A DNA stretch of 64,000 bases from Burkholderia singularis (GTDB taxonomy: Bacteria; Pseudomonadota; Gammaproteobacteria; Burkholderiales; Burkholderiaceae): positions 1 through 64,000 of the forward strand of contig NZ_FXAN01000038.1 of NCBI RefSeq assembly GCF_900176645.1, given 5' to 3'. The notes beneath the pieces were generated by a model, which did no database searches, was not told the DNA's origin, and worked only from the letters and a program-made list of their open reading frames with translations. This document shows positions 1 through 64,000 of this stretch, in pieces; position 1 is the stretch's first letter, and every line of letters starts with the position of its first letter. Position numbers and translations under genes: made by a program.

Positions 1-1434
1 CATGCGGACACGGCCGATCGCCTCGCGCCGCGCGCCGCGCCCGCCAACCCGTTCGTCACGCGCTGGCGCGCCCATCTCGACACACTGCGCAGCCTCAACG
101 CGCGCGCGCTGCCGCTGCGTGCGTGCGGGCGCCTGACGCGCGCAGCCGGCCTCGTGCTCGAAGCGGTCGGGCTGCGCGTCGCGGTCGGCGCCGAATGCAT
201 GATCGAGCTGCCCGCCGGCAGCCCGTTGCCGTATGCGCAAGCGGAAGTCGTCGGCTTCGCCGGCGAACGCCTGTTCCTGATGCCGACCACGGCGGTCACG
301 GGCGTGCTGCCCGGTGCGCGCGTGTGGCCCCTCGAACGCGCGCCCGTCGCCGATCCGCTCGCGGGCGCGAAACGCCTGCCCGTCGGCTGGCCGATGCTCG
401 GGCGCGTCGTCGACGCGTCAGGCCGGCCGCTCGACAATCTCGGCCCGCTCGCATCGGATCTCGATGCGCCGCTCAGCGCACCGTCGATCAACCCGCTCGA
501 GCGCGAGCCGATCCACCGGGTGCTCGACGTCGGCGTGCGCGCGATCAACGCGCTTTTGACCGTCGGCCGCGGGCAGCGAATGGGCCTTTTCGCGGGCTCC
601 GGCGTCGGCAAATCCGTGCTGCTCGGCACGATGGCACGCTACACGAGCGCGGAGGTGATCGTGATCGGCCTGATCGGCGAGCGCGGCCGCGAGGTGAAGG
701 AATTCATCGAGCAGATTCTCGGCGACGACGGGCTCGCCCGCTCGGTCGTCGTCGCGGCGCCCGCCGACGTATCGCCGCTGATGCGCATGCAGGGCGCCGC
801 GTATGCGACGACGCTCGCCGAATATTTCCGCGACCAGGGCAAGCACGTGCTGCTGCTGATGGATTCGCTGACCCGCTATGCGATGGCGCAGCGCGAGATC
901 GCGCTGGCGATCGGCGAGCCGCCCGCGACCAAGGGCTACCCGCCGTCCGTATTCGCGAAGCTGCCCGCCCTGGTCGAGCGCACCGGCAACGGCCGCGAAG
1001 GCGGCGGCTCGATCACCGCGTTCTACACGGTGCTCACCGAAGGCGACGACCAGCAAGATCCCATCGCCGATTCGGCGCGCGCGATTCTCGACGGCCATAT
1101 CGTGCTGTCGCGCTCGCTTGCCGAGGCGGGCCATTATCCGGCGATCGACATTGAGGCGTCGATCAGCCGCGCGATGACCGCGCTGATCGACGATGCGCAT
1201 CTCGATCGCGTGCGCCAGTTCAAGCAAATGCTGTCGCGCTATCAGCGCAATCGCGATCTGATCGCGGTCGGCGCCTACGCGGCGGGCCGCGACGCGCAGC
1301 TCGACCGCGCGATCGCGCTGTATCCGCAGATCGAGGCGTTCCTGCAACAGGGCTTTCGCGAATGCGCGCCCTACGAGCCAAGCGTCGCGGCGCTCGCCGC
1401 GCTATTCGACTCCGAAGGAGGCTTACCGCAATGA
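1..1434 (+). CDS. fliI: Flagellar export ATPase FliI (5' end missing)
   Basis: ATPase of the flagellar type III export apparatus, which helps unload substrates at the cytoplasmic face of the basal body. The frame is open from base 1, so the gene starts upstream; 477 residues are visible, and family members near 450-520 residues suggest only a few dozen are missing. The Walker A segment GSGVGKS lies at about bases 595-615, followed by the conserved ERGREVKEF block, a Walker B region ([11 protein letters not shown]) and the catalytic-domain stretch [12 protein letters not shown]. These are hallmarks of the F1-beta-like FliI/YscN family. The following fliJ and fliK identify it as the flagellar rather than the virulence-secretion paralogue. 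Identity is secure; only the start is unseen. Confidence 0.97.
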
Positions 1435-1667
1435 CACAGCTTGCACGCCTGCACGGCTGGCCGAAATCCGGCGCAACCTTCGTGCGTTGCCCGTGGCGGC
1501 ACAGCGCGTGCGGCAAACGTCCGCCGCATTCGCATCGTTCGCCGCGAAGCGATGTGCCGCCGGCGCGATGCGCATCGGCACGCGCACGCCGGAAATTACG
1601 TGTCGCGCCCGCCTCTTCGTCTGTCACGCGGCAGCGCACCGGCGCACGCCGTTTCGTGTGGCGCTGA
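1431..1667 (+). CDS. Doubtful 78-codon ORF between fliI and fliJ
   Basis: An open frame begins with an ATG overlapping the fliI stop (ATGA at 1431-1434) and ends six bases before fliJ. It encodes an Arg/Ser/Pro-rich peptide beginning [14 protein letters not shown] with no domain I recognise. ATGA coupling favours translation, but the composition looks like noncoding GC-rich sequence read in frame, and fliI and fliJ are often directly adjacent. It could be a real small protein, a spacer, or a decayed copy of the fliJ start (fliJ also begins MTQ). I do not assign a function. Confidence 0.2.
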
Positions 1668-1672
1668 CTGAT

Positions 1673-2125
1673 ATGACCCAACACTTTCCGTTGCAAATCC
1701 TGCTCGATCGCGCGCAGCACGAACTCGACGCCGCCACGAAGCAGCTTGGCCACGCGCAACGCGAGGGCGCCGACGCGCACGCGCAACTCGACGCGCTGCT
1801 GCGCTATCGCGACGAGTATCGCGAGCGCTTCGCCGAATCGGCGCAATCCGGCATGTCCGCTGGCAAATGGCGCAACTTCCAGGCGTTTCTCGATACGCTC
1901 GATGCGGCGATCGATCAGCAGCGGCGCGTGCTTGCCGCCGCGCAGGCGCGCATCGATACGGCGCGTCCCGATTGGCAGTTGAAGAAGCGCACGCTCGGTT
2001 CATACGAAATCCTGCAAGCGCGCGGCGCGCGGCAGCAAGCGGCGCGCGCCGCGAAGCGCGAGCAGCGCGATGCCGACGAACACGCCGCCAAGGTGCTGCG
2101 CATGCGCGCGGACGCGGTGAAATAA
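1673..2125 (+). CDS. fliJ: Flagellar export chaperone FliJ
   Basis: A 150-residue protein beginning MTQHFPLQILLDRAQ, almost entirely helical and rich in Ala, Arg, Gln and Glu with heptad-like spacing. This matches FliJ, the coiled-coil protein that sits in the FliI hexamer like the gamma subunit of F1 and escorts chaperones. Length matches the usual 145-150 residues. The ATG at 1673 was preferred over upstream in-frame codons because the sequence before it is low-complexity and the chosen N-terminus aligns with the family. It lies between fliI and fliK in the standard flagellar order, but the 238-base gap after fliI is longer than usual. Confidence 0.9.
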   Translation: MTQHFPLQILLDRAQHELDAATKQLGHAQREGADAHAQLDALLRYRDEYRERFAESAQSGMSAGKWRNFQAFLDTLDAAIDQQRRVLAAAQARIDTARPDWQLKKRTLGSYEILQARGARQQAARAAKREQRDADEHAAKVLRMRADAVK

Positions 2126-2160
2126 GCCCGCGCCTATCCCCTTCGAATGCGAGATTTCCC

Positions 2161-3609
2161 ATGCCTTCACTTTCTTTGATCGGCGCGCTGTCCCGCGCGG
2201 CAGGCGCAGCAGCCAAATCGTCCGGCACGGACACGGCGCTGGGCGATACGGCCCGCACCGCAACATTCGCGCAGACGCTCAAGCAAAGCGTGCAGTCGCA
2301 GCAACAAGCGAATTCCGCCGCGAACGCAACCGCAACCGCCACGACGAAAGCGGGCGCGCGCAACGCGTTGACGGACGCGGCACTGAACGGGCCGAACGGA
2401 TCGAATGAGCCGGGCGCCCGTCATGCCGCCAACGCCGCCGCTGCGCCGAACGCGCTTGATTCGACCGGCGGCGCAAGCACGCAAGCGGCGGGCGGCGCGC
2501 CGCGCACCAAAGGAACCGGCGCCTCCGGCGGCCACGATCAGGAAGACGACACCCCCGCCGCGCAAGGCGCTGCCGATGCGGCGTCGCTCGCGGCGGCCGC
2601 TTTGCCGCAAACGCCGCCGCCGTCCGGCGCACCCGGCTCGCAGACAAGCTCCACGAACCCCGCTGAAACCGACAGCCACGGCACGCTGGCCGCATACGCG
2701 CCGGCAGGCACGACCGACACATCGGCTCAGCAGGGCTTGGCCCGCCGCGCCGGCGCTCAACCACCGCTGAGCGCCGGCTCGAACGCCCCGGCGAACACCC
2801 ATGCCGTGGGCGCCTCCGGCATCGCCCACGCCGCGCCGCTGCGCGCGGAAGCAGGCGCGCCCGTTGCGGCCGATAGCGGGCCATTCGGCATGCTGCCCGC
2901 CGGTGCGAAGCAGCCCGCTTCGCCTACCGCGGCGCTCGGCGATGCAGCGAGCCCGGCCGGTGCGATCGGCGCGGCCGGCGCAAGCGCGCCAGCCGTGCAT
3001 GCCGCGCCGCAAGAGCCCGGCGTATCGCCGATCGCTCAACAGCACCCATCGGATGCCGCACAGGCGACGCTCGCGGCGTCAGCCGCGCCGGCCGCCGTGC
3101 AATCCGCCGCAGCGGCCGGCGCCGCCAGCACGCATGCGGCCGCGTCGGCCACGCCGTCGCTCGCGCCCGTCGTCGGCTCGCCCGATTGGACTGAAGCTTT
3201 GAGTCAAAAGGTCGTCTTCCTGTCGAACGCGCATCAGCAAAGCGCGGAACTCACGCTGAATCCGCCCGATCTCGGGCCGCTGCAAGTCGTGCTGCGCGTG
3301 GCGGACAATCACGCGCACGCGCTCTTCGTATCGCAGCACGCCCAGGTGCGCGATGCGCTCGAAGCCGCGCTGCCGAAGCTGCGCGAAGCGATGGAGGCAA
3401 ACGGTCTCGGCCTTGGCAGCGCGAGCGTCGGCGACGGCGGCTTCGCGTTCGCTCAGCAGCACACGCCGCAACGGCAACCTGCGGACGGCGGCAGCGCGCC
3501 GCACCGCGAATTCGGCGCGTTGGCCGGGGAAGACATCGTGGAAGAAGCTACGGCCGCGTCGAGTGGCGCGCTCCGGCACAGCGTCGGAATGATCGATACG
3601 TTCGCCTGA
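2161..3609 (+). CDS. fliK: Flagellar hook-length control protein FliK
   Basis: A 482-residue secreted molecular ruler that ends hook growth and switches export specificity. Residues 1 to about 335 are very rich in Ala, Gly, Ser, Pro and Thr, as expected for the disordered ruler half. The C-terminal 120 residues hold the conserved hook-length domain, including LTLNPPDLGPLQVVLRV (bases about 3250-3300) and the helix VRDALEAALPKLREAMEANG. The start at 2161 (MPSLSLIGALSR) follows fliJ by 35 bases. It is the last gene of the flagellar cluster here and converges on the GMC oxidoreductase gene 68 bases downstream. Confidence 0.93.
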   Translation: MPSLSLIGALSRAAGAAAKSSGTDTALGDTARTATFAQTLKQSVQSQQQANSAANATATATTKAGARNALTDAALNGPNGSNEPGARHAANAAAAPNALDSTGGASTQAAGGAPRTKGTGASGGHDQEDDTPAAQGAADAASLAAAALPQTPPPSGAPGSQTSSTNPAETDSHGTLAAYAPAGTTDTSAQQGLARRAGAQPPLSAGSNAPANTHAVGASGIAHAAPLRAEAGAPVAADSGPFGMLPAGAKQPASPTAALGDAASPAGAIGAAGASAPAVHAAPQEPGVSPIAQQHPSDAAQATLAASAAPAAVQSAAAAGAASTHAAASATPSLAPVVGSPDWTEALSQKVVFLSNAHQQSAELTLNPPDLGPLQVVLRVADNHAHALFVSQHAQVRDALEAALPKLREAMEANGLGLGSASVGDGGFAFAQQHTPQRQPADGGSAPHREFGALAGEDIVEEATAASSGALRHSVGMIDTFA

Positions 3610-3677
3610 TACCCGGCATCGCCGTGCGGCATGCCCGCCGCCGCGCATCGCGGACGCGGCGCCCGCGTGCCCGTCGG

Positions 3678-5318
3678 TCAGCGCCCCACGGCGGCCAAAT
3701 CCTCGACGGCGGGCGCGGCGCGCCCCTTGCGCGCGGCCACGATGAAATCCGCCGCGCGCTCGCCGATCATCACGGTAGGCGCATTCGTATTGCCGCCGAT
3801 GAGCGTCGGCATCACCGACGCATCCACCACCCGCAACCCCTCGACGCCACGCACGCGCAGCTCGGTATCGACGACCGAGCGCGCATCGCTGCCCATCCGG
3901 CAGGTGCCGACCGGGTGATAGATCGTGTCCGCATGCGCGATGATCGCCGCGCGCAACTGCGCGTCGGTATCGTTGGGGCTCGTATAAAGCTCACGGCCAC
4001 CCTGCGACGCAAGCGGCTCGGCCTCCAGGATCTTGCGCGCCGCCTTCGCGCCGCGAATCAGCGCTTCGAGATCGCGCTCGTCGCTGAAGAAACGCGGGTC
4101 GATGAGCGGCGCGACACGCGCATCGCGGCTCGCGAGCGTCACGTTGCCGCGGCTCTTCGGCCGCAGCACGCACACGTGCAACGAATAACCGAACCCCCAG
4201 TGCATGCGGCGGTTGTGATCATCGACGAGCGCCGTCGTGAAGTGCAGTTGCAGATCGGGCCGATCGAGGCCCGGCTCGCTCTTGATGAAACCGCCCGCTT
4301 CGGCAACGTTGCTCGACAACATCCCGTCGCGTTTGGCCAGATAGCGGAATAGCTGCATGCCCATCTTCGCGAAGCCTCGCACGCAGATGCCGACCAGATC
4401 CGGCGAGTTCACGCGCTTGTTGATGATGAAATCGATGTGATCGATCAGGTTCTCGCCGACCTCCGGCGCATCGTGCACGAGCGCGATGCCGTGCCGGCGC
4501 AATTGCGTTGCGGAGCCCACGCCCGAGCACATCAGAAGCTGCGGCGTATTGAACGCGCCTGCCGACAGGATCACTTCCGCACGCGCGCCGAGCGTCTCGA
4601 CCCGGCCGCCGCGCGCCACCTCGACGCCGGTTGCGCGCTTGCCGTCGAACACGACGCGCAGCGCCGTCGCATCGACTATCACATGCAGGTTCGGCCGAGT
4701 GCGGCCATACACGTAAGCGCGCGCGACGCTGCAACGCGCGCCGTCGCGATGCGTGACCTGGAAGTAGCCCACGCCTTCCTGGTCCGCGCCGTTGAAATCG
4801 TCGTTGAGTGGATAGCCGGCTTCGTGCGCGGCCGCGATGAATCGTTCGGAGAACGGATTATGAAAGCGCAGATCCGACACCGTCAACGGCCCGAGCGCGC
4901 CGTGCCACTCGTTCGCACCGCGCTGATTGCCTTCCGCGCGCCGGAAATACGGCAGCACGTCGCGCCAGCCCCAGCCGGTGCAGCCGAGCTGCGCCCATTC
5001 GTCGTAATCGAGCGGATGACCGCGCGTATAGACCATTGCATTGATCGCGCTCGAGCCGCCCAGGCCGCGGCCGCGCGGCTGATAGCCGCGCCGGCCGCCG
5101 AGCCCGGGCTGCGGAACTGTCTCGTAGCCGTAATTCGTGCGTAGCTTAAAGGGAACGAGCGCGGCGATCCCGACGGGAATATTGACGAGCGGATTGCGCT
5201 CCGTGTGGCCGCCTGCCTCGATCAGCGCGATCGTCGCATCCGGGCACGCATCGGCCAGACGCCCCGCCAAGCTCGCTCCGCCGGATCCCCCGCCAACAAT
5301 TATGTAGTCGTACTGCAT
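3678..5318 (-). CDS. GMC-family FAD-dependent oxidoreductase
   Basis: A 546-residue flavoprotein of the glucose-methanol-choline oxidoreductase family, probably oxidising an alcohol to an aldehyde and passing electrons to the respiratory chain. An N-terminal dinucleotide-binding motif GGGSGG is at residues 9-14. The GMC signature GGSSAINAMVYTRG follows at about residue 85. Near the C-terminus are HPVGTCRMGSD and GGNTNAPTVMIG, which carry the active-site His/Asn pair. It resembles choline dehydrogenase and AlkJ-type alcohol dehydrogenases; the substrate cannot be read from sequence. GGGAGA lies eight bases before the ATG. It diverges from an acyl-CoA dehydrogenase and aldehyde dehydrogenase pair, which suggests (inference) a joint alcohol-aldehyde-acid route. 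Confidence 0.88.
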   Translation of the reverse strand: MQYDYIIVGGGSGGASLAGRLADACPDATIALIEAGGHTERNPLVNIPVGIAALVPFKLRTNYGYETVPQPGLGGRRGYQPRGRGLGGSSAINAMVYTRGHPLDYDEWAQLGCTGWGWRDVLPYFRRAEGNQRGANEWHGALGPLTVSDLRFHNPFSERFIAAAHEAGYPLNDDFNGADQEGVGYFQVTHRDGARCSVARAYVYGRTRPNLHVIVDATALRVVFDGKRATGVEVARGGRVETLGARAEVILSAGAFNTPQLLMCSGVGSATQLRRHGIALVHDAPEVGENLIDHIDFIINKRVNSPDLVGICVRGFAKMGMQLFRYLAKRDGMLSSNVAEAGGFIKSEPGLDRPDLQLHFTTALVDDHNRRMHWGFGYSLHVCVLRPKSRGNVTLASRDARVAPLIDPRFFSDERDLEALIRGAKAARKILEAEPLASQGGRELYTSPNDTDAQLRAAIIAHADTIYHPVGTCRMGSDARSVVDTELRVRGVEGLRVVDASVMPTLIGGNTNAPTVMIGERAADFIVAARKGRAAPAVEDLAAVGR

Positions 5319-5379
5319 TTGTCCGTCTCCCTTGCGCCCACCATCAGCTGATTTTGCGCCCTGCCGCAGCCATGCACTT

Positions 5380-5423
5380 ATGATGTTTGCGCATCATTTT
5401 AGGAACGCAAATCGAATTTCGAT
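5380..5423. promoter_or_regulatory. Divergent control region with two short palindromes
   Basis: The 226 bases between the GMC oxidoreductase and acyl-CoA dehydrogenase starts are AT-richer than the surroundings. Two perfect inverted repeats stand out: ATGATG-6 bases-CATCAT (5380-5397) and ATCGAA-T-TTCGAT (5411-5423). Their position suggests a transcription-factor operator serving both directions. No regulator gene is adjacent, so the factor is unknown. Confidence 0.35.
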
Positions 5424-5544
5424 GCGTCGATTCAAGAGCGATTACTCTAAACGCCATCGTCAACTAAATTTAAGATGTCCAGATTCGCCTCGCGCGTCGG
5501 ATACGCTCGACAGAAGCCGAACCACGCGAAATGGGAGACAGGGC

Positions 5545-7224
5545 ATGCAAGCACACCTTCTGACGGCGACTCACCAGGTGACGAACCAGGCGCCGCCGCT
5601 GCACGATTACAACGCGTTTGAAACCGACATTGCGCTCGTTCGCGCGCTCCAGCAATACGAAGCAGGTTGGTATCGAACAGCGCTCTCGCATACCGGCGCC
5701 ACGCTCACGACACCCGATGCGCTCGCGCTTGCCGATCTTGCGAACCGCCATGCGCCGGAGCTGTCGACGCACAGCCCGCGCGGCGAGCGTATCGACGCGC
5801 TCGAATTTCATCCGAGCTGGCACCAATTGCTACTGTTGTTGCGCAGCGACGGTTTGCAGGCGCTGCCGTTCTCCGATCCGCAGCCGGGCGCGATGGCCGC
5901 GCGTTGCGCGAGCTATTTTTTGCACGCGCAACTCGAATCCGGCTCGCTATGCCCGATCACGATGACTTTCGCGAGCATTCCCGTGCTGCAACGCGAGCCC
6001 GCGCTGTTCGCGTCGCTGCGCGAGCGGCTTTATGCGCGCGAACACGATCCGCGCGACGCGCCGCTGCCACAAAAGCGCTCGATGATGGTCGGCATGGGCA
6101 TGACCGAAAAACAGGGCGGCTCGGATGTGCGTAGCAACGAAACGCGCGCGTATGCGCTCGGCGCCGGCGGACGAGGCGAAGCGTATCGCCTCGTCGGGCA
6201 CAAATGGTTTTTTTCCGCGCCGCAATGCGATGCGCACCTCGTCCTCGCGCGCACGGCCGATCATGCGGGTATTTCATGCTTCTACGTGCCGCGCTTCACG
6301 CCCGACGGCAGCAAGAACGCGGTGCACGTACAGCGTTTGAAGGACAAGCTTGGCAACCGGTCCAATGCGAGCAGCGAAGTCGAATTCCTGAACGCATATG
6401 GCGTGATGATCGGCGACGAAGGGCGCGGCGTGCCGACGATCATCGAGATGGCGAACTACACGCGGCTCGATTGCGTGATCGGCAGCGCAGCGCTGATGCG
6501 CGCCGCACTCGTGCAGGCAATCCATCATGCGCGGCACCGCTCGGCGTTCGGCCGCCTGCTCGCGCAACAGCCGCTGATGCGCAACGTGCTCGCCGATCTG
6601 GCACTCGAATCGGAAGCCGCCAGCGCGCTGTTCATGCGGCTTGCCTACGCCTTCGAGGAAGACGCCGCGGCACACTCGCCCGCGGCGCGCGGCTGGCGCC
6701 GCATCGTCACGCCGGCCGCGAAATTCTGGGTCTGCAAGCGCGCGGTCGAATTCACCGGCGAAGCAATGGAAGTCTGGGGCGGCAACGGCTATGTCGAGAC
6801 CGGGCCGATGGCGCGCTTCTATCGGGAAGCGCCCGTCAATTCGATCTGGGAGGGCTCGGGCAACGTGATGTGTCTCGACGTGCTGCGCGCGATCGAACGC
6901 GAGCCCGACGCCGCCGCCGCACTGTTCGCCGAGTGGCGGGACGTCGCGGCGGCAAACGCGCCGCTTGCCACCGCGCTTGCGGAACTCGCCCGCCTGCTCG
7001 AACTCGAATCCGAGCAGCGCGAAGCATGCGCGCGCCGTATCGCACAACGCATCGCCGTCATCTCGCAGGCCACGCTGCTGCTGCGCGACGCTCCATCCGC
7101 CGTCGCCGACGCGTTCATCGCCACACGCATCGGCGGCGCCAGCACCGAAACCGGACGCGTCTACGGTACGCTGCCGGCCACCTTCGACCACGCCGCGCTC
7201 GTCGATCGAGCATTTCCGGCATGA
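5545..7224 (+). CDS. AidB-like acyl-CoA dehydrogenase
   Basis: A 559-residue flavoprotein of the acyl-CoA dehydrogenase superfamily, with the extended N-terminal region typical of the AidB/isovaleryl-CoA-dehydrogenase-like branch (E. coli AidB is about 540 residues). The core shows MGMTEKQGGSDVRSNET, then GHKWFFSAPQCDAHLVLART in the beta domain, and the C-terminal helical part with FTGEAMEVWGGNGYVETG and a SIWEGSGNV block typical of AidB-type enzymes. The ATG at 5545 follows GGGAGACAGGGC; an upstream frame extension has no family match. It is followed 22 bases later by an aldehyde dehydrogenase, likely the same transcript. The role may be alkylation-related, as for AidB, or a dedicated acyl-CoA oxidation. 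Confidence 0.88.
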   Translation: MQAHLLTATHQVTNQAPPLHDYNAFETDIALVRALQQYEAGWYRTALSHTGATLTTPDALALADLANRHAPELSTHSPRGERIDALEFHPSWHQLLLLLRSDGLQALPFSDPQPGAMAARCASYFLHAQLESGSLCPITMTFASIPVLQREPALFASLRERLYAREHDPRDAPLPQKRSMMVGMGMTEKQGGSDVRSNETRAYALGAGGRGEAYRLVGHKWFFSAPQCDAHLVLARTADHAGISCFYVPRFTPDGSKNAVHVQRLKDKLGNRSNASSEVEFLNAYGVMIGDEGRGVPTIIEMANYTRLDCVIGSAALMRAALVQAIHHARHRSAFGRLLAQQPLMRNVLADLALESEAASALFMRLAYAFEEDAAAHSPAARGWRRIVTPAAKFWVCKRAVEFTGEAMEVWGGNGYVETGPMARFYREAPVNSIWEGSGNVMCLDVLRAIEREPDAAAALFAEWRDVAAANAPLATALAELARLLELESEQREACARRIAQRIAVISQATLLLRDAPSAVADAFIATRIGGASTETGRVYGTLPATFDHAALVDRAFPA

Positions 7225-7246
7225 CCCGTATCGAACAGGAGACGCC

Positions 7247-8665
7247 ATGAAAAACGATCTGCCCGGCCTGGCCACGCTCGACGCGCTGTTGCGCGACCAG
7301 CGCGCCGCCTACCTGCGCGCGCCGTATCCGACATGGGAGACGCGCGCCGGTCACTTGCGCGCGCTGCGCGCGATGCTGCTCGACAACCGCGACGCGTTGG
7401 CCGCCGCGGTCAACGCCGACTTCGCGCATCGCGCGAAAGAGGAATTCCTGTTCGCCGAAATCTTTCTGGCCAAGGAGGAAATCAACGAAGCGCTCAAGCA
7501 CGGCAAGCGCTGGATGCGCCCCCAAAGCCGCGCGATGAACAAGTGGCTGCGCCCCGCGCGCGCGAAGGTGATACCGCAGCCGCTCGGCGTGGTCGGCATC
7601 GTCGTGCCGTGGAACTACCCGATTTATCTCGCCGTCGGGCCGCTGATCTGCGCGCTCGCCGCCGGCAACCGCGCGATCATCAAGATGTCCGAACTGACGC
7701 CGCGCACGTCGCAGTTGTTCGAGGAGCTGATCGCGAGAACCTTCTCGCGCGATCACGTCGCCGTCGTCAACGGCGATGCGGAAATCGGCGCCGCGTTCAG
7801 CGGACTGCCGTTCGATCATCTGCTGTTTACCGGCTCGACGCAGGTCGGCCGCCACGTGATGCGCGCGGCCGCCGAGCATCTGACGCCCATCACGCTCGAG
7901 CTGGGCGGCAAATCGCCCGTGATCGTCGGGCCGCATGCGCGCTTCGACGCGGCCGTCGATTCGATCGTCACCGGTAAAACGCTGAACGCCGGCCAGACCT
8001 GCATCGCGCCCGATTACGTGCTCGTGCCGCGTGGCAAGGAGGCCGAGTTCGTCGCGCGCGCGAAGGCGAAGATGGCCAAGCTCTATCCGAATCTGGCGGC
8101 CAACCGGGACTACACGTCGATCATCTCCGAGCGCCATTTCACGCGATTGCAGCGGCTCGCCGACGAAGCGCGCGACAGCGGCGCGCAACTGCATCCGCTC
8201 ACCGACGCGGCGCCCGATCCGGTGCTGCGCCGCCTGCCGCCCGTGATCGTCACGCAAGCGCCGGACGAAGCGAAGCTGATGCAGGAAGAGATCTTCGGGC
8301 CGCTCCTGCCGCTCGTGCCATACGACACGCTCGACGAAGCGATCGCCTATGTGAACGCGCGCCCGCGGCCGCTCGCGCTCTATCTGTTCGACGACGACCG
8401 CGCGACGATCGAGCGCGTGATGCGCGACACGATCTCGGGCGGCGTGACGATCAACGACACGCTGGCGCACATCGCATGCGGCACGCTGCCGTTCGGCGGC
8501 GTCGGCCCGAGCGGGATGGGTTCGTATCACGGTTACGAAGGCTTCGTGACGTTCTCGAAGATGAAGCCAGTGTTCACGCAATCACGCCTCAATACGCGCG
8601 GCCTGATCGCGCCGCCGTATGGCAAGCGCTTCGCGGCCGTCATCAGCATGATGCTGAAGCTCTGA
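7247..8665 (+). CDS. Coniferyl-aldehyde-type aldehyde dehydrogenase
   Basis: A 472-residue NAD(P)-dependent aldehyde dehydrogenase of the class-3-like/coniferyl aldehyde dehydrogenase branch. The Rossmann-domain motif VVPWNYPIYL is at residues 120-129. The general base Glu is at 218 in LELGGKSP, and the nucleophile Cys is at 252 in GQTCIAPDYV. PFGGVGPSGMGSYHG is the usual C-terminal block. CAGGAG lies shortly before the ATG. It shares a transcript direction with the acyl-CoA dehydrogenase 22 bases upstream and probably oxidises the aldehyde made by the divergent GMC enzyme (inference). Confidence 0.92.
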   Translation: MKNDLPGLATLDALLRDQRAAYLRAPYPTWETRAGHLRALRAMLLDNRDALAAAVNADFAHRAKEEFLFAEIFLAKEEINEALKHGKRWMRPQSRAMNKWLRPARAKVIPQPLGVVGIVVPWNYPIYLAVGPLICALAAGNRAIIKMSELTPRTSQLFEELIARTFSRDHVAVVNGDAEIGAAFSGLPFDHLLFTGSTQVGRHVMRAAAEHLTPITLELGGKSPVIVGPHARFDAAVDSIVTGKTLNAGQTCIAPDYVLVPRGKEAEFVARAKAKMAKLYPNLAANRDYTSIISERHFTRLQRLADEARDSGAQLHPLTDAAPDPVLRRLPPVIVTQAPDEAKLMQEEIFGPLLPLVPYDTLDEAIAYVNARPRPLALYLFDDDRATIERVMRDTISGGVTINDTLAHIACGTLPFGGVGPSGMGSYHGYEGFVTFSKMKPVFTQSRLNTRGLIAPPYGKRFAAVISMMLKL

Positions 8666-8925
8666 CTGCCGAAGGCGCGACGGGCATCGGCCTTATCCGC
8701 CGCGTTGGCGCTCGTTGCGCTCATCGCGGCCGCGTCGCCTCGGCGTGCAGCCGCGATTCGCCCACCGCCTAACCGCACGCGGCCACGCTCGCGTGCCCGG
8801 GCGCCGCGCTCAGCCTCAGCCGCGACAGCGATGCGCGCTCGCCGTCCCCAGGCGGCGAGCGCCACCGCGACACCCTCGTCGCGCGCCGCGCACGCTGACG
8901 CCGCCGCACGACGCAACGCCATCCC

Positions 8926-9957
8926 TCATACCGGCCACAGCGGCCCTTCCTGCATCGCGCCAATCTGCTCCCTCAGTTCGAGCACCCGCTCTTCCCAATA
9001 GCGATGCGTGTTGAACCACGGAAACGCGGCTGGAAACGCCGGATCGTCCCAGCGGCGCGCGAGCCAGGCCGCGTAGTGAATCAGGCGCAGCGTGCGCAGC
9101 GCTTCGATCAGATGCAACTCGCGCGGATCGAATTCGCAGAAGTCTTCGTAGCCGGCGAGCAGATCGGCAAGCGCGCGCGACGCGCCCGGCCGGTCGCCTG
9201 GCAGCAGCAGCCACAAATCCTGTATCGCGGGCGCCATCCGGCTATCGTCGAAATCGACGAAATGCGGGCCGGCATCGGTCCACAGCACGTTGCTTGGATG
9301 GCAGTCGCCATGTGCGCGCAGCATCCGCACGTCGCCCGCGCGCGCGTATGCGTCGGCCACGCCCTCGAGTGCGAGCGTCACCGCCGCTTCATAAGCAGGA
9401 CGAACGTCGCCGGGCACGAAATCGCGAGACAGCAGGAAATCGCGCGGCTCATAGCCGAAGGTTTGAATATCGAGCGCGGGCCGCTCGGCGTATGGCTGCA
9501 TCGCGCCCACCGCATGAATGCGGCCGATGAAGCGGCCGAGCCATTCGAGCGTATCGCGCTGATCTAGCTCGGGCGGCCGCCCGCCGCGCCGCTCGAACAG
9601 CGCGAAACGAAAACCGTCGAATTCGTGCAGTGTGCGCCCGTCGAATTCGAGCGCGGGCACCGCGGGAATCTCCCGCACAGCCAGCTCGGCGACGAACGCG
9701 TGCTCTTCGAGAATCGCATCGCTCGACCAGCGATGCGGACGATAGAACTTCGCGACGATCGGCGGCCCGTCTTCGATGCCCGCCTGATAGACGCGGTTTT
9801 CATAACTGTTGAGTGCGAGCAGACGCCCGTCGGTGCGCGAACCGGCGGGAATCAGCACGCTGTCGAGCGCGTCCAGCACGCGCTCGGGCGTGAGGCCGGC
9901 AAAAGGCAAGCCGGCGCTCGCGCCGGCTGTCGTGGATTCAGAGGTAACGTCGTTCAT
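8926..9957 (-). CDS. srkA: SrkA/YihE-type stress-response kinase
   Basis: A Ser/Thr protein kinase of the aminoglycoside-phosphotransferase fold, related to E. coli SrkA (RdoA/YihE), which limits stress-induced death downstream of envelope-stress signalling. With the ATG at 9957 the protein has 343 residues (E. coli about 328). The Brenner motif HGDCHPSNVLW is at about residues 216-226 and the metal-binding VDFDD at about 234-238. IVAKFYRP near residue 70 supplies the ATP-site lysine. An ATG at 9966 and a GTG at 9978 are in frame and no strong ribosome site decides between them. It is convergent with the aldehyde dehydrogenase across 260 bases that hold nothing I recognise. Confidence 0.85.
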   Translation of the reverse strand: MNDVTSESTTAGASAGLPFAGLTPERVLDALDSVLIPAGSRTDGRLLALNSYENRVYQAGIEDGPPIVAKFYRPHRWSSDAILEEHAFVAELAVREIPAVPALEFDGRTLHEFDGFRFALFERRGGRPPELDQRDTLEWLGRFIGRIHAVGAMQPYAERPALDIQTFGYEPRDFLLSRDFVPGDVRPAYEAAVTLALEGVADAYARAGDVRMLRAHGDCHPSNVLWTDAGPHFVDFDDSRMAPAIQDLWLLLPGDRPGASRALADLLAGYEDFCEFDPRELHLIEALRTLRLIHYAAWLARRWDDPAFPAAFPWFNTHRYWEERVLELREQIGAMQEGPLWPV

Positions 9958-10002
9958 GCTGCGCATTGTGCCGCGCACGAAGCCGAAAGACGAGCGTTCG
10001 AT

Positions 10003-10215
10003 TCAGTGCAGCGCCGCGCCTGCCGGCAGCACCGATTCGCCGGTATCAATCAGATCCTCGAGAAAAAACGGCTCGGTATTGAGCTCCTTCGATTCACCCG
10101 GCACGCCCGCATACCAGGTCACCATCGCCATGTTGCCGAGAATGCGCTGGACGATCCCGCGCGCGCCCTTTGGCACCGCGATATGGGTGGTACAGACAAT
10201 CGAACCGACATGCAT
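10003..10215 (-). CDS. Small conserved-looking protein, 70 residues
   Basis: Begins MHVGSIVCTTHIAVPKG and ends VLPAGAALH. There are no membrane segments or signal peptide and no family I can name. The composition is protein-like (balanced hydrophobic and charged residues, segment GIVQRILGNMAMVTWYAGVPG), and a GGGGAA ribosome site sits just before the ATG at 10215. It ends 45 bases before the srkA start on the same strand, so the two may be co-transcribed. Probably a real gene of unknown function. Confidence 0.7.
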   Translation of the reverse strand: MHVGSIVCTTHIAVPKGARGIVQRILGNMAMVTWYAGVPGESKELNTEPFFLEDLIDTGESVLPAGAALH

Positions 10216-10542
10216 GATGTTTCCCCGCTGTGAAGGCCGGCCGCCTACCGCCCGGCCGGAAATATCCCGATCGCGCCGCCCTTTTGCCACAGCGGCGCGC
10301 ATCCCGCGGTTCACCGTCCGGAAAACCGCCGACAGCGGAACCGGCGGCAAATGCGCCGCCCATTCCCGGGATGCGCCGCCGTGCTTTCGCGATGGCGCTT
10401 CGCAGCATCATACCCCGACGATCGTTGCCGTCACGCGAATGACGCGCCAGCCGCGCGAAATGCGACGGCGTCCTCCACCACAGCGCCATAACACGCGCAA
10501 CCGGCGTATCGTGGTGGTTTGTCCCGCACGGAGAACAACCGC
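10216..10542. other. Divergent intergenic region, 327 bases
   Basis: Separates the 70-residue protein (minus) from the MFS transporter (plus). It must hold both promoters, but I cannot pick convincing -35/-10 pairs. CCACCAC at 10475-10481 and GTGGTGG at 10511-10517 form a 7-base inverted repeat just before the MFS start. Nothing else is recognised. Confidence 0.3.
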
Positions 10543-11829
10543 GTGAGTGCATCGTCCGGCGCCCCGCCGCAGCCCGCGCCCCGCGCCAAGCCAACCGGAA
10601 CGGCCGGCGCCGCGCCCGCCGCTTCCGGCCCCGCCTACCTCGAGCGCGGCTCGCGCAACTATTGGCGCGCAAGCATCGCGCTGCTGTTTGCCGGCTTCGC
10701 GACGTTCTCGCTGCTCTATTACGTGCAGCCGCTTCTGCCCGAATTCTCGACGACGTTCGGCGTGAGCCCCGCGCAGAGCAGCCTCGCGTTGTCGTTCTCG
10801 ACCGCGGCGCTCGCGCTCGCCATCTTCGTCGCGGGCTTCGTGTCCGAAGGGCTCAGCCGCCGCGCGCTGATGACGGCGTCGCTCACCGCATCGTCGCTCT
10901 TTACGCTCGGCGCCGCGTTCGCGCCGCATTGGCCTCAGCTGCTGGCGCTGCGCGCGCTGACCGGGCTCGCGCTCGGCGGCGTGCCGGCCGTGGCGATGGC
11001 GTATCTCGCGGAGGAAGTGCATCCTGAAGGGCTCGGGCTCGCGATGGGACTCTACGTCGGCGGCACCGCGATCGGCGGCATGGCGGGACGGGTGATCACC
11101 GGCATCGTCACCGATCTGTCCACCTGGCGCATCGCCGCCGGCACGATCGGCGTGCTTGGCCTCGCGTCGATGCTCGCGTTTCGCGCGTTGCTGCCGCCGT
11201 CGCGGCATTTCACGCCGCATCGCGGCCTCAATCTCGCGCATCATCGCGCTTCGCTCGCGCATCATCTCGGCAAGCGGCGCGAGTTGCCCGTGCTGTTCCT
11301 GATGGCGTTCTTGCTGATGGGCAGCTTCGTCACGCTCTACAACTACATCGGCTATCGGCTGCTCGCGCCGCCGTATGCGATGGGGCAGGCGACGATCAGC
11401 GCGATCTTCGTCGTATATCTGGTCGGCGTCGTCGCGTCGCCGCTGTCGGGGCGCGTCGCCGATATGTTCGGGCGCGGCCGCGTGCTGGTCGCGAGCCTGG
11501 TCATCATGCTGGCCGGCGTCGCGCTGACGCTGCTGCATCCGGTCGCAGCAATCGCAACCGGCATCGCCTGCGTGACGTTCGGCTTCTTCGCCGGGCATGC
11601 GGTCGCGAGCGGATGGGTCGGGCGGCTCGCGCAACAAGGCAAGGGGCAAGCGGCGGCGCTTTATTTGCTTGCCTACTATGTCGGATCGAGCGTCGTCGGC
11701 TCGTTTGGCGGACGCTGCTGGAGCGCGCTCGGCTGGCCGGGCATCGCGGCACTGGTGGGCGCGCTGCTCGCGCTCGGCATCGTGGCCGCGGCGTGGCTGC
11801 GTGCGCGTGAGCGCATCGGCGCGGCGTGA
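10543..11829 (+). CDS. Major facilitator superfamily transporter
   Basis: A 428-residue inner-membrane carrier with about 12 hydrophobic segments after an Ala/Pro-rich 45-residue cytoplasmic lead. The segment SSLALSFSTAALALAIFVAGFVSEGLSRRALM is interrupted at the usual A-like loop, and RVADMFGRGRVL carries the repeat of the MFS signature between helices 8 and 9. The type is that of E. coli YnfM-like drug/metabolite exporters; the substrate is unknown. The GTG at 10543 is preferred because GGAG lies nine bases upstream; a TTG at 10519 is also in frame. It stands alone, divergent from a small hypothetical gene. Confidence 0.87.
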   Translation: MSASSGAPPQPAPRAKPTGTAGAAPAASGPAYLERGSRNYWRASIALLFAGFATFSLLYYVQPLLPEFSTTFGVSPAQSSLALSFSTAALALAIFVAGFVSEGLSRRALMTASLTASSLFTLGAAFAPHWPQLLALRALTGLALGGVPAVAMAYLAEEVHPEGLGLAMGLYVGGTAIGGMAGRVITGIVTDLSTWRIAAGTIGVLGLASMLAFRALLPPSRHFTPHRGLNLAHHRASLAHHLGKRRELPVLFLMAFLLMGSFVTLYNYIGYRLLAPPYAMGQATISAIFVVYLVGVVASPLSGRVADMFGRGRVLVASLVIMLAGVALTLLHPVAAIATGIACVTFGFFAGHAVASGWVGRLAQQGKGQAAALYLLAYYVGSSVVGSFGGRCWSALGWPGIAALVGALLALGIVAAAWLRARERIGAA

Positions 11830-12200
11830 CGGACGTGACCGGATCGCCGGAATTCTCGTCGATGCGCATGCCAAGCGATTGCCAAGCGGCGCGCACCTGC
11901 GTTACCTTTGACGCCAGTTCATTTACCTCATTCGCACTCATCGCGATGAATCCGTCGTTGCCCGCCCGCGCCATTTTCCAGCCGTCGACGGCACGGCTCG
12001 CGTGCGCGCATCGTCCACCCGCCGCTCCCCCGCCCGTCGGCGCGCCGCCTTCGGTGGCGCTGCCCGGCTGAACGCCGCGCCCCTCTTTTCGCTCTCCGTT
12101 CACCGCGAACCGCATCGCGCCGCGCGCCGATATGCCGCGCAAGCGGCGCGCAAGCGCTCGCGGACGGAGCGTATCGATCCGATCGACAGGTGGATTCCAA
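11830..12200. other. Intergenic region, 371 bases, possible gene remnant
   Basis: No gene with convincing start, length and stop. On the minus strand (about 11840-11970) a frame reads MSANEVNELASKVTQ followed by VRAAWQSLGMRIDEN, which looks protein-like and is AT-richer than its surroundings, but the frame then runs antisense through the MFS gene. It may be a remnant of a lost gene. The right-hand end carries the ribosome site AGGTGG (12189-12194) of the next gene. Confidence 0.3.
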
Positions 12201-13061
12201 ATGGTTTCAATCAGACCCGCGCTCACCGCGCACGGGGCGACATCGCTGTTCGTCCTGCTATGGAGCAGCGGCGCGATCTTCGCCGAACTCGGCCTGCGAC
12301 ACGCGTGCTCAGTCGCTTTCCTGAGCGCACGCTTCGCGCTCGCGTCGCTCGTCTTGCTTGCGTTGTCGCTTGCGCGACGGCGTTGGCTGCCGCCGTCCGG
12401 CACACGCCGCGCGACAGTCGCCACCGGGCTGCTGCTCACGGGCGGTTATTCGATCCTGTATCTGCTCGCGCTCGAGCGTGGGCTCGCGCCCGGCATCCTC
12501 GCGACGATCCTCGGCGTGCAGCCGATCGTCACGCTCGCCATACTCGAGCGCAGCGCGTCCGGCGCTCGGCTCGCGGGACTCGCGCTTGCGCTCGCGGGCC
12601 TGAGCCTGGTCGTCTATCGCAGCCTCTCGGGCGGCGCGACGCTATCGGGCATCGCCTGCGCGCTCGGCGCGCTTTTCGCGATCACCGCCGGCACCCTGCT
12701 GCAAAAGCGCGTGCGCGCCGCGCCGATCGACGTGCTGCCGCTGCAAAACGCGCTCGGGCTGGGCTTGTGCCTGCTGATCGCGCCATTCGAGCCGATCCGG
12801 TTCGAAGCGAGCTGGTCGCTCGTGCTACCGCTCGCGTGGCTCGGCATTGTCATTTCGGTGGCTGCGCAATTGTTGTTCTATCGGTTGATGCAGCGCGGCG
12901 ATCTCGTCAATGTGACGAGTCTCTTCTATCTGGTCCCGGTCGTGACCGCGCTGATGGACGCGGTATGGCTCGGCAACCGGCTCGCGCCGCTCGAGATCAT
13001 CGGCATGATCGCGATCGTCGCGGGGCTTGCGCTGGCGTTGCGCCGCCCCGCTCACGGATGA
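12201..13061 (+). CDS. EamA/DMT-family transporter
   Basis: A 286-residue membrane protein with about ten hydrophobic helices in two EamA repeats. It matches the drug/metabolite transporter superfamily (RhtA/YdcZ-like exporters of amino acids or metabolites). Repeat landmarks are LFVLLWSSGAIFAELGLRH near the N-terminus and TSLFYLVPVVTALMDAVWLG in the second repeat. AGGTGG lies seven bases before the ATG at 12201. Substrate unknown. No partner gene is adjacent; the neighbour downstream is a tiny membrane protein. Confidence 0.88.
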   Translation: MVSIRPALTAHGATSLFVLLWSSGAIFAELGLRHACSVAFLSARFALASLVLLALSLARRRWLPPSGTRRATVATGLLLTGGYSILYLLALERGLAPGILATILGVQPIVTLAILERSASGARLAGLALALAGLSLVVYRSLSGGATLSGIACALGALFAITAGTLLQKRVRAAPIDVLPLQNALGLGLCLLIAPFEPIRFEASWSLVLPLAWLGIVISVAAQLLFYRLMQRGDLVNVTSLFYLVPVVTALMDAVWLGNRLAPLEIIGMIAIVAGLALALRRPAHG

Positions 13062-13424
13062 CGGCAGCATGATCGCAAGGCGTCCGCCGCGCGGCATGAG
13101 CGGGCGCCTTGCTTATTGCATCGCACCACTAAGTCGAGAAATGACGGGGACAATCGTGATGGAGATTGAACGAACCCCGACGGGCGCGGCCGTCCGAGCG
13201 ACTGCCTCGTTCGGCGCGTCGACGCATTGACCCACCACAAACTGGAGAGCATCGGGAAAGACCGAACGAAAGCTTTTCGTCGGTTTGTTTGCGGCAAACC
13301 CAACAATCGGCGATTTTCCGCTCGCCCCCCCACCGGAACAACGAAAAACCGCGAGCTGTTTCCTATACTCGAAACAACCGACCGCGATCGCACGCAGGCC
13401 GGTCAGATAAAACGGGAGACGGGT
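13062..13424. other. Intergenic region, 363 bases, with GTTTGC palindrome
   Basis: Lies before a 61-residue membrane protein. It contains the perfect inverted repeat GTTTGC-G-GCAAAC (13287-13299) and, nearer the gene, TATACT (13364-13369) as a possible -10 element without a good -35. The 100 bases before the gene are AT-richer than average, consistent with a promoter. Confidence 0.3.
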
Positions 13425-13610
13425 ATGGACACTTATTTCACGATCGGTGACTTCATTCTGCTGATTCCGATGGCGCTGGCCGGCGCGTTGTTTCTGGGCG
13501 CGGTGCCCTGCGCGACCGAGTTCCGCCATAACGTGCTACGCGTGCTCGGCGCGATGCTCGGGGTCGTGGTTGCCGTATTGCTGGTCGAAGGGCTGCCCGC
13601 GCTGATCTAG
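13425..13610 (+). CDS. Small two-helix membrane protein, 61 residues
   Basis: Begins MDTYFTIGDFILLIPMALAG. Two hydrophobic stretches (about residues 9-27 and 40-57) are separated by a polar turn containing ATEFRHN, predicting an inner-membrane hairpin. CGGGAGAC precedes the ATG at 13425 at good spacing. Family not recognised. The strong ribosome site, membrane pattern and upstream AT-rich region support a real gene. Confidence 0.7.
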   Translation: MDTYFTIGDFILLIPMALAGALFLGAVPCATEFRHNVLRVLGAMLGVVVAVLLVEGLPALI

Positions 13611-13634
13611 CCGCACCGCTTTCGCCGCCCGCGC

Positions 13635-13662
13635 TGGTTTCGAAGCCGGTGCGTCGAAACCA
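13635..13662. terminator. Inverted repeat between convergent genes
   Basis: TGGTTTCGA (13635-13643) and TCGAAACCA (13654-13662) form a perfect 9-bp stem with a 10-base loop, midway between the 61-residue membrane protein gene and the convergent aldo/keto reductase gene. No T-tract follows on either strand, so termination is inferred from position only. Confidence 0.4.
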
Positions 13663-13712
13663 ATGCGGCGCGCGGCACGCCGCTCGTCAGGCCCGCTACC
13701 GATCACCACCGG

Positions 13713-14759
13713 TCAGATCGCCTGATCGGTGGAGGGCTTTTCCCACAAATTGACCCCGCCTTCCGTCGCATAGCGGTCGATCTCCACGAGTTCCTCGTTG
13801 CTGAAAGCAAGTTGCTTGAGCGCGGCGACGTTTTCACGCACCTGCTCCGCGCGGCTGGCACCGATCAGCGCCGACGTGACGCGCGCATCGCGCAACGTCC
13901 AGGCAAGCGCCATTTGCGCGAGGCTCTGACCGCGCCGCTGCGCGATCTCGTTGAGCTTGCGCACGCGCTCGAGGTTCTGCGCGCTCAGGTGGCTTTCCTG
14001 CAACGAGCCGCCGCCCGGCTTGTTGACGCGCGCGTCGGCCGGCACGCCGCTCAGATACTTCGACGTCAGCAGCCCCTGGGCAAGCGGCGTGAACACGATG
14101 CAACCCGAACCGGTGTCGTCGAGCGCGTCGAGCAGTTTCTGCTCTTCCACCCAGCGGTTCAGCATATTGTAGGCCGGCTGGTGAATGAGCAGCGGCACCT
14201 TGTATTCGGCGAGCAGCTTCGCCATTTCACGCGTCTTCGCCGCCGAATACGACGAAATCCCGATATACAGCGCCTTGCCTTGCTGAACGGCCGACGCGAG
14301 CGCGCCCGCGGTTTCCTCGAGCGGCGTGTGCGCGTCGAAGCGGTGCGAATAGAAGATGTCGACATAATCGAGCCCCATTCGCTTGAGGCTCTGATCCAGG
14401 CTCGCCAGCACATACTTGCGCGAGCCGCCGCCACTGCCGTATGGGCCCGGCCACATGTCCCAGCCCGCCTTCGTCGAGATCAGCAGTTCGTCGCGGTACG
14501 GCTTGAAATCCTCGCGCAACAAGCGGCCAAAATTCGCTTCGGCGCTGCCGTAGGGCGGCCCGTAATTGTTCGCGAGATCGAAGTGCGTGATGCCGAGATC
14601 GAACGCGGTACGCAGAATGTCACGCTGGGTCGAGATCGGCGTCGTATCGCCGAAGTTGTGCCACAGCCCAAGCGACAGCGCCGGCAATTTGAGCCCGGAT
14701 TTGCCGCTGACGCGATACTGCATGTCCGCATAACGATCGGAAGCTGCTTCGTAGCCCAT
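13713..14759 (-). CDS. Aldo/keto reductase, L-glyceraldehyde 3-phosphate reductase type
   Basis: A 348-residue NADPH-dependent aldo/keto reductase, close in length and sequence pattern to E. coli YghZ/Gpr (346 residues), which reduces L-glyceraldehyde 3-phosphate and methylglyoxal. Landmarks are FDLANNYGPPYGSAE with the catalytic Asp/Tyr region, ISTKAGWDMWPGPYG with the catalytic Lys, and YIGISSYSA. The C-terminal coenzyme-binding block is SALIGASRAEQVREN. The ATG at 14759 has GGA at proper spacing; an in-frame ATG at 14786 lacks one and extends beyond the family. Monocistronic by position. Confidence 0.9.
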   Translation of the reverse strand: MGYEAASDRYADMQYRVSGKSGLKLPALSLGLWHNFGDTTPISTQRDILRTAFDLGITHFDLANNYGPPYGSAEANFGRLLREDFKPYRDELLISTKAGWDMWPGPYGSGGGSRKYVLASLDQSLKRMGLDYVDIFYSHRFDAHTPLEETAGALASAVQQGKALYIGISSYSAAKTREMAKLLAEYKVPLLIHQPAYNMLNRWVEEQKLLDALDDTGSGCIVFTPLAQGLLTSKYLSGVPADARVNKPGGGSLQESHLSAQNLERVRKLNEIAQRRGQSLAQMALAWTLRDARVTSALIGASRAEQVRENVAALKQLAFSNEELVEIDRYATEGGVNLWEKPSTDQAI

Positions 14760-14936
14760 CACAATTCCTGTCAAGACATTGAACAAAGCCGGACGCCGTC
14801 CGGCGATATGAAAGCGCCGAAGCCGCCATGTTAATCAACGATCGCCGGCCGTGCAGAAAACTGCGCGCGAATGGACGCCGGCGCGGCACTCCCCTACACT
14901 GCGGCGTCTTCACTATCCGTTTCAACGAGGATTTTC

Positions 14937-15143
14937 ATGGTTCGAGCGATTTTCGTTGCGCTCATCGCGGGCGGCGTGGTTCTGCTGTATTTCGGCGGCC
15001 AGTCGTTCCATTCGATCAACGACGGCGTCGCGCGCTTTTTCACCGGCTCGCCGTCGACGAAGACGATCATGCTGATTGCGGGCGGCATCGTGGCAACGCT
15101 CGTCGGGCTGATCGGCCTGTCGACACCCAGCGGCAAGCGTTAG
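14937..15143 (+). CDS. DUF3185 family small membrane protein
   Basis: A 68-residue protein beginning MVRAIFVALIAGGVVLLYFG, with two hydrophobic helices flanking SINDGVARFFTGSPSTKTI. The pattern (helix, S-I-x-D, F-T-G-x-P-x-x-K, helix) is that of DUF3185, a family of tiny predicted inner-membrane proteins of unknown role. CGAGGA precedes the ATG. It lies divergent from the aldo/keto reductase and converges on the dioxygenase gene 46 bases downstream. Confidence 0.8.
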   Translation: MVRAIFVALIAGGVVLLYFGGQSFHSINDGVARFFTGSPSTKTIMLIAGGIVATLVGLIGLSTPSGKR

Positions 15144-15189
15144 GCATCGCCGGCGAGCGCGGGCCGCGCCGCTTCGGCCGCCCTTACGC

Positions 15190-15960
15190 TCAAAGACGCA
15201 CTTCCGGCTTCGACGCCGAGCGCGAGCCCGGCACCGGCGGGTTGCTGTCGCCGCGATAGGTGAACACAAGCGAGAATTTCACCTGATCGGTCCGGTTCTG
15301 CCCCGCCGAATGCAGCGTATTGCAATGGAAAAACACGACGTCGCCCGCCGCGAGAGGCGGGCACACCGCCTGCTCGATGAGCCGCCGGTTCTCAGGCACG
15401 TCGCTACGGAAGAATTTCGCGTCGTCGAAGCATTCCGGCCCGAGCGTCGTTTGATGCGAGCCGGGCACGAGCCACAACGCGCCGTTCTCGTCCGTCTCCG
15501 GGCCGAGCGCGAGCCACGCCGACACAAGATCCGCCCGCTCGAACGACCAGTAGCGCGCATCGCGATGCCAGCCGGTCAGGCTGCCGTATGCCGGATGCTT
15601 AGTCATCACGCAATTGTGATGCGCACGCGAGAGCACCGGCGTCTCGCCGAAATAGGCGCGCATCCATGCGCTAATCTCCGGCGCCGCCGCATGTTCGGCG
15701 AACGCCGCGTCGCGCGCGTAGGCGTCGAGCAGACGCCGCACCGTATGGCCGCCAGGCGCCTGCCGCGACTCGGGCGCGCCCGGATAGCGCAGATCGGCTT
15801 CGAACTCGAGCGGTTGCGCGGCATCGGCCAACTGCCGCTCGGCAATCGCTCTCAGTTGCTTGCACCGCTCGGGCGCGACGAGCGCCGGCGCCACCACGAA
15901 ACCGCGTTCGCGCAGCGTCTGGATTTGCGTGTGGATCGACTCTGGGTGCAATGACGGCAT
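15190..15960 (-). CDS. Phytanoyl-CoA dioxygenase family protein
   Basis: A 256-residue Fe(II)/2-oxoglutarate-dependent oxygenase of the PhyH family. The metal triad is visible: GWHRDARYW supplies His and Asp (first pair) and FHCNTLHSAGQN the distal His, with the 2-oxoglutarate-binding Arg in FTYRGDSN. The substrate is unknown; members hydroxylate lipids, amino acids or secondary metabolites. The start is the ATG at 15960. It stands alone, followed upstream on its 5' side by a long region without a recognised gene, so the promoter is probably within 15961-16150. Confidence 0.88.
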   Translation of the reverse strand: MPSLHPESIHTQIQTLRERGFVVAPALVAPERCKQLRAIAERQLADAAQPLEFEADLRYPGAPESRQAPGGHTVRRLLDAYARDAAFAEHAAAPEISAWMRAYFGETPVLSRAHHNCVMTKHPAYGSLTGWHRDARYWSFERADLVSAWLALGPETDENGALWLVPGSHQTTLGPECFDDAKFFRSDVPENRRLIEQAVCPPLAAGDVVFFHCNTLHSAGQNRTDQVKFSLVFTYRGDSNPPVPGSRSASKPEVRL

Positions 15961-16325
15961 GAGGCATTCACATATTTGTTATGAATCATTGATTGTAAAA
16001 CGGTCACAATCGGCGTGCAGCGCAATCTGACGATCCGTTGAAAGCGAACCTCGATCGCCGCACAAAATTTGACGTGGCGCAAAGGAACTGGCGGCCTCGT
16101 TCATATCACTAACGACGAACGACGCATCGCCGAAACGCTCGCCTGGCGCGACAGGCAATGACTTTCGGGCGTCATGAAGCGTCTATAGTCTGATCATACC
16201 TGCCGCTTCTGACAGGCAGCGGAGCACCTGCGCTTTCGGTACGATCCGACCCAATCCCGTGCCGTCAACGGCCATTTTGAATGAGCGCCCCTCACGGGCA
16301 CGCCAAGCAAGTCACTATTTCCGTC
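15961..16325. other. Intergenic region, 365 bases
   Basis: AT-richer than flanking genes, particularly 15961-16160, and must contain the promoter of the minus-strand dioxygenase gene. Around 16200-16225 a CTGCC/GGCAG imperfect hairpin is visible. I see no gene and no identifiable operator. Confidence 0.3.
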
Positions 16326-16682
16326 ATGCCTTTTCGATTGCCTTCCCGTCTTCATCGCACCACCAAGGGCGCGCGGTCCGCGTCGCCCCGGATCACGCGT
16401 GCGTTGCGTCACCACAGCGCCCGGGCCAACGTGCTCGCCGAGCGCGCGCGCTGGCATCAGCCGCGGCTCGATGGTTTGCGCGCGTGGCTGCACGCATTGC
16501 TGTCGATGATGCGCGCGCAGGCAGCGGCCCGCCGCACCGCGCTGCGTTCGCTGCTGCCCAAGCCTTCGTCGCTGCGCCCAAACACGCAGCCGGCGCGCCG
16601 CGCAAGCGCGACGGCACGCCGCATCAACCGGCCGCGCCGTCTGGCGACGAGCACCGGCTGGTTCGCATTCGCCGCCCGCTGA
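16326..16682 (+). CDS. Hypothetical basic protein, 118 residues
   Basis: Begins MPFRLPSRLHRTTKGARS and is very rich in Arg and Ala. One amphipathic stretch, HQPRLDGLRAWLHALLSMMR, lies in the middle. Third codon positions are mostly G or C, like the neighbouring real genes, which supports coding. There is no recognised domain and no clear ribosome site. It could be a small nucleic-acid-associated protein or a spurious frame. The opposite strand also has an open frame here, so confidence is limited. Confidence 0.4.
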   Translation: MPFRLPSRLHRTTKGARSASPRITRALRHHSARANVLAERARWHQPRLDGLRAWLHALLSMMRAQAAARRTALRSLLPKPSSLRPNTQPARRASATARRINRPRRLATSTGWFAFAAR

Positions 16683-16847
16683 CGCGCTAACGGGACCGTG
16701 CCGCAGCATAGCGGACGATATACGCCGCGCGCATGGCCCGCGCGGGCAAGATTCGATTGCCCGCCTGCGTTCCGCCCTCCCCCCCGAAACCGGCTCGCGC
16801 GACGCAACCGATCATGTCTTTGCTGCGCCCGATCACATTGAAATAAT

Positions 16848-16885
16848 CAAAAAAAATGCCGCCCGGCGTTCAACCGGGCGGCATT
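16848..16885 (-). terminator. Rho-independent terminator of metK
   Basis: A perfect 12-bp stem (16855-16866 with 16874-16885, 7-base loop) built on GCCGCCCGG, followed on the minus strand by a run of eight T residues. It lies 39 bases after the metK stop. A textbook intrinsic terminator. Confidence 0.92.
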
Positions 16886-16923
16886 CTATCGCTCGCGCCG
16901 CAACGACGCGGCAAGCCTGCGAA

Positions 16924-18111
<1,188 letters not shown>

Positions 18112-18177
18112 GGTCTCTGGCTCCTATGGTGGTTACGGTTAAAAGTTCACGTAGCCAGCTTCCAGAGGCCCGAAGCG

Positions 18178-18265
18178 GCGACGCTTTAGCGGATTTCCTG
18201 CGCCGTCGGCGCTTACTGCGCCAGCCGGCTTCGCCCCGCAAGTTGTCAGTTAACTCGGCGAAGCC
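18178..18265 (-). promoter_or_regulatory. SAM-II-like riboswitch in the metK leader
   Basis: Read on the minus strand. P1 is formed by GGCTTCGCC (18265-18257) and GGCGAAGCC (18235-18227), 9 bp perfect. The 21-base loop begins GAGTTAAC and ends CTTGCGG, like SAM-II L1 (GAUUUAAC to UUGCAA in the crystallised environmental RNA as I remember it). An inserted GC-rich hairpin follows, then AAATCCGCTAAAGCGTCG. Pseudoknot pairing is possible in two places: the loop-end GCGG with CCGC, and UGAC (18248-18245) with GUCG (18182-18179). The L1 third base is G where U is usual. About 50 bases downstream CTGGCT (18158-18153) can pair with AGCCAG (18122-18117), next to the AGGAG ribosome site. This is a hand fold, not a model search. 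Confidence 0.68.
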
Positions 18266-18268
18266 CTT

Positions 18269-18274
18269 ATTATA
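18269..18274 (-). promoter_or_regulatory. metK -10 element
   Basis: TATAAT on the minus strand. Seventeen bases upstream is a weak -35 (CTGTGA). A start point about seven bases downstream would place the first nucleotide within the P1 5' arm of the leader element, as expected for a riboswitch at the 5' end. Confidence 0.55.
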
Positions 18275-18369
18275 GCGGCTTTCTCAAATTCTCACAGGCC
18301 GCCGATCGTGCCGTTTCTTTCACCGTCCCGCCTCCCCGCGTGGCTGCCGCCGACCGACGGAGGCGCCGC

Positions 18370-19254
18370 ATGCTGAGCCGCCTGGGCACCCAGCTCGCCG
18401 TCGCGCTGCTCAAATTCCTCGCGATCCTGCCATACGGCTTCACCGCGCGGCTGGGCGACGGCCTCGGCTGGCTGCTCTACCAGATCCCGAGCCGGCGCAA
18501 GCGCGTCGTCCACACCAATCTGAAGCTCTGCTTTCCGGACTGGAGCGACGCGCACCGCAACGACGTGGCCAGCCAGCACTTCCGGCATGCGATCCGCAGC
18601 TACGTCGAGCGCAGCGTCCAGTGGTTCGGCTCCGAGAAAAAGCTCGACAAGCTGATCGAAGTCGACAGCGAAATCGACCTCACCGACCCGAACCTGCCGC
18701 CGACGCTGTTTCTCGGCCTGCACTTCGTCGGCATCGAGGCGGGCTCGATCTGGCTCAATCGTTCGCTGCAACGCCGCTGCGGCTCGCTGTACCAGCCGTT
18801 CTCGAACCCGACGCTCGAGGCGGTCGCGAAAGCCGCGCGCGGGCGCTTCAACGCGGAAATGGCGGGGCGCGCCGACAGCGCGCGGATCGTGCTGCGCTGG
18901 CTGCGCGAGCGCAAGCCCGTGATGCTCGGCGCGGACATGGATTACGGGCTGCGCAACTCGACGTTCGTGCCGTTCTTCGGCGTGCCCGCGTGCACGCTGA
19001 CCGCCGTCGGCCGCCTCGCAAAGACCGGCCGCGCGCAGGTGGTGCCGTTCATCGGCGAGGTGCTGCCCGGCTACAAAGGCTATCGGCTGAAGGTGTTCAA
19101 GCCGTGGGACCACTATCCGACGGGCGACGACACGCTCGACGCGCGCCGCATGAACGCGTTCCTCGAGGAGCAGATTCCACGGCTGCCCGAGCAGTATTAC
19201 TGGGTGCACAAGCGCTTCAAGACGCGCCCGCCCGGCGAGCCGGGCTTCTATTGA
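18370..19254 (+). CDS. Lipid A acyltransferase (LpxL/HtrB family)
   Basis: A 294-residue inner-membrane acyltransferase that adds a secondary acyl chain to lipid A. After an N-terminal hydrophobic anchor (residues about 3-25) the catalytic motif HFVGIE (H-x4-E, as in E. coli LpxL) lies near residue 120. A conserved ADMDYG block follows near residue 195. GGAGG at 18359-18363 is six bases before the ATG at 18370; the GTG at 18340 has no such site. It is followed by dapF 35 bases later and could start the dapF-DUF484-xerC transcript. Acyl specificity cannot be read. Confidence 0.87.
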
Positions 19255-19289
19255 GCGCGCCGCCGCATACGCCGCATACAATAGCGTCC

Positions 19290-20159
19290 ATGAAACTCTC
19301 GTTCACCAAAATGCACGGCGCGGGCAACGACTTCGTCGTGCTCGACGGCTACACCCGCGCGCTGCCGCCGCTCACGGGCGCTCAGGTGCGCGCGCTCGCC
19401 GACCGCCATTTCGGGATCGGCGCCGATCAGCTCCTGCTCGTCGAACGGCCGAGCGTCGACGGTGCCGATTTCAAGTACCGGATCTTCAATTGCGACGGCG
19501 GTGAAGTCGAGCATTGCGGCAACGGCGCACGCTGCTTCGTGAAATTCGTCCGCGATCGCGGGCTCAGCAGCCAGACGAGCGTGCGCGTCGAGGTCAAGCA
19601 CGGCGTGATCACGCTGACCATGCTGGACAGCGGCGAGGTCGTCGTCGACATGGGCACGCCGGCGTTCGAACCCGCGCGCGTGCCGTTCGACGCGCATGGC
19701 CTCGAAGGCCGCCGCGACGGCGCCGACACGCTGTGGCCGCTCGACGTGAACGGCGCGACCCGCTGGATCTCGGTCGTGTCGATGGGCAATCCGCACGCGG
19801 TGCAGATCGTCGACGACGTGCAAGCGTATCCGGTGGACATCGAAGGGCCGGCGATCGAGCGTCATCCGCGCTTCGCGCAGCGCGTGAACGCAGGTTTCAT
19901 GCAGATCGTGTCGCGCAGCGAGGTGCGGCTGCGCGTCTATGAACGCGGCGCGGGCGAGACGCTCGCTTGCGGCACGGGCGCATGCGCGGCGGTCGCAGCG
20001 GGCATCCGGCGCGGCGTGCTCGATTCGCCGGTCGTGGTCCACACGCACGGCGGCACGCTGACAATCTCGTGGGACGGCGCGCGCGACGAAGCCGCGCCGC
20101 TCGCGATGGCCGGCCCCGCGACCACCGTCTTTGAAGGCGTGATCGAGCTGCCCGCCTGA
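19290..20159 (+). CDS. dapF: Diaminopimelate epimerase DapF
   Basis: Converts LL- to meso-diaminopimelate for lysine and peptidoglycan. 289 residues begin [15 protein letters not shown], the family start. The two catalytic cysteines are visible in [10 protein letters not shown] (proton donor/acceptor 1) and [10 protein letters not shown] (2). Family length is about 275-290. It sits between the lipid A acyltransferase and DUF484 genes, the common proteobacterial order dapF-DUF484-xerC. The ribosome site is weak. Confidence 0.97.
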
Positions 20160-20192
20160 CTTTTATCTGCTGAACCTCTGCCCAAGAAGCCC

Positions 20193-20918
20193 ATGAACGA
20201 TCGCGAAGTCGCCGACTACCTGCTCGCCAACCCCGAATTCTTCACGCGGCACGCGGAACTGCTCGCGACGATCAAGCTCGCGAATCCGCACGGCAAGGCC
20301 GCGGTGTCGCTGCAGGAGCGGCAGATGGAAATGCTGCGCGACAAGAACAAGCATCTCGAGCGGCGTCTGGCCGAGCTGGTGCGCTATGGCCACGAGAACG
20401 ACGGGCTTGCCGCGAAGTTCAACCGCTGGACCGCGCGCGTGATCGCCGAACGCGACCCGTATGCGCTGCCGCGCGCGATCGCGGCCGGCCTCGCCGACGT
20501 GTTCGACGTGCCGCAAACGGCGCTCAGACTTTGGGATGTCGCCGATACCTACGCGCAGGCGGATTTCGCGCGCAATGTCGGCGAGGAGGTGCGGCTTTTC
20601 ACCAACAGCCTTGCAACCCCCTATTGCGGCGCCAATACCGGCTTCGAAGCCGCGCAGTGGCTCGCGCCCGTCGCGGCGGCCGCGGCGCCCGCCGACGGCG
20701 GCAGCGGAAATGCGGCAGCGGCCGGCGCGGCCGAATCGATCGCGCTGATCGCGCTGCGTGCGCCCTCGGCCGACGACACCGGAGACGCGGGCGCGTTCGG
20801 GCTGCTCGTGCTCGGCTCGCCGGACCCGCGCCGCTTTCACGACGGCATGGGCACCGATTTCCTCACGCAAATCGGCACGCTCGCGAGCGCGGCGCTCACG
20901 CGCCTGCTGCCGCATTGA
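20193..20918 (+). CDS. DUF484 family protein
   Basis: A 241-residue cytoplasmic protein of DUF484 (COG3159, YigA-like), conserved between dapF and xerC in many proteobacteria. It begins MNDREVADYLLANPEFF, contains a coiled-coil segment (residues about 40-70: QERQMEMLRDKNKHLERRL), and then a GAF-like domain. The domain holds a low-complexity Ala/Gly insert near residues 165-190. Function is unknown; the conserved place before xerC has suggested a link with recombinase function (inference from context). Confidence 0.88.
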   Translation: MNDREVADYLLANPEFFTRHAELLATIKLANPHGKAAVSLQERQMEMLRDKNKHLERRLAELVRYGHENDGLAAKFNRWTARVIAERDPYALPRAIAAGLADVFDVPQTALRLWDVADTYAQADFARNVGEEVRLFTNSLATPYCGANTGFEAAQWLAPVAAAAAPADGGSGNAAAAGAAESIALIALRAPSADDTGDAGAFGLLVLGSPDPRRFHDGMGTDFLTQIGTLASAALTRLLPH

Positions 20919-20952
20919 CGGCCGCGCCCGCAACCGCGCGCCACGCACGACG

Positions 20953-21873
20953 ATGACCGACGATCCGATCGCCGCATACCTGTCGAACCTGCGGCACGTC
21001 AGACAGTTGTCGGATCACACGCTGCGTGCGTACACGCACGAACTCGACGAACTGAGGAAGCTCGCGAACGGCCGGCCGCTCGCGAGCCTGAGCGCCGTCG
21101 ACATGCGCGGCGCCGTGGCCCGTGCGCACGCGGGCGGGCTGTCCGCGCGCTCGATCTCGCACCGGCTGTCGGCGTGGCGCGCGTTCTACCGCTGGTTCGC
21201 GCAGCGCGTAGAAATGCCTGCGAACCCGGTCGCGACGGTACGCGCGCCCAAGCGCGGTAAGACGCTGCCCAAGGCGCTGTCCGTCGACGATACGGCCACG
21301 CTGATGGATGCGCCGGTGTCCGGCACGCCGGAGAGCGTGCGCGACCATGCGATCCTCGAGCTGTTCTATTCGTCCGGCCTGCGGCTGGCCGAGTTGATCG
21401 GCCTGGATGTCGCCTACGTGAACGAAGGCGGCCACCGGTCCGACGGCTGGCTCGATCTCGCCGAGGCGGAAGTCACGGTGCGCGGCAAAGGCGGCAAGGA
21501 GCGCAAGGTGCCTGTCGGGCGCAAGGCGATCGACGCGCTGAACGCATGGCTCGCGGTGCGCGGCGAGTTCGTCAAGCACGATCCGCACCCGCTTTTTTTG
21601 TCGGTGCGCGGCAACCGGATGTCGCCGGGCGTCGTGCGCGAGCGCGTGAAGCGCGCGGCGCTCGCTGCCGGCATTCCGGCAAACGTGCATCCGCACGTGC
21701 TGCGCCATTCGTTCGCGACGCACGTGCTGCAATCGAGCGGCGACCTGCGCGCGGTGCAGGAACTGCTTGGCCACGCGAGCATTTCGGCGACGCAGGTGTA
21801 TACGTCGCTCGATTTTCAGCATCTCGCGAAGATTTACGATAGCGCGCATCCGCGGGCGAAAAAACGCGATTGA
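20953..21873 (+). CDS. xerC: Tyrosine recombinase XerC
   Basis: Site-specific recombinase that resolves chromosome dimers at dif with XerD. 306 residues. The N-terminal SAM-like core-binding domain (residues 1 to about 90) is followed by the catalytic domain with Arg in SSGLRLAELIGL, Lys in RGKGGKERKVPVG, HxxR in VHPHVLRHSFATH, His in LLGHASISATQVY and nucleophile Tyr near residue 283. The ATG at 20953 gives the usual XerC length. It follows DUF484 by 34 bases, probably in the same operon. Confidence 0.96.
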   Translation: MTDDPIAAYLSNLRHVRQLSDHTLRAYTHELDELRKLANGRPLASLSAVDMRGAVARAHAGGLSARSISHRLSAWRAFYRWFAQRVEMPANPVATVRAPKRGKTLPKALSVDDTATLMDAPVSGTPESVRDHAILELFYSSGLRLAELIGLDVAYVNEGGHRSDGWLDLAEAEVTVRGKGGKERKVPVGRKAIDALNAWLAVRGEFVKHDPHPLFLSVRGNRMSPGVVRERVKRAALAAGIPANVHPHVLRHSFATHVLQSSGDLRAVQELLGHASISATQVYTSLDFQHLAKIYDSAHPRAKKRD

Positions 21874-21939
21874 TACGCGCCGCGCCTGGTTTTCCGAATT
21901 CCTTTGCGCCGCGTTCAGCGCGGCCTTTTCGATTCCGAC

Positions 21940-23283
21940 ATGCATACCGTTACGCTCAAGCCGTCGAAGGACAAATCCCTGCTGCGCCGCCATCCGTGGG
22001 TCTATGCGAACGCGATCGAACGCGTCGACGGCAAGCCGGCGGCGGGCGCGACGGTCGTCGTGCGCGCGCATGACGGCCGCTTTCTCGCGCGCGCCGCGTA
22101 CAGCCCGCACTCGCAGATCCGGCTGCGCGTGTGGAGTTTCGACGAAGCCGAACCGATCGACCACGCGTTCTTCAAGCGCCGCGTGCAGCGCGCGATCGCG
22201 CATCGGCGCGCGTTCGTCTCGGATACCGGCGCGGTGCGGCTCGTATTCGGCGAGGCGGACGGGCTGCCCGGGCTGATCGTCGACTATTACGTCGCCCAGC
22301 ACGCCTTCGTGGACGCCGCTGCGGCGCCCGCCTCGTCGAAAGACCCGGCAAAGCCGGCTGTGCCGGAACACACGGCGGCCAGCCACGAAGCCGAACACGG
22401 CGCCCACCCGGCGCTGCCCGCCCATGCGGACGCGCCGGCAGCCGGCGCACCGCGTGGCCAGCTCGTCTGCCAATTCATGGCGGCGGGCGTCGAAGCGTGG
22501 AAGGACGCGATCGTCGCGGCGCTCGTTGCAGCGACCGGCTGCCCGAACGTCTACGAGCGCTCGGACGTATCGATCCGCGAAAAGGAAGGGCTCGCGCAGA
22601 CAACCGGCGTACTCGCCGGCGACGCGCCGCCCGATACGCTGATCACGACCGAGAACGGCGTGCGCTATCACGTCGACGTTCGCCACGGCCACAAAACGGG
22701 CTTTTACGTCGACCAGCGCGACAACCGCGCGCTCGTTGCGCAATACGCGCGCGAGCGCGATGTGCTGAATTGCTTCTGCTATACCGGCGGTTTCTCGCTT
22801 GCCGCGCTCGCGGGCGGCGCGAAGCGGGTGGTATCGATCGACTCGTCGGGCGACGCGCTCGCGCTCGCGCAACGCAACGTGACGGCGAACGGGTTTGACG
22901 CCGCGCGCGCCGAATGGCTCGACGCCGACGCGTTCAAGACGCTGCGCCGCCTGGCGGACGACGGCGAGCGCTTCGACCTGATCGTGCTCGACCCGCCGAA
23001 ATTCGCGCCGTCGCGCGAGCACGTCGAGCGGGCCGCGCGCGCGTACAAGGACATCAACCTGAGCGGCTTCAAGCTGCTGCGCCCGGGCGGCCTGCTGTTC
23101 ACCTACTCGTGCTCCGGCGCGATCGACATGGATCTGTTCCAGAAAATCGTCGCCGGAGCGGCCGCCGACGCGCGCGTCGACGCGCGGATCCTGAAGCGCC
23201 TCGGCGCGGGCGTCGACCATCCGCTCCTCAGCGCCTTCCCCGAAGGCGAGTATCTGAAAGGGCTGCTGTTGCAAATCGCGTGA
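21940..23283 (+). CDS. RlmI-type 23S rRNA (cytosine) methyltransferase with insert
   Basis: A 447-residue class I SAM-dependent methyltransferase of the RlmI/RlmK (COG1092) group. It has an N-terminal PUA-like part, the conserved YERSDVSIREKEGL and DVRHGHKTGFYVDQRDNR blocks, SAM-binding NCFCYTGGFSLAAL and catalytic LDPPKF. E. coli RlmI is about 396 residues. The excess is a roughly 50-residue Ala/Pro/His/Glu-rich insert at residues about 122-173, inside the region just before the YERSD block. The start at 21940 (MHTVTLKPSKDKSLLRRHPWV) matches the family. It targets C1962 of 23S rRNA in E. coli; the same role is inferred. Confidence 0.88.
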   Translation: MHTVTLKPSKDKSLLRRHPWVYANAIERVDGKPAAGATVVVRAHDGRFLARAAYSPHSQIRLRVWSFDEAEPIDHAFFKRRVQRAIAHRRAFVSDTGAVRLVFGEADGLPGLIVDYYVAQHAFVDAAAAPASSKDPAKPAVPEHTAASHEAEHGAHPALPAHADAPAAGAPRGQLVCQFMAAGVEAWKDAIVAALVAATGCPNVYERSDVSIREKEGLAQTTGVLAGDAPPDTLITTENGVRYHVDVRHGHKTGFYVDQRDNRALVAQYARERDVLNCFCYTGGFSLAALAGGAKRVVSIDSSGDALALAQRNVTANGFDAARAEWLDADAFKTLRRLADDGERFDLIVLDPPKFAPSREHVERAARAYKDINLSGFKLLRPGGLLFTYSCSGAIDMDLFQKIVAGAAADARVDARILKRLGAGVDHPLLSAFPEGEYLKGLLLQIA

Positions 23284-23445
23284 GCGCCACGATCTGTGCG
23301 GTCTGCGCAGCGCGCCCCCGCCGCCCGAACGGATAGGCGGCAGGGGCTTGACAGGTATGTTTCAATAAAGAGTTGGCACCCAGGCGCGCATCGCGCGCCG
23401 CCCCTCCCAGTTTCGACCCCGTTTCACGAACCACAGGCGACTGAC

Positions 23446-24519
23446 ATGGCCATTCCCGTCACCATCCTCACCGGCTTTCTCGGCAGCGGCAAAACGACCC
23501 TGCTCAAGCGCATCCTGAACGAGCAGCACGGCATGAAGATCGCCGTGATCGAAAACGAGTTCGGCGAAGAAAACATCGACAACGAGATTCTCGTGCAGGA
23601 TTCGAACGAGCAGATCATCCAGATGAGCAACGGCTGCATCTGCTGCACGATCCGCGGCGACCTGGCCCGCGCGCTCGCCGATCTGTCCGCCAAGAAACGC
23701 GACGGCAAGCTCGATTTCGAGCGCGTCGTGATCGAAACCACCGGGCTTGCAAACCCCGGCCCCGTCGCGCAGACGTTCTTCATCGACAGCGAGATCGCCG
23801 ACGATTTCCTGCTCGACGCGATCATCACGCTCGTCGACGCAAAGCATGCCGGCGCGCAGCTCGACGAGCACGAGGTCGTCCAGCGCCAAGTGGGCTTCGC
23901 CGACCGCCTGTTCATCACGAAATCGGATCTCGTCGACGATGCGACGCTCGCGGCGCTCAAGCACCGGCTGCTGCACATGAACCCGAAAGCGACGGTCAAG
24001 ATGGTGAACTTCGGCGACGCCGACATCAAGGAGATCTTCGATCTGCGCGGCTTCAACCTGAACGCGAAGCTCGAAATCGACCCGGATTTCCTCGCGGAGG
24101 ACGATCACGACCATGCGCACGATCATGACCACGATCACGCGCATTGCGACCACGATCACGGCCACTGCGAGCACGATCACGGCCATGGTCATGGCCATCA
24201 CCACCACCACGCGCATCACGACGACAAGATCAAGTCGTTCGTCTACCGCAGCGACCGTCCGTTCGATCCGAACAAGCTCGAGGATTTCCTCGGCGGCATC
24301 CTGCAGATCTATGGCGAGCGGATGCTGCGCTACAAGGGCGTGCTCTATATGAAGGGCGTCGACCGCAAGGTGGTGTTCCAGGGCGTGCATCAGATGATGG
24401 GCAGCGATCTCGCGGCGAAGTGGCTGCCGGCCGAGAAGAAAACCAACAAAATGGTGTTCATCGGCATCGATCTGCCGCGCGATCTGATCACCGACGGGTT
24501 GGACGCCTGCCTCGCGTAA
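23446..24519 (+). CDS. COG0523 (CobW/Zng-type) GTPase, metal chaperone
   Basis: A 357-residue G3E-family GTPase. Walker A is GFLGSGKTT at residues about 10-18, the metal-binding CxCC is NGCICCTIRGDL, and the C-terminal CobW_C domain is present (QGVHQMMGS to the end). Between the two domains (bases about 24105-24225) is a tract dominated by His and Asp, a probable zinc or other transition-metal reservoir. Family members deliver zinc to client enzymes or insert cobalt in B12 synthesis; no cobalamin genes are near. It is followed by a DksA without zinc cysteines, a linkage known from zinc-scarcity regulons. I see no Zur-type palindrome upstream. Confidence 0.92.
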   Translation: MAIPVTILTGFLGSGKTTLLKRILNEQHGMKIAVIENEFGEENIDNEILVQDSNEQIIQMSNGCICCTIRGDLARALADLSAKKRDGKLDFERVVIETTGLANPGPVAQTFFIDSEIADDFLLDAIITLVDAKHAGAQLDEHEVVQRQVGFADRLFITKSDLVDDATLAALKHRLLHMNPKATVKMVNFGDADIKEIFDLRGFNLNAKLEIDPDFLAEDDHDHAHDHDHDHAHCDHDHGHCEHDHGHGHGHHHHHAHHDDKIKSFVYRSDRPFDPNKLEDFLGGILQIYGERMLRYKGVLYMKGVDRKVVFQGVHQMMGSDLAAKWLPAEKKTNKMVFIGIDLPRDLITDGLDACLA

Positions 24520-24906
24520 AACGCGCGTGCTTTGCGCGCGGCGCACGTGAGCCGGGCCGCGCGCTCGTCATCGCTTTTTCTCGATTTGCGGGTTATATTT
24601 TCAGGATGCCGCTTGACCGGCGGGGGATCGACCCGATACAGCAGTGGCTTGCGATTCAGTTACAATACTCGCCCGCTCGGGGCCACGGAGCAAACGATCG
24701 ATCCTGGGGCCCGCCAGCGCGGCGCGGTTCACCTGCTGGTCAATGCGCAATCCGGCGCACGGGGGAATCCTGAACAAGAGGCGCGCCGGTATCCGGAGGC
24801 TTTCGGCCCCGCCGCAGCGAATGGCAAAGAATTGCAAGGGCTGTTGCGGGTAATCCCAAAGTGCGGGCAATATCTATCGTTCGCCGCACATTGAAGAAGC
24901 AAGCAG
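24520..24906. other. Intergenic region, 387 bases, upstream of dksA
   Basis: No gene seen. It should contain the dksA promoter and a leader: TTGACC near 24612 with GATACA 16 bases later, and TACAAT near 24662, are candidate elements, neither strong. The rest reads as noncoding GC-rich sequence. A weak AAGAAG-type ribosome site precedes dksA. Confidence 0.3.
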
Positions 24907-25323
24907 ATGACGAAGAAACTCTTGACCGAAGCCGAAATCCTGAAGATGAGCGACAAGGATTATATGAATGAGGACCAGCTCGCCTTCTTCAAAAATCGGC
25001 TCGAACAATTGCAGGCAGAAATTCTCCGCAACGCGGGCCAGACGACCGAGAATCTGCGCGAAACGGTAATCGTGCCGGATCCTGCCGATCGCGCGACGAT
25101 CGAGGAAGAGCACGCGCTCGAATTGCGTACACGCGACCGCGAGCGCAAGCTTCTCAAGAAGGTCCAGCAGTCGCTCGCCCGGATCGAATCGGGCGAATAC
25201 GGCTGGTGTGAGGAAACGGGCGAGCCGATTGGCATTCCGCGTCTGCTCGCGCGCCCCACGGCCACGCTTTCGCTCGAGGCGCAGGAGCGTCGCGAGTTGC
25301 GGCAGAAACTGTTCGGCGACTGA
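24907..25323 (+). CDS. dksA: RNA polymerase-binding DksA, zinc-finger cysteines missing
   Basis: A 138-residue secondary-channel regulator that works with ppGpp in the stringent response. The coiled-coil tip motif DPADRA is at residues 58-63. In the globular domain the four zinc-ligand positions read Cys101, Thr104, Ser122 and Ala125 (GWCEETGEPIGI and ARPTATLSLEAQ), so only one of the four cysteines of E. coli DksA remains. The same set is known for the zinc-independent DksA2 of Pseudomonas aeruginosa. This is a redox- or zinc-independent form by inference. A strong terminator follows. Whether the genome also has a four-cysteine DksA cannot be seen here. Confidence 0.95.
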   Translation: MTKKLLTEAEILKMSDKDYMNEDQLAFFKNRLEQLQAEILRNAGQTTENLRETVIVPDPADRATIEEEHALELRTRDRERKLLKKVQQSLARIESGEYGWCEETGEPIGIPRLLARPTATLSLEAQERRELRQKLFGD

Positions 25324-25373
25324 CCCCCGCTGCGGCGCAGGCTTGCCTTGCGCCCCCCAACACGCTTTACAGC

Positions 25374-25406
25374 AAAGCGCGCGGCCTGCCGCGCGCTTTT
25401 GTTTTC
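25374..25406 (+). terminator. Rho-independent terminator of dksA
   Basis: AAAGCGCGCGG (25374-25384), loop CCTG, and CCGCGCGCTTT (25389-25399), an 11-bp perfect stem continued by TGTTTT. It lies 51 bases after the dksA stop, which makes dksA a separate unit from hslVU. Confidence 0.88.
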
Positions 25407-25628
25407 CCGACACGCGTCCGCGTGCCCGCCTTTTTGGCGGCTTTTCCCCATACTTTTTCGCCGCTCGGCGCGGCTCGTTCGCGTCCCGCCCTTGATATTG
25501 CGGCGCCTGCCCTAAGATGGGAGAGCAATGCGCGGTGAACCGGCCCGCGGGGCTGGTGCTTGCCGCGCGTCGCACCAAGCGGCGGCGCTGGGCGCCCCGC
25601 CTCCCCCGGCCTTTCTGAAGGAATACAG

Positions 25629-26165
25629 ATGGAGCAATTTCACGGCACGACGATCGTTTCCGTGCGGCGCGGCGGCAAAGTTGCGCTCGGCGGCGACGGC
25701 CAGGTGACGCTCGGCAATATCGTGATGAAGGGCGGTGCGCGCAAAGTGCGCCGTATCTATAACGACCAGGTGCTCGTCGGTTTCGCGGGCGGCACCGCCG
25801 ACGCGTTCTCGCTCCTCGACCGTTTCGAGGCGAAGCTCGAAAAGCATCAGGGCAACCTGACCCGTGCGGCCGTCGAGCTTGCGAAGGACTGGCGCACCGA
25901 CCGGATGCTGCGCCGGCTCGAAGCGATGCTGATCACGGCCGACGCGAACACGACGCTCGTCATCACCGGCAACGGTGACGTGCTCGATCCCGAAGAGGGA
26001 ATCTGCGCGATCGGCTCGGGCGGCGCCTATGCGCAAGCGGCCGCGCGCGCGCTCGTGGAGAACACCGATCTATCTCCGCGCGAGATCGTCGAAAAAGCGC
26101 TCGAAATCGCGGGCGACATGTGCATCTATACGAACCACAATCGCGTCATCGAGACCATCGAGTAA
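25629..26165 (+). CDS. hslV: HslV peptidase subunit of the HslUV protease
   Basis: The threonine-protease core of the ATP-dependent HslUV (ClpYQ) complex; 178 residues. It starts [16 protein letters not shown], so the catalytic Thr (the first of TTIVSV) lies at position 7 behind a short propeptide that must be removed, versus position 2 in E. coli. GDGQVTLG and the [14 protein letters not shown] region fit the family. AAGGA precedes the ATG at 25629. The gene is nine bases from hslU, forming the standard hslVU operon. Confidence 0.97.
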
Positions 26166-26174
26166 GGAGAAGCT

Positions 26175-27518
26175 GTGAGCACCATGACCCCTGCCGAGAT
26201 CGTTTCGGAACTCGACAAGCACATCATCGGGCAAAACAAGGCGAAGCGGGCTGTCGCGGTCGCACTGCGCAATCGCTGGCGCCGCCAGCAAGTAGCCGAG
26301 CCGTTGCGCCAGGAAATCACGCCGAAGAACATTCTGATGATCGGGCCAACGGGCGTCGGCAAAACCGAGATTGCGCGCCGCCTCGCCAAGCTCGCCGACG
26401 CGCCGTTCATCAAGATCGAAGCGACCAAGTTCACCGAAGTCGGCTACGTCGGCCGCGACGTCGATAGCATCGTGCGCGACCTGATCGAGATCTCGGTCAA
26501 GCAGACCCGCGAACTCGAGATGCGCAAGGTGCGCTCGAAGGCGCAGGATCAGGCCGAGGACCGGATTCTCGACGTGCTGCTGCCGCAGCCGCGCGCGGTG
26601 GGCTTCGGCGCGAGCGCCGAGCACGCGAACGACGACAACAACGCGACCCGCCAGACGTTTCGCAAACGCCTGCGCGAAGGGCAGCTCGACGACAAGGAAA
26701 TCGAACTCGACATCGAGCAGCCGACGCTCGGCATGGACATCATGGCGCCGCCGGGAATGGAAGAGATGACCGAGCAGATCCGCTCGATGTTCTCGAACCT
26801 CGGCGGCGGCAAGAAGACGCGCCGCAAGTTGAAGATCAAGGAAGCGCTGAAGCTGCTGATCGACGAAGAAGCGGCGAAGATGCTCAACGATGAGGAAGTG
26901 AAGACGAAGGCGGTGCAGAACGTCGAGCAGAACGGCATCGTATTTCTCGACGAGATCGACAAGATCACGTCGCGCAACCACGAAGGCGGTGGCGGCGAGG
27001 TTTCGCGGCAGGGCGTGCAGCGCGATCTGCTGCCGCTCGTCGAAGGCACGACGATCAACACGAAGTACGGGATGGTGAAGACCGATCACATCCTGTTCAT
27101 CGCGAGCGGCGCGTTCCATCTCGCCAAGCCGAGCGACCTGATTCCCGAACTGCAAGGGCGTTTTCCGATCCGCGTCGAGCTGGATTCGCTGTCCGTGAAG
27201 GACTTCGAAGCGATTCTGGTCGCGACCGATGCAAGCCTCGTCAAGCAGTATCAGGCGCTGCTCGCCACCGAGGACGTGCAGCTCGAATTCGCCGATGACG
27301 GCATCCGGCGGCTTGCCGAGATCGCCTGCGCGGTTAACGAGAAAACCGAGAATATCGGCGCGCGGCGCCTTTATACGGTGATTGAGAAGTTGCTCGAGGA
27401 AGTGTCTTTCTCGGCCGGCAATCACGCCGGTCAGCAAGTGACGATCGATGCGGCTTATGTCGATCGCGCGCTCGGAGAGGTATCGAAGAACGAGGATCTG
27501 TCGCGCTACGTGTTGTGA
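26175..27518 (+). CDS. hslU: HslU ATPase subunit of the HslUV protease
   Basis: The AAA+ unfoldase that feeds proteins to HslV; 447 residues. Walker [10 protein letters not shown] is at about residues 59-67. The substrate pore segment [11 protein letters not shown] follows. The I domain (about 110-240) is rich in charged residues, Walker B is [10 protein letters not shown], and sensor and C-terminal residues end SRYVL. The start is GTG at 26175, five bases after AAGGAG; an ATG at 26184 is also in frame. Family length in E. coli is 443. Operon with hslV; a very long terminator hairpin follows. Confidence 0.97.
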
Positions 27519-27549
27519 CGGCATGACGATCGCGGCAGCCGGCAACGCC

Positions 27550-27607
27550 GCGCATCAATGAAAAACGGGCAGTCCCGCCAAGGGCTGCCCGTTTTTCATT
27601 GATGCGC
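27550..27607. terminator. Bidirectional terminator, 23-bp perfect stem
   Basis: 27550-27572 pairs perfectly with 27585-27607 over 23 bases with a 12-base loop. The stem contains a run of five A on the left and five T on the right, so each strand has GGGCAG-type GC core followed by a U-tract. It lies between convergent hslU (plus) and regA (minus) and should stop both transcripts. Confidence 0.9.
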
Positions 27608-27853
27608 GCTTCGCCGAGACGCATCTCGGGGTTCGCTCGTCGCCCGAAATCGCCCATCGGATGAGCCGCCACCGAGCCGGTTATGCATCGGCGGCGGCGT
27701 TCGAGGCGGCTCGATCGCGCTGCCTCGAAAATATCCGCAATCCGTTCGTCAGCGCCTGCCAGGCGGACCGCTGCGATCGCCGCGCCCGCCAAGCGAAACA
27801 TCACCGCGTCCGCCGAGCGAAACGCCAGCCACGCCGACGCGGCCGGCAGCCGC

Positions 27854-28396
27854 TCACTGCCGCACCGGCTTTTTCGCGAGCTTGCGTTGCAGCGTGCGCC
27901 GATGCATGTTGAGCGCACGCGCGGTCGCCGAAATGTTGTTGCCGTTCTCCGCGAGCACGCGCTGAATGTGCTCCCATTCGAGCCGATCGACCGATAGCAC
28001 GACCGGATTCTCGATCGCCTCCTCGGCTTGCAGTTCGCTCGCGTTCGTCTGCAGCGCGGCGAGAATCGATTCGACGTTCGCGGGCTTCGCAAGATAATTA
28101 TCCGCGCCGTCCTTCACCGCCTGCACCGCGGTTGCGATGCTCGCGTAGCCCGTCAGCACGAGAATCCGCGCGTCCGGCTGCAAATCGCACAACGGGGCGA
28201 TCAAGCTCAGTCCCGAATCGTCACCGAGATGCAGATCGACGGTGATGAATTGGAATTTCTCCGCGCTGGCGAGCTTGAGCGCATCGTCCTTGCCGTGCGC
28301 CTGCCGCACCGTGTAGCCGCGGCGCTCGAGGCCGCGCGCGAGCGTGCCGGCGAATACTTCGTTATCGTCGATCACGAGAAAATTCTTGTCGCTCAT
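27854..28396 (-). CDS. regA: RegA/PrrA/RoxR-family redox response regulator
   Basis: A 180-residue two-component response regulator: receiver domain with phosphoacceptor Asp at about residue 54 (ITVDLHLGDDSG), then a Fis-type DNA-binding helix-turn-helix (NNISATARALNMHRRTLQRKL) at the C-terminus. Length and the ARALNMHRRTLQRKL helix are those of RegA/PrrA/ActR. The ATG at 28396 is preferred because GGAG lies eight bases upstream; the ATG at 28402 is too close. It follows the cognate RegB-type kinase by about 84 bases. In other proteobacteria this pair controls respiration and electron-acceptor use; the same is inferred here. Confidence 0.88.
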   Translation of the reverse strand: MSDKNFLVIDDNEVFAGTLARGLERRGYTVRQAHGKDDALKLASAEKFQFITVDLHLGDDSGLSLIAPLCDLQPDARILVLTGYASIATAVQAVKDGADNYLAKPANVESILAALQTNASELQAEEAIENPVVLSVDRLEWEHIQRVLAENGNNISATARALNMHRRTLQRKLAKKPVRQ

Positions 28397-28480
28397 TGAC
28401 ATTGCTCCATCTTTCCACCGGTTTGCGTTCATCATTCGGCCCGCACGCCAGGCGGCCCGCGCCATTGGGCTCGTGCGTGC

Positions 28481-29821
28481 TCAAGCTGCATCCGTGCCCA
28501 AGCTGCCGCCGCTCTCGCGCTCGACGGGCACGCGCAGGATCGCCCGCGTGCCGCGCCCGGAGGCGGCCTCCGCCGAACGCCCCGGCGTCGCGCCCGCCGC
28601 ACGCGGCTTCGCATCGGCAAGTTCGATCGAGCCGCCCAGGCGCGCCGCGGCGCTAAACGCAAGGTACAGGCCGACGCCATGACCGCCTTGCGTGCTGTCG
28701 ACCGGCATCGAGCCGAGCGCATCGCGCAGCGCGGCCGGAATGCCTGCGCCGTTGTCGCACACCTCGAATACGATTTCGTCGCGCGCGCCGTCGTGCACGG
28801 TCGCCGCCGCCAGCGTAACGCGATCGCGGCTCGCGCGGGCGGCATTGTCGAGCAGGATAGTCAGGATCTGGCCAACCGCGACCGTGTCGTCGAGCACGAC
28901 GCCGCGCGGCTGCGGCCCGAGCTGCTCGAACCTCACGTGCGGATGGCGCAGCCGCCAATGCTCGACGAACGTGCCGAGCCACGCGGCAACCGACTGGCGG
29001 TTCGGCCGCTCGGATGCTCGGCTGCGCAGCCGAGCGAGCGCCGACGTGCACTGCGACATCTGCTCTTCGAGCACCTTCAGATCGGCGTCGTAGCGCGCAA
29101 GACCGGGATCGGTGCGGGCGGCCTCGCGCAATTCCTCGGTCAGCATCGCGATCGTCGACAGCGGCGTGCCCATCTCATGCGCGACGGTCGCCGCCTGCAC
29201 GCCGAGCGCGACCGCCCGCTCGTCGTGCAAGAGTGCCTGCTGCGCCTCGCCGAGCGCCGCGTCACGTTGCCGCAGCGCGCTCGACATGCGCGCGACGAAC
29301 CATGCGATGAGCCCGACGCTCACCATGAAGTTCACCCACATGCCCGCGCGAAAGTAGTCGAACAGATTTGCCGGATTGTCCAGATTGAGCGGCACCGAAT
29401 CGAAGCCGAGCGCCAGATAGCATGCGACCGCGAACGCGGCGAGCCAGATCATCAAATGCCAGGGCAGCACCGCGGCCGCGATCGCGAGCGACGGCAAATA
29501 CAGCGACACGAAAGGATTGGTGGTCCCGCCCGACAGGAACAACAGCGCCGACAACGCACCCAAGTCGACCCAGAGCTGGCCGAGCAGTTCGAAATTGGTC
29601 TCTGGGCGCGCACGCAATACGCGCACCCAGGTCAGCGCATTGAAGACGATCTCCAGCGCGATCACCATCAGCATCGCGGGAAGCGGCAGATGCACGCCGA
29701 AATAAGTCTGAACGACGGCAATCGTGACGAGTTGACCGATGATTGCGAGATTGCGCAGCCAGAACAGATGGCTCAGGTTGACGCGGCCGCTGGCGGTGGT
29801 GGTCGTGATTCTTCGTTGCAT
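28481..29821 (-). CDS. regB: RegB/PrrB/RoxS-family redox sensor kinase
   Basis: A 446-residue membrane histidine kinase with about six hydrophobic helices in residues 20-175. The ubiquinone-binding heptapeptide GGTTNPF (consensus GGxxNPF of RegB proteins) is at residues 98-104. The phosphorylated His is at 215 in VAHEMGTPL, and Cys258 (EEQMSQCTSAL) sits where the redox-active Cys of RegB lies, about 43 residues after the His. ATP-binding boxes are DNAARASRD, DNGAGIP and GGHGVGLYLA. Start is the ATG at 29821 (MQRRITTTTASGR); the long upstream frame overlaps another gene. It lies between a CWC-type gene and regA. Confidence 0.9.
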   Translation of the reverse strand: MQRRITTTTASGRVNLSHLFWLRNLAIIGQLVTIAVVQTYFGVHLPLPAMLMVIALEIVFNALTWVRVLRARPETNFELLGQLWVDLGALSALLFLSGGTTNPFVSLYLPSLAIAAAVLPWHLMIWLAAFAVACYLALGFDSVPLNLDNPANLFDYFRAGMWVNFMVSVGLIAWFVARMSSALRQRDAALGEAQQALLHDERAVALGVQAATVAHEMGTPLSTIAMLTEELREAARTDPGLARYDADLKVLEEQMSQCTSALARLRSRASERPNRQSVAAWLGTFVEHWRLRHPHVRFEQLGPQPRGVVLDDTVAVGQILTILLDNAARASRDRVTLAAATVHDGARDEIVFEVCDNGAGIPAALRDALGSMPVDSTQGGHGVGLYLAFSAAARLGGSIELADAKPRAAGATPGRSAEAASGRGTRAILRVPVERESGGSLGTDAA

Positions 29822-29841
29822 CCGCGCAGTGTAACCGCCGC

Positions 29842-30075
29842 TCAGCCTTCGCGTGTTGCGCCAACGCCCGACGACACGCGCGGCGCGAGCCGATCGGCAA
29901 GGCATTGCGGGCATAGACAGCGCCCGCCCGTCGCGGGCTGAGCGCCGGGCGGCAGCGCCGGCATCGACGCGCACCAGCAGGCAAACGGCTGCATGCGCGC
30001 GCCGCAGTCGAACGCGCTGCCGCAGTGCGGGCAGCGCTTGCTGACAAGATCGGATGAAGCGGCTGGCTTGGTCAT
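29842..30075 (-). CDS. Cysteine-rich CWC family protein
   Basis: A 77-residue protein with the pattern CPHCGSAFDCGA, CWC, and CLCPQCL, matching the Cys_rich_CWC family. Eight cysteines are arranged like a zinc or iron-sulfur ribbon. Function unknown. It ends 20 bases before the regB start on the same strand, so a CWC-regB-regA transcript is likely and a redox or metal role is possible (inference). The start ATG at 30075 has no strong ribosome site. Confidence 0.82.
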   Translation of the reverse strand: MTKPAASSDLVSKRCPHCGSAFDCGARMQPFACWCASMPALPPGAQPATGGRCLCPQCLADRLAPRVSSGVGATREG

Positions 30076-30438
30076 CGCTAAACGGGCATCGGTCGGTCAG
30101 GCAAAAAGTGGAATAAAAAAACACGGCGAGACGCCGGCAAAATCAGCGGCAAACGCGGCGGCGGCCGGCCACGCCGAACGCCGGATACGCTCCGCCCGAT
30201 GCCGCCGCCGGACCGCGTAAGCGCCACGTCATTCCCAAGCATAAGCGCCGCACACGGAAAATGCATGTGCGCCGCCTCGAAAAAACCGTTCGCGCACCGT
30301 TATCCACGCCCTCCGGCCACACGCGGGCCACCTCGGCCGAACGGCCAAAAACCGCATGTTGCACTGCGACATTCCTGTACAATTCGGCCTGTTTCGACTG
30401 CCTGCCGTTTCAACCGCTTCGCACCCAGAGTCGCCGCC
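30076..30438. other. Divergent intergenic region, 363 bases
   Basis: Separates the CWC-regB-regA unit (minus) from argB (plus). TACAAT at 30378-30383 is a reasonable -10 for argB, without a clear -35. The part next to the CWC gene has an A-rich stretch (30108-30122). No gene or named operator is recognised. Confidence 0.35.
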
Positions 30439-31338
30439 ATGTCCGATCCCCTCGATCTGTCGCAGATCTCGCCCACGCTGAAAGCCGAAATCCTCGCCGA
30501 AGCCCTGCCGTACATCCGCCGCTATCACGGCAAAACCGTGGTCATCAAATACGGCGGCAACGCCATGACGGAAGAGCGGCTCAAACAAGGCTTCGCGCGC
30601 GATGTGATCCTGCTGAAGCTCGTCGGCATCAATCCCGTCATCGTGCACGGCGGCGGCCCGCAAATCGACCATGCGCTGCGCAAGATCGGCAAGCAGGGCA
30701 CGTTCATCCAAGGCATGCGCGTGACCGACGAGGAGACGATGGAAGTCGTCGAATGGGTGCTCGGCGGCGAGGTGCAGCAGGACATCGTGATGCTGATCAA
30801 TCACTTCGGCGGCCACGCGGTCGGCCTGACGGGCAAGGACGGCGGCCTGATCCACGCGCGCAAGCTGCTGATGCCGGATCGCGACAACCCCGGTCAATAC
30901 GTCGACATCGGCCAGGTCGGCGAAGTCGAGGCGATCAATCCGGCCGTCGTGAAGGCGCTGCAGGACGACGCGTTCATCCCCGTGATCTCGCCGATCGGCT
31001 TCGACGAGGAAGGCCTGTCGTACAACATCAACGCCGATCTCGTCGCGGGCAAGCTCGCGACCGTGCTGAACGCCGAGAAGCTCGTGATGATGACGAACAT
31101 CCCCGGCGTCATGGACAAGCAGGGCAAGCTGCTCACCGATCTGTCCGCGCGCGAGATCGACGCGCTCTTCGAAGACGGCACGATCTCGGGCGGGATGCTG
31201 CCGAAGATCTCGTCAGCGCTCGACGCGGCGAAGAGCGGCGTGAAATCGGTCCATATCGTCGACGGCCGGATCGAGCATTCGGTGCTGCTCGAAATCCTGA
31301 CGGAACAGCCGTTCGGCACGATGATCCGCTCGCATTGA
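30439..31338 (+). CDS. argB: Acetylglutamate kinase ArgB
   Basis: Second step of arginine synthesis, phosphorylating N-acetylglutamate. 299 residues. It shows the glycine-rich substrate loop [27 protein letters not shown] and the C-terminal ATP-site block [18 protein letters not shown], all typical of the amino-acid kinase family. The ATG at 30439 gives the family N-terminus; the ribosome site is weak. The stop overlaps the likely TTG start of the next gene, indicating translational coupling. Confidence 0.97.
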
Positions 31339-32156
31339 ACGCGCGCCGCAAGCCTGCTCACGACACGCCGCTGCCGGCCGGCGGCCTACAGGCTGCCGGC
31401 CGGCAGCGGCCGTCCGAGCGTCGCTCGCGACGCATCCGGCCGCTCGCGGGCGGCCCGGTGTGGCTGTTCGATCTCGACAACACGCTGCACCATGCGACGC
31501 ACGCGATCTTCCCGGCGATCAACCGGGCGATGACGCAATATCTGGTCGACGCGCTGCAAATCGAGCATGCGCGCGCCGACCATCTGCGCAAGCATTACAC
31601 GCACCGCTACGGCGCGGTGCTGATCGGCCTGGCCCGCCACCATCCGATCGATCTGACCGATTTTTTGCAAGCCGTCCACACGTTCGCCGATCTGCCGGCG
31701 ATGGTGCGCGCCGAGCGCGGGCTCGCCCGGCTCGTCGCCGGGCTGCCCGGCCGCAAGATCGTGCTGACGAACGCACCCGAAACCTATGCGCGCGACGTGC
31801 TGCGCGAGCTGCGCATCGAACGGCTGTTCGAGCGCGTGATCGCGATCGAGCAAATGCGCGATCGCCGTGGCTGGCGCGCGAAACCGGACGCGGCCATGCT
31901 GCGCCGCGCGCTGCGCGACGCGCGCGCGCGCCTGTCGGACGCCATCCTCGTCGAGGACACGCGCGGCCACCTGAAACGCTACAAGCGGCTCGGCATCGGC
32001 ACGGTCTGGATCACCGGACATCTGCCCGGGCACTTACCGCGCCACGGCCGGCCGCACTATATCGACCGTCGCATTGGTTCGCTAAAATCGCTGAGACTGG
32101 GCTCTCGATCGGGGCGACAAAAATGCAGCCGACTCACCCGCAAGATCCGGCAGTAA
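31335..32156 (+). CDS. HAD-superfamily pyrimidine 5'-nucleotidase
   Basis: A haloacid-dehalogenase-type phosphatase of the YjjG/SDT1-like pyrimidine 5'-nucleotidase group. Motif I is [14 protein letters not shown], motif [16 protein letters not shown], motif III the Lys in [11 protein letters not shown], and motif [15 protein letters not shown]. The first in-frame start is TTG at 31335, overlapping the argB stop, giving 273 residues with a basic 40-residue lead; GTG at 31458 would start right at the domain (MWLFDLDNT). The lead looks unlike a domain, so the true start is uncertain. The 3' end overlaps slmA by 34 bases. Confidence 0.85.
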
Positions 32157-32821
32157 CCGCAACGGCCGACGGCGAACACCCCGCGGCTTACCGCCCGCGC
32201 GCACGTCCGAAGCCGGGCGAGCGCCGCATCCATATCCTGCAGACGCTCGCGTCGATGCTCGAAGCGCCGAAGCGCGAAAAAATCACGACCGCCGCGCTCG
32301 CCGCACGCCTCGACGTCTCGGAGGCCGCGCTTTACCGCCATTTCTCGAGCAAGGCGCAGATGTTCGAAGCGCTGATCGCCTTCATCGAGGAAACATTCTT
32401 CGGGCTCATCAACCAGATCGCCGCGAACGAGCCGAACGGCGTGCTGCAGGCGCGCTCGATCGCGCTGATGCTGCTCAATTTCGCGGCGAAAAACCCCGGA
32501 ATGACGCGCGTGCTGACGGGCGAGGCGCTCATCGGCGAGGACGAGCGCCTCGCCGAACGGATCGACCAAATGCTCGAGCGCATCGAGGCATCGGTCAAGC
32601 AAACCCTGCGCGTCGCGCTCGCCGAAGCCCGCACCGGCAGCGCCGCTCCCGCCACACACGCCGGCCATGCGTTGCCGCTGCCCGACGGCTACGACCCGGC
32701 GCTGCGTGCGAGCCTGCTGATCAGTTACGTGCTCGGCCGCTGGCATCGCTATGCGAAAAGCGGTTTCACGAAGGCGCCCGCCGAGCATGCCGACGCGCAA
32801 TTGCAGCTCATTTTGCAGTAG
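32123..32821 (+). CDS. slmA: Nucleoid occlusion factor SlmA
   Basis: A TetR-like DNA-binding protein that blocks FtsZ ring assembly over the nucleoid; 232 residues (E. coli 198). After a 30-residue Pro/Arg-rich lead comes the helix-turn-helix region KITTAALAARLDVSEAALYRHF, then SKAQMFEALIAFIEETFF and the family core. The argB-nucleotidase-slmA order echoes the dut/slmA/pyrE neighbourhoods of other proteobacteria only partly. The ATG at 32123 overlaps the upstream gene by 34 bases, so the genes are likely co-transcribed. Confidence 0.92.
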   Translation: MQPTHPQDPAVTATADGEHPAAYRPRARPKPGERRIHILQTLASMLEAPKREKITTAALAARLDVSEAALYRHFSSKAQMFEALIAFIEETFFGLINQIAANEPNGVLQARSIALMLLNFAAKNPGMTRVLTGEALIGEDERLAERIDQMLERIEASVKQTLRVALAEARTGSAAPATHAGHALPLPDGYDPALRASLLISYVLGRWHRYAKSGFTKAPAEHADAQLQLILQ

Positions 32822-33012
32822 CGGCAACGTGCGCGGCGGTGCACGCGCGTCACGCCTTTGTCATCCGGCAAATCCGGTCGCGCGGCGCCGAAGCGCGCAA
32901 CGGGCCGGCAGCGGCACGCACGCCAGGCGCTCAGCCGAGCATTGCCGCCGCCTTTTTCCGTTATACTTGCGCGACTTGTCGTCGCCGCGCTTCTTGCAGC
33001 GACGCCCGGAAA

Positions 33013-33102
33013 GCGCGCCGATTTGCTGACTCGATTGCGGGCGCGCGAACCGGCAGAGGCTTTGCCTCCCGCCAGTTCACTATAAATGCGGCTAAAGAGG
33101 TC
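33013..33102 (+). promoter_or_regulatory. SAM-II-like riboswitch in the metX leader
   Basis: P1 is GCGCGCC (33013-33019) with GGCGCGC (33040-33046), 7 bp perfect. The 20-base loop begins GATTTG and ends ATTGCG, matching the SAM-II L1 pattern GAUUU...UUGC. An inserted hairpin follows: GAAC/GTTC at 33047-33050/33075-33078 outside, GGC/GCC inside, and GAGGC-TTT-GCCTC-type tip. After it comes ATAAATGCGGCTAAAGAGG (33082-33100), almost the same as the L3/P2 strand of the crystallised SAM-II RNA as I recall it. Pseudoknot pairs: GACTC (33028-33032) with GAGGTC (33097-33102, one bulged G) and GCG (33037-33039) with TGC (33087-33089). The position before metX, a classic SAM-II target, supports the call. 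Hand fold only. Confidence 0.8.
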
Positions 33103-33152
33103 GTCAGCCGCGCTCCCTAGCCTCTCGCGCATGCCGGACACCGTTTAGCCGC
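33088..33152 (+). promoter_or_regulatory. Alternative pairings after the metX SAM-II core
   Basis: GCGGCTAAA (33088-33096), which contains the SAM-II core GCTAAA, can instead pair with AGCCGC (33106-33111) as a short hairpin or with TTTAGCCGC (33144-33152) over nine perfect bases. The second partner ends 20 bases before the metX ATG. Mutually exclusive folds that use the ligand-binding strand are what an expression platform needs. The direction of control is not evident from sequence. Confidence 0.5.
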
Positions 33153-33172
33153 CCAGTCATCAGGCGCAAAGA

Positions 33173-34318
33173 ATGGAATCGATCGGCATCGTCACGCCAC
33201 AAACCCTGCATTTCGCCGAACCGCTGCGCTTGCAAAGCGGCAACGTGCTCGGCAACTATCAGCTCGTGGTCGAAACCTACGGCACGCTCAATGCCGCACG
33301 CTCGAACGCGGTGCTCGTCTGCCATGCGCTCAACGCGTCGCACCATGTCGCGGGCGCCTACGCGGACGATCCGCGCAACATCGGCTGGTGGGACAACATG
33401 GTCGGGCCGGGCAAGCCGCTCGACACGAACCGCTTCTTCGTGATCGGCGTGAACAATCTCGGCTCGTGCTTCGGCTCCACTGGCCCGATGAGCATCGATC
33501 CGGCAACGGGCGCGCCATACGGCGCGCGCTTTCCGGTCGTCACGGTCGAGGACTGGGTGCATGCGCAAGCGCGCGTCGCCGATGCGTTCGGCATCGAACG
33601 CTTCGCCGCGGTGATGGGCGGCAGCCTCGGCGGCATGCAGGCGCTCGCGTGGAGCCTGCTGTATCCGGAGCGCGTCGCGCACTGCATCGATATCGCGTCG
33701 ACGCCGAAGCTGTCCGCGCAGAACATCGCGTTCAACGAAGTCGCGCGCTCGTCGATCCTGTCGGACCCCGATTTCCACGGCGGCGATTACTACGCGCACG
33801 GCGTGAAGCCGAAGCGCGGCCTGCGCGTCGCGCGGATGATCGGCCACATCACCTATCTGTCCGACGACGACATGGCCGAAAAATTCGGCCGCGCGCTGCG
33901 CCGCGCGGACGGCGCGCTCGATGCGTACAACTTCAATTTCGACGTCGAGTTCGAGGTGGAATCGTACCTGCGCTATCAGGGCGACAAATTCGCCGACTAC
34001 TTCGATGCAAATACGTATCTGCTGATCACGCGCGCGCTCGATTACTTCGATCCGGCCAAGGCGTTCGGCGGCGATCTGACTGCGGCGCTCGCACATACGA
34101 CGGCGAAATATCTCGTCGTCAGCTTCACGACCGACTGGCGCTTCGCACCCGAGCGCTCGCGCGAAATCGTCAAGGCGCTGCTCGACAACCGCCGGCAGGT
34201 GTCCTACGCGGAGATCGACGCGCCGCACGGTCACGACGCGTTCCTGCTCGACGACGCGCGCTATCACAACCTGATGCGCGCCTATTACGAACGCATTGCC
34301 GACGAGGTGGGCGCATGA
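33173..34318 (+). CDS. metX: Homoserine O-acyltransferase MetX
   Basis: An alpha/beta-hydrolase enzyme activating homoserine for methionine synthesis. 381 residues. Nucleophile Ser151 is in [10 protein letters not shown], with the Asp in TTDWRFAP (about 320) and His in APHGHDAFL (about 353). Early motifs are CHALNASHH and [12 protein letters not shown]. Family members use acetyl- or succinyl-CoA; betaproteobacterial MetX is often a succinyltransferase, which sequence reading alone cannot decide. It overlaps metW by ATGA, the usual metXW pair, and lies behind a SAM-II-like leader. Confidence 0.96.
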
Positions 34319-34929
34319 ATCAACAAGCATTGAATACGCTGTCCGCGCGGCCGGACTTTCGCACGATCGCGCGCTGGGTCGAGCCGCGCGCGAGCGTGCT
34401 CGATCTCGGCTGCGGCGACGGATCGCTGCTGTCGCTGCTGACCGAGGAGCTGGAGGTGTCGGGCTACGGCGTCGAAATCAACGACGCGGGCGTGCTGGCG
34501 TCGATGAAAAACGGCATCAACGTGATCCAGCAGAACCTCGAGGATGGGCTGCGTCTGTTCGGAGACCATAGTTTCGATTTCGCGATCCTGTCGCAGACGC
34601 TGCAAACGATCCATCAAACGGCCGCGATCCTGCGCGAAACGGCGCGGGTCGGGCGCGAATGCATCGTGTCGTTTCCGAACTTCGGCTATTGGGCGCACCG
34701 GCTGTCGGTGTTGCGCGGACGCATGCCGGTGTCGAAATCGCTGCCTTATCAATGGCATAACACGCCGAACGTGCGGGTGCTCACCATCAAGGATTTCGAA
34801 GCGCTCGCGCCGGAGGTCGGCGTCGAGATTCTCGATCGCGCGGTGCTGCACGAAGGGCAGCCGATTCGGTGGGGAGTGAACTGGCGTGGTAGTCTTGCAG
34901 TCTACCGCGTCAAGCGGATACAACCCTAG
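34315..34929 (+). CDS. metW: Methionine biosynthesis protein MetW
   Basis: A 204-residue class I methyltransferase-fold protein that partners MetX in proteobacteria and is needed for full homoserine acyltransferase activity. It shows the SAM-site-like [15 protein letters not shown] (residues about 28-42) and the conserved [19 protein letters not shown]. Its ATG lies within the metX stop (ATGA at 34315-34318), so the two are translationally coupled and share the SAM-II-like control. Confidence 0.95.
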
Positions 34930-34950
34930 TTCGACCATCTTTGTAGCTCG

Positions 34951-36261
34951 ATGACCAAGCCGCCGCACGACGCGCCCGCCCTCAACGCCCATGAGGACCA
35001 CCCGGGCTGGCGCGCCTATCTGAACACACACATGCTGATTTGCGTCTTTCTCGGCTTCACGTCGGGATTGCCGCTTTTCACGCTCGTCTATCTCGTGCAG
35101 GCGTGGCTGCGCTCGGAAGGCGTGAACCTGAAGGAAATCGGCCTCTTCGCGCTCATTCAGTTCCCCTACACATGGAAATTCCTGTGGGCGCCGCTGATGG
35201 ACCGCTTCATTCCGCGCCTGCCGGGCTGGCGCCCGGGGCGGCGGCGCGGCTGGATGCTGGTCACGCAATTGCTGGTCGCGCTCGCGATCGCGGCGCTCGG
35301 CTTCGTGTCGCCGCGCGATTCAATCTGGACGGTGGCCGCGCTGACGACGCTCGTCGCATTCTTCGGCGCGAGCGCCGACATCGTGATCGACGCCTATCGC
35401 CGCGAGTTGCTGCGCGACACCGAGCAGGGCCTCGGCAACGCGGTGCACGTGAACGCATACAAGATCGCCGCGCTGGTGCCGGGCTCGTTGTCGCTGATCC
35501 TGTCCGACCACCTGCCGTGGAATGTCGTGTTCGCGATCACCGGCGCATTCATGCTGCCCGGCATCCTGATGACGCTCGTCGTGCGCGAGCCCGAAGTCCG
35601 CGGCACGCCGCCGAAAAGTTTGACGGATGCGGTGATCCTGCCGTTTCGCGAATTCATCAGCCGGGACGGCTGGCGCGGCGCGCTCCTCGTGCTCGGATTC
35701 ATCTTCCTCTACAAGCTCGGCGACACGATGGCAACCACGCTGTCGACTTCGTTCTTCCTCGACCTCGGCTTCAATAAGACGCAAATCGGCGTGATCGCGA
35801 AAACCACCGCGCTGTGGGCAAGCCTCGCGGGCGGCATTATCGGCGGCATCTGGCTCGTGAAGATCGGCATCGCGCGCGGGCTGTGGATCTTCGGCATCGT
35901 GCAGCTCGTCTCGACGCTCGGCTTCGCGTGGCTCGCAAAGGCGGGTCCGCAGCCTGCGCTGATGGCGCTCATTTATGGCTTCGAGACGTTCTCGACGGGC
36001 CTCACGCTCGCCGCGTTCACCGCCTACATCGCAAGCACCACCGATCCGCGCTATACGGCAACGCAGTTCGCGCTGTTCACGAGTCTCGCGTCGGTGCCGC
36101 GCACGCTGGCATCGGCATCGAGCGGCTTCATCGTGTCGCAGATCGGCTGGTTCGACTACTTTCTCGTTTGCACCGCGCTCGGCATTCCCGGCATGCTGCT
36201 GCTCTTCAAAATCGCACCGTGGGGCAACGCCACCCGCGACGAGGCCGCCCGTGCCGGCTAG
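34951..36261 (+). CDS. ampG: AmpG-family muropeptide MFS transporter
   Basis: A 436-residue inner-membrane permease with about 12 helices that imports anhydro-muropeptides for cell-wall recycling. The first helices read LICVFLGFTSGLPLFTLVYLVQAWL, typical of AmpG, with SADIVIDAYRREL in the central loop and KLGDTMATTLSTSFFLDLGF in helix 7. In many Gram-negatives it influences AmpC induction. It starts 21 bases after metW and its stop overlaps the GTG start of the M48 protease gene, so all may be read together. Confidence 0.9.
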   Translation: MTKPPHDAPALNAHEDHPGWRAYLNTHMLICVFLGFTSGLPLFTLVYLVQAWLRSEGVNLKEIGLFALIQFPYTWKFLWAPLMDRFIPRLPGWRPGRRRGWMLVTQLLVALAIAALGFVSPRDSIWTVAALTTLVAFFGASADIVIDAYRRELLRDTEQGLGNAVHVNAYKIAALVPGSLSLILSDHLPWNVVFAITGAFMLPGILMTLVVREPEVRGTPPKSLTDAVILPFREFISRDGWRGALLVLGFIFLYKLGDTMATTLSTSFFLDLGFNKTQIGVIAKTTALWASLAGGIIGGIWLVKIGIARGLWIFGIVQLVSTLGFAWLAKAGPQPALMALIYGFETFSTGLTLAAFTAYIASTTDPRYTATQFALFTSLASVPRTLASASSGFIVSQIGWFDYFLVCTALGIPGMLLLFKIAPWGNATRDEAARAG

Positions 36262-37300
36262 GCGGCACGCCGCCCGGCTCGCGCTAACGGTCGCGGGCGG
36301 GGTCGCGTTCGGCGCAATCGGGCCGGCCGGCATTCGGCCATGCGCGGCCGAAACGGCCGTCATCGCCGACGGAGCCGTCCCGGCGGCGCCTTCGGCGCCC
36401 GGCGCGCAGCCGACGGCCAGCGCGCCTGCATCGGTCGCGACGGCTGCAGCAAACGGTGCGTGGCGATATGGCCACGCCGAGCCGCAAGTGCGCTACGGCA
36501 ACGCGCTCACGTTTCGCAGCCTGATTCCGTCGCCGCTCCTCGAGCAACTGACCGATACCGAGTTCCGGCAAACCATTCAAGACGCCTCCCAGCGCAACCG
36601 GCTGCTGCCGCCGAACAATCCGCGCGTGAAGCGGTTGCGCATGATCGTCACGCGGCTCGCACCTTATGCGGTCAAATGGAACGAGCGCGTGAAGGGCTGG
36701 AACTGGGAAGTCGCGGTGCTGCGTTCAGACAAGATCCGGGCGTTCTGCCTGCCGGGCGGCAAGGTGCTCGTCGACAGCGCGCTGTTCGACAAGCTGCGCC
36801 TTGCCGACGACGAACTCGGCGTGCTGTTCGCGCACGAGATCGCGCACGCGCTGCGTGAGCATGCGCGCGCGAGCCTTGGCGAGCAGCAGGCCACGCCATT
36901 CGGTGCGACGCGGCTGCCGCAGTTGTTCGGGCTGTCCGAACCGGCGCCCGAACCGATCGGCTCCATCGAGCGATTCGCGTCGGTCCGCTACGATCCGACC
37001 GATGAAACCGAGGCCGACGTGATCGGCGGCGACATCGCCGCGCGTGCGGGCTTCGATCCACGCGCGGCGCTGCCGCTGTGGGACAAGCTCGCCGCCGCGA
37101 CCCGCGGCGACCCGGACAACGGCTTCATCTATGCGCACCCCTACGATGCGCGGCGCCGGAACGATCTGCGCAAGCGGCTTGCCGATCTGATGCCGCTCTA
37201 CAAGAAAGCGCTCGACAAGACGAGCGCGAAGCGTGCGGACGCCGCGAAAACCGGCGCGGCGGACAATACGAAGGCACGTGAGGCGGCAGCGGGGCGCTGA
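36251..37300 (+). CDS. M48-family metalloprotease, exported
   Basis: A 349-residue secreted or periplasmic zinc protease of the LoiP/Oma1-like M48 family. The GTG at 36251 follows GAGG and gives a signal peptide (MPARRHAARLALTVAGGVAF...). A linker rich in Ala and Pro (residues about 35-75) follows. The HEIAH zinc motif lies at 195-199, with the third ligand Glu in DETEADVIGG. FCLPGGKVLVDSALFD upstream is the usual M48 block. The C-terminus is Lys/Ala-rich. It overlaps the ampG stop (GTGCCGGCTAG), so the genes are coupled. The role is probably envelope protein quality control. Confidence 0.9.
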   Translation: MPARRHAARLALTVAGGVAFGAIGPAGIRPCAAETAVIADGAVPAAPSAPGAQPTASAPASVATAAANGAWRYGHAEPQVRYGNALTFRSLIPSPLLEQLTDTEFRQTIQDASQRNRLLPPNNPRVKRLRMIVTRLAPYAVKWNERVKGWNWEVAVLRSDKIRAFCLPGGKVLVDSALFDKLRLADDELGVLFAHEIAHALREHARASLGEQQATPFGATRLPQLFGLSEPAPEPIGSIERFASVRYDPTDETEADVIGGDIAARAGFDPRAALPLWDKLAAATRGDPDNGFIYAHPYDARRRNDLRKRLADLMPLYKKALDKTSAKRADAAKTGAADNTKAREAAAGR

Positions 37301-37317
37301 AGTCGGGTGCGCGGCCG

Positions 37318-37366
37318 TTCGTTGCGCGCATTCGTTGCGCGCATTCGTTGTGCGCGTTCGTTGTGG
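37318..37366. repeat. 13-bp tandem repeat
   Basis: TTCGTTGCGCGCA occurs twice perfectly (37318-37330, 37331-37343), then as TTCGTTGTGCGCG (37344-37356) and a partial fourth TTCGTTGTGG. It lies just after the M48 protease stop. Copy number could vary between strains. Confidence 0.85.
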
Positions 37367-37410
37367 TTGGAATTCCCCGCTCGCTGCCGCCCGGCGTGCG
37401 CATGCGTGCG

Positions 37411-38358
37411 TCACCCCGCCGCGTCGAGTCCGGCAGCCGGCTGGATCGCCGGCAGTTGCATCCAGCGGATTTCGTCACTCGGGCTGCGCCCGAACAAACG
37501 CTTGAACTCGCGACTGAACTGCGACGCGCTCGCATAACCGACACGCGCCGCCGCCGCGCCCGCGCTCAATCCGTCCTGTACCATCATCAGCCGCGCGTGA
37601 TGCAGCCGCGTCGTCTTCACGTACTGCATCGGCGATGTCGCCGTCACGCTTTTGAACTGCGCATGAAACGCGGCAACGCTCATGCCTGCCTCGCTCGCGA
37701 GCGTCCCGACGTCGAGATCGCTGCTCAGATCCGCGTGAATCCGCCTCAGCGCCTTGGCAACCCGCCCAAATTGATGCTGCTGTGCAAGCGCCGCGCGAAT
37801 CGCGTCGCCTTGCGCGCCCGTCAGCACGCGATAGCCGATCTCACGCATGATCGACGGCCCCAACACGCGCGTATCGAGCGGCAACGCCAGCGCTTCGAGC
37901 AAACGCAGCACCGCGTCGGCGAGCGGCATGTCGAGCGGCGTCGAATAGATGCCGCGCGGCTCGCTCACCGCCGCGTCGTGCGTTTCGTTCAGCAAAATCG
38001 CAAGCTCGGCGATCATCGCGAGATCGAGGCGGATCGAGATCGCGAGAAACGGCTCGGCGCACGTGGCGTAGGTTTCGCATTCGAACGGCATCGGCACTGA
38101 CAGCACCAAGTACTGCTGCGCGTCATAAGCGAAGGTCTCCTCACCCAGATAGCCGCGCTTGCGGCCCTGACACACGACGACGATGCTCGGCTCGTACAGC
38201 ACCGGCACCCTGAGCACCGGCCGATTCGCGCGAATGAAGCGCACGCCTTCGACAGCGGCATGCGTCGAGCCTTCATTGGGAGCGAGGCGGCCGAGCAACT
38301 CGACCATGCGGCGCTGCACACGCGCCCCAGCGTCGCCTAAAAGGGGTTCGAAGCTCAT
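37411..38358 (-). CDS. AraC-family transcriptional regulator
   Basis: A 315-residue activator with an N-terminal AraC_N-type ligand domain (residues about 20-200) and the double helix-turn-helix at the C-terminus (VGTLASEAGMSVAAFHAQFKSVT and AAARVGYASASQFSREFKRLFGRSP). The ATG at 38358 (MSFEPLLGDAG) is preferred over ATGs at 38403 and 38454, whose added residues look unlike the family, though no strong ribosome site decides. It is divergent from a zinc alcohol dehydrogenase, a common pairing in which the regulator controls the dehydrogenase (inference). Confidence 0.88.
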   Translation of the reverse strand: MSFEPLLGDAGARVQRRMVELLGRLAPNEGSTHAAVEGVRFIRANRPVLRVPVLYEPSIVVVCQGRKRGYLGEETFAYDAQQYLVLSVPMPFECETYATCAEPFLAISIRLDLAMIAELAILLNETHDAAVSEPRGIYSTPLDMPLADAVLRLLEALALPLDTRVLGPSIMREIGYRVLTGAQGDAIRAALAQQHQFGRVAKALRRIHADLSSDLDVGTLASEAGMSVAAFHAQFKSVTATSPMQYVKTTRLHHARLMMVQDGLSAGAAAARVGYASASQFSREFKRLFGRSPSDEIRWMQLPAIQPAAGLDAAG

Positions 38359-38829
38359 TGAACCAGATGCGCACACAAGAGAATCAGGCTTGCAATCTAG
38401 CATCGGAACCGCGTCGGCGCGCTGCACGCGGCGCAATTCAAGAGAAATAGGCAAGCATTGCGGACCTTCAGGTATTCCGCCGGCTTGGGCGCGTGCTTAC
38501 GATGTGCACCCATGCCGCCGCATCGCCGCATGCGTGCGCTGCGCCCGTCTTTTCGGCCGGCCGGACATGATCGGTTCAGCGTGCGCAGTATCGGATCAGC
38601 GCAGAAATTCAAGCGTTTGTTCCGGCCGGCATCGCTGCCGAAGCGCCGACTTCAGCCGATTGCTTCGCCGGAACCGAGATGGCGGCGACGGAGCGGTAAA
38701 GCGCCCGCTCCCCTTGATGGCCTTTACCCAGGGCAATGGCTTCGGCCGTCGCCCGGATCGACTGACTGTTTTACCTATGACCGGAACAGGGGCCAAACCT
38801 CCTGCGCCGGTCGACACTGAGGAGCTTCT
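38359..38829. other. Divergent intergenic region, 471 bases
   Basis: Between the AraC regulator and the alcohol dehydrogenase. It should hold both promoters and the AraC site, but I can point to no repeated half-sites. A strong ribosome site GAGGAG (38819-38824) ends the region. Extra upstream starts of the regulator would take up to about 100 bases of it. Confidence 0.3.
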
Positions 38830-39894
38830 ATGAGCACAACTTACGCTTATGCGGCGTCGAGCGCCACCACGCCGCTCGCACCGTTCGAATTCCAGCGCCG
38901 CGCGCTGCGCGATCTTGACGTGCAGATCGACATCCTCTATTGCGGCGTCTGCCACTCCGATCTCCATCAAGCCCGCAACGAATGGAAAAACAGTATCTAC
39001 CCGGTCGTGCCGGGGCATGAGATCGTCGGCCGCGTGACGGCCGTGGGCCCGCACGTCACGCGCTTCAAGGCGGGCGAGCTGGTCGGCGTGGGCTGTCTCG
39101 TCGATTCGTGCCGCACGTGCGCAAGCTGCGCCGAAGGGCTCGAACAATATTGCGAAAACGGCTTCGTCGGCACCTATAACGGTCAGGACCGCGTGACGGG
39201 CGACGTCACGTTCGGCGGCTATTCGACGCAAATCGTCGTCGACGAGGCGTTCGTGCTGCGCGTGCCCGACACGCTCGATCCAGCCAGCGCCGCGCCGTTG
39301 CTGTGCGCGGGAATCACGACGTACTCGCCTCTGCGCCAATGGGGCGCGGGGCCGGGCAGGAAAGTCGGCATCGTCGGGCTCGGCGGCCTCGGCCATATGG
39401 GCGTGAAGCTCGCGCGCGCGATGGGTGCGCACGTCGTGCTGTTCACGACGTCGCCGTCCAAGATCGACGACGGCAAGCGGCTCGGCGCGCACGAGGTGGT
39501 GATCTCGAAGGACGCCGCGCAGATGAACGCGCACCTGAACAGCTTCGATTTCATCCTGAACACGGTTGCCGCGCAGCACGACTTGAATCCGTTCCTGCAC
39601 CTGCTCAAGCGTGACGGCACGATGACGCTCGTCGGCGCGCCGGAGCACGACCATCCGTCGCCGCAGGTGTTCAACCTGATCTTCAAGCGCCGCCGCCTGG
39701 CGGGCTCGCTGATCGGCGGCATCGCCGAGACGCAGGAAATGCTCGATTTCTGCGCGCAGCACGGCATCACGTCGGATATCGAAATCATTCCGATGCAACA
39801 GATCAATGCTGCCTATGAGCGGATGCTGACGAGCGACGTCAAGTATCGCTTCGTGATCGACATTGCGTCGCTGAAACCGAAGCTCGCCGCCTGA
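38830..39894 (+). CDS. NAD(P)-dependent zinc alcohol dehydrogenase
   Basis: A 354-residue medium-chain dehydrogenase of the YahK/cinnamyl-alcohol type, reducing or oxidising aldehydes/alcohols. Catalytic zinc ligands: Cys41 in GVCHSDLH and His63-Glu64 in PGHE. Structural zinc: Cys94, 97, 100 and 108 (CRTCASCAEGLEQYC). The nucleotide-binding GLGGLGHMGVKLA follows near residue 182. NADPH preference is usual in this branch but not proven here. GAGGAG precedes the ATG. The divergent AraC gene is the probable regulator. Confidence 0.92.
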   Translation: MSTTYAYAASSATTPLAPFEFQRRALRDLDVQIDILYCGVCHSDLHQARNEWKNSIYPVVPGHEIVGRVTAVGPHVTRFKAGELVGVGCLVDSCRTCASCAEGLEQYCENGFVGTYNGQDRVTGDVTFGGYSTQIVVDEAFVLRVPDTLDPASAAPLLCAGITTYSPLRQWGAGPGRKVGIVGLGGLGHMGVKLARAMGAHVVLFTTSPSKIDDGKRLGAHEVVISKDAAQMNAHLNSFDFILNTVAAQHDLNPFLHLLKRDGTMTLVGAPEHDHPSPQVFNLIFKRRRLAGSLIGGIAETQEMLDFCAQHGITSDIEIIPMQQINAAYERMLTSDVKYRFVIDIASLKPKLAA

Positions 39895-39933
39895 CAGCAG
39901 CCGCGGCAGGCGGCCACGGCCGCGCACCGGATA

Positions 39934-39964
39934 CGCCCTTGGCCGATTCGTCGGCCCAAGGGCG
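39934..39964. terminator. Stem-loop between convergent genes, UUCG loop
   Basis: CGCCCTTGGCCGA (39934-39946), loop TTCG, and the complement with one bulged C (39951-39964). The very stable tetraloop hairpin sits between the dehydrogenase stop and the xthA stop. There is no U-tract, so it may act as a transcript-end stabiliser or weak bidirectional terminator. Confidence 0.5.
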
Positions 39965-40066
39965 GGTTCGGATGGGAAGCGATCGGATCTGTCGAATCCG
40001 CCAAAACATTGGCGAACTACGCAGCCGCGCATCGCTCGGACAGCGCGCGCCAAGCGCGCGGTCCGC

Positions 40067-40837
40067 TCACTTGTAGTCGTAGTCGACCGTCAGCGGCGCA
40101 TGGTCGCTGAACTTGATGTCGCGAAAGATCGACGTCCGTTTCGCGGTGCTCGCCACGCCCGGCGTCGCGATCTGATAATCGATCCGCCACCCGACGTTGT
40201 TTGCATACGCATTGCCGCGATTGCTCCACCACGTGTATTGCTCGGGCCGAGGATCGAGCGTGCGGAACACGTCGACGTAGCCCACATCGTCGAACAGCGC
40301 GGTCAGCCACGCGCGCTCTTCGGGCAGGCATCCGGAATTCTTCTGGTTACTCTTCCAGTTCTTGATGTCGATTTCCTTGTGGACGATGTTCACGTCGCCG
40401 CACAGGATCACTTCGCGCTTTTTCTTCAGCTCGGCCAGATGCGGCATGAATTCGTTCATGAAGCGGTATTTCGCCTGCTGACGCTCGTCGCCGCTCGAGC
40501 CGGACGGCACGTACACCGACACCACCGACAGCTTGCCGAACCGCGCCTCGACGTAGCGGCCCTCCGCGTCGAATTCGCTGCTGCCGTAACCGACGATCAC
40601 GTCGTCGGGCTCGCGGCGCGAATAAAGCCCCGCGCCGCTGTAGCCTTTTTTCTGAGCGTGGTGAAAGTAGCTTTTGAAGCCATGCGGCTCGACGAATTCG
40701 GCGGGCAGATCGTCCGCCGACACCTTGATTTCCTGCACGCAGACGCAATCGGCGCTCTGCTCGCCGAGCCAATCGAAGAAACCTTTTTTCGCGGCCGATC
40801 GGATGCCGTTCAGATTCGCGGTAATGACACGCAGCAT
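40067..40837 (-). CDS. xthA: Exodeoxyribonuclease III
   Basis: A 256-residue AP endonuclease/3'-5' exonuclease for base excision repair. It begins MLRVITANLNGIRSA with the metal-binding Asn. The catalytic Glu is in CVCVQEIKV, GDVNIVHKEIDIKNWK carries the Asp/Asn pair, and WRIDYQIATPG and SDHAPLTVDY end the protein with the catalytic His. The ATG at 40837 has GGA at suitable distance. It follows the PPK2 gene by 41 bases on the same strand and may share its transcript. Confidence 0.96.
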   Translation of the reverse strand: MLRVITANLNGIRSAAKKGFFDWLGEQSADCVCVQEIKVSADDLPAEFVEPHGFKSYFHHAQKKGYSGAGLYSRREPDDVIVGYGSSEFDAEGRYVEARFGKLSVVSVYVPSGSSGDERQQAKYRFMNEFMPHLAELKKKREVILCGDVNIVHKEIDIKNWKSNQKNSGCLPEERAWLTALFDDVGYVDVFRTLDPRPEQYTWWSNRGNAYANNVGWRIDYQIATPGVASTAKRTSIFRDIKFSDHAPLTVDYDYK

Positions 40838-40878
40838 GATGATGGATTCCGTCCAGTAAATGCGTTTTCCGTTGCGGC

Positions 40879-41718
40879 TTATTGGATCTTGACGCCCGCG
40901 AGTTCCGGCTTCGCGGGCGGATAGTCGAGCTTCATGCCGGTCAGGGCGCGCAACAGCAACTCGGCGATCATCACGTTGCGATGCGTTTTCGAATCGGCCG
41001 GGATCACGTACCACGGCGCGTGCTCGGCGGACGTCGCGGCGAGCGCGTCGCGATACGCGGCCTGGTATGCATCCCAACGCTTGCGCGCCTCGAGATCGGA
41101 CACGTCGAACTTCCAATGCTTGGTCGGATCGTCGATACGCGCTTGCAGCCGGCTGCGCTGCTCGTCCTTCGAGATGTGCAGGAAGCATTTGACGATCGTC
41201 GTGCCCGATTCGACCAGCATCTCCTCGAATTGGCGAATTTGCCGGTAGCGCCGCTCGCATTCGTCCCGGTCAATCGCGCCCAGCACGCGCGGCACGAGCA
41301 CGTCCTCGTAATGGCTGCGGTTGAAGATCACCAGCTCGCCCGCCGCGGGCGCCTGCGCATGCACGCGCCAAAGAAAATCGTGCGCAAGCTCGACGGGCGT
41401 CGGTGCCTTGAACGACACGACGCGCAAGCCGAGCGGATCGACTTCGCGAAACACCGCGCGCACGGTGCCGTCCTTGCCGCTCGTATCCATACCTTGCAGC
41501 ACCAGCAGCATGCGCTTGCGGTTTTGCGTATGCAGACGCTCCTGCTGCGCGTCAATCTCGAGCGACACCGTCGACAGCCGCTCGCGATCAGCCTCCTTCG
41601 AGCCCGCCGAGAACGGCTTGACGGCCGGATCGAACACATCGAGCGCGAATGCGGCGGCCTCCTTTTCGCGCGTGTGGTACGGCACGCGGTAATCGTCGAG
41701 CGACGGTTGCTTGGCCAT
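40879..41718 (-). CDS. Polyphosphate kinase 2 family protein
   Basis: A 279-residue single-domain PPK2 enzyme, which uses polyphosphate to phosphorylate nucleoside mono- or diphosphates. Walker A GMDTSGKDGT is at residues 76-85, the Walker B region is NRSHYEDVLVPRV near residue 135, and the lid segment carries RSRLQARIDDPTKHWKF. GAGG lies six bases before the ATG at 41718. The domain number fits class I or III; which nucleotide it uses is not evident. Confidence 0.9.
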   Translation of the reverse strand: MAKQPSLDDYRVPYHTREKEAAAFALDVFDPAVKPFSAGSKEADRERLSTVSLEIDAQQERLHTQNRKRMLLVLQGMDTSGKDGTVRAVFREVDPLGLRVVSFKAPTPVELAHDFLWRVHAQAPAAGELVIFNRSHYEDVLVPRVLGAIDRDECERRYRQIRQFEEMLVESGTTIVKCFLHISKDEQRSRLQARIDDPTKHWKFDVSDLEARKRWDAYQAAYRDALAATSAEHAPWYVIPADSKTHRNVMIAELLLRALTGMKLDYPPAKPELAGVKIQ

Positions 41719-41797
41719 CGGCACCTCCTGAAATCGATGCGGGAATCGGCAAATCGCAGGCGCGCGGTGCCGGGCGCGCCGGCACCGCCGCGCCTGC

Positions 41798-43276
41798 TCA
41801 GCCGAGTTTCTTCTTCAGCAGCTCGTTGACCTGCTGCGGGTTCGCCTTGCCCTTCGTCGCCTTCATGGCCTGGCCGATGAGCGCGTTGAACGCCTTCTCC
41901 TTGCCCGCGCGGTACTCGTCGACCGATTTCGCGTTCGCGGCAAGCACCTCGTCGATGATCGCTTCGAGCGCGCCGGTGTCGGAGATCTGCTTCAGGCCCT
42001 TTGCGTCGATGATGCGGTCGGCCGCGGCTTCGTCGGTTGCCTTCTCGTCCCAGATCGTCACGAAGATTTCCTTCGCGATCTTGTTCGAGATCGTGCCGTC
42101 GGCGATCCGCTGCAACAGCAGCGCGAGTTGCGCGGCCGACACCCGGCTCGCGTCGATGTCGATGCCGTCGCGGTTGAGCTGCGACGATACGTCGCCCATC
42201 AGCCAGTTCGCGGCCGTCTTCGCCTGCGCGGCGCCGGCCTTCGCGACCACGGCCTCGAAGTAGACAGCCATTGCCTTGCTCGACGTCAGCACGCTCGCGT
42301 CATACGACGTCAGGCCGTACTGATCGACGAAGCGCTGCTGCATCGCGGCGGGCAATTCGGGCATCTCACCTTTCACGCGCTCGATCCAGTCCGCGCCGAT
42401 CACGAGCGGCATCAGGTCCGGATCGGGGAAATAGCGGTAATCGTGCGCGTCTTCCTTGCTGCGCATCGAGCGCGTCTCGCGTTTGTCCGGGTCGTACAGG
42501 CGCGTTTCCTGCACGACCTCGCCGCCGTCCTCGATCAGCTCGATCTGTCGGCGCACTTCGTAGTTGATCGCCTCTTCGAGGAAGCGGAACGAATTCAGAT
42601 TCTTGATTTCGGCACGCGTGCCGAACTTTTCCTGGCCGAGCGGCCGCACCGATACGTTCGCGTCGCAGCGAAACGAGCCTTCCTGCATGTTGCCGTCGCA
42701 GATGCCGAGCCATACGACGAGCGCATGCAGCGCCTTCGCATACGCGACCGCCTCGGCCGCGCTGCGCATCTCGGGCTCGGTGACGATCTCGAGCAGCGGC
42801 GTGCCCGCGCGGTTCAGATCGATGCCCGTCATTCCCGCGAAATCCTCGTGCAACGACTTGCCGGCGTCCTCCTCGAGGTGCGCGCGCGTCAGATTGATCG
42901 TCTTCGCATACGCCTGCTGGCCGGCCTTTTCATTCGCGCTCACCTGAATCGTGATCTGCCCGCCCTGGACGACGGGAATCTCGTACTGGCTGATTTGATA
43001 GCCCTTCGGCAGATCGGGGTAGAAATAATTCTTGCGCGCGAAGATGCTGCGCGGCGCGATCGTCGCACCGATCGCCAGACCGAAGCGGATCGCCCGCTCC
43101 ACCGCGCCGCGGTTCGCGACAGGCAGCACGCCCGGCAGCGCGAGATCGACTGCGCACGCCTGCGTGTTGGGCGCCGCGCCGAACTGCGTCGGCGCGCCGG
43201 AGAAAATCTTCGAGACGGTCGACAGTTGCGCGTGCGTCTCCAAACCGATAACGACTTCCCATTGCGTCATGCTCAT
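41798..43276 (-). CDS. gatB: Asp/Glu-tRNA amidotransferase subunit GatB
   Basis: The tRNA-binding and kinase subunit of GatCAB, which converts Glu-tRNA(Gln) and Asp-tRNA(Asn) to the amides. 492 residues, beginning [18 protein letters not shown] (a second ATG is two codons in). [18 protein letters not shown] and [13 protein letters not shown] are family signatures; the C-terminal YqeY-like tail ends [14 protein letters not shown]. The ATG overlaps the gatA stop (ATGA), so the subunits are coupled. Confidence 0.97.
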
Positions 43277-44844
43277 GCCTCCCGCCGAGCTGCCTCAACG
43301 GAGGCATCCGCCCCCCCGGGGGGCAACGAATCTGATGAGCGTGAAGGCTCGCCGTCCTTCCACGCCGGAATTTGCCGGTGCCAATCGGTCGCGCGCTGAA
43401 ACGCGTCGGCGACCTGCAACATCCGGGCCTCGTCGAAATAGTTGCCGATGATCTGCAGGCCAACCGGACGCTGCGCGTTCGCCCCCGCGCCGAAGCCGCA
43501 CGGCACGCTCATGCCGGGCAGGCCGGCGAGGCTCACGGACAGCGTGTAGATATCCGCGAGATACATCTGGACGGGATCGTCGCCCTTCGCGCCAAGATCC
43601 CACGCGACCGTCGGCGACGCCGGGCCCATGATCACGTCGCACTGCTTGAACGCTTCCTGGAAATCCTGCGCGATGATGCGGCGGATCTTCTGCGCCTGCA
43701 GGTAATACGCGTCGTAGTAGCCGTGCGACAGTACATACGTGCCGACCAGAATCCGGCGCTTGACCTCGGGGCCGAAACCCTGCGCACGCGACTTCTTGTA
43801 CATGTCGAGCAGATCGCGATATTCGGCCGCGCGATGGCCATAGCGCACGCCGTCGAAACGCGACAGGTTCGACGACGCCTCAGCGGGAGCGATCACGTAA
43901 TAAACCGGAATCGACAGTTCGGTCTTCGGCAGCGACACCGGCACGAGCGTCGCACCCAGCGTTTCGTAGACTTTGAGCGCCGCGTCGATCGCCGCGCGCA
44001 CGTCGTCGGCGAGGCCCGCGCCGAAGTATTCGTCCGGCAGACCGATGCGCAGGCCCGCGAGCGGCTTGCCCGCGCCCGCCTGTGGGGCCCAGGGCTGGCC
44101 GAGATGGCGGGCGAAGTCCTCGTCGGCGCGCGCGAGGCTGGTCGAATCGCGCTCGTCGAAGCCCGCCATCGCGTTGAGCAGCAGCGCGCAATCGGCGGCG
44201 CTGGCCGCCATCGGGCCGCCCTGATCGAGCGACGATGCGAACGCGATCATCCCGTAACGCGACACGCGGCCGTAAGTCGGCTTGATCCCGGTCACGCCGG
44301 CGAACGACGCCGGCTGGCGGATCGAGCCGCCCGTATCGGTGCCCGTCGCGGCGGGCGCGAGGCGCGCGGCGACCGCGGCCGAGCTGCCGCCCGAGCTGCC
44401 GCCCGGCACGGCGTTCGGATCCCACGGATTCTTCACCGGGCCGAACGCCGAATTCTCGTTCGACGAGCCCATCGCGAATTCGTCCATGTTGGTCTTGCCG
44501 AGCGTGACCATGCCGGCCGCCGCCAAACGCTCGACCACCGTCGCGTCGAACGGGCTCGTATAGTTCGCGAGCATCTTCGAGCCGGCGCTGGAGCGCCAGC
44601 CGCGCGTGACGAACACGTCCTTGTGCGCGACGGGCAGGCCCGTCAGCGGGCCCGCGTCGCCGCTGGCAAGCCGCGCATCGGCGGCTCGCGCCTGCGCGAG
44701 CGTGAGTTCGGGGTCGACGTGGATGAAGGCGTTCAGATCGCGCGCGGCGTCGATCCGCGTCAAATAGTGCTGCGCGAGTTCGACGGCCGAATATTGCTTG
44801 GCGTCGAGCGCGGCGCGCAGTTCAGTCAGGCTTTTTGCGTGCAT
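43273..44844 (-). CDS. gatA: Asp/Glu-tRNA amidotransferase subunit GatA, extended tail
   Basis: The amidase subunit of GatCAB. The catalytic Ser-Ser-Lys set lies in HKDVF and in the Gly/Ser-rich [14 protein letters not shown] and [11 protein letters not shown] blocks. The ATG at 44844 ([13 protein letters not shown]) matches the family; upstream codons do not. At 523 residues it is longer than the near-496 I expect for Burkholderia GatA. After the usual end (TDWHRQIPA) comes a 29-residue tail beginning [17 protein letters not shown], encoded by sequence with a small hairpin and a C7G6 run. It reads like former intergenic DNA now in frame, ending exactly in the ATGA overlap with gatB. Confidence 0.95.
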
Positions 44845-44887
44845 TGCGTGAATTTCATGGATTGACGATGGGGCCCGCATCGGGCGC

Positions 44888-45187
44888 TTACTCGATCACC
44901 TTCGGCACGAGGTACAGCCCGTCCTGGACGGCGGGCGCCGGGCGCTGATTGTCGTCGCGGTTCACCGCTTCCGTGACGACGTCGTCGCGCAGCCGCAGCG
45001 CGACTTCCTGGATCTGCTCGATCGGGTGCGCGAGCGGCGCGACGCCCGTCGTGTCGACTGCCTGCATCTGCTCCACGAGGCCGAAAAACTCGTTGAGCTG
45101 GCCGAGCGTGTGCTCGGCGTCGGCATCGGTCATTTCGAGCCGCGCGAGGTGCGCGATGCGTTTCACATCGGTCAGGGTCAAGGCCAT
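44888..45187 (-). CDS. gatC: Asp/Glu-tRNA amidotransferase subunit GatC
   Basis: The 99-residue scaffold subunit that wraps around GatA. It begins [19 protein letters not shown] and contains [16 protein letters not shown] and the conserved LRDDVV; it ends LYLVPKVIE, all family-typical. First gene of the gatCAB operon; gatA starts 43 bases later. The promoter lies in the divergent gap with mreB, where TATAAT (minus, 45330-45325) is a good -10. Confidence 0.95.
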
Positions 45188-45543
45188 GCGATCACCGGAA
45201 AAACAAGAGCTTGGCGCAGCGGGCGGAGCGCGCCGCGCCAGGGGGTTGGAGGGCTGGATCGAGCCCTCGAAAATCGGGGGCGAAGCGGCGAAAATACCGC
45301 CCGTTTCGGTTCAAATACTGCGAAATTATAAGGTATCATTACGCGTTCGACCCAGACCAGGACTGCCTTTGCCGCGCCGCAGCCACGCCGCGCGGGCGCC
45401 GCGTGCCGGTCCGGAGGATTTCACTCGCAGCTTCGCGCTTCCGAGCGGCCTCGTCCGCCCGATCCGAGGCTGTTATTTTTTCCGCTGCCGCCCTTCGCGC
45501 CACGTCCGCACGGGGCCGGCCTCAGAGCGAGACAGGATTCTGA
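45188..45543. promoter_or_regulatory. Divergent gatC/mreB promoter region
   Basis: 356 bases between gatC (minus) and mreB (plus). The AT-rich centre (45310-45340) holds TATAAT on the minus strand (45330-45325) for gatC and TATCAT (45334-45339) with TTCAAA (45310-45315, 18-base spacing) for mreB. The remaining roughly 200 bases before mreB would be a long leader, with no named element. Confidence 0.45.
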
Positions 45544-46587
<1,044 letters not shown>

Positions 46588-46704
46588 CCGTCCCATCGGC
46601 CAGCGATGTCACACGCGCGGCGCCCACGGCAAGGCTATCGCCGAACCGTCGCGCGTTTCGCGCGTCTGAGCAACATCTAACCGATCGCGCGTCCGGCGCC
46701 GACC

Positions 46705-47847
46705 ATGGAATACAGTCCGCCGCCCCTCTTCAAGCAAGGTCCGTCCGCCCTGGTGCGGCTGATCTTCTTCGTCGTGCTCGCGATCACGCTCCTCGTATCG
46801 GATGCACGCTTCAAAACGCTCGAGATCGTCCGCGGCGTGCTCGGCACCGCTCTCTACCCACTGCAGCGCGCGGCACTGGTGCCGCGCGATCTGCTGATGG
46901 GCGCCGCCGAATTCGCGGTGACGGGCACCGCGCTGCGCAGCGAGAATCAGCAGCTGCATGCGCGCAACCTGCAGCTCTCGCTGCAGGCGAACCGGGCCAA
47001 TCAGCTCGCCGCCGACAATGCGCATCTGCGCGCGGTGCTCGGGCTGCGCGAGCAGATCGCCGCGCAGGCGACGCCGGTCGAGATTCAGTACGACACGGGC
47101 GACCCATTCTCGCAAAAGATCATCATCGGCCACGGCTCGCAAACCGGCGTGCAGAACGGCGCGCCCGTCGTCAACGAGGACGGCGTGGTCGGCCAGGTCA
47201 CGCGCGTATTCCCGCTGCAGGCCGAAGTCACGCTGATCACCGACCGCGATCTCGCGATTCCCGTCCAGGTGCTGCGCACCGGGCTGCGCAGCGTGATCTA
47301 CGGCACGCCGAAGGGCGATTCGCTCGATCTGCGCTTCGTGCCGACGAGCGCCGACCTGCTGGCGGGCGACGAACTCGTGACGAGCGGGCTAGACGGCGTC
47401 TACCCGCCGGGGCTGCCCGTCGCGAAGGTGGTGCGCGTCGATAAGCTCGCCGATACCGCGTTCGCGCACGTCGTCTGCGAACCGATCGCCGCGGTGCGCG
47501 GCGCGCGCACCATGCTGGTGCTGCACTATCGCAACGACATCCCGCCGCGGCCCGCCCCCGACGATGCCGCAAGCGACGCGAAGCCCGCCAAGGGCAAAAA
47601 GCCCGCGAAGAGCGCCGACAAGCAGAAAACCGCCGCACCGGACGCGAACAAGAGCGCGGCGGCTGACGCCAAACCGGCCGCGCAAGCAGAATCCGGCGCG
47701 CCCGCCGGCAAGCCTGCCGATGCGGCGCTTGCCAAGCAGCCGGCGGCGCCCGCCAAGCCAGCCGCGCCGCACCGCGCCGCCGGCCCGGCCAAACCCGCCG
47801 CGCCGCCCAAGCCCGCGGCCGCGCCACCGCAAGGAGCGCAGCGATGA
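46705..47847 (+). CDS. mreC: Rod-shape determining protein MreC, long tail
   Basis: A 380-residue bitopic inner-membrane protein linking MreB and PBP2. One transmembrane helix (residues about 16-34: LVRLIFFVVLAITLLVSD), a coiled coil (about 75-120), and two beta domains with GLDGVYPPGLPVAKV. The last roughly 95 residues are Ala/Pro/Lys-rich without structure, an addition absent from E. coli MreC. It follows mreB by 117 bases and overlaps mreD by ATGA. Confidence 0.95.
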   Translation: MEYSPPPLFKQGPSALVRLIFFVVLAITLLVSDARFKTLEIVRGVLGTALYPLQRAALVPRDLLMGAAEFAVTGTALRSENQQLHARNLQLSLQANRANQLAADNAHLRAVLGLREQIAAQATPVEIQYDTGDPFSQKIIIGHGSQTGVQNGAPVVNEDGVVGQVTRVFPLQAEVTLITDRDLAIPVQVLRTGLRSVIYGTPKGDSLDLRFVPTSADLLAGDELVTSGLDGVYPPGLPVAKVVRVDKLADTAFAHVVCEPIAAVRGARTMLVLHYRNDIPPRPAPDDAASDAKPAKGKKPAKSADKQKTAAPDANKSAAADAKPAAQAESGAPAGKPADAALAKQPAAPAKPAAPHRAAGPAKPAAPPKPAAAPPQGAQR

Positions 47848-48356
47848 GCCGTCCGCAATACATCCTGCAGCCGGTCAACCCGTATTTCATCGTCTTCAGC
47901 CTCGCGGCCGCGTTCCTGCTGAATCTGATGCCGTGGGGCCGCATCCCCGGCATCCCCGATTTCGTCGCGCTCGTGGTGCTGTTCTGGAACGTCCACCAGC
48001 CGCGCAAGGTCGGCATGGGTGTCGCGTTCCTGCTCGGCATCCTGATGGACGTCCACGACGCGGGCCTGCTCGGCGAGCATGCGCTCGCCTACACGCTGCT
48101 CGCATACGGTGCGATCACGATCCACCGCCGCGTGCTGTGGCTGCCGCTCGGCGTGCAGATCTTCTATGTCGCGCCGCTGCTCGTGATCGCGCAGCTCGTG
48201 CCGTTCGTGATCCGCTTGCTGATGGGCGCCGCGTTTCCCGGCTGGAGCTATCTCGTCGACGGGTTCGTCGAGGCGGCGCTGTGGCCCGTCGCCAGTCATC
48301 TGCTATTGATGCCGCAACGCCGCCCGGTCGATCCGGACGACACGCGGCCGATCTGA
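47844..48356 (+). CDS. mreD: Rod-shape determining protein MreD
   Basis: A 170-residue inner-membrane protein with about five helices, part of the elongasome. Landmarks are the hydrophobic N-terminal FIVFSLAAAFLLNLMPWG and the MreD signature GILMDVHDAGLLGEHALAYTLLAY. The ATG lies in the mreC stop. It is followed by mrdA after 127 bases. Confidence 0.93.
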   Translation: MSRPQYILQPVNPYFIVFSLAAAFLLNLMPWGRIPGIPDFVALVVLFWNVHQPRKVGMGVAFLLGILMDVHDAGLLGEHALAYTLLAYGAITIHRRVLWLPLGVQIFYVAPLLVIAQLVPFVIRLLMGAAFPGWSYLVDGFVEAALWPVASHLLLMPQRRPVDPDDTRPI

Positions 48357-48483
48357 CGCACGGCACCCGCCAGGATGAACGCGTCGACCGTCCGCCGCCT
48401 GCCTGCCGCCCCAGCCGCTTGCCCGCCGACGTGGGAAGCGCGGGCGGGCGCGCTGCTGCGCGCCCCCCTTCATCCGTAAGCGC

Positions 48484-50841
48484 ATGACCGAATTCAAGGA
48501 CACACAGCAGCAGCTCTCGACATTCCGCCTGCGGGTCGCGGCGGCGGGCGTGTTCGTGTTCGTCTGCTTTGGCCTGCTCGCCGCGCGATTCTTTTATCTG
48601 CAAGTCTGGCAGCACGGCAAATACGCGCTGCAGGCCGAGGAAAACCGGATTTCGGTCGCGCCGATCGTCCCGAACCGCGGCATCATCACGGACCGCAACG
48701 GCGTCGTGCTCGCGAAGAACTACTCCGCGTATACGCTCGAGATCACGCCGTCCAAGCTGAACGACACGCTCGAAAACACGATCGACGCGCTGTCCGAAGT
48801 CGTGCCGATCGACGCGCGCGACCGCCGCCGCTTCAAGAAGCTGCAGGAGGATTCGAAGAATTTCGAAAGCCTGCCGATCCGCACCCGGCTGACCGACGAC
48901 GAGGTCGCGCGCTTTACCGCGCAGCGCTGGCGTTTTCCGGGCGTCGACGTGCGCGCGCGGCTGTTCCGCCAATATCCGCTCGGGCCGACGGCCGCGCACG
49001 TGATCGGCTATATCGGCCGGATCTCGAAGCGCGACCAGGACCGGATCGACGCGATGAGCGACGACAACGACAGCGAATCGGAAAACTACGACCCCCGCCG
49101 CGACGCGAACAACTACAAGGGCACCGACTACATCGGCAAAACGGGCGTCGAGCAAAGCTACGAAACGGATCTGCACGGGATCACCGGCTTCGAGGAAGTC
49201 GAGGTGACGGCGGGCGGGCGGCCCGTGCGCACGCTGTCGCGCACGCAGGCCACGCCCGGCAACAACCTCGTGCTGTCAGTCGACATCGGGTTGCAGCAGG
49301 TGGCCGAGCAGGCATTCGCGGGCAAGCGCGGCGCGCTCGTCGCGATCGAGCCGAAAACGGGCGACGTGCTGGCGTTCGTGTCGTCGCCGAGCTTCGATCC
49401 GAACGCGTTCGTCGACGGCATCGACCAGCAAACCTGGGACGAGCTGAACAACTCGCCCGACAAGCCGCTGCTGAACCGGCCGCTGCACGGCACCTATCCG
49501 CCCGGCTCGACGTATAAGCCATTCATGGCGCTCGCGGGCCTCACGCTCGGCAAGCGCACGCCCGGCTGGGGCTTCCACGACCCCGGCTATTTCACGTTCG
49601 GCGGCCATACGTTCCGCAACGACGTGCGCTCGGGCCAGGGTTGGGTCGACATGAATCGCGCGATCATGGTGTCGAACGACACGTATTTCTACATGCTCGC
49701 GCGCGACCTCGGCGTCACCGCGATCGCCAATTTCATGAAGCCGTTCGGCTTCGGCCAGCTCACCGGCATCGACATTCAGGGCGAGGCGCGCGGCATCCTG
49801 CCGTCGCCCGAGTGGAAGAAGAAGACCTTCAAGAAAGCGGCGCAGCAGAAATGGTTCGACGGCGAGACGATCAGCCTCGGGATCGGGCAAGGCTACAACT
49901 CGTTCACCATCCTGCAGCTTGCGCACGCGACGGCGACGATCGCCAACGACGGCGTGATCATGAAGCCGCACCTCGTGAAGGAAATCGAGAATCCGATCTC
50001 GCGGGAGCGGCATCTGACCGTACCGAAGGAGAGCGGCACGATCCCGCTCAAGCAGGCCGACCTCGACGTCGTGAAGCGCGGGATGGAAAACGTGATCGAA
50101 AATCCGTCCGGCACCGCGTACAAAGTGTTCCGCGGCGCGCCCTACCTCGCGGCCGGCAAGACCGGCACCGCGCAGGTGTTCTCGCTGCAAGGCGGCAACT
50201 ACAAAGGCCATCTGCTCGCCGAACATCTTCGCGATCACGCGCTCTTCATCGCCTATGCGCCCGTCGATCATCCGCAGATCGCGCTCGCGCTGATCGTCGA
50301 GAACGGCGGCTGGGGCGCGCAGTCGGCAGGCCCGATCGCGCGACGCGTGCTCGATTTCTATCTGGTCGAGCGCAAAAATCCGGCAACGGAGGCGGCGGCG
50401 GTCGCGGCCGCCGCCTCGGCAACCGAGCCGGTCAACGCGCCCGTGATCGGCGATGCGACCAAAGCGGTCGCGATCGCGACCGGGTTCAAGGCGCTGCCGC
50501 TGCCGACCCAGCCCGCGGCCGCGAGCAGCGCGTCCGGCGCGAACGCATCCGACGACGCGGCAAGCGAAGCGAGCGCCGCATCGAACGCGAAAGCCGCCGC
50601 CCAGGCGGACGCACGCGCGCCTGGCGGCGCGGCCGCCGGATCGCAGGACGGCACGCCGGCGGCACGCCCGGCATCGGCTGCGCCCTCCGAGGCCGGCGCA
50701 GCCGCTGCGCGCCGCCATGCGCCGCCTCGCAAACCCCGCCGCTCGCCCGCGAGCGACGCGTCGCCGCCCGCGGCCGTGCCGCGTGACGACAACCGCGGCG
50801 CGCCCGCCGCCAAGCCGGCGCAGGGCGGCATCGACGAATAA
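48484..50841 (+). CDS. mrdA: Penicillin-binding protein 2, elongasome transpeptidase
   Basis: A 785-residue class B PBP that crosslinks peptidoglycan during rod elongation with RodA. One N-terminal transmembrane helix (about 18-40), a pedestal domain, and the transpeptidase domain with catalytic Ser342 in PGSTYKPF, SND at 397-399 in the place of the SxN box, and KTG at 559-561. E. coli PBP2 is 633 residues; the extra roughly 150 residues are an Ala/Ser/Pro-rich tail after about residue 640. It lies between mreD and rodA; the ATG at 48484 comes 127 bases after mreD. Confidence 0.96.
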   Translation: MTEFKDTQQQLSTFRLRVAAAGVFVFVCFGLLAARFFYLQVWQHGKYALQAEENRISVAPIVPNRGIITDRNGVVLAKNYSAYTLEITPSKLNDTLENTIDALSEVVPIDARDRRRFKKLQEDSKNFESLPIRTRLTDDEVARFTAQRWRFPGVDVRARLFRQYPLGPTAAHVIGYIGRISKRDQDRIDAMSDDNDSESENYDPRRDANNYKGTDYIGKTGVEQSYETDLHGITGFEEVEVTAGGRPVRTLSRTQATPGNNLVLSVDIGLQQVAEQAFAGKRGALVAIEPKTGDVLAFVSSPSFDPNAFVDGIDQQTWDELNNSPDKPLLNRPLHGTYPPGSTYKPFMALAGLTLGKRTPGWGFHDPGYFTFGGHTFRNDVRSGQGWVDMNRAIMVSNDTYFYMLARDLGVTAIANFMKPFGFGQLTGIDIQGEARGILPSPEWKKKTFKKAAQQKWFDGETISLGIGQGYNSFTILQLAHATATIANDGVIMKPHLVKEIENPISRERHLTVPKESGTIPLKQADLDVVKRGMENVIENPSGTAYKVFRGAPYLAAGKTGTAQVFSLQGGNYKGHLLAEHLRDHALFIAYAPVDHPQIALALIVENGGWGAQSAGPIARRVLDFYLVERKNPATEAAAVAAAASATEPVNAPVIGDATKAVAIATGFKALPLPTQPAAASSASGANASDDAASEASAASNAKAAAQADARAPGGAAAGSQDGTPAARPASAAPSEAGAAAARRHAPPRKPRRSPASDASPPAAVPRDDNRGAPAAKPAQGGIDE

Positions 50842-50852
50842 CGGAGGCACGC

Positions 50853-52001
50853 ATGCAATTCGACAAGCGCGCTTGGCTCGACAAGATCAAGCAGATGTTC
50901 GCGGGCTTCGACCGGCCGCTCGCGCTCATCGTATTCCTGCTGCTGTGTGTTGGCATCGTCACGCTGTACAGCGCAAGCATCGACATGCCCGGCCGCGTCG
51001 AGGACCAGTTGCGCAACATCATGCTGACGTTCGCGCTGATGTGGGGCATCGCCAACATCCCGCCACAGACGCTGATGCGCTTCGCGGTGCCGCTCTATAC
51101 ATTCGGCGTCGCGCTACTCGTCGCGGTCGCGCTATTCGGGATGACGAAGAAAGGCGCCAAGCGCTGGCTGAACGTCGGCGTCGTGATCCAGCCGTCCGAG
51201 ATCCTCAAGATCGCGACGCCGCTGATGCTCGCGTGGTACTACCAGCGGCGCGAAAGCAGCCTGCGCTGGTACGACTTCGCCGTCGCGTTCGTGATCCTGC
51301 TCGTGCCTGTCGGGCTGATCGCGAAACAGCCGGACCTCGGCACGGCCGTGCTCGTGTTCGCGGCGGGGCTCTTCGTGATCTATCTCGCGGGGCTGTCGTT
51401 CAAGCTGATCGTGCCGGTGCTCGTCGCCGGGGTGGTCGCGATCGGCTCGATCGCCGTGTTCGAGGAACGCATCTGCCAGCCCGAGGTGGTCTGGCCGCTG
51501 ATGCACGACTATCAGAAACACCGCGTCTGCACGCTGCTCGATCCGACTTCCGACCCGCTCGGCAAGGGCTTCCACACGATCCAGGCGGTGATCGCGATCG
51601 GCTCGGGCGGCCCGCTCGGCAAAGGCTATCTGAAAGGCACTCAAGCGCACCTGGAGTTCATTCCGGAAAAGCACACCGACTTCATCTTCGCGGTATTTTC
51701 CGAGGAATTCGGGCTCGCGGGCGGACTCGTGCTGCTCACGCTCTACATGGCGCTGATCTCGCGCGGTCTCTATATCGCCGCGCAAGGCTCGACGGTGTTC
51801 GGACGCCTGCTCGCCGGCTCGCTCACGCTCGCCTTCTTCGTCTATGCGTTCGTCAATATCGGGATGGTAAGCGGGGTCTTGCCCGTCGTCGGCGTGCCAT
51901 TGCCGTTCATGAGCTACGGCGGCACCGCGTTGACGACGCTGGGCATCGCCGTCGGGCTCATCATGAGCGTCGGACGGCAGAGGCGGCTGATGAAAAGCTG
52001 A
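50853..52001 (+). CDS. rodA: Peptidoglycan glycosyltransferase RodA
   Basis: A 382-residue SEDS-family polymerase with about ten membrane helices. Signatures are GAKRWLNVGVVIQPSEILK, the KQPDLGTAVLVFAAGLFVIYLAG stretch carrying the essential Asp region, and the C-terminal LPFMSYGGTALTTLGIAVGL. GGAGG precedes the ATG at 50853, 11 bases after mrdA. It ends the mre cluster; convergent queD follows after 250 bases in which I see no clear terminator. Confidence 0.97.
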   Translation: MQFDKRAWLDKIKQMFAGFDRPLALIVFLLLCVGIVTLYSASIDMPGRVEDQLRNIMLTFALMWGIANIPPQTLMRFAVPLYTFGVALLVAVALFGMTKKGAKRWLNVGVVIQPSEILKIATPLMLAWYYQRRESSLRWYDFAVAFVILLVPVGLIAKQPDLGTAVLVFAAGLFVIYLAGLSFKLIVPVLVAGVVAIGSIAVFEERICQPEVVWPLMHDYQKHRVCTLLDPTSDPLGKGFHTIQAVIAIGSGGPLGKGYLKGTQAHLEFIPEKHTDFIFAVFSEEFGLAGGLVLLTLYMALISRGLYIAAQGSTVFGRLLAGSLTLAFFVYAFVNIGMVSGVLPVVGVPLPFMSYGGTALTTLGIAVGLIMSVGRQRRLMKS

Positions 52002-52251
52002 AGCGCGGCGATACGCGCGCACGTTGAACGCGCGCTCCACATCCATCTACACATCGATCCGCGCGTCGCTCCACGTTTCGGCGGGCGCAATCCAGCCCGA
52101 TTCGCTTGCGCATTCGGCGCGGCGCACACCTAATGCGCCCGTCCACGCCGGCCTTCACATGCGCCGGCGCGCGCTCGCCGGCAACATCGGCTGCGGAATG
52201 GCCGGCTGCCAAGTCCGCGCATGCCGCCGGCGCAGTACGTGCCGACATCCC

Positions 52252-52704
52252 TCAACCGCGCGATTCGCGGTCGACTTCGGCCCAGCAATTCGGCGTCTCG
52301 TAAAGCCGCACGCGCTCGAGCCGCAAATTGACGCCGTAATGCGAATCGTAGACGTTCGCGAGTATGTCGAACGCCACCGCCGCAAGATTCTCGACGGTCG
52401 GAATCCGGTCGAGCACGACCGTCTTGTGATCCGCCATCTTCTCGAGAAACGAGCGCACGACCTCGTCACGCGCATAGACGAGAAACGCGTGGTCCCACTG
52501 GTTGACGAGGTGCTCCATCGCCAGCGCCTTCACATCGGCGAAATCCATCACCATGCCGCGATCGGGCGCGCCCTCGGTTTCGACAAGATCGCCGCGCAGC
52601 GTGATTTCGAGCACGTAACGATGCCCGTGCAGGTTCCTGCATTGGCTGCGGTGGTCGGGGATGCGGTGGCCCGCGTCGAATTCGAGTTTTCGGGTAATCA
52701 GCAC
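52252..52704 (-). CDS. queD: 6-carboxytetrahydropterin synthase QueD
   Basis: Makes 6-carboxytetrahydropterin from dihydroneopterin triphosphate for queuosine. 150 residues. Zinc ligands and catalytic Cys lie in FDAGHRIPDH and SQCRNLHGHRYVLE, with PTVENLAAVAFD and the C-terminal ETPNCWAEV. The start is GTG at 52704; no ATG is in frame before a stop upstream. It is 19 bases from queE, so the minus-strand order is queC-queE-queD. Confidence 0.94.
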   Translation of the reverse strand: MLITRKLEFDAGHRIPDHRSQCRNLHGHRYVLEITLRGDLVETEGAPDRGMVMDFADVKALAMEHLVNQWDHAFLVYARDEVVRSFLEKMADHKTVVLDRIPTVENLAAVAFDILANVYDSHYGVNLRLERVRLYETPNCWAEVDRESRG

Positions 52705-52723
52705 GATGAATGAAGCGTCAGGC

Positions 52724-53356
52724 TCAAGGAATGTTCAGGTATTTATGCGTCTGCATCGACAGCCGCCATTGCGGATGGCGCTTGCACCAGTCGATCGCGA
52801 GCTTCGTGTTGAAATCGCGCGCGGGACCATCCATCGGCTGCACAAGGAAATGCTCGAAATCGAGCTGTGCGTAATCGGCCAGGCGCTGGTTGTCCTGCGG
52901 CACCACGACCTTCAGCTCGTTGCCTTTCGTGACGACGAGCGGCGCGCCGGCCTTCGGACTCACGCAGACCCAATCGATCGAATCGAGCACGGGCAGCGAG
53001 CCGTTCGTCTCGATCGCGATTTCGAAGCCAGCCGCATGCAGCGCGTCGACGAGCGGCTGATCGAGCTGCAGCATCGGCTCGCCGCCCGTGCACACGACAA
53101 AGCGATGCGCGCCGTCCGTCGGCCATAGCGACGCGACCTTTGCCGCCAAGGTCTCGGCATCGCCGAATTTGCCGCCGTTTTCACCGTCGGTGCCGACGAA
53201 ATCGGTATCGCAAAAGCGGCACACGGCGCTCGCGCGGTCCGCCTCGCGCCCCGACCACAAATTGCAGCCGGCGAACCGGCAGAACACGGCCGGCCGCCCG
53301 GCGTTCGCGCCCTCGCCCTGCAACGTGTAGAAAATTTCCTTGACCGTGTACGTCAT
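52724..53356 (-). CDS. queE: 7-carboxy-7-deazaguanine synthase QueE
   Basis: A 210-residue radical SAM enzyme. The cluster motif is the unusual Cx14CxxC type: Cys in AGCNLWSG, then 14 residues on CRFC, the variant known from a structurally characterised Burkholderia QueE. CTGGEPMLQ and IETNGSLPV follow for SAM and substrate. The ATG at 53356 (MTYTVKEIFYTLQGEGANAG) gives the family start. It lies between queC and queD. Confidence 0.95.
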   Translation of the reverse strand: MTYTVKEIFYTLQGEGANAGRPAVFCRFAGCNLWSGREADRASAVCRFCDTDFVGTDGENGGKFGDAETLAAKVASLWPTDGAHRFVVCTGGEPMLQLDQPLVDALHAAGFEIAIETNGSLPVLDSIDWVCVSPKAGAPLVVTKGNELKVVVPQDNQRLADYAQLDFEHFLVQPMDGPARDFNTKLAIDWCKRHPQWRLSMQTHKYLNIP

Positions 53357-53445
53357 GCTCTCGCCCGGCTCGCGCCGCTCGCGTTCGTTACTTGTTGAAA
53401 CCCGGCCGATACCGCCAGCTTGACCGCGCACACCGCGCCGATGCG

Positions 53446-54180
53446 TCAGGCCGGCGCCTGCGTCACGTGCTCGCCACACAGATACGCTTCATAGCCGCGC
53501 TTGCGCAGCTTGCACGCCGGGCACTCGCCGCAGCCGAAGCCCCAGTCGTGCAATTCCGAGCGCTCGCCGACATAGCACGTATGCGTCTCGACACGAATCA
53601 GATCGACGAGCCGCGTGCCGCCCAACTGCTCGGCGAGCCGCCACGTATCGGCCTTGTCGAGCCACATCAGCGGTGTCTCGACGACGAAACGCGTGTCCAT
53701 CCCGAGATTGAGCGCGACTTGCAGCGCCTTCATCGTGTCGTCGCGGCAATCCGGATAACCGGAGAAATCGGTCTCGCACATCCCGCCGACAAGCGCACGC
53801 AGCCCGCGGCGATACGCGATCGCCGCGCCGATCGTCATGAACAGCAGATTGCGGCCCGGCACGAACGTGTTCGGCAAACCGTTCGCGGCCGTTTCGATCT
53901 GGATCGCGCGCGTCATCGCGGTATCGCTGATTGCGCCGAGCACCGACAGATCGATCATGTGATCGTCGCCAAGCCGGCCCGCCCACTGCGGGAAATCGCG
54001 CTTCAGCGCGTCGCGCACCCCTTCGCGGCATTCGAGTTCGACGCGATGCCGCTGGCCATAATCGAAGCCGAGCGTCTCGACGGTCTCGTAACGCTCGAGC
54101 GCCCATGCAACACAGGTGGCCGAATCCTGGCCGCCGGAAAACAGCACGAGCGCGCCGTCTTTAGCATCTGTCCGAATCAC
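53446..54180 (-). CDS. queC: 7-cyano-7-deazaguanine synthase QueC
   Basis: ATP-dependent conversion of carboxydeazaguanine to preQ0. 244 residues. The PP-loop is [18 protein letters not shown] (residues about 11-28), and the C-terminal zinc site is [15 protein letters not shown] plus Cys in [10 protein letters not shown]. The GTG at 54180 follows GGAG seven bases upstream. First gene of the queCED unit; TATACT on the minus strand (54237-54232) is a possible -10. Confidence 0.96.
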
Positions 54181-54471
54181 CTCGATACTCCGTGAATGAT
54201 GAGCGCGCTCGCCGACAGCGCCAGCTTACCCAGTATAGGCAGCCGCACGGCCGGGGGCGCCGATCTCGCGCACGGCGGGCCTCGCGAACGCTTGCGGCGC
54301 ACGGGCTCAGCCGTGCGCGAGCGCCGAAACGAAAAAGGATCTGCGACGGCTTCGAACGGACGGTGTCGAGCAGCCTCGCCAGATCCTAAGTCTTTGAGTC
54401 GACGAAGATTTTATCACGCCGCCCCAACCTGGCCGAAGATCGCCACACTACAAGGCAGTGCTTCCCAAACG
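54181..54471. other. Gap between queC and the tRNA-Phe terminator
   Basis: About 290 bases. Holds the probable queC -10 (minus, 54237-54232) and a perfect inverted repeat GCGCACGG (54297-54304) / CCGTGCGC (54311-54318) with a 6-base loop. No preQ1-type riboswitch was recognised and no gene. Confidence 0.35.
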
Positions 54472-54503
54472 AAAAACCCCAAGAATCTGGCGATTCTTGG
54501 GGT
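54472..54503 (-). terminator. Rho-independent terminator of tRNA-Phe
   Basis: ACCCCAAGAATC (54476-54487) pairs with GATTCTTGGGGT (54492-54503), 12 bp with a TGGC loop. On the minus strand the stem is followed by TTTTT. It lies 10 bases past the tRNA 3' end. Confidence 0.9.
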
Positions 54504-54513
54504 GGGATACTGC

Positions 54514-54589
54514 TGGTGGCCTGGGGCGGAATCGAACCACCGACACGCGGATTTTCAATCCGCTGCTCTACCAACTGAGCTACCGGGCC
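54514..54589 (-). tRNA. tRNA-Phe (anticodon GAA)
   Basis: 76 bases including encoded CCA. Read on the minus strand: acceptor GGCCCGG, D-arm AGCTCAGTTGGTAGAGC, anticodon stem GCGGA with loop TTGAAAA (anticodon GAA), T-arm GGTGG-TTCGATT-CCGCC, then CCAGGCC and ACCA. The acceptor has one C-A mismatch at pair 5:68. It has its own terminator. Confidence 0.97.
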
Positions 54590-54649
54590 ACGAAGAAAAA
54601 AGATTATAGCCAGAAGCGAAGCAGTGATCAAGCCCCTTGCACGGAAATT

Positions 54650-55333
54650 TTATGCCGCGCCATCGGCCGGTTTCTTGCCCAATTCCACGCCAAGCTGCTT
54701 GAGCTTGCGATACAGGTGCGTGCGCTCGAGCCCGGTCTTTTCCGCGACGCGCGTCATGCTGCCGTTCTCGCGCGCCAAGTGGTACTCGAAATAGGCACGC
54801 TCGAATGCATCGCGCGCCTCGCGCAACGGAATATCAAACGGGATCGCGGCCGTTGTGTGGCCCGCGAGCACCGCGCCCGCGTCGTCGAGCGCCGGCAACG
54901 CCGCCGCCGATGCGATCGTCGACGGCCCCGTCGCCTGCTTGGCCGCCGCATTGGCCGGCAACGGCGCCGCGCCCCGCGCGAGGCCGTGCTCGACGGATTT
55001 CAACAGCTTCTGCAAGGTAATCGGCTTCTCGAGAAAATCGAGCGCGCCGATCTTCGTCGCCTCGACGGCCGTATCGATCGTCGCGTGGCCGGACATCATG
55101 ATGACGGGCATCGTGAGCTGCCCCTGACCCGCCCACTCCTTGAGCAGCGTGACGCCGTCGGTATCGGGCATCCAGATGTCGAGCAGCACGAGATCGGGCG
55201 CCTGCTGCTGCCGGTAGTCGCGCGCGGCCTGCGCGTTCTCCGCGACCTCGACGACATGCCCTTCGTCGCTGAGAATTTCCGAGAGCAATTCCCGGATGCC
55301 CATTTCATCATCCACCACCAGAATGGTCGCCAT
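54650..55333 (-). CDS. ntrX: NtrX-like response regulator without AAA domain
   Basis: A 227-residue response regulator: receiver domain with phosphoacceptor Asp52 (LVLLDIWMPDTDG) and a C-terminal Fis-type helix-turn-helix (MTRVAEKTGLERTHLYRKLKQLGVE) joined by a linker rich in Ala. Classic NtrX has a sigma54-activating AAA domain of about 230 residues between the two; none is present here. It starts right after the ntrY stop (the two genes abut), so the pair is clear. Likely acts as a direct DNA-binding regulator, not a sigma54 activator (inference). Confidence 0.87.
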   Translation of the reverse strand: MATILVVDDEMGIRELLSEILSDEGHVVEVAENAQAARDYRQQQAPDLVLLDIWMPDTDGVTLLKEWAGQGQLTMPVIMMSGHATIDTAVEATKIGALDFLEKPITLQKLLKSVEHGLARGAAPLPANAAAKQATGPSTIASAAALPALDDAGAVLAGHTTAAIPFDIPLREARDAFERAYFEYHLARENGSMTRVAEKTGLERTHLYRKLKQLGVELGKKPADGAA

Positions 55334-57754
55334 TTACGCTGCCTTTGTCTGCACAGTTGCTTTTGTCTTGGCGGGTGCGGCGCCGCCATTTGCTCCGCCC
55401 CCGGCGCCCGTCGCGTCATCGGCGAGCTGCAGGAACAGAATCGAGACCTGCGCACCTTCCACGACGTCGCCATGCATCCGGTTGCGCAGATCGATCCGCG
55501 CACCGTGCTCGTCGACGATCTTCTTCACCGTCGCGAGACCGAGTCCCGTACCCTTCGCTTTTGTCGTCACGTAGGGCTCGAATGCGCGCGTCAGGATGCG
55601 TGCCGGAAAACCCGGACCATTGTCGGAGACAGTCAGCCGTACCGCGACGCGCGCTTTGCCGTTTGCGTCGGGATCGCCATATTCTACTGTCTTGGTTTCG
55701 AGCAACACACGAGGATGCTCGACATCCGCGACTGAATCCTGCGCGTTCTGCAGCAGGTTGTGAATCACTTGCCGCAATTGCGTCGCGTCGCCGCGAATCA
55801 CCGGCAGCGCCGCCTGCTCGACGACGATCATGCTCTTGCCCTCGCCGACACCGTACAGCGTCGACACTTCGCTCACCAGATCATTTAATTGGAGATTGGC
55901 GAGCATCGCGGGCGGCGTGCGCGCATATTCGCGGAAATCGTCGACCATCCGTTTCATCGCGGCGACCTGGTTGACGATCGTGGTCGCGCCGCGTTTGAGC
56001 ACTTCGGCATCGGGCGGCGCGAGCTTGTCGGACAACTTCATCTGCAGGCGCTCGGCCGATAGCTGGATCGGCGTGAGCGGATTCTTGATCTCGTGCGCGA
56101 GCCGCCGCGCGACCTCGCCCCATGCAACCGAGCGCTGCGCGGAGATCACGTCGGAGATGTCGTCGAACACGACGACGTAGCCGGATGTTTGCGGATCGTC
56201 CGCGACGCCCGCCACGCTCGCCGTCGACACGAGCCGCGTGCCGCGCACGAGCAGCGTGAGCGGATCGGCTTCGCCCGGCACGTCGACGGCGAACTGCTGC
56301 TGCCAGTGGCCGCGATCGTCGCCGCCGCCCTGGCCCGCCGCCTCGCGATCGGCAAACGCCTTGCGCACCATCGCGCCGAATTCCGCGACAACGCCGATCT
56401 GATCGAGCGTCGTGCCGATCAGCGAATTGAACGGCTGCCGGAAGATACGCTCGGCGCCGCGGTTGGCGGTCGTCAGACGAAATTGCCGGTCGAGCACGAA
56501 CACGCCTGCCGTCAGGTTCGCGAGAATGCTTTCGAGATAGGTCTTCGAATGCTCGAGCGCGACCCGGTTCTTCTCGACCGCGAGCCGCGCCTCCGAAAGC
56601 TGGCGCGTCATCGCGTTGAACGATTGCGTGAGAAAGCCAAGCTCGTCGCGCGTCTTGATCTCGCGCTTGGGCGTATAGTCGCCCTCCGCGACCTCCTTCG
56701 TACCCTGCGCGAGCAGGAACAACGGCCGCGCGAGCTGATTGCCGAGCGCGAGCGCGATCATCATCGCGATGAACGTCGCGAGGAAAAGCGCGAGCGTCAG
56801 CGTGCCGATGTACATCTTGCGCAAGCCGCTTCTGCCGAGCGACTTCTCCTGATATTCGCGATATGCGCGCTGCACGGCGTCGGCGTTGCGCGCGAGCACC
56901 GGCGACACCGGCTGCGTGAGCTGAAGATAGCGCTCGCCGGGCTGCAGCAGCGCCATCGACGAATCGGGAATCCGCTGAACGACGCGCAGCCTGAGCGCGC
57001 CCTTCGAGCCGTGCGCATGCGGATCGCCGTCCACCTCACCCTCGATGACCGCATAGCCGCCGTGCTCGCGCGCCTGGCTCAGCATCAGCGGCGTCGGCAT
57101 GTCGTCCGGAATCAGCGTCGCGAAATTGCCCGACGCCTGCGCGACGATATGCACATCGGGCGACGCGCCCGTGCTGCGGCCCGGCTCGAGGATCGTGGCA
57201 TCCTGCACGCCGAACTGGTCGCGCAGGCGCAACAGCGTCAACGTCGTGCCGTTCGTGTGCGTGTCGGCGCTCACGAGCTGCTCGGCCATCAGCTTCGCTT
57301 TCGTCTGCAGATCCGCAAGCGACGTATCGAGCATCCCGCGGCCGAGGTTCAGGCCGGCGGTAAGCGCCGTCTCGACGTTGACGTCGAACCACGACTCGAT
57401 GCTGCGCGACACGAACTGATACGACACGATATAAATGATCCCGCCCGGCACGACACCGACGAGCGCGAAGAACACTGCGAGCTTCGCGAGCAGCCGCGTG
57501 CCGAACTTGCCCTTGCGCAGCCGCACGACGATCATCCCCACGAGCCCGAGCACGACGAGCAGGAATACCAGCGCGACGATGATGTTCGCGGAATAGAGCC
57601 ACGAGTAGTAGCGATCGAAAAACTCGGTGTTCGCGCTCGCCGCCGCAAGCAGCACGAGCAGCAGCAACGCCGTGATCGCGACGGTCGACACGATCACGCG
57701 CACCAGAAGGCTCTTGCCGCTCGCTGCGCGGCGCACCCGTACTTTATTTAGCAC
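55334..57754 (-). CDS. ntrY: NtrY-like sensor histidine kinase
   Basis: An 806-residue membrane kinase. Several N-terminal helices (residues about 18-115), a large periplasmic or extracytoplasmic part, another helix near 330, then HAMP (LFLLAQGTKEVAEGDYTPK), PAS, and the kinase core with His in RRLAHEIKNPLTPIQLSAERL. ATP boxes are NLLQNAQDSV, DNGPGFP and GTGLGLATVKKI. The domain order is that of NtrY. The start overlaps the DUF4390 stop by 11 bases. With ntrX it probably responds to nitrogen or redox state. Confidence 0.9.
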   Translation of the reverse strand: MLNKVRVRRAASGKSLLVRVIVSTVAITALLLLVLLAAASANTEFFDRYYSWLYSANIIVALVFLLVVLGLVGMIVVRLRKGKFGTRLLAKLAVFFALVGVVPGGIIYIVSYQFVSRSIESWFDVNVETALTAGLNLGRGMLDTSLADLQTKAKLMAEQLVSADTHTNGTTLTLLRLRDQFGVQDATILEPGRSTGASPDVHIVAQASGNFATLIPDDMPTPLMLSQAREHGGYAVIEGEVDGDPHAHGSKGALRLRVVQRIPDSSMALLQPGERYLQLTQPVSPVLARNADAVQRAYREYQEKSLGRSGLRKMYIGTLTLALFLATFIAMMIALALGNQLARPLFLLAQGTKEVAEGDYTPKREIKTRDELGFLTQSFNAMTRQLSEARLAVEKNRVALEHSKTYLESILANLTAGVFVLDRQFRLTTANRGAERIFRQPFNSLIGTTLDQIGVVAEFGAMVRKAFADREAAGQGGGDDRGHWQQQFAVDVPGEADPLTLLVRGTRLVSTASVAGVADDPQTSGYVVVFDDISDVISAQRSVAWGEVARRLAHEIKNPLTPIQLSAERLQMKLSDKLAPPDAEVLKRGATTIVNQVAAMKRMVDDFREYARTPPAMLANLQLNDLVSEVSTLYGVGEGKSMIVVEQAALPVIRGDATQLRQVIHNLLQNAQDSVADVEHPRVLLETKTVEYGDPDANGKARVAVRLTVSDNGPGFPARILTRAFEPYVTTKAKGTGLGLATVKKIVDEHGARIDLRNRMHGDVVEGAQVSILFLQLADDATGAGGGANGGAAPAKTKATVQTKAA

Positions 57755-58337
57755 GTTCGGCCACCGTAAAGGTAAAGCGCTTCCAGTCGGAGGCGAGATT
57801 CCAATCGCGGTTGTTCACCGCGTCCACCTGAAACGGTTTCGGCATCAGCGCGGTATCGAGCTGCATGCGCACCGATGCGGTATAGGTTTCGCCCGGACTC
57901 ACCTGGCTCTTGTCGATCACGTGCCATGACGTGACATGCTTGACGATCGCGAGCGCCTCCTTCAACGTCGTGAAGCCGACGAGCTGCAGGCCGCCCGTGG
58001 ACACGCGGTAGTCGCGCGTGAGCGGCTGGTACGACAGCCGGATCGTCTTCGATACCGAAACCGGCTGCTCGTCGAACCAATACCAGCGCGCACGGCTCAG
58101 CTCGAAATCGGTCGTGAAATAGAGCGGAACGCCCTTGTTGACCGCATCCTCAAGGCTGCTGTTCAGCTCGAAATCGAACTTCGCGTCGAGACTCCAGCCG
58201 CTGCCGTCGGACTGCAGCGACGCGCGTTGCACAGCGATCGTATCGGCATGCGCGACCGGAACGGCAGCAAGGCACAGCGTCAACGCGACCCAAAGCACGG
58301 CCGCGAGCCGAAGTGGAAAGAAGCGTTTGATCGTCAC
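57744..58337 (-). CDS. DUF4390 domain protein, exported
   Basis: A 197-residue protein with an N-terminal signal peptide (MTIKRFFPLRLAAVLW then a hydrophobic core ending AHA), matching DUF4390, found between rsmB and ntrY in betaproteobacteria. The mature part is beta-rich (FDFELNSSLEDAVNKGVPLYF, RLSYQPLTRDYRVS). Function unknown; the position suggests an accessory of NtrY sensing (inference). The start GTG at 58337 overlaps the rsmB stop (GTGA). Confidence 0.88.
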   Translation of the reverse strand: MTIKRFFPLRLAAVLWVALTLCLAAVPVAHADTIAVQRASLQSDGSGWSLDAKFDFELNSSLEDAVNKGVPLYFTTDFELSRARWYWFDEQPVSVSKTIRLSYQPLTRDYRVSTGGLQLVGFTTLKEALAIVKHVTSWHVIDKSQVSPGETYTASVRMQLDTALMPKPFQVDAVNNRDWNLASDWKRFTFTVAERAK

Positions 58338-59764
58338 CGTTTCTGAAAGCGCGCGTAGAAAAATCCGTCGTGATCGATAGGCCGGCGCAAGCCGTCCGGC
58401 TCATCGACCGGCGCCACGCCTGACGTGCTCCGCGGCAGCAACTGCCCGGGCGCGTCCAATCGTACCGCATCTTGATAGGCGTCTCCAAACCAGCGCGCCT
58501 GCCACTCGCCTTCCTCCGGAAAGATCGAGCACGTAACGTAGAGCAGTTCGCCGCCCGGCTTCAACAGCGGCCAGAGCGCGCTGAGAATGCGGCGCTGTTC
58601 GGCGACGAGCGCCGCAATATCGGCCGCACGGCGCAACCAGCGAATATCGGGATGACGGCGCACGATGCCGGACGCGGAGCACGGCACGTCCGCGAGAATG
58701 CGATCGAACGCACGGCCGTCGTGCCATTGCGCGGGCTCGCCCGCGTCACCGATGCGCACGTCGCACCCACTGCGGCCGGCGGGCAGCGAAAGCCGCGCGA
58801 GATTCTCGCCGATGCGCTGCGCGCGCTGCGGATCGCTTTCGAGCGCGACGACTTCGACGTCGGCCAACTCGAGGATATGGCCCGTCTTGCCGCCGGGCGC
58901 CGCGCATGCGTCGAGCACGCGCATGCCGTCGCGCGCGCCGAGCCATTGAGCCGCGAACTGCGCGCCCGCATCCTGCACCGAAACAGCCCCTTGCGCGAAA
59001 CCGGGAATCCGCTCGACCGGCAGCGGCGACGCGAGCCGCACCGCATGGCGGCCAATTTGCTCGGCGTCGATCTGCTCAATACGCAGTTTTTCGAGATAAT
59101 CGCCGGCCGTCATGCGACGTGCGTTCACACGCAGCGTCAGCGGCCCCGGCGCGTCGCCCGCTGCGAGCACGCGCTCCCAGGCGTCGGGCCACGCGCGCGT
59201 CACCGCGTCGATCCACCATGCGTCGTAATTCCACCGCGCGCGCCGATCGGCTTGCACGCGCTCCAGCCAAACCGTCCGCTCGCGCAAGAAACGGCGCAGC
59301 ACCGCGTTGACGAGCCCTTTCGCAAACGCAAACTCGCGGCGCGCGCCGCTCGCGCTCACCGCTTGATCGACCACGGTGAAGGGCGCATACGGCGCATGCG
59401 CTTCATCGTCGACGAGCAGCGCGAACGCGCAGACGAGAAGTGCCTGCACGTGCGCGGGCGGCGGCTTCGCGACGAATTGCGCGATCAGCCATTCCGCCGT
59501 GCCGCGCCGGCGCATCGCGCGATACGCGATATCCTGGATCGCGCCGCGCGAAGCCGTCTGCACGCCGGCGGTCAACTCTGCGTGGACTGCCGAAAGCGCG
59601 GCGGGCAACGCCACACCGCGCGCGACTGCGTCGACTGCCTGGGCGGCGCCATCGAGCGCGAAACCGAGCGAATCGGCACTGAGATGCAACGCCGACAGGC
59701 GCGGCGCGCGCGAACGCGCGGGCGCATCGGATGTGCGGGATCGGGGACGACGAATCTGGGTCAT
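58334..59764 (-). CDS. rsmB: 16S rRNA m5C967 methyltransferase RsmB
   Basis: A 476-residue RNA cytosine methyltransferase. The N-terminal NusB-like domain covers residues about 30-180. The catalytic half carries SAM-binding DACAAPGGKT, DVPCSASG with the Cys that releases product, and YVTCSIFPEEG with the nucleophile. The first 25 residues are Arg/Ser-rich. ATG at 59764. It is part of the def-fmt-lysE-htpX-rsmB run and overlaps the DUF4390 start. Confidence 0.95.
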   Translation of the reverse strand: MTQIRRPRSRTSDAPARSRAPRLSALHLSADSLGFALDGAAQAVDAVARGVALPAALSAVHAELTAGVQTASRGAIQDIAYRAMRRRGTAEWLIAQFVAKPPPAHVQALLVCAFALLVDDEAHAPYAPFTVVDQAVSASGARREFAFAKGLVNAVLRRFLRERTVWLERVQADRRARWNYDAWWIDAVTRAWPDAWERVLAAGDAPGPLTLRVNARRMTAGDYLEKLRIEQIDAEQIGRHAVRLASPLPVERIPGFAQGAVSVQDAGAQFAAQWLGARDGMRVLDACAAPGGKTGHILELADVEVVALESDPQRAQRIGENLARLSLPAGRSGCDVRIGDAGEPAQWHDGRAFDRILADVPCSASGIVRRHPDIRWLRRAADIAALVAEQRRILSALWPLLKPGGELLYVTCSIFPEEGEWQARWFGDAYQDAVRLDAPGQLLPRSTSGVAPVDEPDGLRRPIDHDGFFYARFQKR

Positions 59765-60088
59765 TGGAACTCAGTGCGCGCGGTGCGGGATACGAACTCG
59801 CGCCGAGCGAAGATAGGAAGGGATCAAGAGCCGGCTGGCGGCCCAAGCGAAGGGGGATATTGTAGCGAGATTGCCGAGTGACTCATTCAGCCCGACGGCC
59901 CACGACACGCTCACTCGCGGGCCGGCCCGAAACGATGCATCGTGCGACAGGATTCGAATGCGCGCTGGATTCCGTCATCCGGCAATCGGGCGCCATTAGA
60001 AATGGTGCAGCGCTGGTACTCTAACGTCGTCATTGCTCGACCGGCCAGCCGGCATCGACGGCGCCACACTCGCCGCCTGCGCCGTCTG
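59765..60088. other. Intergenic region, 324 bases, between htpX and rsmB
   Basis: Same-strand gap (both genes minus). It is long enough for an rsmB promoter; TATTGTAG-type AT-rich sequence occurs near 59855-59865. No gene, hairpin with T-run or repeat is recognised. Confidence 0.3.
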
Positions 60089-60946
60089 TCAGTCGAAGCG
60101 CCCCGTGCGCGCCATTTCCATCAAGCGGGCAATCCGCTCCTCGGTGGCCGGGTGCGTCGAGAACAGATTCTGCAAACCGCCTCCCGACAGCGGATTCATG
60201 ATCATCATCTGCGCAGTGGCCGGATGCTGTTCGGCCGCCGGAAACGGGATGCCGGACGCATAGCGATGAATTTTGTCGAGCGCCGATGCGAGCGCCTGCG
60301 GATCGCCCGAGATTTGCGCACCACCCCGATCGGCCTCGAACTCGCGCGCCCGTGAAATCGCCATCTGGATCAGCGCACCTGCGATCGGCGCGAGCAGCGC
60401 GACCGCGATGCCCGCGATCGGATTCGCAGGACGGCCGTTCTCGTCGCGCCCGCCGAAGAACATCGCGAAATTCGCGAGCGCGGAAATCGCACCTGCCATC
60501 GTCGCGGAAATCGTCGAGATCAGGATGTCGCGATGCTTGACATGCGCAAGCTCATGGGCCATCACCCCGCGCATCTCGCGCTCGGACAACGCACGCAGAA
60601 TACCCGTCGTCGCGGCGACCGCCGCGTGCTCAGGGTTGCGGCCGGTGGCGAACGCATTCGGCTGATCCTCGTCGATCAGATAGACGCGCGGCATTGGCAG
60701 GTTCGCGCGCGTCGCCAGCTCACGCACCATCCGGTAGAACTGCGGCGCCGTTGTTTCGTCGACTTCCCGCGCGTTGTACATGCGCAGAACCATCTTGTCC
60801 GAGAACCAGTACGAAAAGAAATTCATGCCGAGCGCGAGCAGCAATGCGATCGTCATGCCGCGCGATCCGCCGATCATGCCGCCGATTACGATGAAAAGGG
60901 CCGTGATCGCGGCCATCAGCATCGCCGTTTTGACCCAATTAAACAT
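60089..60946 (-). CDS. htpX: Membrane protease HtpX
   Basis: A 285-residue zinc metalloprotease of the inner membrane that degrades misfolded membrane proteins. Two N-terminal helices (residues about 8-48), HELAH at 131-135 and the third ligand Glu in [17 protein letters not shown] lies eight bases before the ATG at 60946, better than the GTG at 60955. Follows lysE on the same strand. Confidence 0.96.
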
Positions 60947-61054
60947 ATTTCCCACTCCTTATCCGTCTGCCGGGATATCGCCGCGCCGATACCGGCAACA
61001 GCGCTCGATTGTAAGCGATCTGTTAGATAAGAACTCGTCGAGAAAATTCAACCC

Positions 61055-61693
61055 TCAGCGCTGCGACGCCGCAAGCCTCACGCCAAGACCGATGAACGCA
61101 CTGCCGATGCCCCGATCGAGCCATTTCTTCACGCGCGGCTTGCCCGCGAAGCGCTGCGTGACGCCGGCCGCCACCCAGACGACGATGCACGACCACATCG
61201 TGCCCATCACGACGAACACCGCGCCCAGCGTCAAGAACGCCAGCACCTTATGGTCGCTGTCGGCCGCGACGAATTGCGGAAAGAACGACACGAAAAAGAG
61301 CACTACTTTCGGATTCAGCACGTTCGTCAGGAAGCCTTGCATGAAAAGCTGGCGCAACGATTTATCAGTGTCCGGCCACGCAGCGCCTTCAGTGGCCTGC
61401 GGCTCGTGCTTCGCGAAGATGAGACGCACACCCAGATAGACGAGATAAGCCGCGCCCACGATCTTGATGACGGTAAACGCGGTGGCCGATGCGGCCAACA
61501 CAGCTGTCAGGCCGAATGCGCACGCCAGCGCGTGGACGCAGCAGCCCGCCGAGATGCCCAGCGCGGACACGAGGCCCGCGCCGCGCCCCTGCGCGATGCT
61601 GCGGCCGACGACGTAGGCGGTGTCAGGTCCCGGCGTGATATTCAATAAAAAAACTGCCGCAACGAACAAGCCGAAATGAGTAATGCCGAACAT
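61055..61693 (-). CDS. LysE-family amino-acid exporter
   Basis: A 212-residue inner-membrane protein with about six helices, beginning MFGITHFGLFVAAVFLLNIT and the family motif TPGPDTAYVVGRSIAQGRGAGL. The NVLNPKVVLFFVSFFPQF block is typical of RhtB/LysE exporters. The substrate (homoserine, threonine, lysine or other) is not evident. It lies between fmt and htpX on the minus strand. Confidence 0.9.
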   Translation of the reverse strand: MFGITHFGLFVAAVFLLNITPGPDTAYVVGRSIAQGRGAGLVSALGISAGCCVHALACAFGLTAVLAASATAFTVIKIVGAAYLVYLGVRLIFAKHEPQATEGAAWPDTDKSLRQLFMQGFLTNVLNPKVVLFFVSFFPQFVAADSDHKVLAFLTLGAVFVVMGTMWSCIVVWVAAGVTQRFAGKPRVKKWLDRGIGSAFIGLGVRLAASQR

Positions 61694-61817
61694 GCGCTTC
61701 CTCCCAACGGGTTAGCAGAGAAATTTTACGTGCACGTGCCGCGCATAGCGACCTGGCCGTTCAGCCGATTGCGCCGCGCGCACGATTGCGTTGAACTCGT
61801 ATCCGGCGGTGGCGCGG

Positions 61818-62801
61818 CTACGCAACGCCGGGAAGCTCGAAACGCTGTCCTGCCACCACGGGCGAGCCGGCGAGAAATTCGCGGGCAGGCAAGCGCTTGC
61901 CTCCGGGCTTCTGCAACTGCGTGACGCGCAGTGCCCCTTCGCCACAAGCGATCACGACACCGTCGGGACCGGCGTCGGCGATCGTGCCGGGCACCGCGTC
62001 GCCACGCGAGGCCACCGCGTCGGCGGCCCAAATTTTGAGCGCCACGCCATCGAGCATGCCCACGCCGCCCGGGAACGGGTCGAACGCCCGCACTTGGCGC
62101 GCGAGCGCCGCTGCCGGCTTGCGCCAGTCGAGCGCCGCCTCGTGTTTGGCGATCTTCTCGGCATACGTCACGCCCTCGGCGGGCTGCGGCGTCGACGCAA
62201 GCGAGCCGGCGCGCTCCAGCTCGGCAAGCGCATCGACAATAAGGCGCGCGCCGGCCGCGGCAAGCTTGTCGTGCAGCGTGGCCGTCGTATCGTCAGACAG
62301 GATCGCGACACGCGTGTCGTCAAGCATCGCGCCCGTATCGAGCCCGGCGTCCATTTGCATCAGCGTGACGCCCGTTTGCGCATCGCCCGCCTCGATTGCG
62401 CGATGAATCGGCGCGGCGCCGCGCCAGCGCGGCAGCAACGACGCATGAATATTGATGCAGCCGTGGCGCGGCAGATCGAGCACCTCCTGCGGCAACAACA
62501 AACCGTATGCGGCGACCACCATCACGTCGTGCGGCGTCGCGTGCAGCAGCTCGAGCGCGGCGGCGGCCTCGGCCGGATACTTGCCCGCGCGGCGCAGCGA
62601 AGCGGGCTGTGCAACGGCGATGCCGTGCTCGAGCGCGTAGCGCTTCACCGCGCTTGCCTGCAGCTTCATCCCGCGTCCAGCCGGGCGATCCGGCTGGGTA
62701 AACACGAGCGGCACCGGAAAACCGGCTTCATGGATCGCGGCAAGTGCCGCCGCGGCAAACTCCGGCGTACCGGCAAAAACGACCCGCAGTGAATGTGTCA
62801 T
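61818..62801 (-). CDS. fmt: Methionyl-tRNA formyltransferase
   Basis: Adds the formyl group to initiator Met-tRNA. 327 residues. It begins [16 protein letters not shown]; the formyl-THF site is [19 protein letters not shown], with Asn-His and the downstream Asp in [14 protein letters not shown]; the C-terminal OB-like domain follows. The start at 62801 is chosen for family agreement. It is 42 bases after def, the normal def-fmt pair. Confidence 0.97.
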
Positions 62802-62843
62802 GGCAAATGAATCGGGAAGCAGACAGTGCTGCGGCCGCACGCC

Positions 62844-63347
62844 TTACATCGCGCGCTCGAGTTTCTTCATCTTCGTCTTGATCCGGCTTTGCTTGAGCGG
62901 CGACAGATATTGAACGAATACACGCCCCATCAGGTGATCCATCTCGTGCTGCACGCACACCGCGAGGAGCCCTTCACAATCGATCTCGAACGTCTCGCCT
63001 TGTTCGTTCAGCGCGCGCACGCGCACGCGCTCGGGCCGCTCGACCTCGTCGTAGATGCCGGGCACCGACAAACAGCCCTCCTCATACACCTGCCTGCCGT
63101 CGCTCGACCAAACGATTTCCGGATTGATGAAGACGCGCAGCTCGTTCTTTTCCTCGGATACGTCGATCACGATCACGCGCTCGTGCACGTCGACCTGCGT
63201 TGCCGCCAAACCAATGCCGGGCGCGGCGTACATCGTCTCGGCCATGTCGGCGACGAGCTTGCGGATCCGGTCGTCGACCTTGTCGACCGGCTTGGCGACC
63301 TTGTGCAGCCGCTTGTCAGGGTAATGGAGGATGTTCAGCAAAGCCAT
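62844..63347 (-). CDS. def: Peptide deformylase
   Basis: Removes the N-formyl group from new proteins. 167 residues. The three motifs are all present: [16 protein letters not shown] with the metal Cys, and [11 protein letters not shown] with HExxH. The ATG at 63347 ([14 protein letters not shown]) matches the family. First gene of the minus-strand block; it diverges from dprA over 240 bases. Confidence 0.97.
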
Positions 63348-63587
63348 GATGTTCAGGTTTCGGAGGAACGAGCGATCTGCCTGCGTTAGCCGTCCGGCAG
63401 ACTGCCGCGACGCACTCGCCGACGTCAAGATGGAGCCGACGCCGCAATATGGCCCGTGCGTCGAGACGGCCGGCACAGCGCCGTGATTCCGCGCGCACGG
63501 CACTTCGTTCTTCGTTTTATTTCGGATGATGAAAATTTTATCACGGCATTACACGTGTCGCAGACCACGCATCTCGAGGACCGGCTC

Positions 63588-64000
63588 ATGCCGCCGCTGA
63601 TGCCCACGCGCACCGAACTCGCCGCGTGGGTACGGTTCGCGGCGTTATCCGGCGTGCCTTCGGCGGCACGCGCGGCGCTCATCGACGCATTTGCATCGCC
63701 GGCGGCGCTTTTCGACGCGTCCCATGCGGAGTTGGCGGCACTCGTCGGCGAAGCGGTGGCGCGCGCCGTGCTCATGCCGCCCGCCGACGATCTTGCACGC
63801 CGCGTCGACCTAACGCTCGCCTGGCTCAACGAACCAGGCAACGCGCTCGTCACCCAGCGCGACCCGGCCTATCCCGGCACGTTCGCGGCGCTACATGATC
63901 CCCCGCCGCTCCTATATATAAAAGGGCGGATCGAGTTGCTCCATGCGCGCTCGGTCGCAATCGTCGGCAGCCGGATTGCGACGCCGCAGGGGCTTGCTGA
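63588..64000 (+). CDS. dprA: DNA processing protein DprA (3' end missing)
   Basis: Loads RecA on incoming single-stranded DNA during transformation. 137 residues are visible before the window ends, so it is partial. The N-terminal SAM-like part (TELAAWVRFAALSGVP) is followed by YPGTFAALHDPPPLLYIKGRI and the first strand of the Rossmann fold, SVAIVGSRIATPQG, the DprA signature. GAGGA lies seven bases before the ATG at 63588; an in-frame GTG at 63555 is also possible. The def-dprA divergence is typical of betaproteobacteria. Confidence 0.93.
   Translation, partial: MPPLMPTRTELAAWVRFAALSGVPSAARAALIDAFASPAALFDASHAELAALVGEAVARAVLMPPADDLARRVDLTLAWLNEPGNALVTQRDPAYPGTFAALHDPPPLLYIKGRIELLHARSVAIVGSRIATPQGLA

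Follow-up and report, generated by a model that had tools for sequence, protein, structure and literature searches.

We consider it very probable that the 5′ leader of metX in the window, the 64,000-nucleotide stretch of Burkholderia singularis DNA analyzed here, comprises a SAM-II riboswitch aptamer with an added hairpin, P3, and likely that SAM blocks translation of metX through a remote platform at the ribosome-binding site. Judged by sequence comparison, positions 33013-33102 are homologous to accepted SAM-II members, in agreement with what a first-pass annotation of this DNA had observed. The architecture it described can be read directly in the sequence (Table 1): a 7-bp P1, of which 6 bp are conserved, a 20-nt L1 (33020-33039) with GATTTG first and ATTGCG last, a 32-nt hairpin, and the conserved L3/P2 strand, ATAAATGCGGCTAAAGAGG. 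The ligand-site letters GAUUU, UUGC, and GCUAAA are present, as are those that known structures show in contact with SAM, and the element ends 70 nt upstream of the metX start, an ATG at 33173.

Table 1 Positions in the window of the metX leader elements and of metX, with the basis for each.
Feature	Positions	Strand	Basis
Likely −10 box of the metX promoter, TATACT	32962..32967	+	Motif match only
P1 5′ strand	33013..33019	+	Pairs with 33040-33046; inner pairs near-invariant, partly by search construction
GATTTG at the start of L1, third strand of the SAM-binding triplex	33020..33025	+	Letters equal the RF00521 consensus
P2a 5′ strand (GACT)	33028..33031	+	With 33099-33102; compensatory changes at 33030:33100 and 33029:33101
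P2 5′ strand (TTGCG)	33035..33039	+	33039:33089 is G-C in 68/69 and A-U in 1/69
P1 3′ strand	33040..33046	+	As for the P1 5′ strand
Inserted P3-like hairpin between P1 and the P2 3′ strand	33047..33078	+	z −4.7; double changes in basal pairs
Joining A's, P2 3′ strand (33089, 33091, 33092, 33094, 33095), and SAM-contact nucleotides, ATAAATGCGGCTAAAGAGG	33082..33100	+	R1 match, E 0.0032
P2a 3′ strand (GGTC)	33099..33102	+	Pairing counts over 69 leaders
Anti-aptamer strand TTTAGCCGC	33144..33152	+	Exact complement of core 33088-33096; p 0.002 vs dinucleotide shuffles
Ribosome-site hairpin	33148..33167	+	Covers the likely AGGCGC (33162-33167); 33148-33149 and 33151-33153 pair with 33163-33167; local fold
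metX, homoserine O-acyltransferase, probably succinyl type	33173..34318	+	NCBIfam NF047916

The search with the Rfam SAM-II model that had been proposed as a check gave no match on the element at the gathering score of RF00521 (SAM_alpha), and Rfam at gathering thresholds returned only a tRNA over the 64 kb. On 32950-33180, RF00521 scored 13.6 bits (E 0.83) against a gathering threshold of 36 bits and aligned the P1/L1 part only, probably mainly because the hairpin is inserted; the insert is not the sole reason for low scores, since four of 15 hairpin-free relatives also fall below threshold. Genome-wide, RF00521 gave six sub-threshold matches of similar strength (best E 2.4) with the window element third, and weak matches also occurred in all 14 control genomes, so this search carries no information either way. 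None of RF00521, RF01726, and RF01826 reaches its threshold in the window's genome, the weak partial match of RF00521 falling on the element. The threshold was likewise missed by all 26 hairpin-bearing sequences tried (the window, five loci, and another 20 selected for L3 inserts that form a hairpin), which would favor an RNA other than SAM-II that serves a different ligand or a protein, with the 'metXZ' element of 2014 as a class of its own. We regard this as very unlikely, given that hairpin-free orthologues at the same place do pass RF00521 (11 of the 15 among 20 leaders examined by cmscan, all before metX, up to 52.5 bits), that a model made from them finds the window, and that the SAM-contacting letters are in place.

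This model, R1, was built from the 11 passing hairpin-free metX leaders and holds no hairpin-bearing sequence; a second, R2, was built from 22 hairpin-bearing leaders, six of them from 160 genomes of the order, and the E-values of both rest on a shortened calibration. R1 matched the P1/L1 half of the window element at 35.5 bits (E 1.3e-8), with the remainder of the alignment running into the hairpin. A separate match, at 17 bits (E 0.0032), covered the 3′ strand. The two halves lie in order and are the two best of 11 R1 matches up to E 10 in the 64 kb. Over the whole genome (21 rows up to E 10), the top two places went to the window element and a site before metZ. All 53 sources, preselected as holding the element, were matched by R1 at E 0.1 or better. 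Together with the compensatory changes described below, the R1 match supports the annotation's interpretation that the metX leader is homologous to SAM-II and carries an inserted hairpin. A second DNA match in the genome (L002) appeared by eye to be thiolase coding sequence and was set aside as a chance match.

For comparison, metX loci were gathered from genomes of the class and order and from 80 named records, and leaders were recognized by a pattern consisting of the third-strand letters, TTGC, CTAAA, and at least five of six P1 pairs. Of 139 loci (L004-L142), 73 showed the element ahead of metX by this pattern. All 73 are among the 112 loci that come from the order or the named betaproteobacterial records, and the 27 from the rest of the class gave none. 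Ten of the 39 misses among the 112 were named Polynucleobacter; the scan assumes that metX starts at locus position 1501 and missed at least L049, a locus cut by a contig end, where an RF00521 match is present (G366). Removing redundancy left 69 of the 73 leaders, 46 with a long, hairpin-bearing L3 and 23 without. The core letters are fixed by the pattern, so their invariance among the 69 is not evidence.

Covariation among these relatives, another of the proposed checks, yielded compensatory changes in the sixth pair of P1, in P2a, in one P2 pair, and in the hairpin. The SAM-II pair numbering that we used is partly supported by PMC6061858 and PMC5352136 (here and below, PMC identifiers refer to the accessible portions of the papers). 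The sixth P1 pair was formed in 62 of 69 leaders (C-G 46, A-U 7, G-C 7), and the seventh (33013:33046) in only 20 of 69, so the conserved P1 spans 6 bp. P2a paired in 68 of 69 at 33030:33100 (C-G 41, U-A 18, U-G 9), in 58 of 69 at 33029:33101 (A-U 42, C-G 8, U-A 4, U-G 4), in 66 of 69 at 33031:33099, and in 46 of 67 at 33028:33102; covariation over the 69 leaders thus upholds the annotated pseudoknot 33028-33032/33097-33102 only for 33028-33031 with 33099-33102. For the second annotated pseudoknot, 33037-33039 with 33087-33089, pairing is possible in the window but not conserved: facing the invariant C at 33038, 43 of 69 leaders have G at 33088. We rejected it in favor of the conserved register 33039:33089, 33038:33091, and 33037:33092. 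Each of these pairs forms in 69 of 69 leaders, the last two being largely fixed by the search pattern and the first not. Pair 33039:33089 seems to be the extra SAM-II pair that Barrick and Breaker predicted from covariation (PMC2258182).

We also aligned 22 of the 46 hairpin-bearing leaders with MAFFT and scored 20 named pairs, pseudoknots included. Pair cells were formed in 92.5% of cases against 83.8% in shuffles, double-change cells numbered 34 against 10.3, and covariation was 0.262 against 0.112; sliding the partners by 1-3 columns brought pairing down to 38-46%. P1 and an H-type P2/P2a pseudoknot with covariation, the hallmarks of the class, are therefore both found here.

The inserted hairpin itself folds with −16.9 kcal/mol in the window (z −4.7). 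Across 44 distinct inserts, folds were more stable than those of shuffles (mean z −3.5; z < −1 in 42 of 44) and in all but one began with the base immediately following the 7-nt P1 strand, and all four basal pairs showed double changes in the 22-leader alignment. The distance from the sixth P1 pair to GCTAAA is 45 nt in the window versus 11 to 14 in hairpin-free relatives. The short L3 without P3 that typifies SAM-II is thus not what the window carries, and for this reason we call the element a variant of SAM-II. On a tree of 69 MetX rows the hairpin requires at least four changes, three of them forced by well-supported branches, from which it appears to have been gained or lost repeatedly.

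With SAM-II (RF00521) the element shares P1, the GAUUUG third strand, UUGC(A/G), the GCUAAA-AGG strand, the P2/P2a pseudoknot, and the place before metX; it differs in the 32-nt hairpin that separates P1 from the P2 3′ strand, in scoring only 13.6 bits, and, in Burkholderia-type leaders, in a probable remote ribosome-site platform. With SAM-V (RF01826) it shares a hairpin P3 directly after P1, followed by A's and then the P2 3′ strand (PMC6061858), and by that same account P3 does lie between P1 and the A-minor strand here. The accessible text of PMC6061858 describes near-identical SAM binding in SAM-V and SAM-II and gives the absence of P3 in SAM-II as a difference between them. However, the conserved P1 has 6 bp (7 in the window) against 4 in SAM-V, P2a has 4 bp in the window against 2, the core letters follow SAM-II, and RF01826 gave no match up to E 10 in the window's genome.

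The first-pass annotation had allowed that long-loop variants might already be described. A long-loop family sharing the SAM-II core does exist (RF01726), reported from Bacteroidetes and marine samples (Weinberg 2010, PMC2864571), but its consensus, as seen on a below-threshold match, has P1 interrupted by an internal loop and an L3 that is simply A-rich, with no hairpin at this place, and the model found nothing in the window's genome up to E 10. The association of SAM-II with alphaproteobacteria needs correcting, as members from beta- and gammaproteobacteria have already been published (PMC2258182, PMC2704228). Our searches of open-licence papers gave no report of a hairpin-bearing SAM-II, and the accessible portions of PMC11508383, PMC8386462, PMC12452182, and PMC13273304 do not mention one.

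An RNA element termed metXZ (Leyn et al. 2014, PMC4239095) shares with ours its genes, its taxa (Burkholderia in 8/8 genomes), and a pseudoknot of conserved regions. In the available text its authors present it as novel and place SAM_alpha only in Rhizobiales and Rhodobacterales. It is probably the RNA seen here, not recognized at the time as SAM-II, an identity that we infer from its published description. The helix 33025-33030/33103-33108 (GCTGAC/GTCAGC), perfect in the window and mismatched by eye in some relatives (L067, L086), is possibly their second conformation.

The hairpin-bearing form was found in Burkholderiaceae, Oxalobacteraceae, and elsewhere. In 160 genomes of the order, RF00521 matched 75 at E 0.01, 28 of them over threshold, and none of the five of the window's family, while R2 matched 105 of the same genomes, hairpin-free copies included. 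R1 matched 65 of 80 genomes of the window's family; all six of its genus, its own included, gave two or three rows each, sometimes two halves of one site. Among 398 genomes of the phylum, R2 matched 50 at E 0.001, and among 299, RF01726 matched one at E 0.001 and none over its family threshold. We inspected 26 loci by eye (22 from the R2 phylum search and four from the R1 family search), of which L210, L211, L213, and L216, from one family of another order in the same class, were hairpin-bearing. In these four, the gene that follows the hairpin-bearing SAM-II and a terminator-like hairpin encodes a MetN-like methionine transporter. The MetN assignment was checked for L210 and L195 only, with N-terminal fragments, and L211, L213, and L216 were named by eye.

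We next consider how the aptamer may be coupled to metX. Downstream of it, in Burkholderia-type leaders (Burkholderia, Paraburkholderia, Caballeronia, and Trinickia), UUUAGCCGC is complementary to the aptamer core at p ≤ 0.05 in 26 of 27 leaders, two of which (L034 and L068) are the same sequence; outside this group p 0.05 was reached in only 5 of 46. In local folds of 26 leaders, the CCGCC adjoining this strand pairs with a GGCGG ahead of the start codon in 25, the window's included, L071 folding otherwise. In all 26 the ribosome site was predicted to open less once the aptamer was locked (median openness 0.055 to 0.002), a drop partly built into the constraint, as locking blocks the core by construction, and the site was nearly closed in both states in 11 of 26 (unlocked openness ≤ 0.02). 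On these models the evidence for the platform is weaker than that for the aptamer.

The window's ribosome-site hairpin, at −4.8 kcal/mol, is the weakest of the 26, as might be expected of a degenerate remnant that has lost its function. We find such a loss hardly credible, since the core letters are unchanged and compensatory change keeps the helices over many genera.

Output in Burkholderia and near genera is likely translational, with UUUAGCCGCC predicted to pair with either the core, GCGGCUAAA, or the ribosome site. In the mechanism we propose, plentiful SAM would favor the SAM-II pseudoknot, formed by P1, P2 (33035-33039/33089-33095), P2a, and the GATTT third strand, which would lock the core (33088-33096). 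The strand UUUAGCCGCC (33144-33153) would then be free to pair with the ribosome-binding site (33163-33167), and with that site paired metX would go untranslated, making SAM the presumed ligand of an OFF switch. When SAM is scarce, the core would pair with UUUAGCCGC and the ribosome site would be freed. P3 would lie beyond P1, as in SAM-V, and be tolerated by the pocket.

The same SAM-II aptamer could instead act on transcription, with SAM favoring intrinsic or Rho-dependent termination ahead of metX, as in relatives. A hairpin followed by a T-run lies downstream in 31 of 69 leaders (4 of 69 in a control with one shuffle each), hairpin-bearing Cupriavidus and Ralstonia leaders among them, the metZ copy in the same genome has a terminator-like hairpin by eye, and the accessible text of Leyn et al. 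reports terminators consistently downstream of the metXZ element (PMC4239095). However, the same scan found a terminator in none of the 26 Burkholderia-type leaders, the window's included, and in 31 of the 43 others, which sets the former apart from the published element; we judge transcriptional control of metX unlikely here. A third arrangement was seen in six leaders (L039, L044, L125, L132, L136, L139), where the ribosome site lies inside P2a, right before the ATG; they form one clade of the MetX tree, Alcaligenaceae-like with Lautropia. Four more of the ten leaders flagged by the direct ribosome-site pattern (L035, L088, L091, L129) were set aside, a terminator or remote hairpin being present. 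As independent support for the proposed switch, according to the accessible text of PMC8814607, the B. thailandensis metX 5′UTR has been used as a regulatory leader repressed at 0.05 mM methionine, its regulation being 'confirmed (unpublished data)'.

MetX passes the O-succinyltransferase model NF047916 (693 bits, cut-off 560) and also the broader O-acetyltransferase model NF001209 (585.5, cut-off 331), and passing the former is consistent with the MetZ of this genome, an O-succinylhomoserine sulfhydrylase. Between purF and metZ, a gene of the same pathway, lies a second SAM-II-like element (L150 1501-1569, minus strand, contig C83 of the same genome; R1 27.6 bits, E 2.2e-4). Its L3 is shorter and forms a hairpin of no more than 3 bp, and a strong terminator-like hairpin follows the element. 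The genome thus holds two copies, compared with one per genome in the accessible text of PMC4239095. The Burkholderia sRNA model Bp2_287 (RF02424) scores 161.6 bits at L150 1426-1602 on the plus strand, opposite the metZ leader, so the strand modelled for this 'sRNA' is antisense to that leader. From its position, RF02424 seems to model a SAM-II riboswitch and its terminator on the wrong strand, or else to be an RNA antisense to them; the authors of Bp2_287 had already suggested a cis element for methionine genes (PMC3521395).

More tentatively, the P3-bearing form may bridge SAM-II and SAM-V. On this reading, the position after P1 would be a docking site at which hairpins arose more than once, in Burkholderiaceae, Oxalobacteraceae, other Burkholderiales families, and, before metN, a family of another order; P3 would be a functional module for tuning folding or for sensing a second input; and the same aptamer would drive three output devices within one order. 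If the bridge holds, SAM-II and SAM-V would be one superfamily divided by search models. By the main reading alone, the metXZ element, so far unexplained, gains a likely ligand and structure, and a sizeable branch of the class, in which a SAM-V-like P3 is placed on a SAM-II core, escapes Rfam's SAM-II model. The leaders also offer a natural series for testing the wiring of one small pseudoknot, with no insert, an L3 hairpin, or an L1 insert, and with direct, terminator, or remote ribosome-site outputs.

Besides the L3 hairpin, a second insertion site was observed just after GATTTG, where L1 grows from about 20 to 31-37 nt upstream of metX in L101, L105, L106, L111, L112, L040, and L137 (Collimonas, Herbaspirillum, and others). 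Three loci of another class of the phylum (L197, L202, L206) carry, after the R2 match and at most 200 nt further downstream, an apparent second SAM-II (GGGATTTGAGG..CAGCTTGCA..CTAAAG); a terminator-like hairpin separates the two, which by their sequence may be tandem SAM-II.

Upstream of P1, TATACT occurs in 22 of the 26 Burkholderia-type leaders, and one of 17 −10-like hexamers in 58 of the 69 (motif matches, counted without a shuffle control). The −10-like box often stands just 10-16 nt 5′ of the P1 flank (upstream of metX in L090, L095, L097, L098, L104, L138, and others), and at that distance the transcript would start almost at P1.
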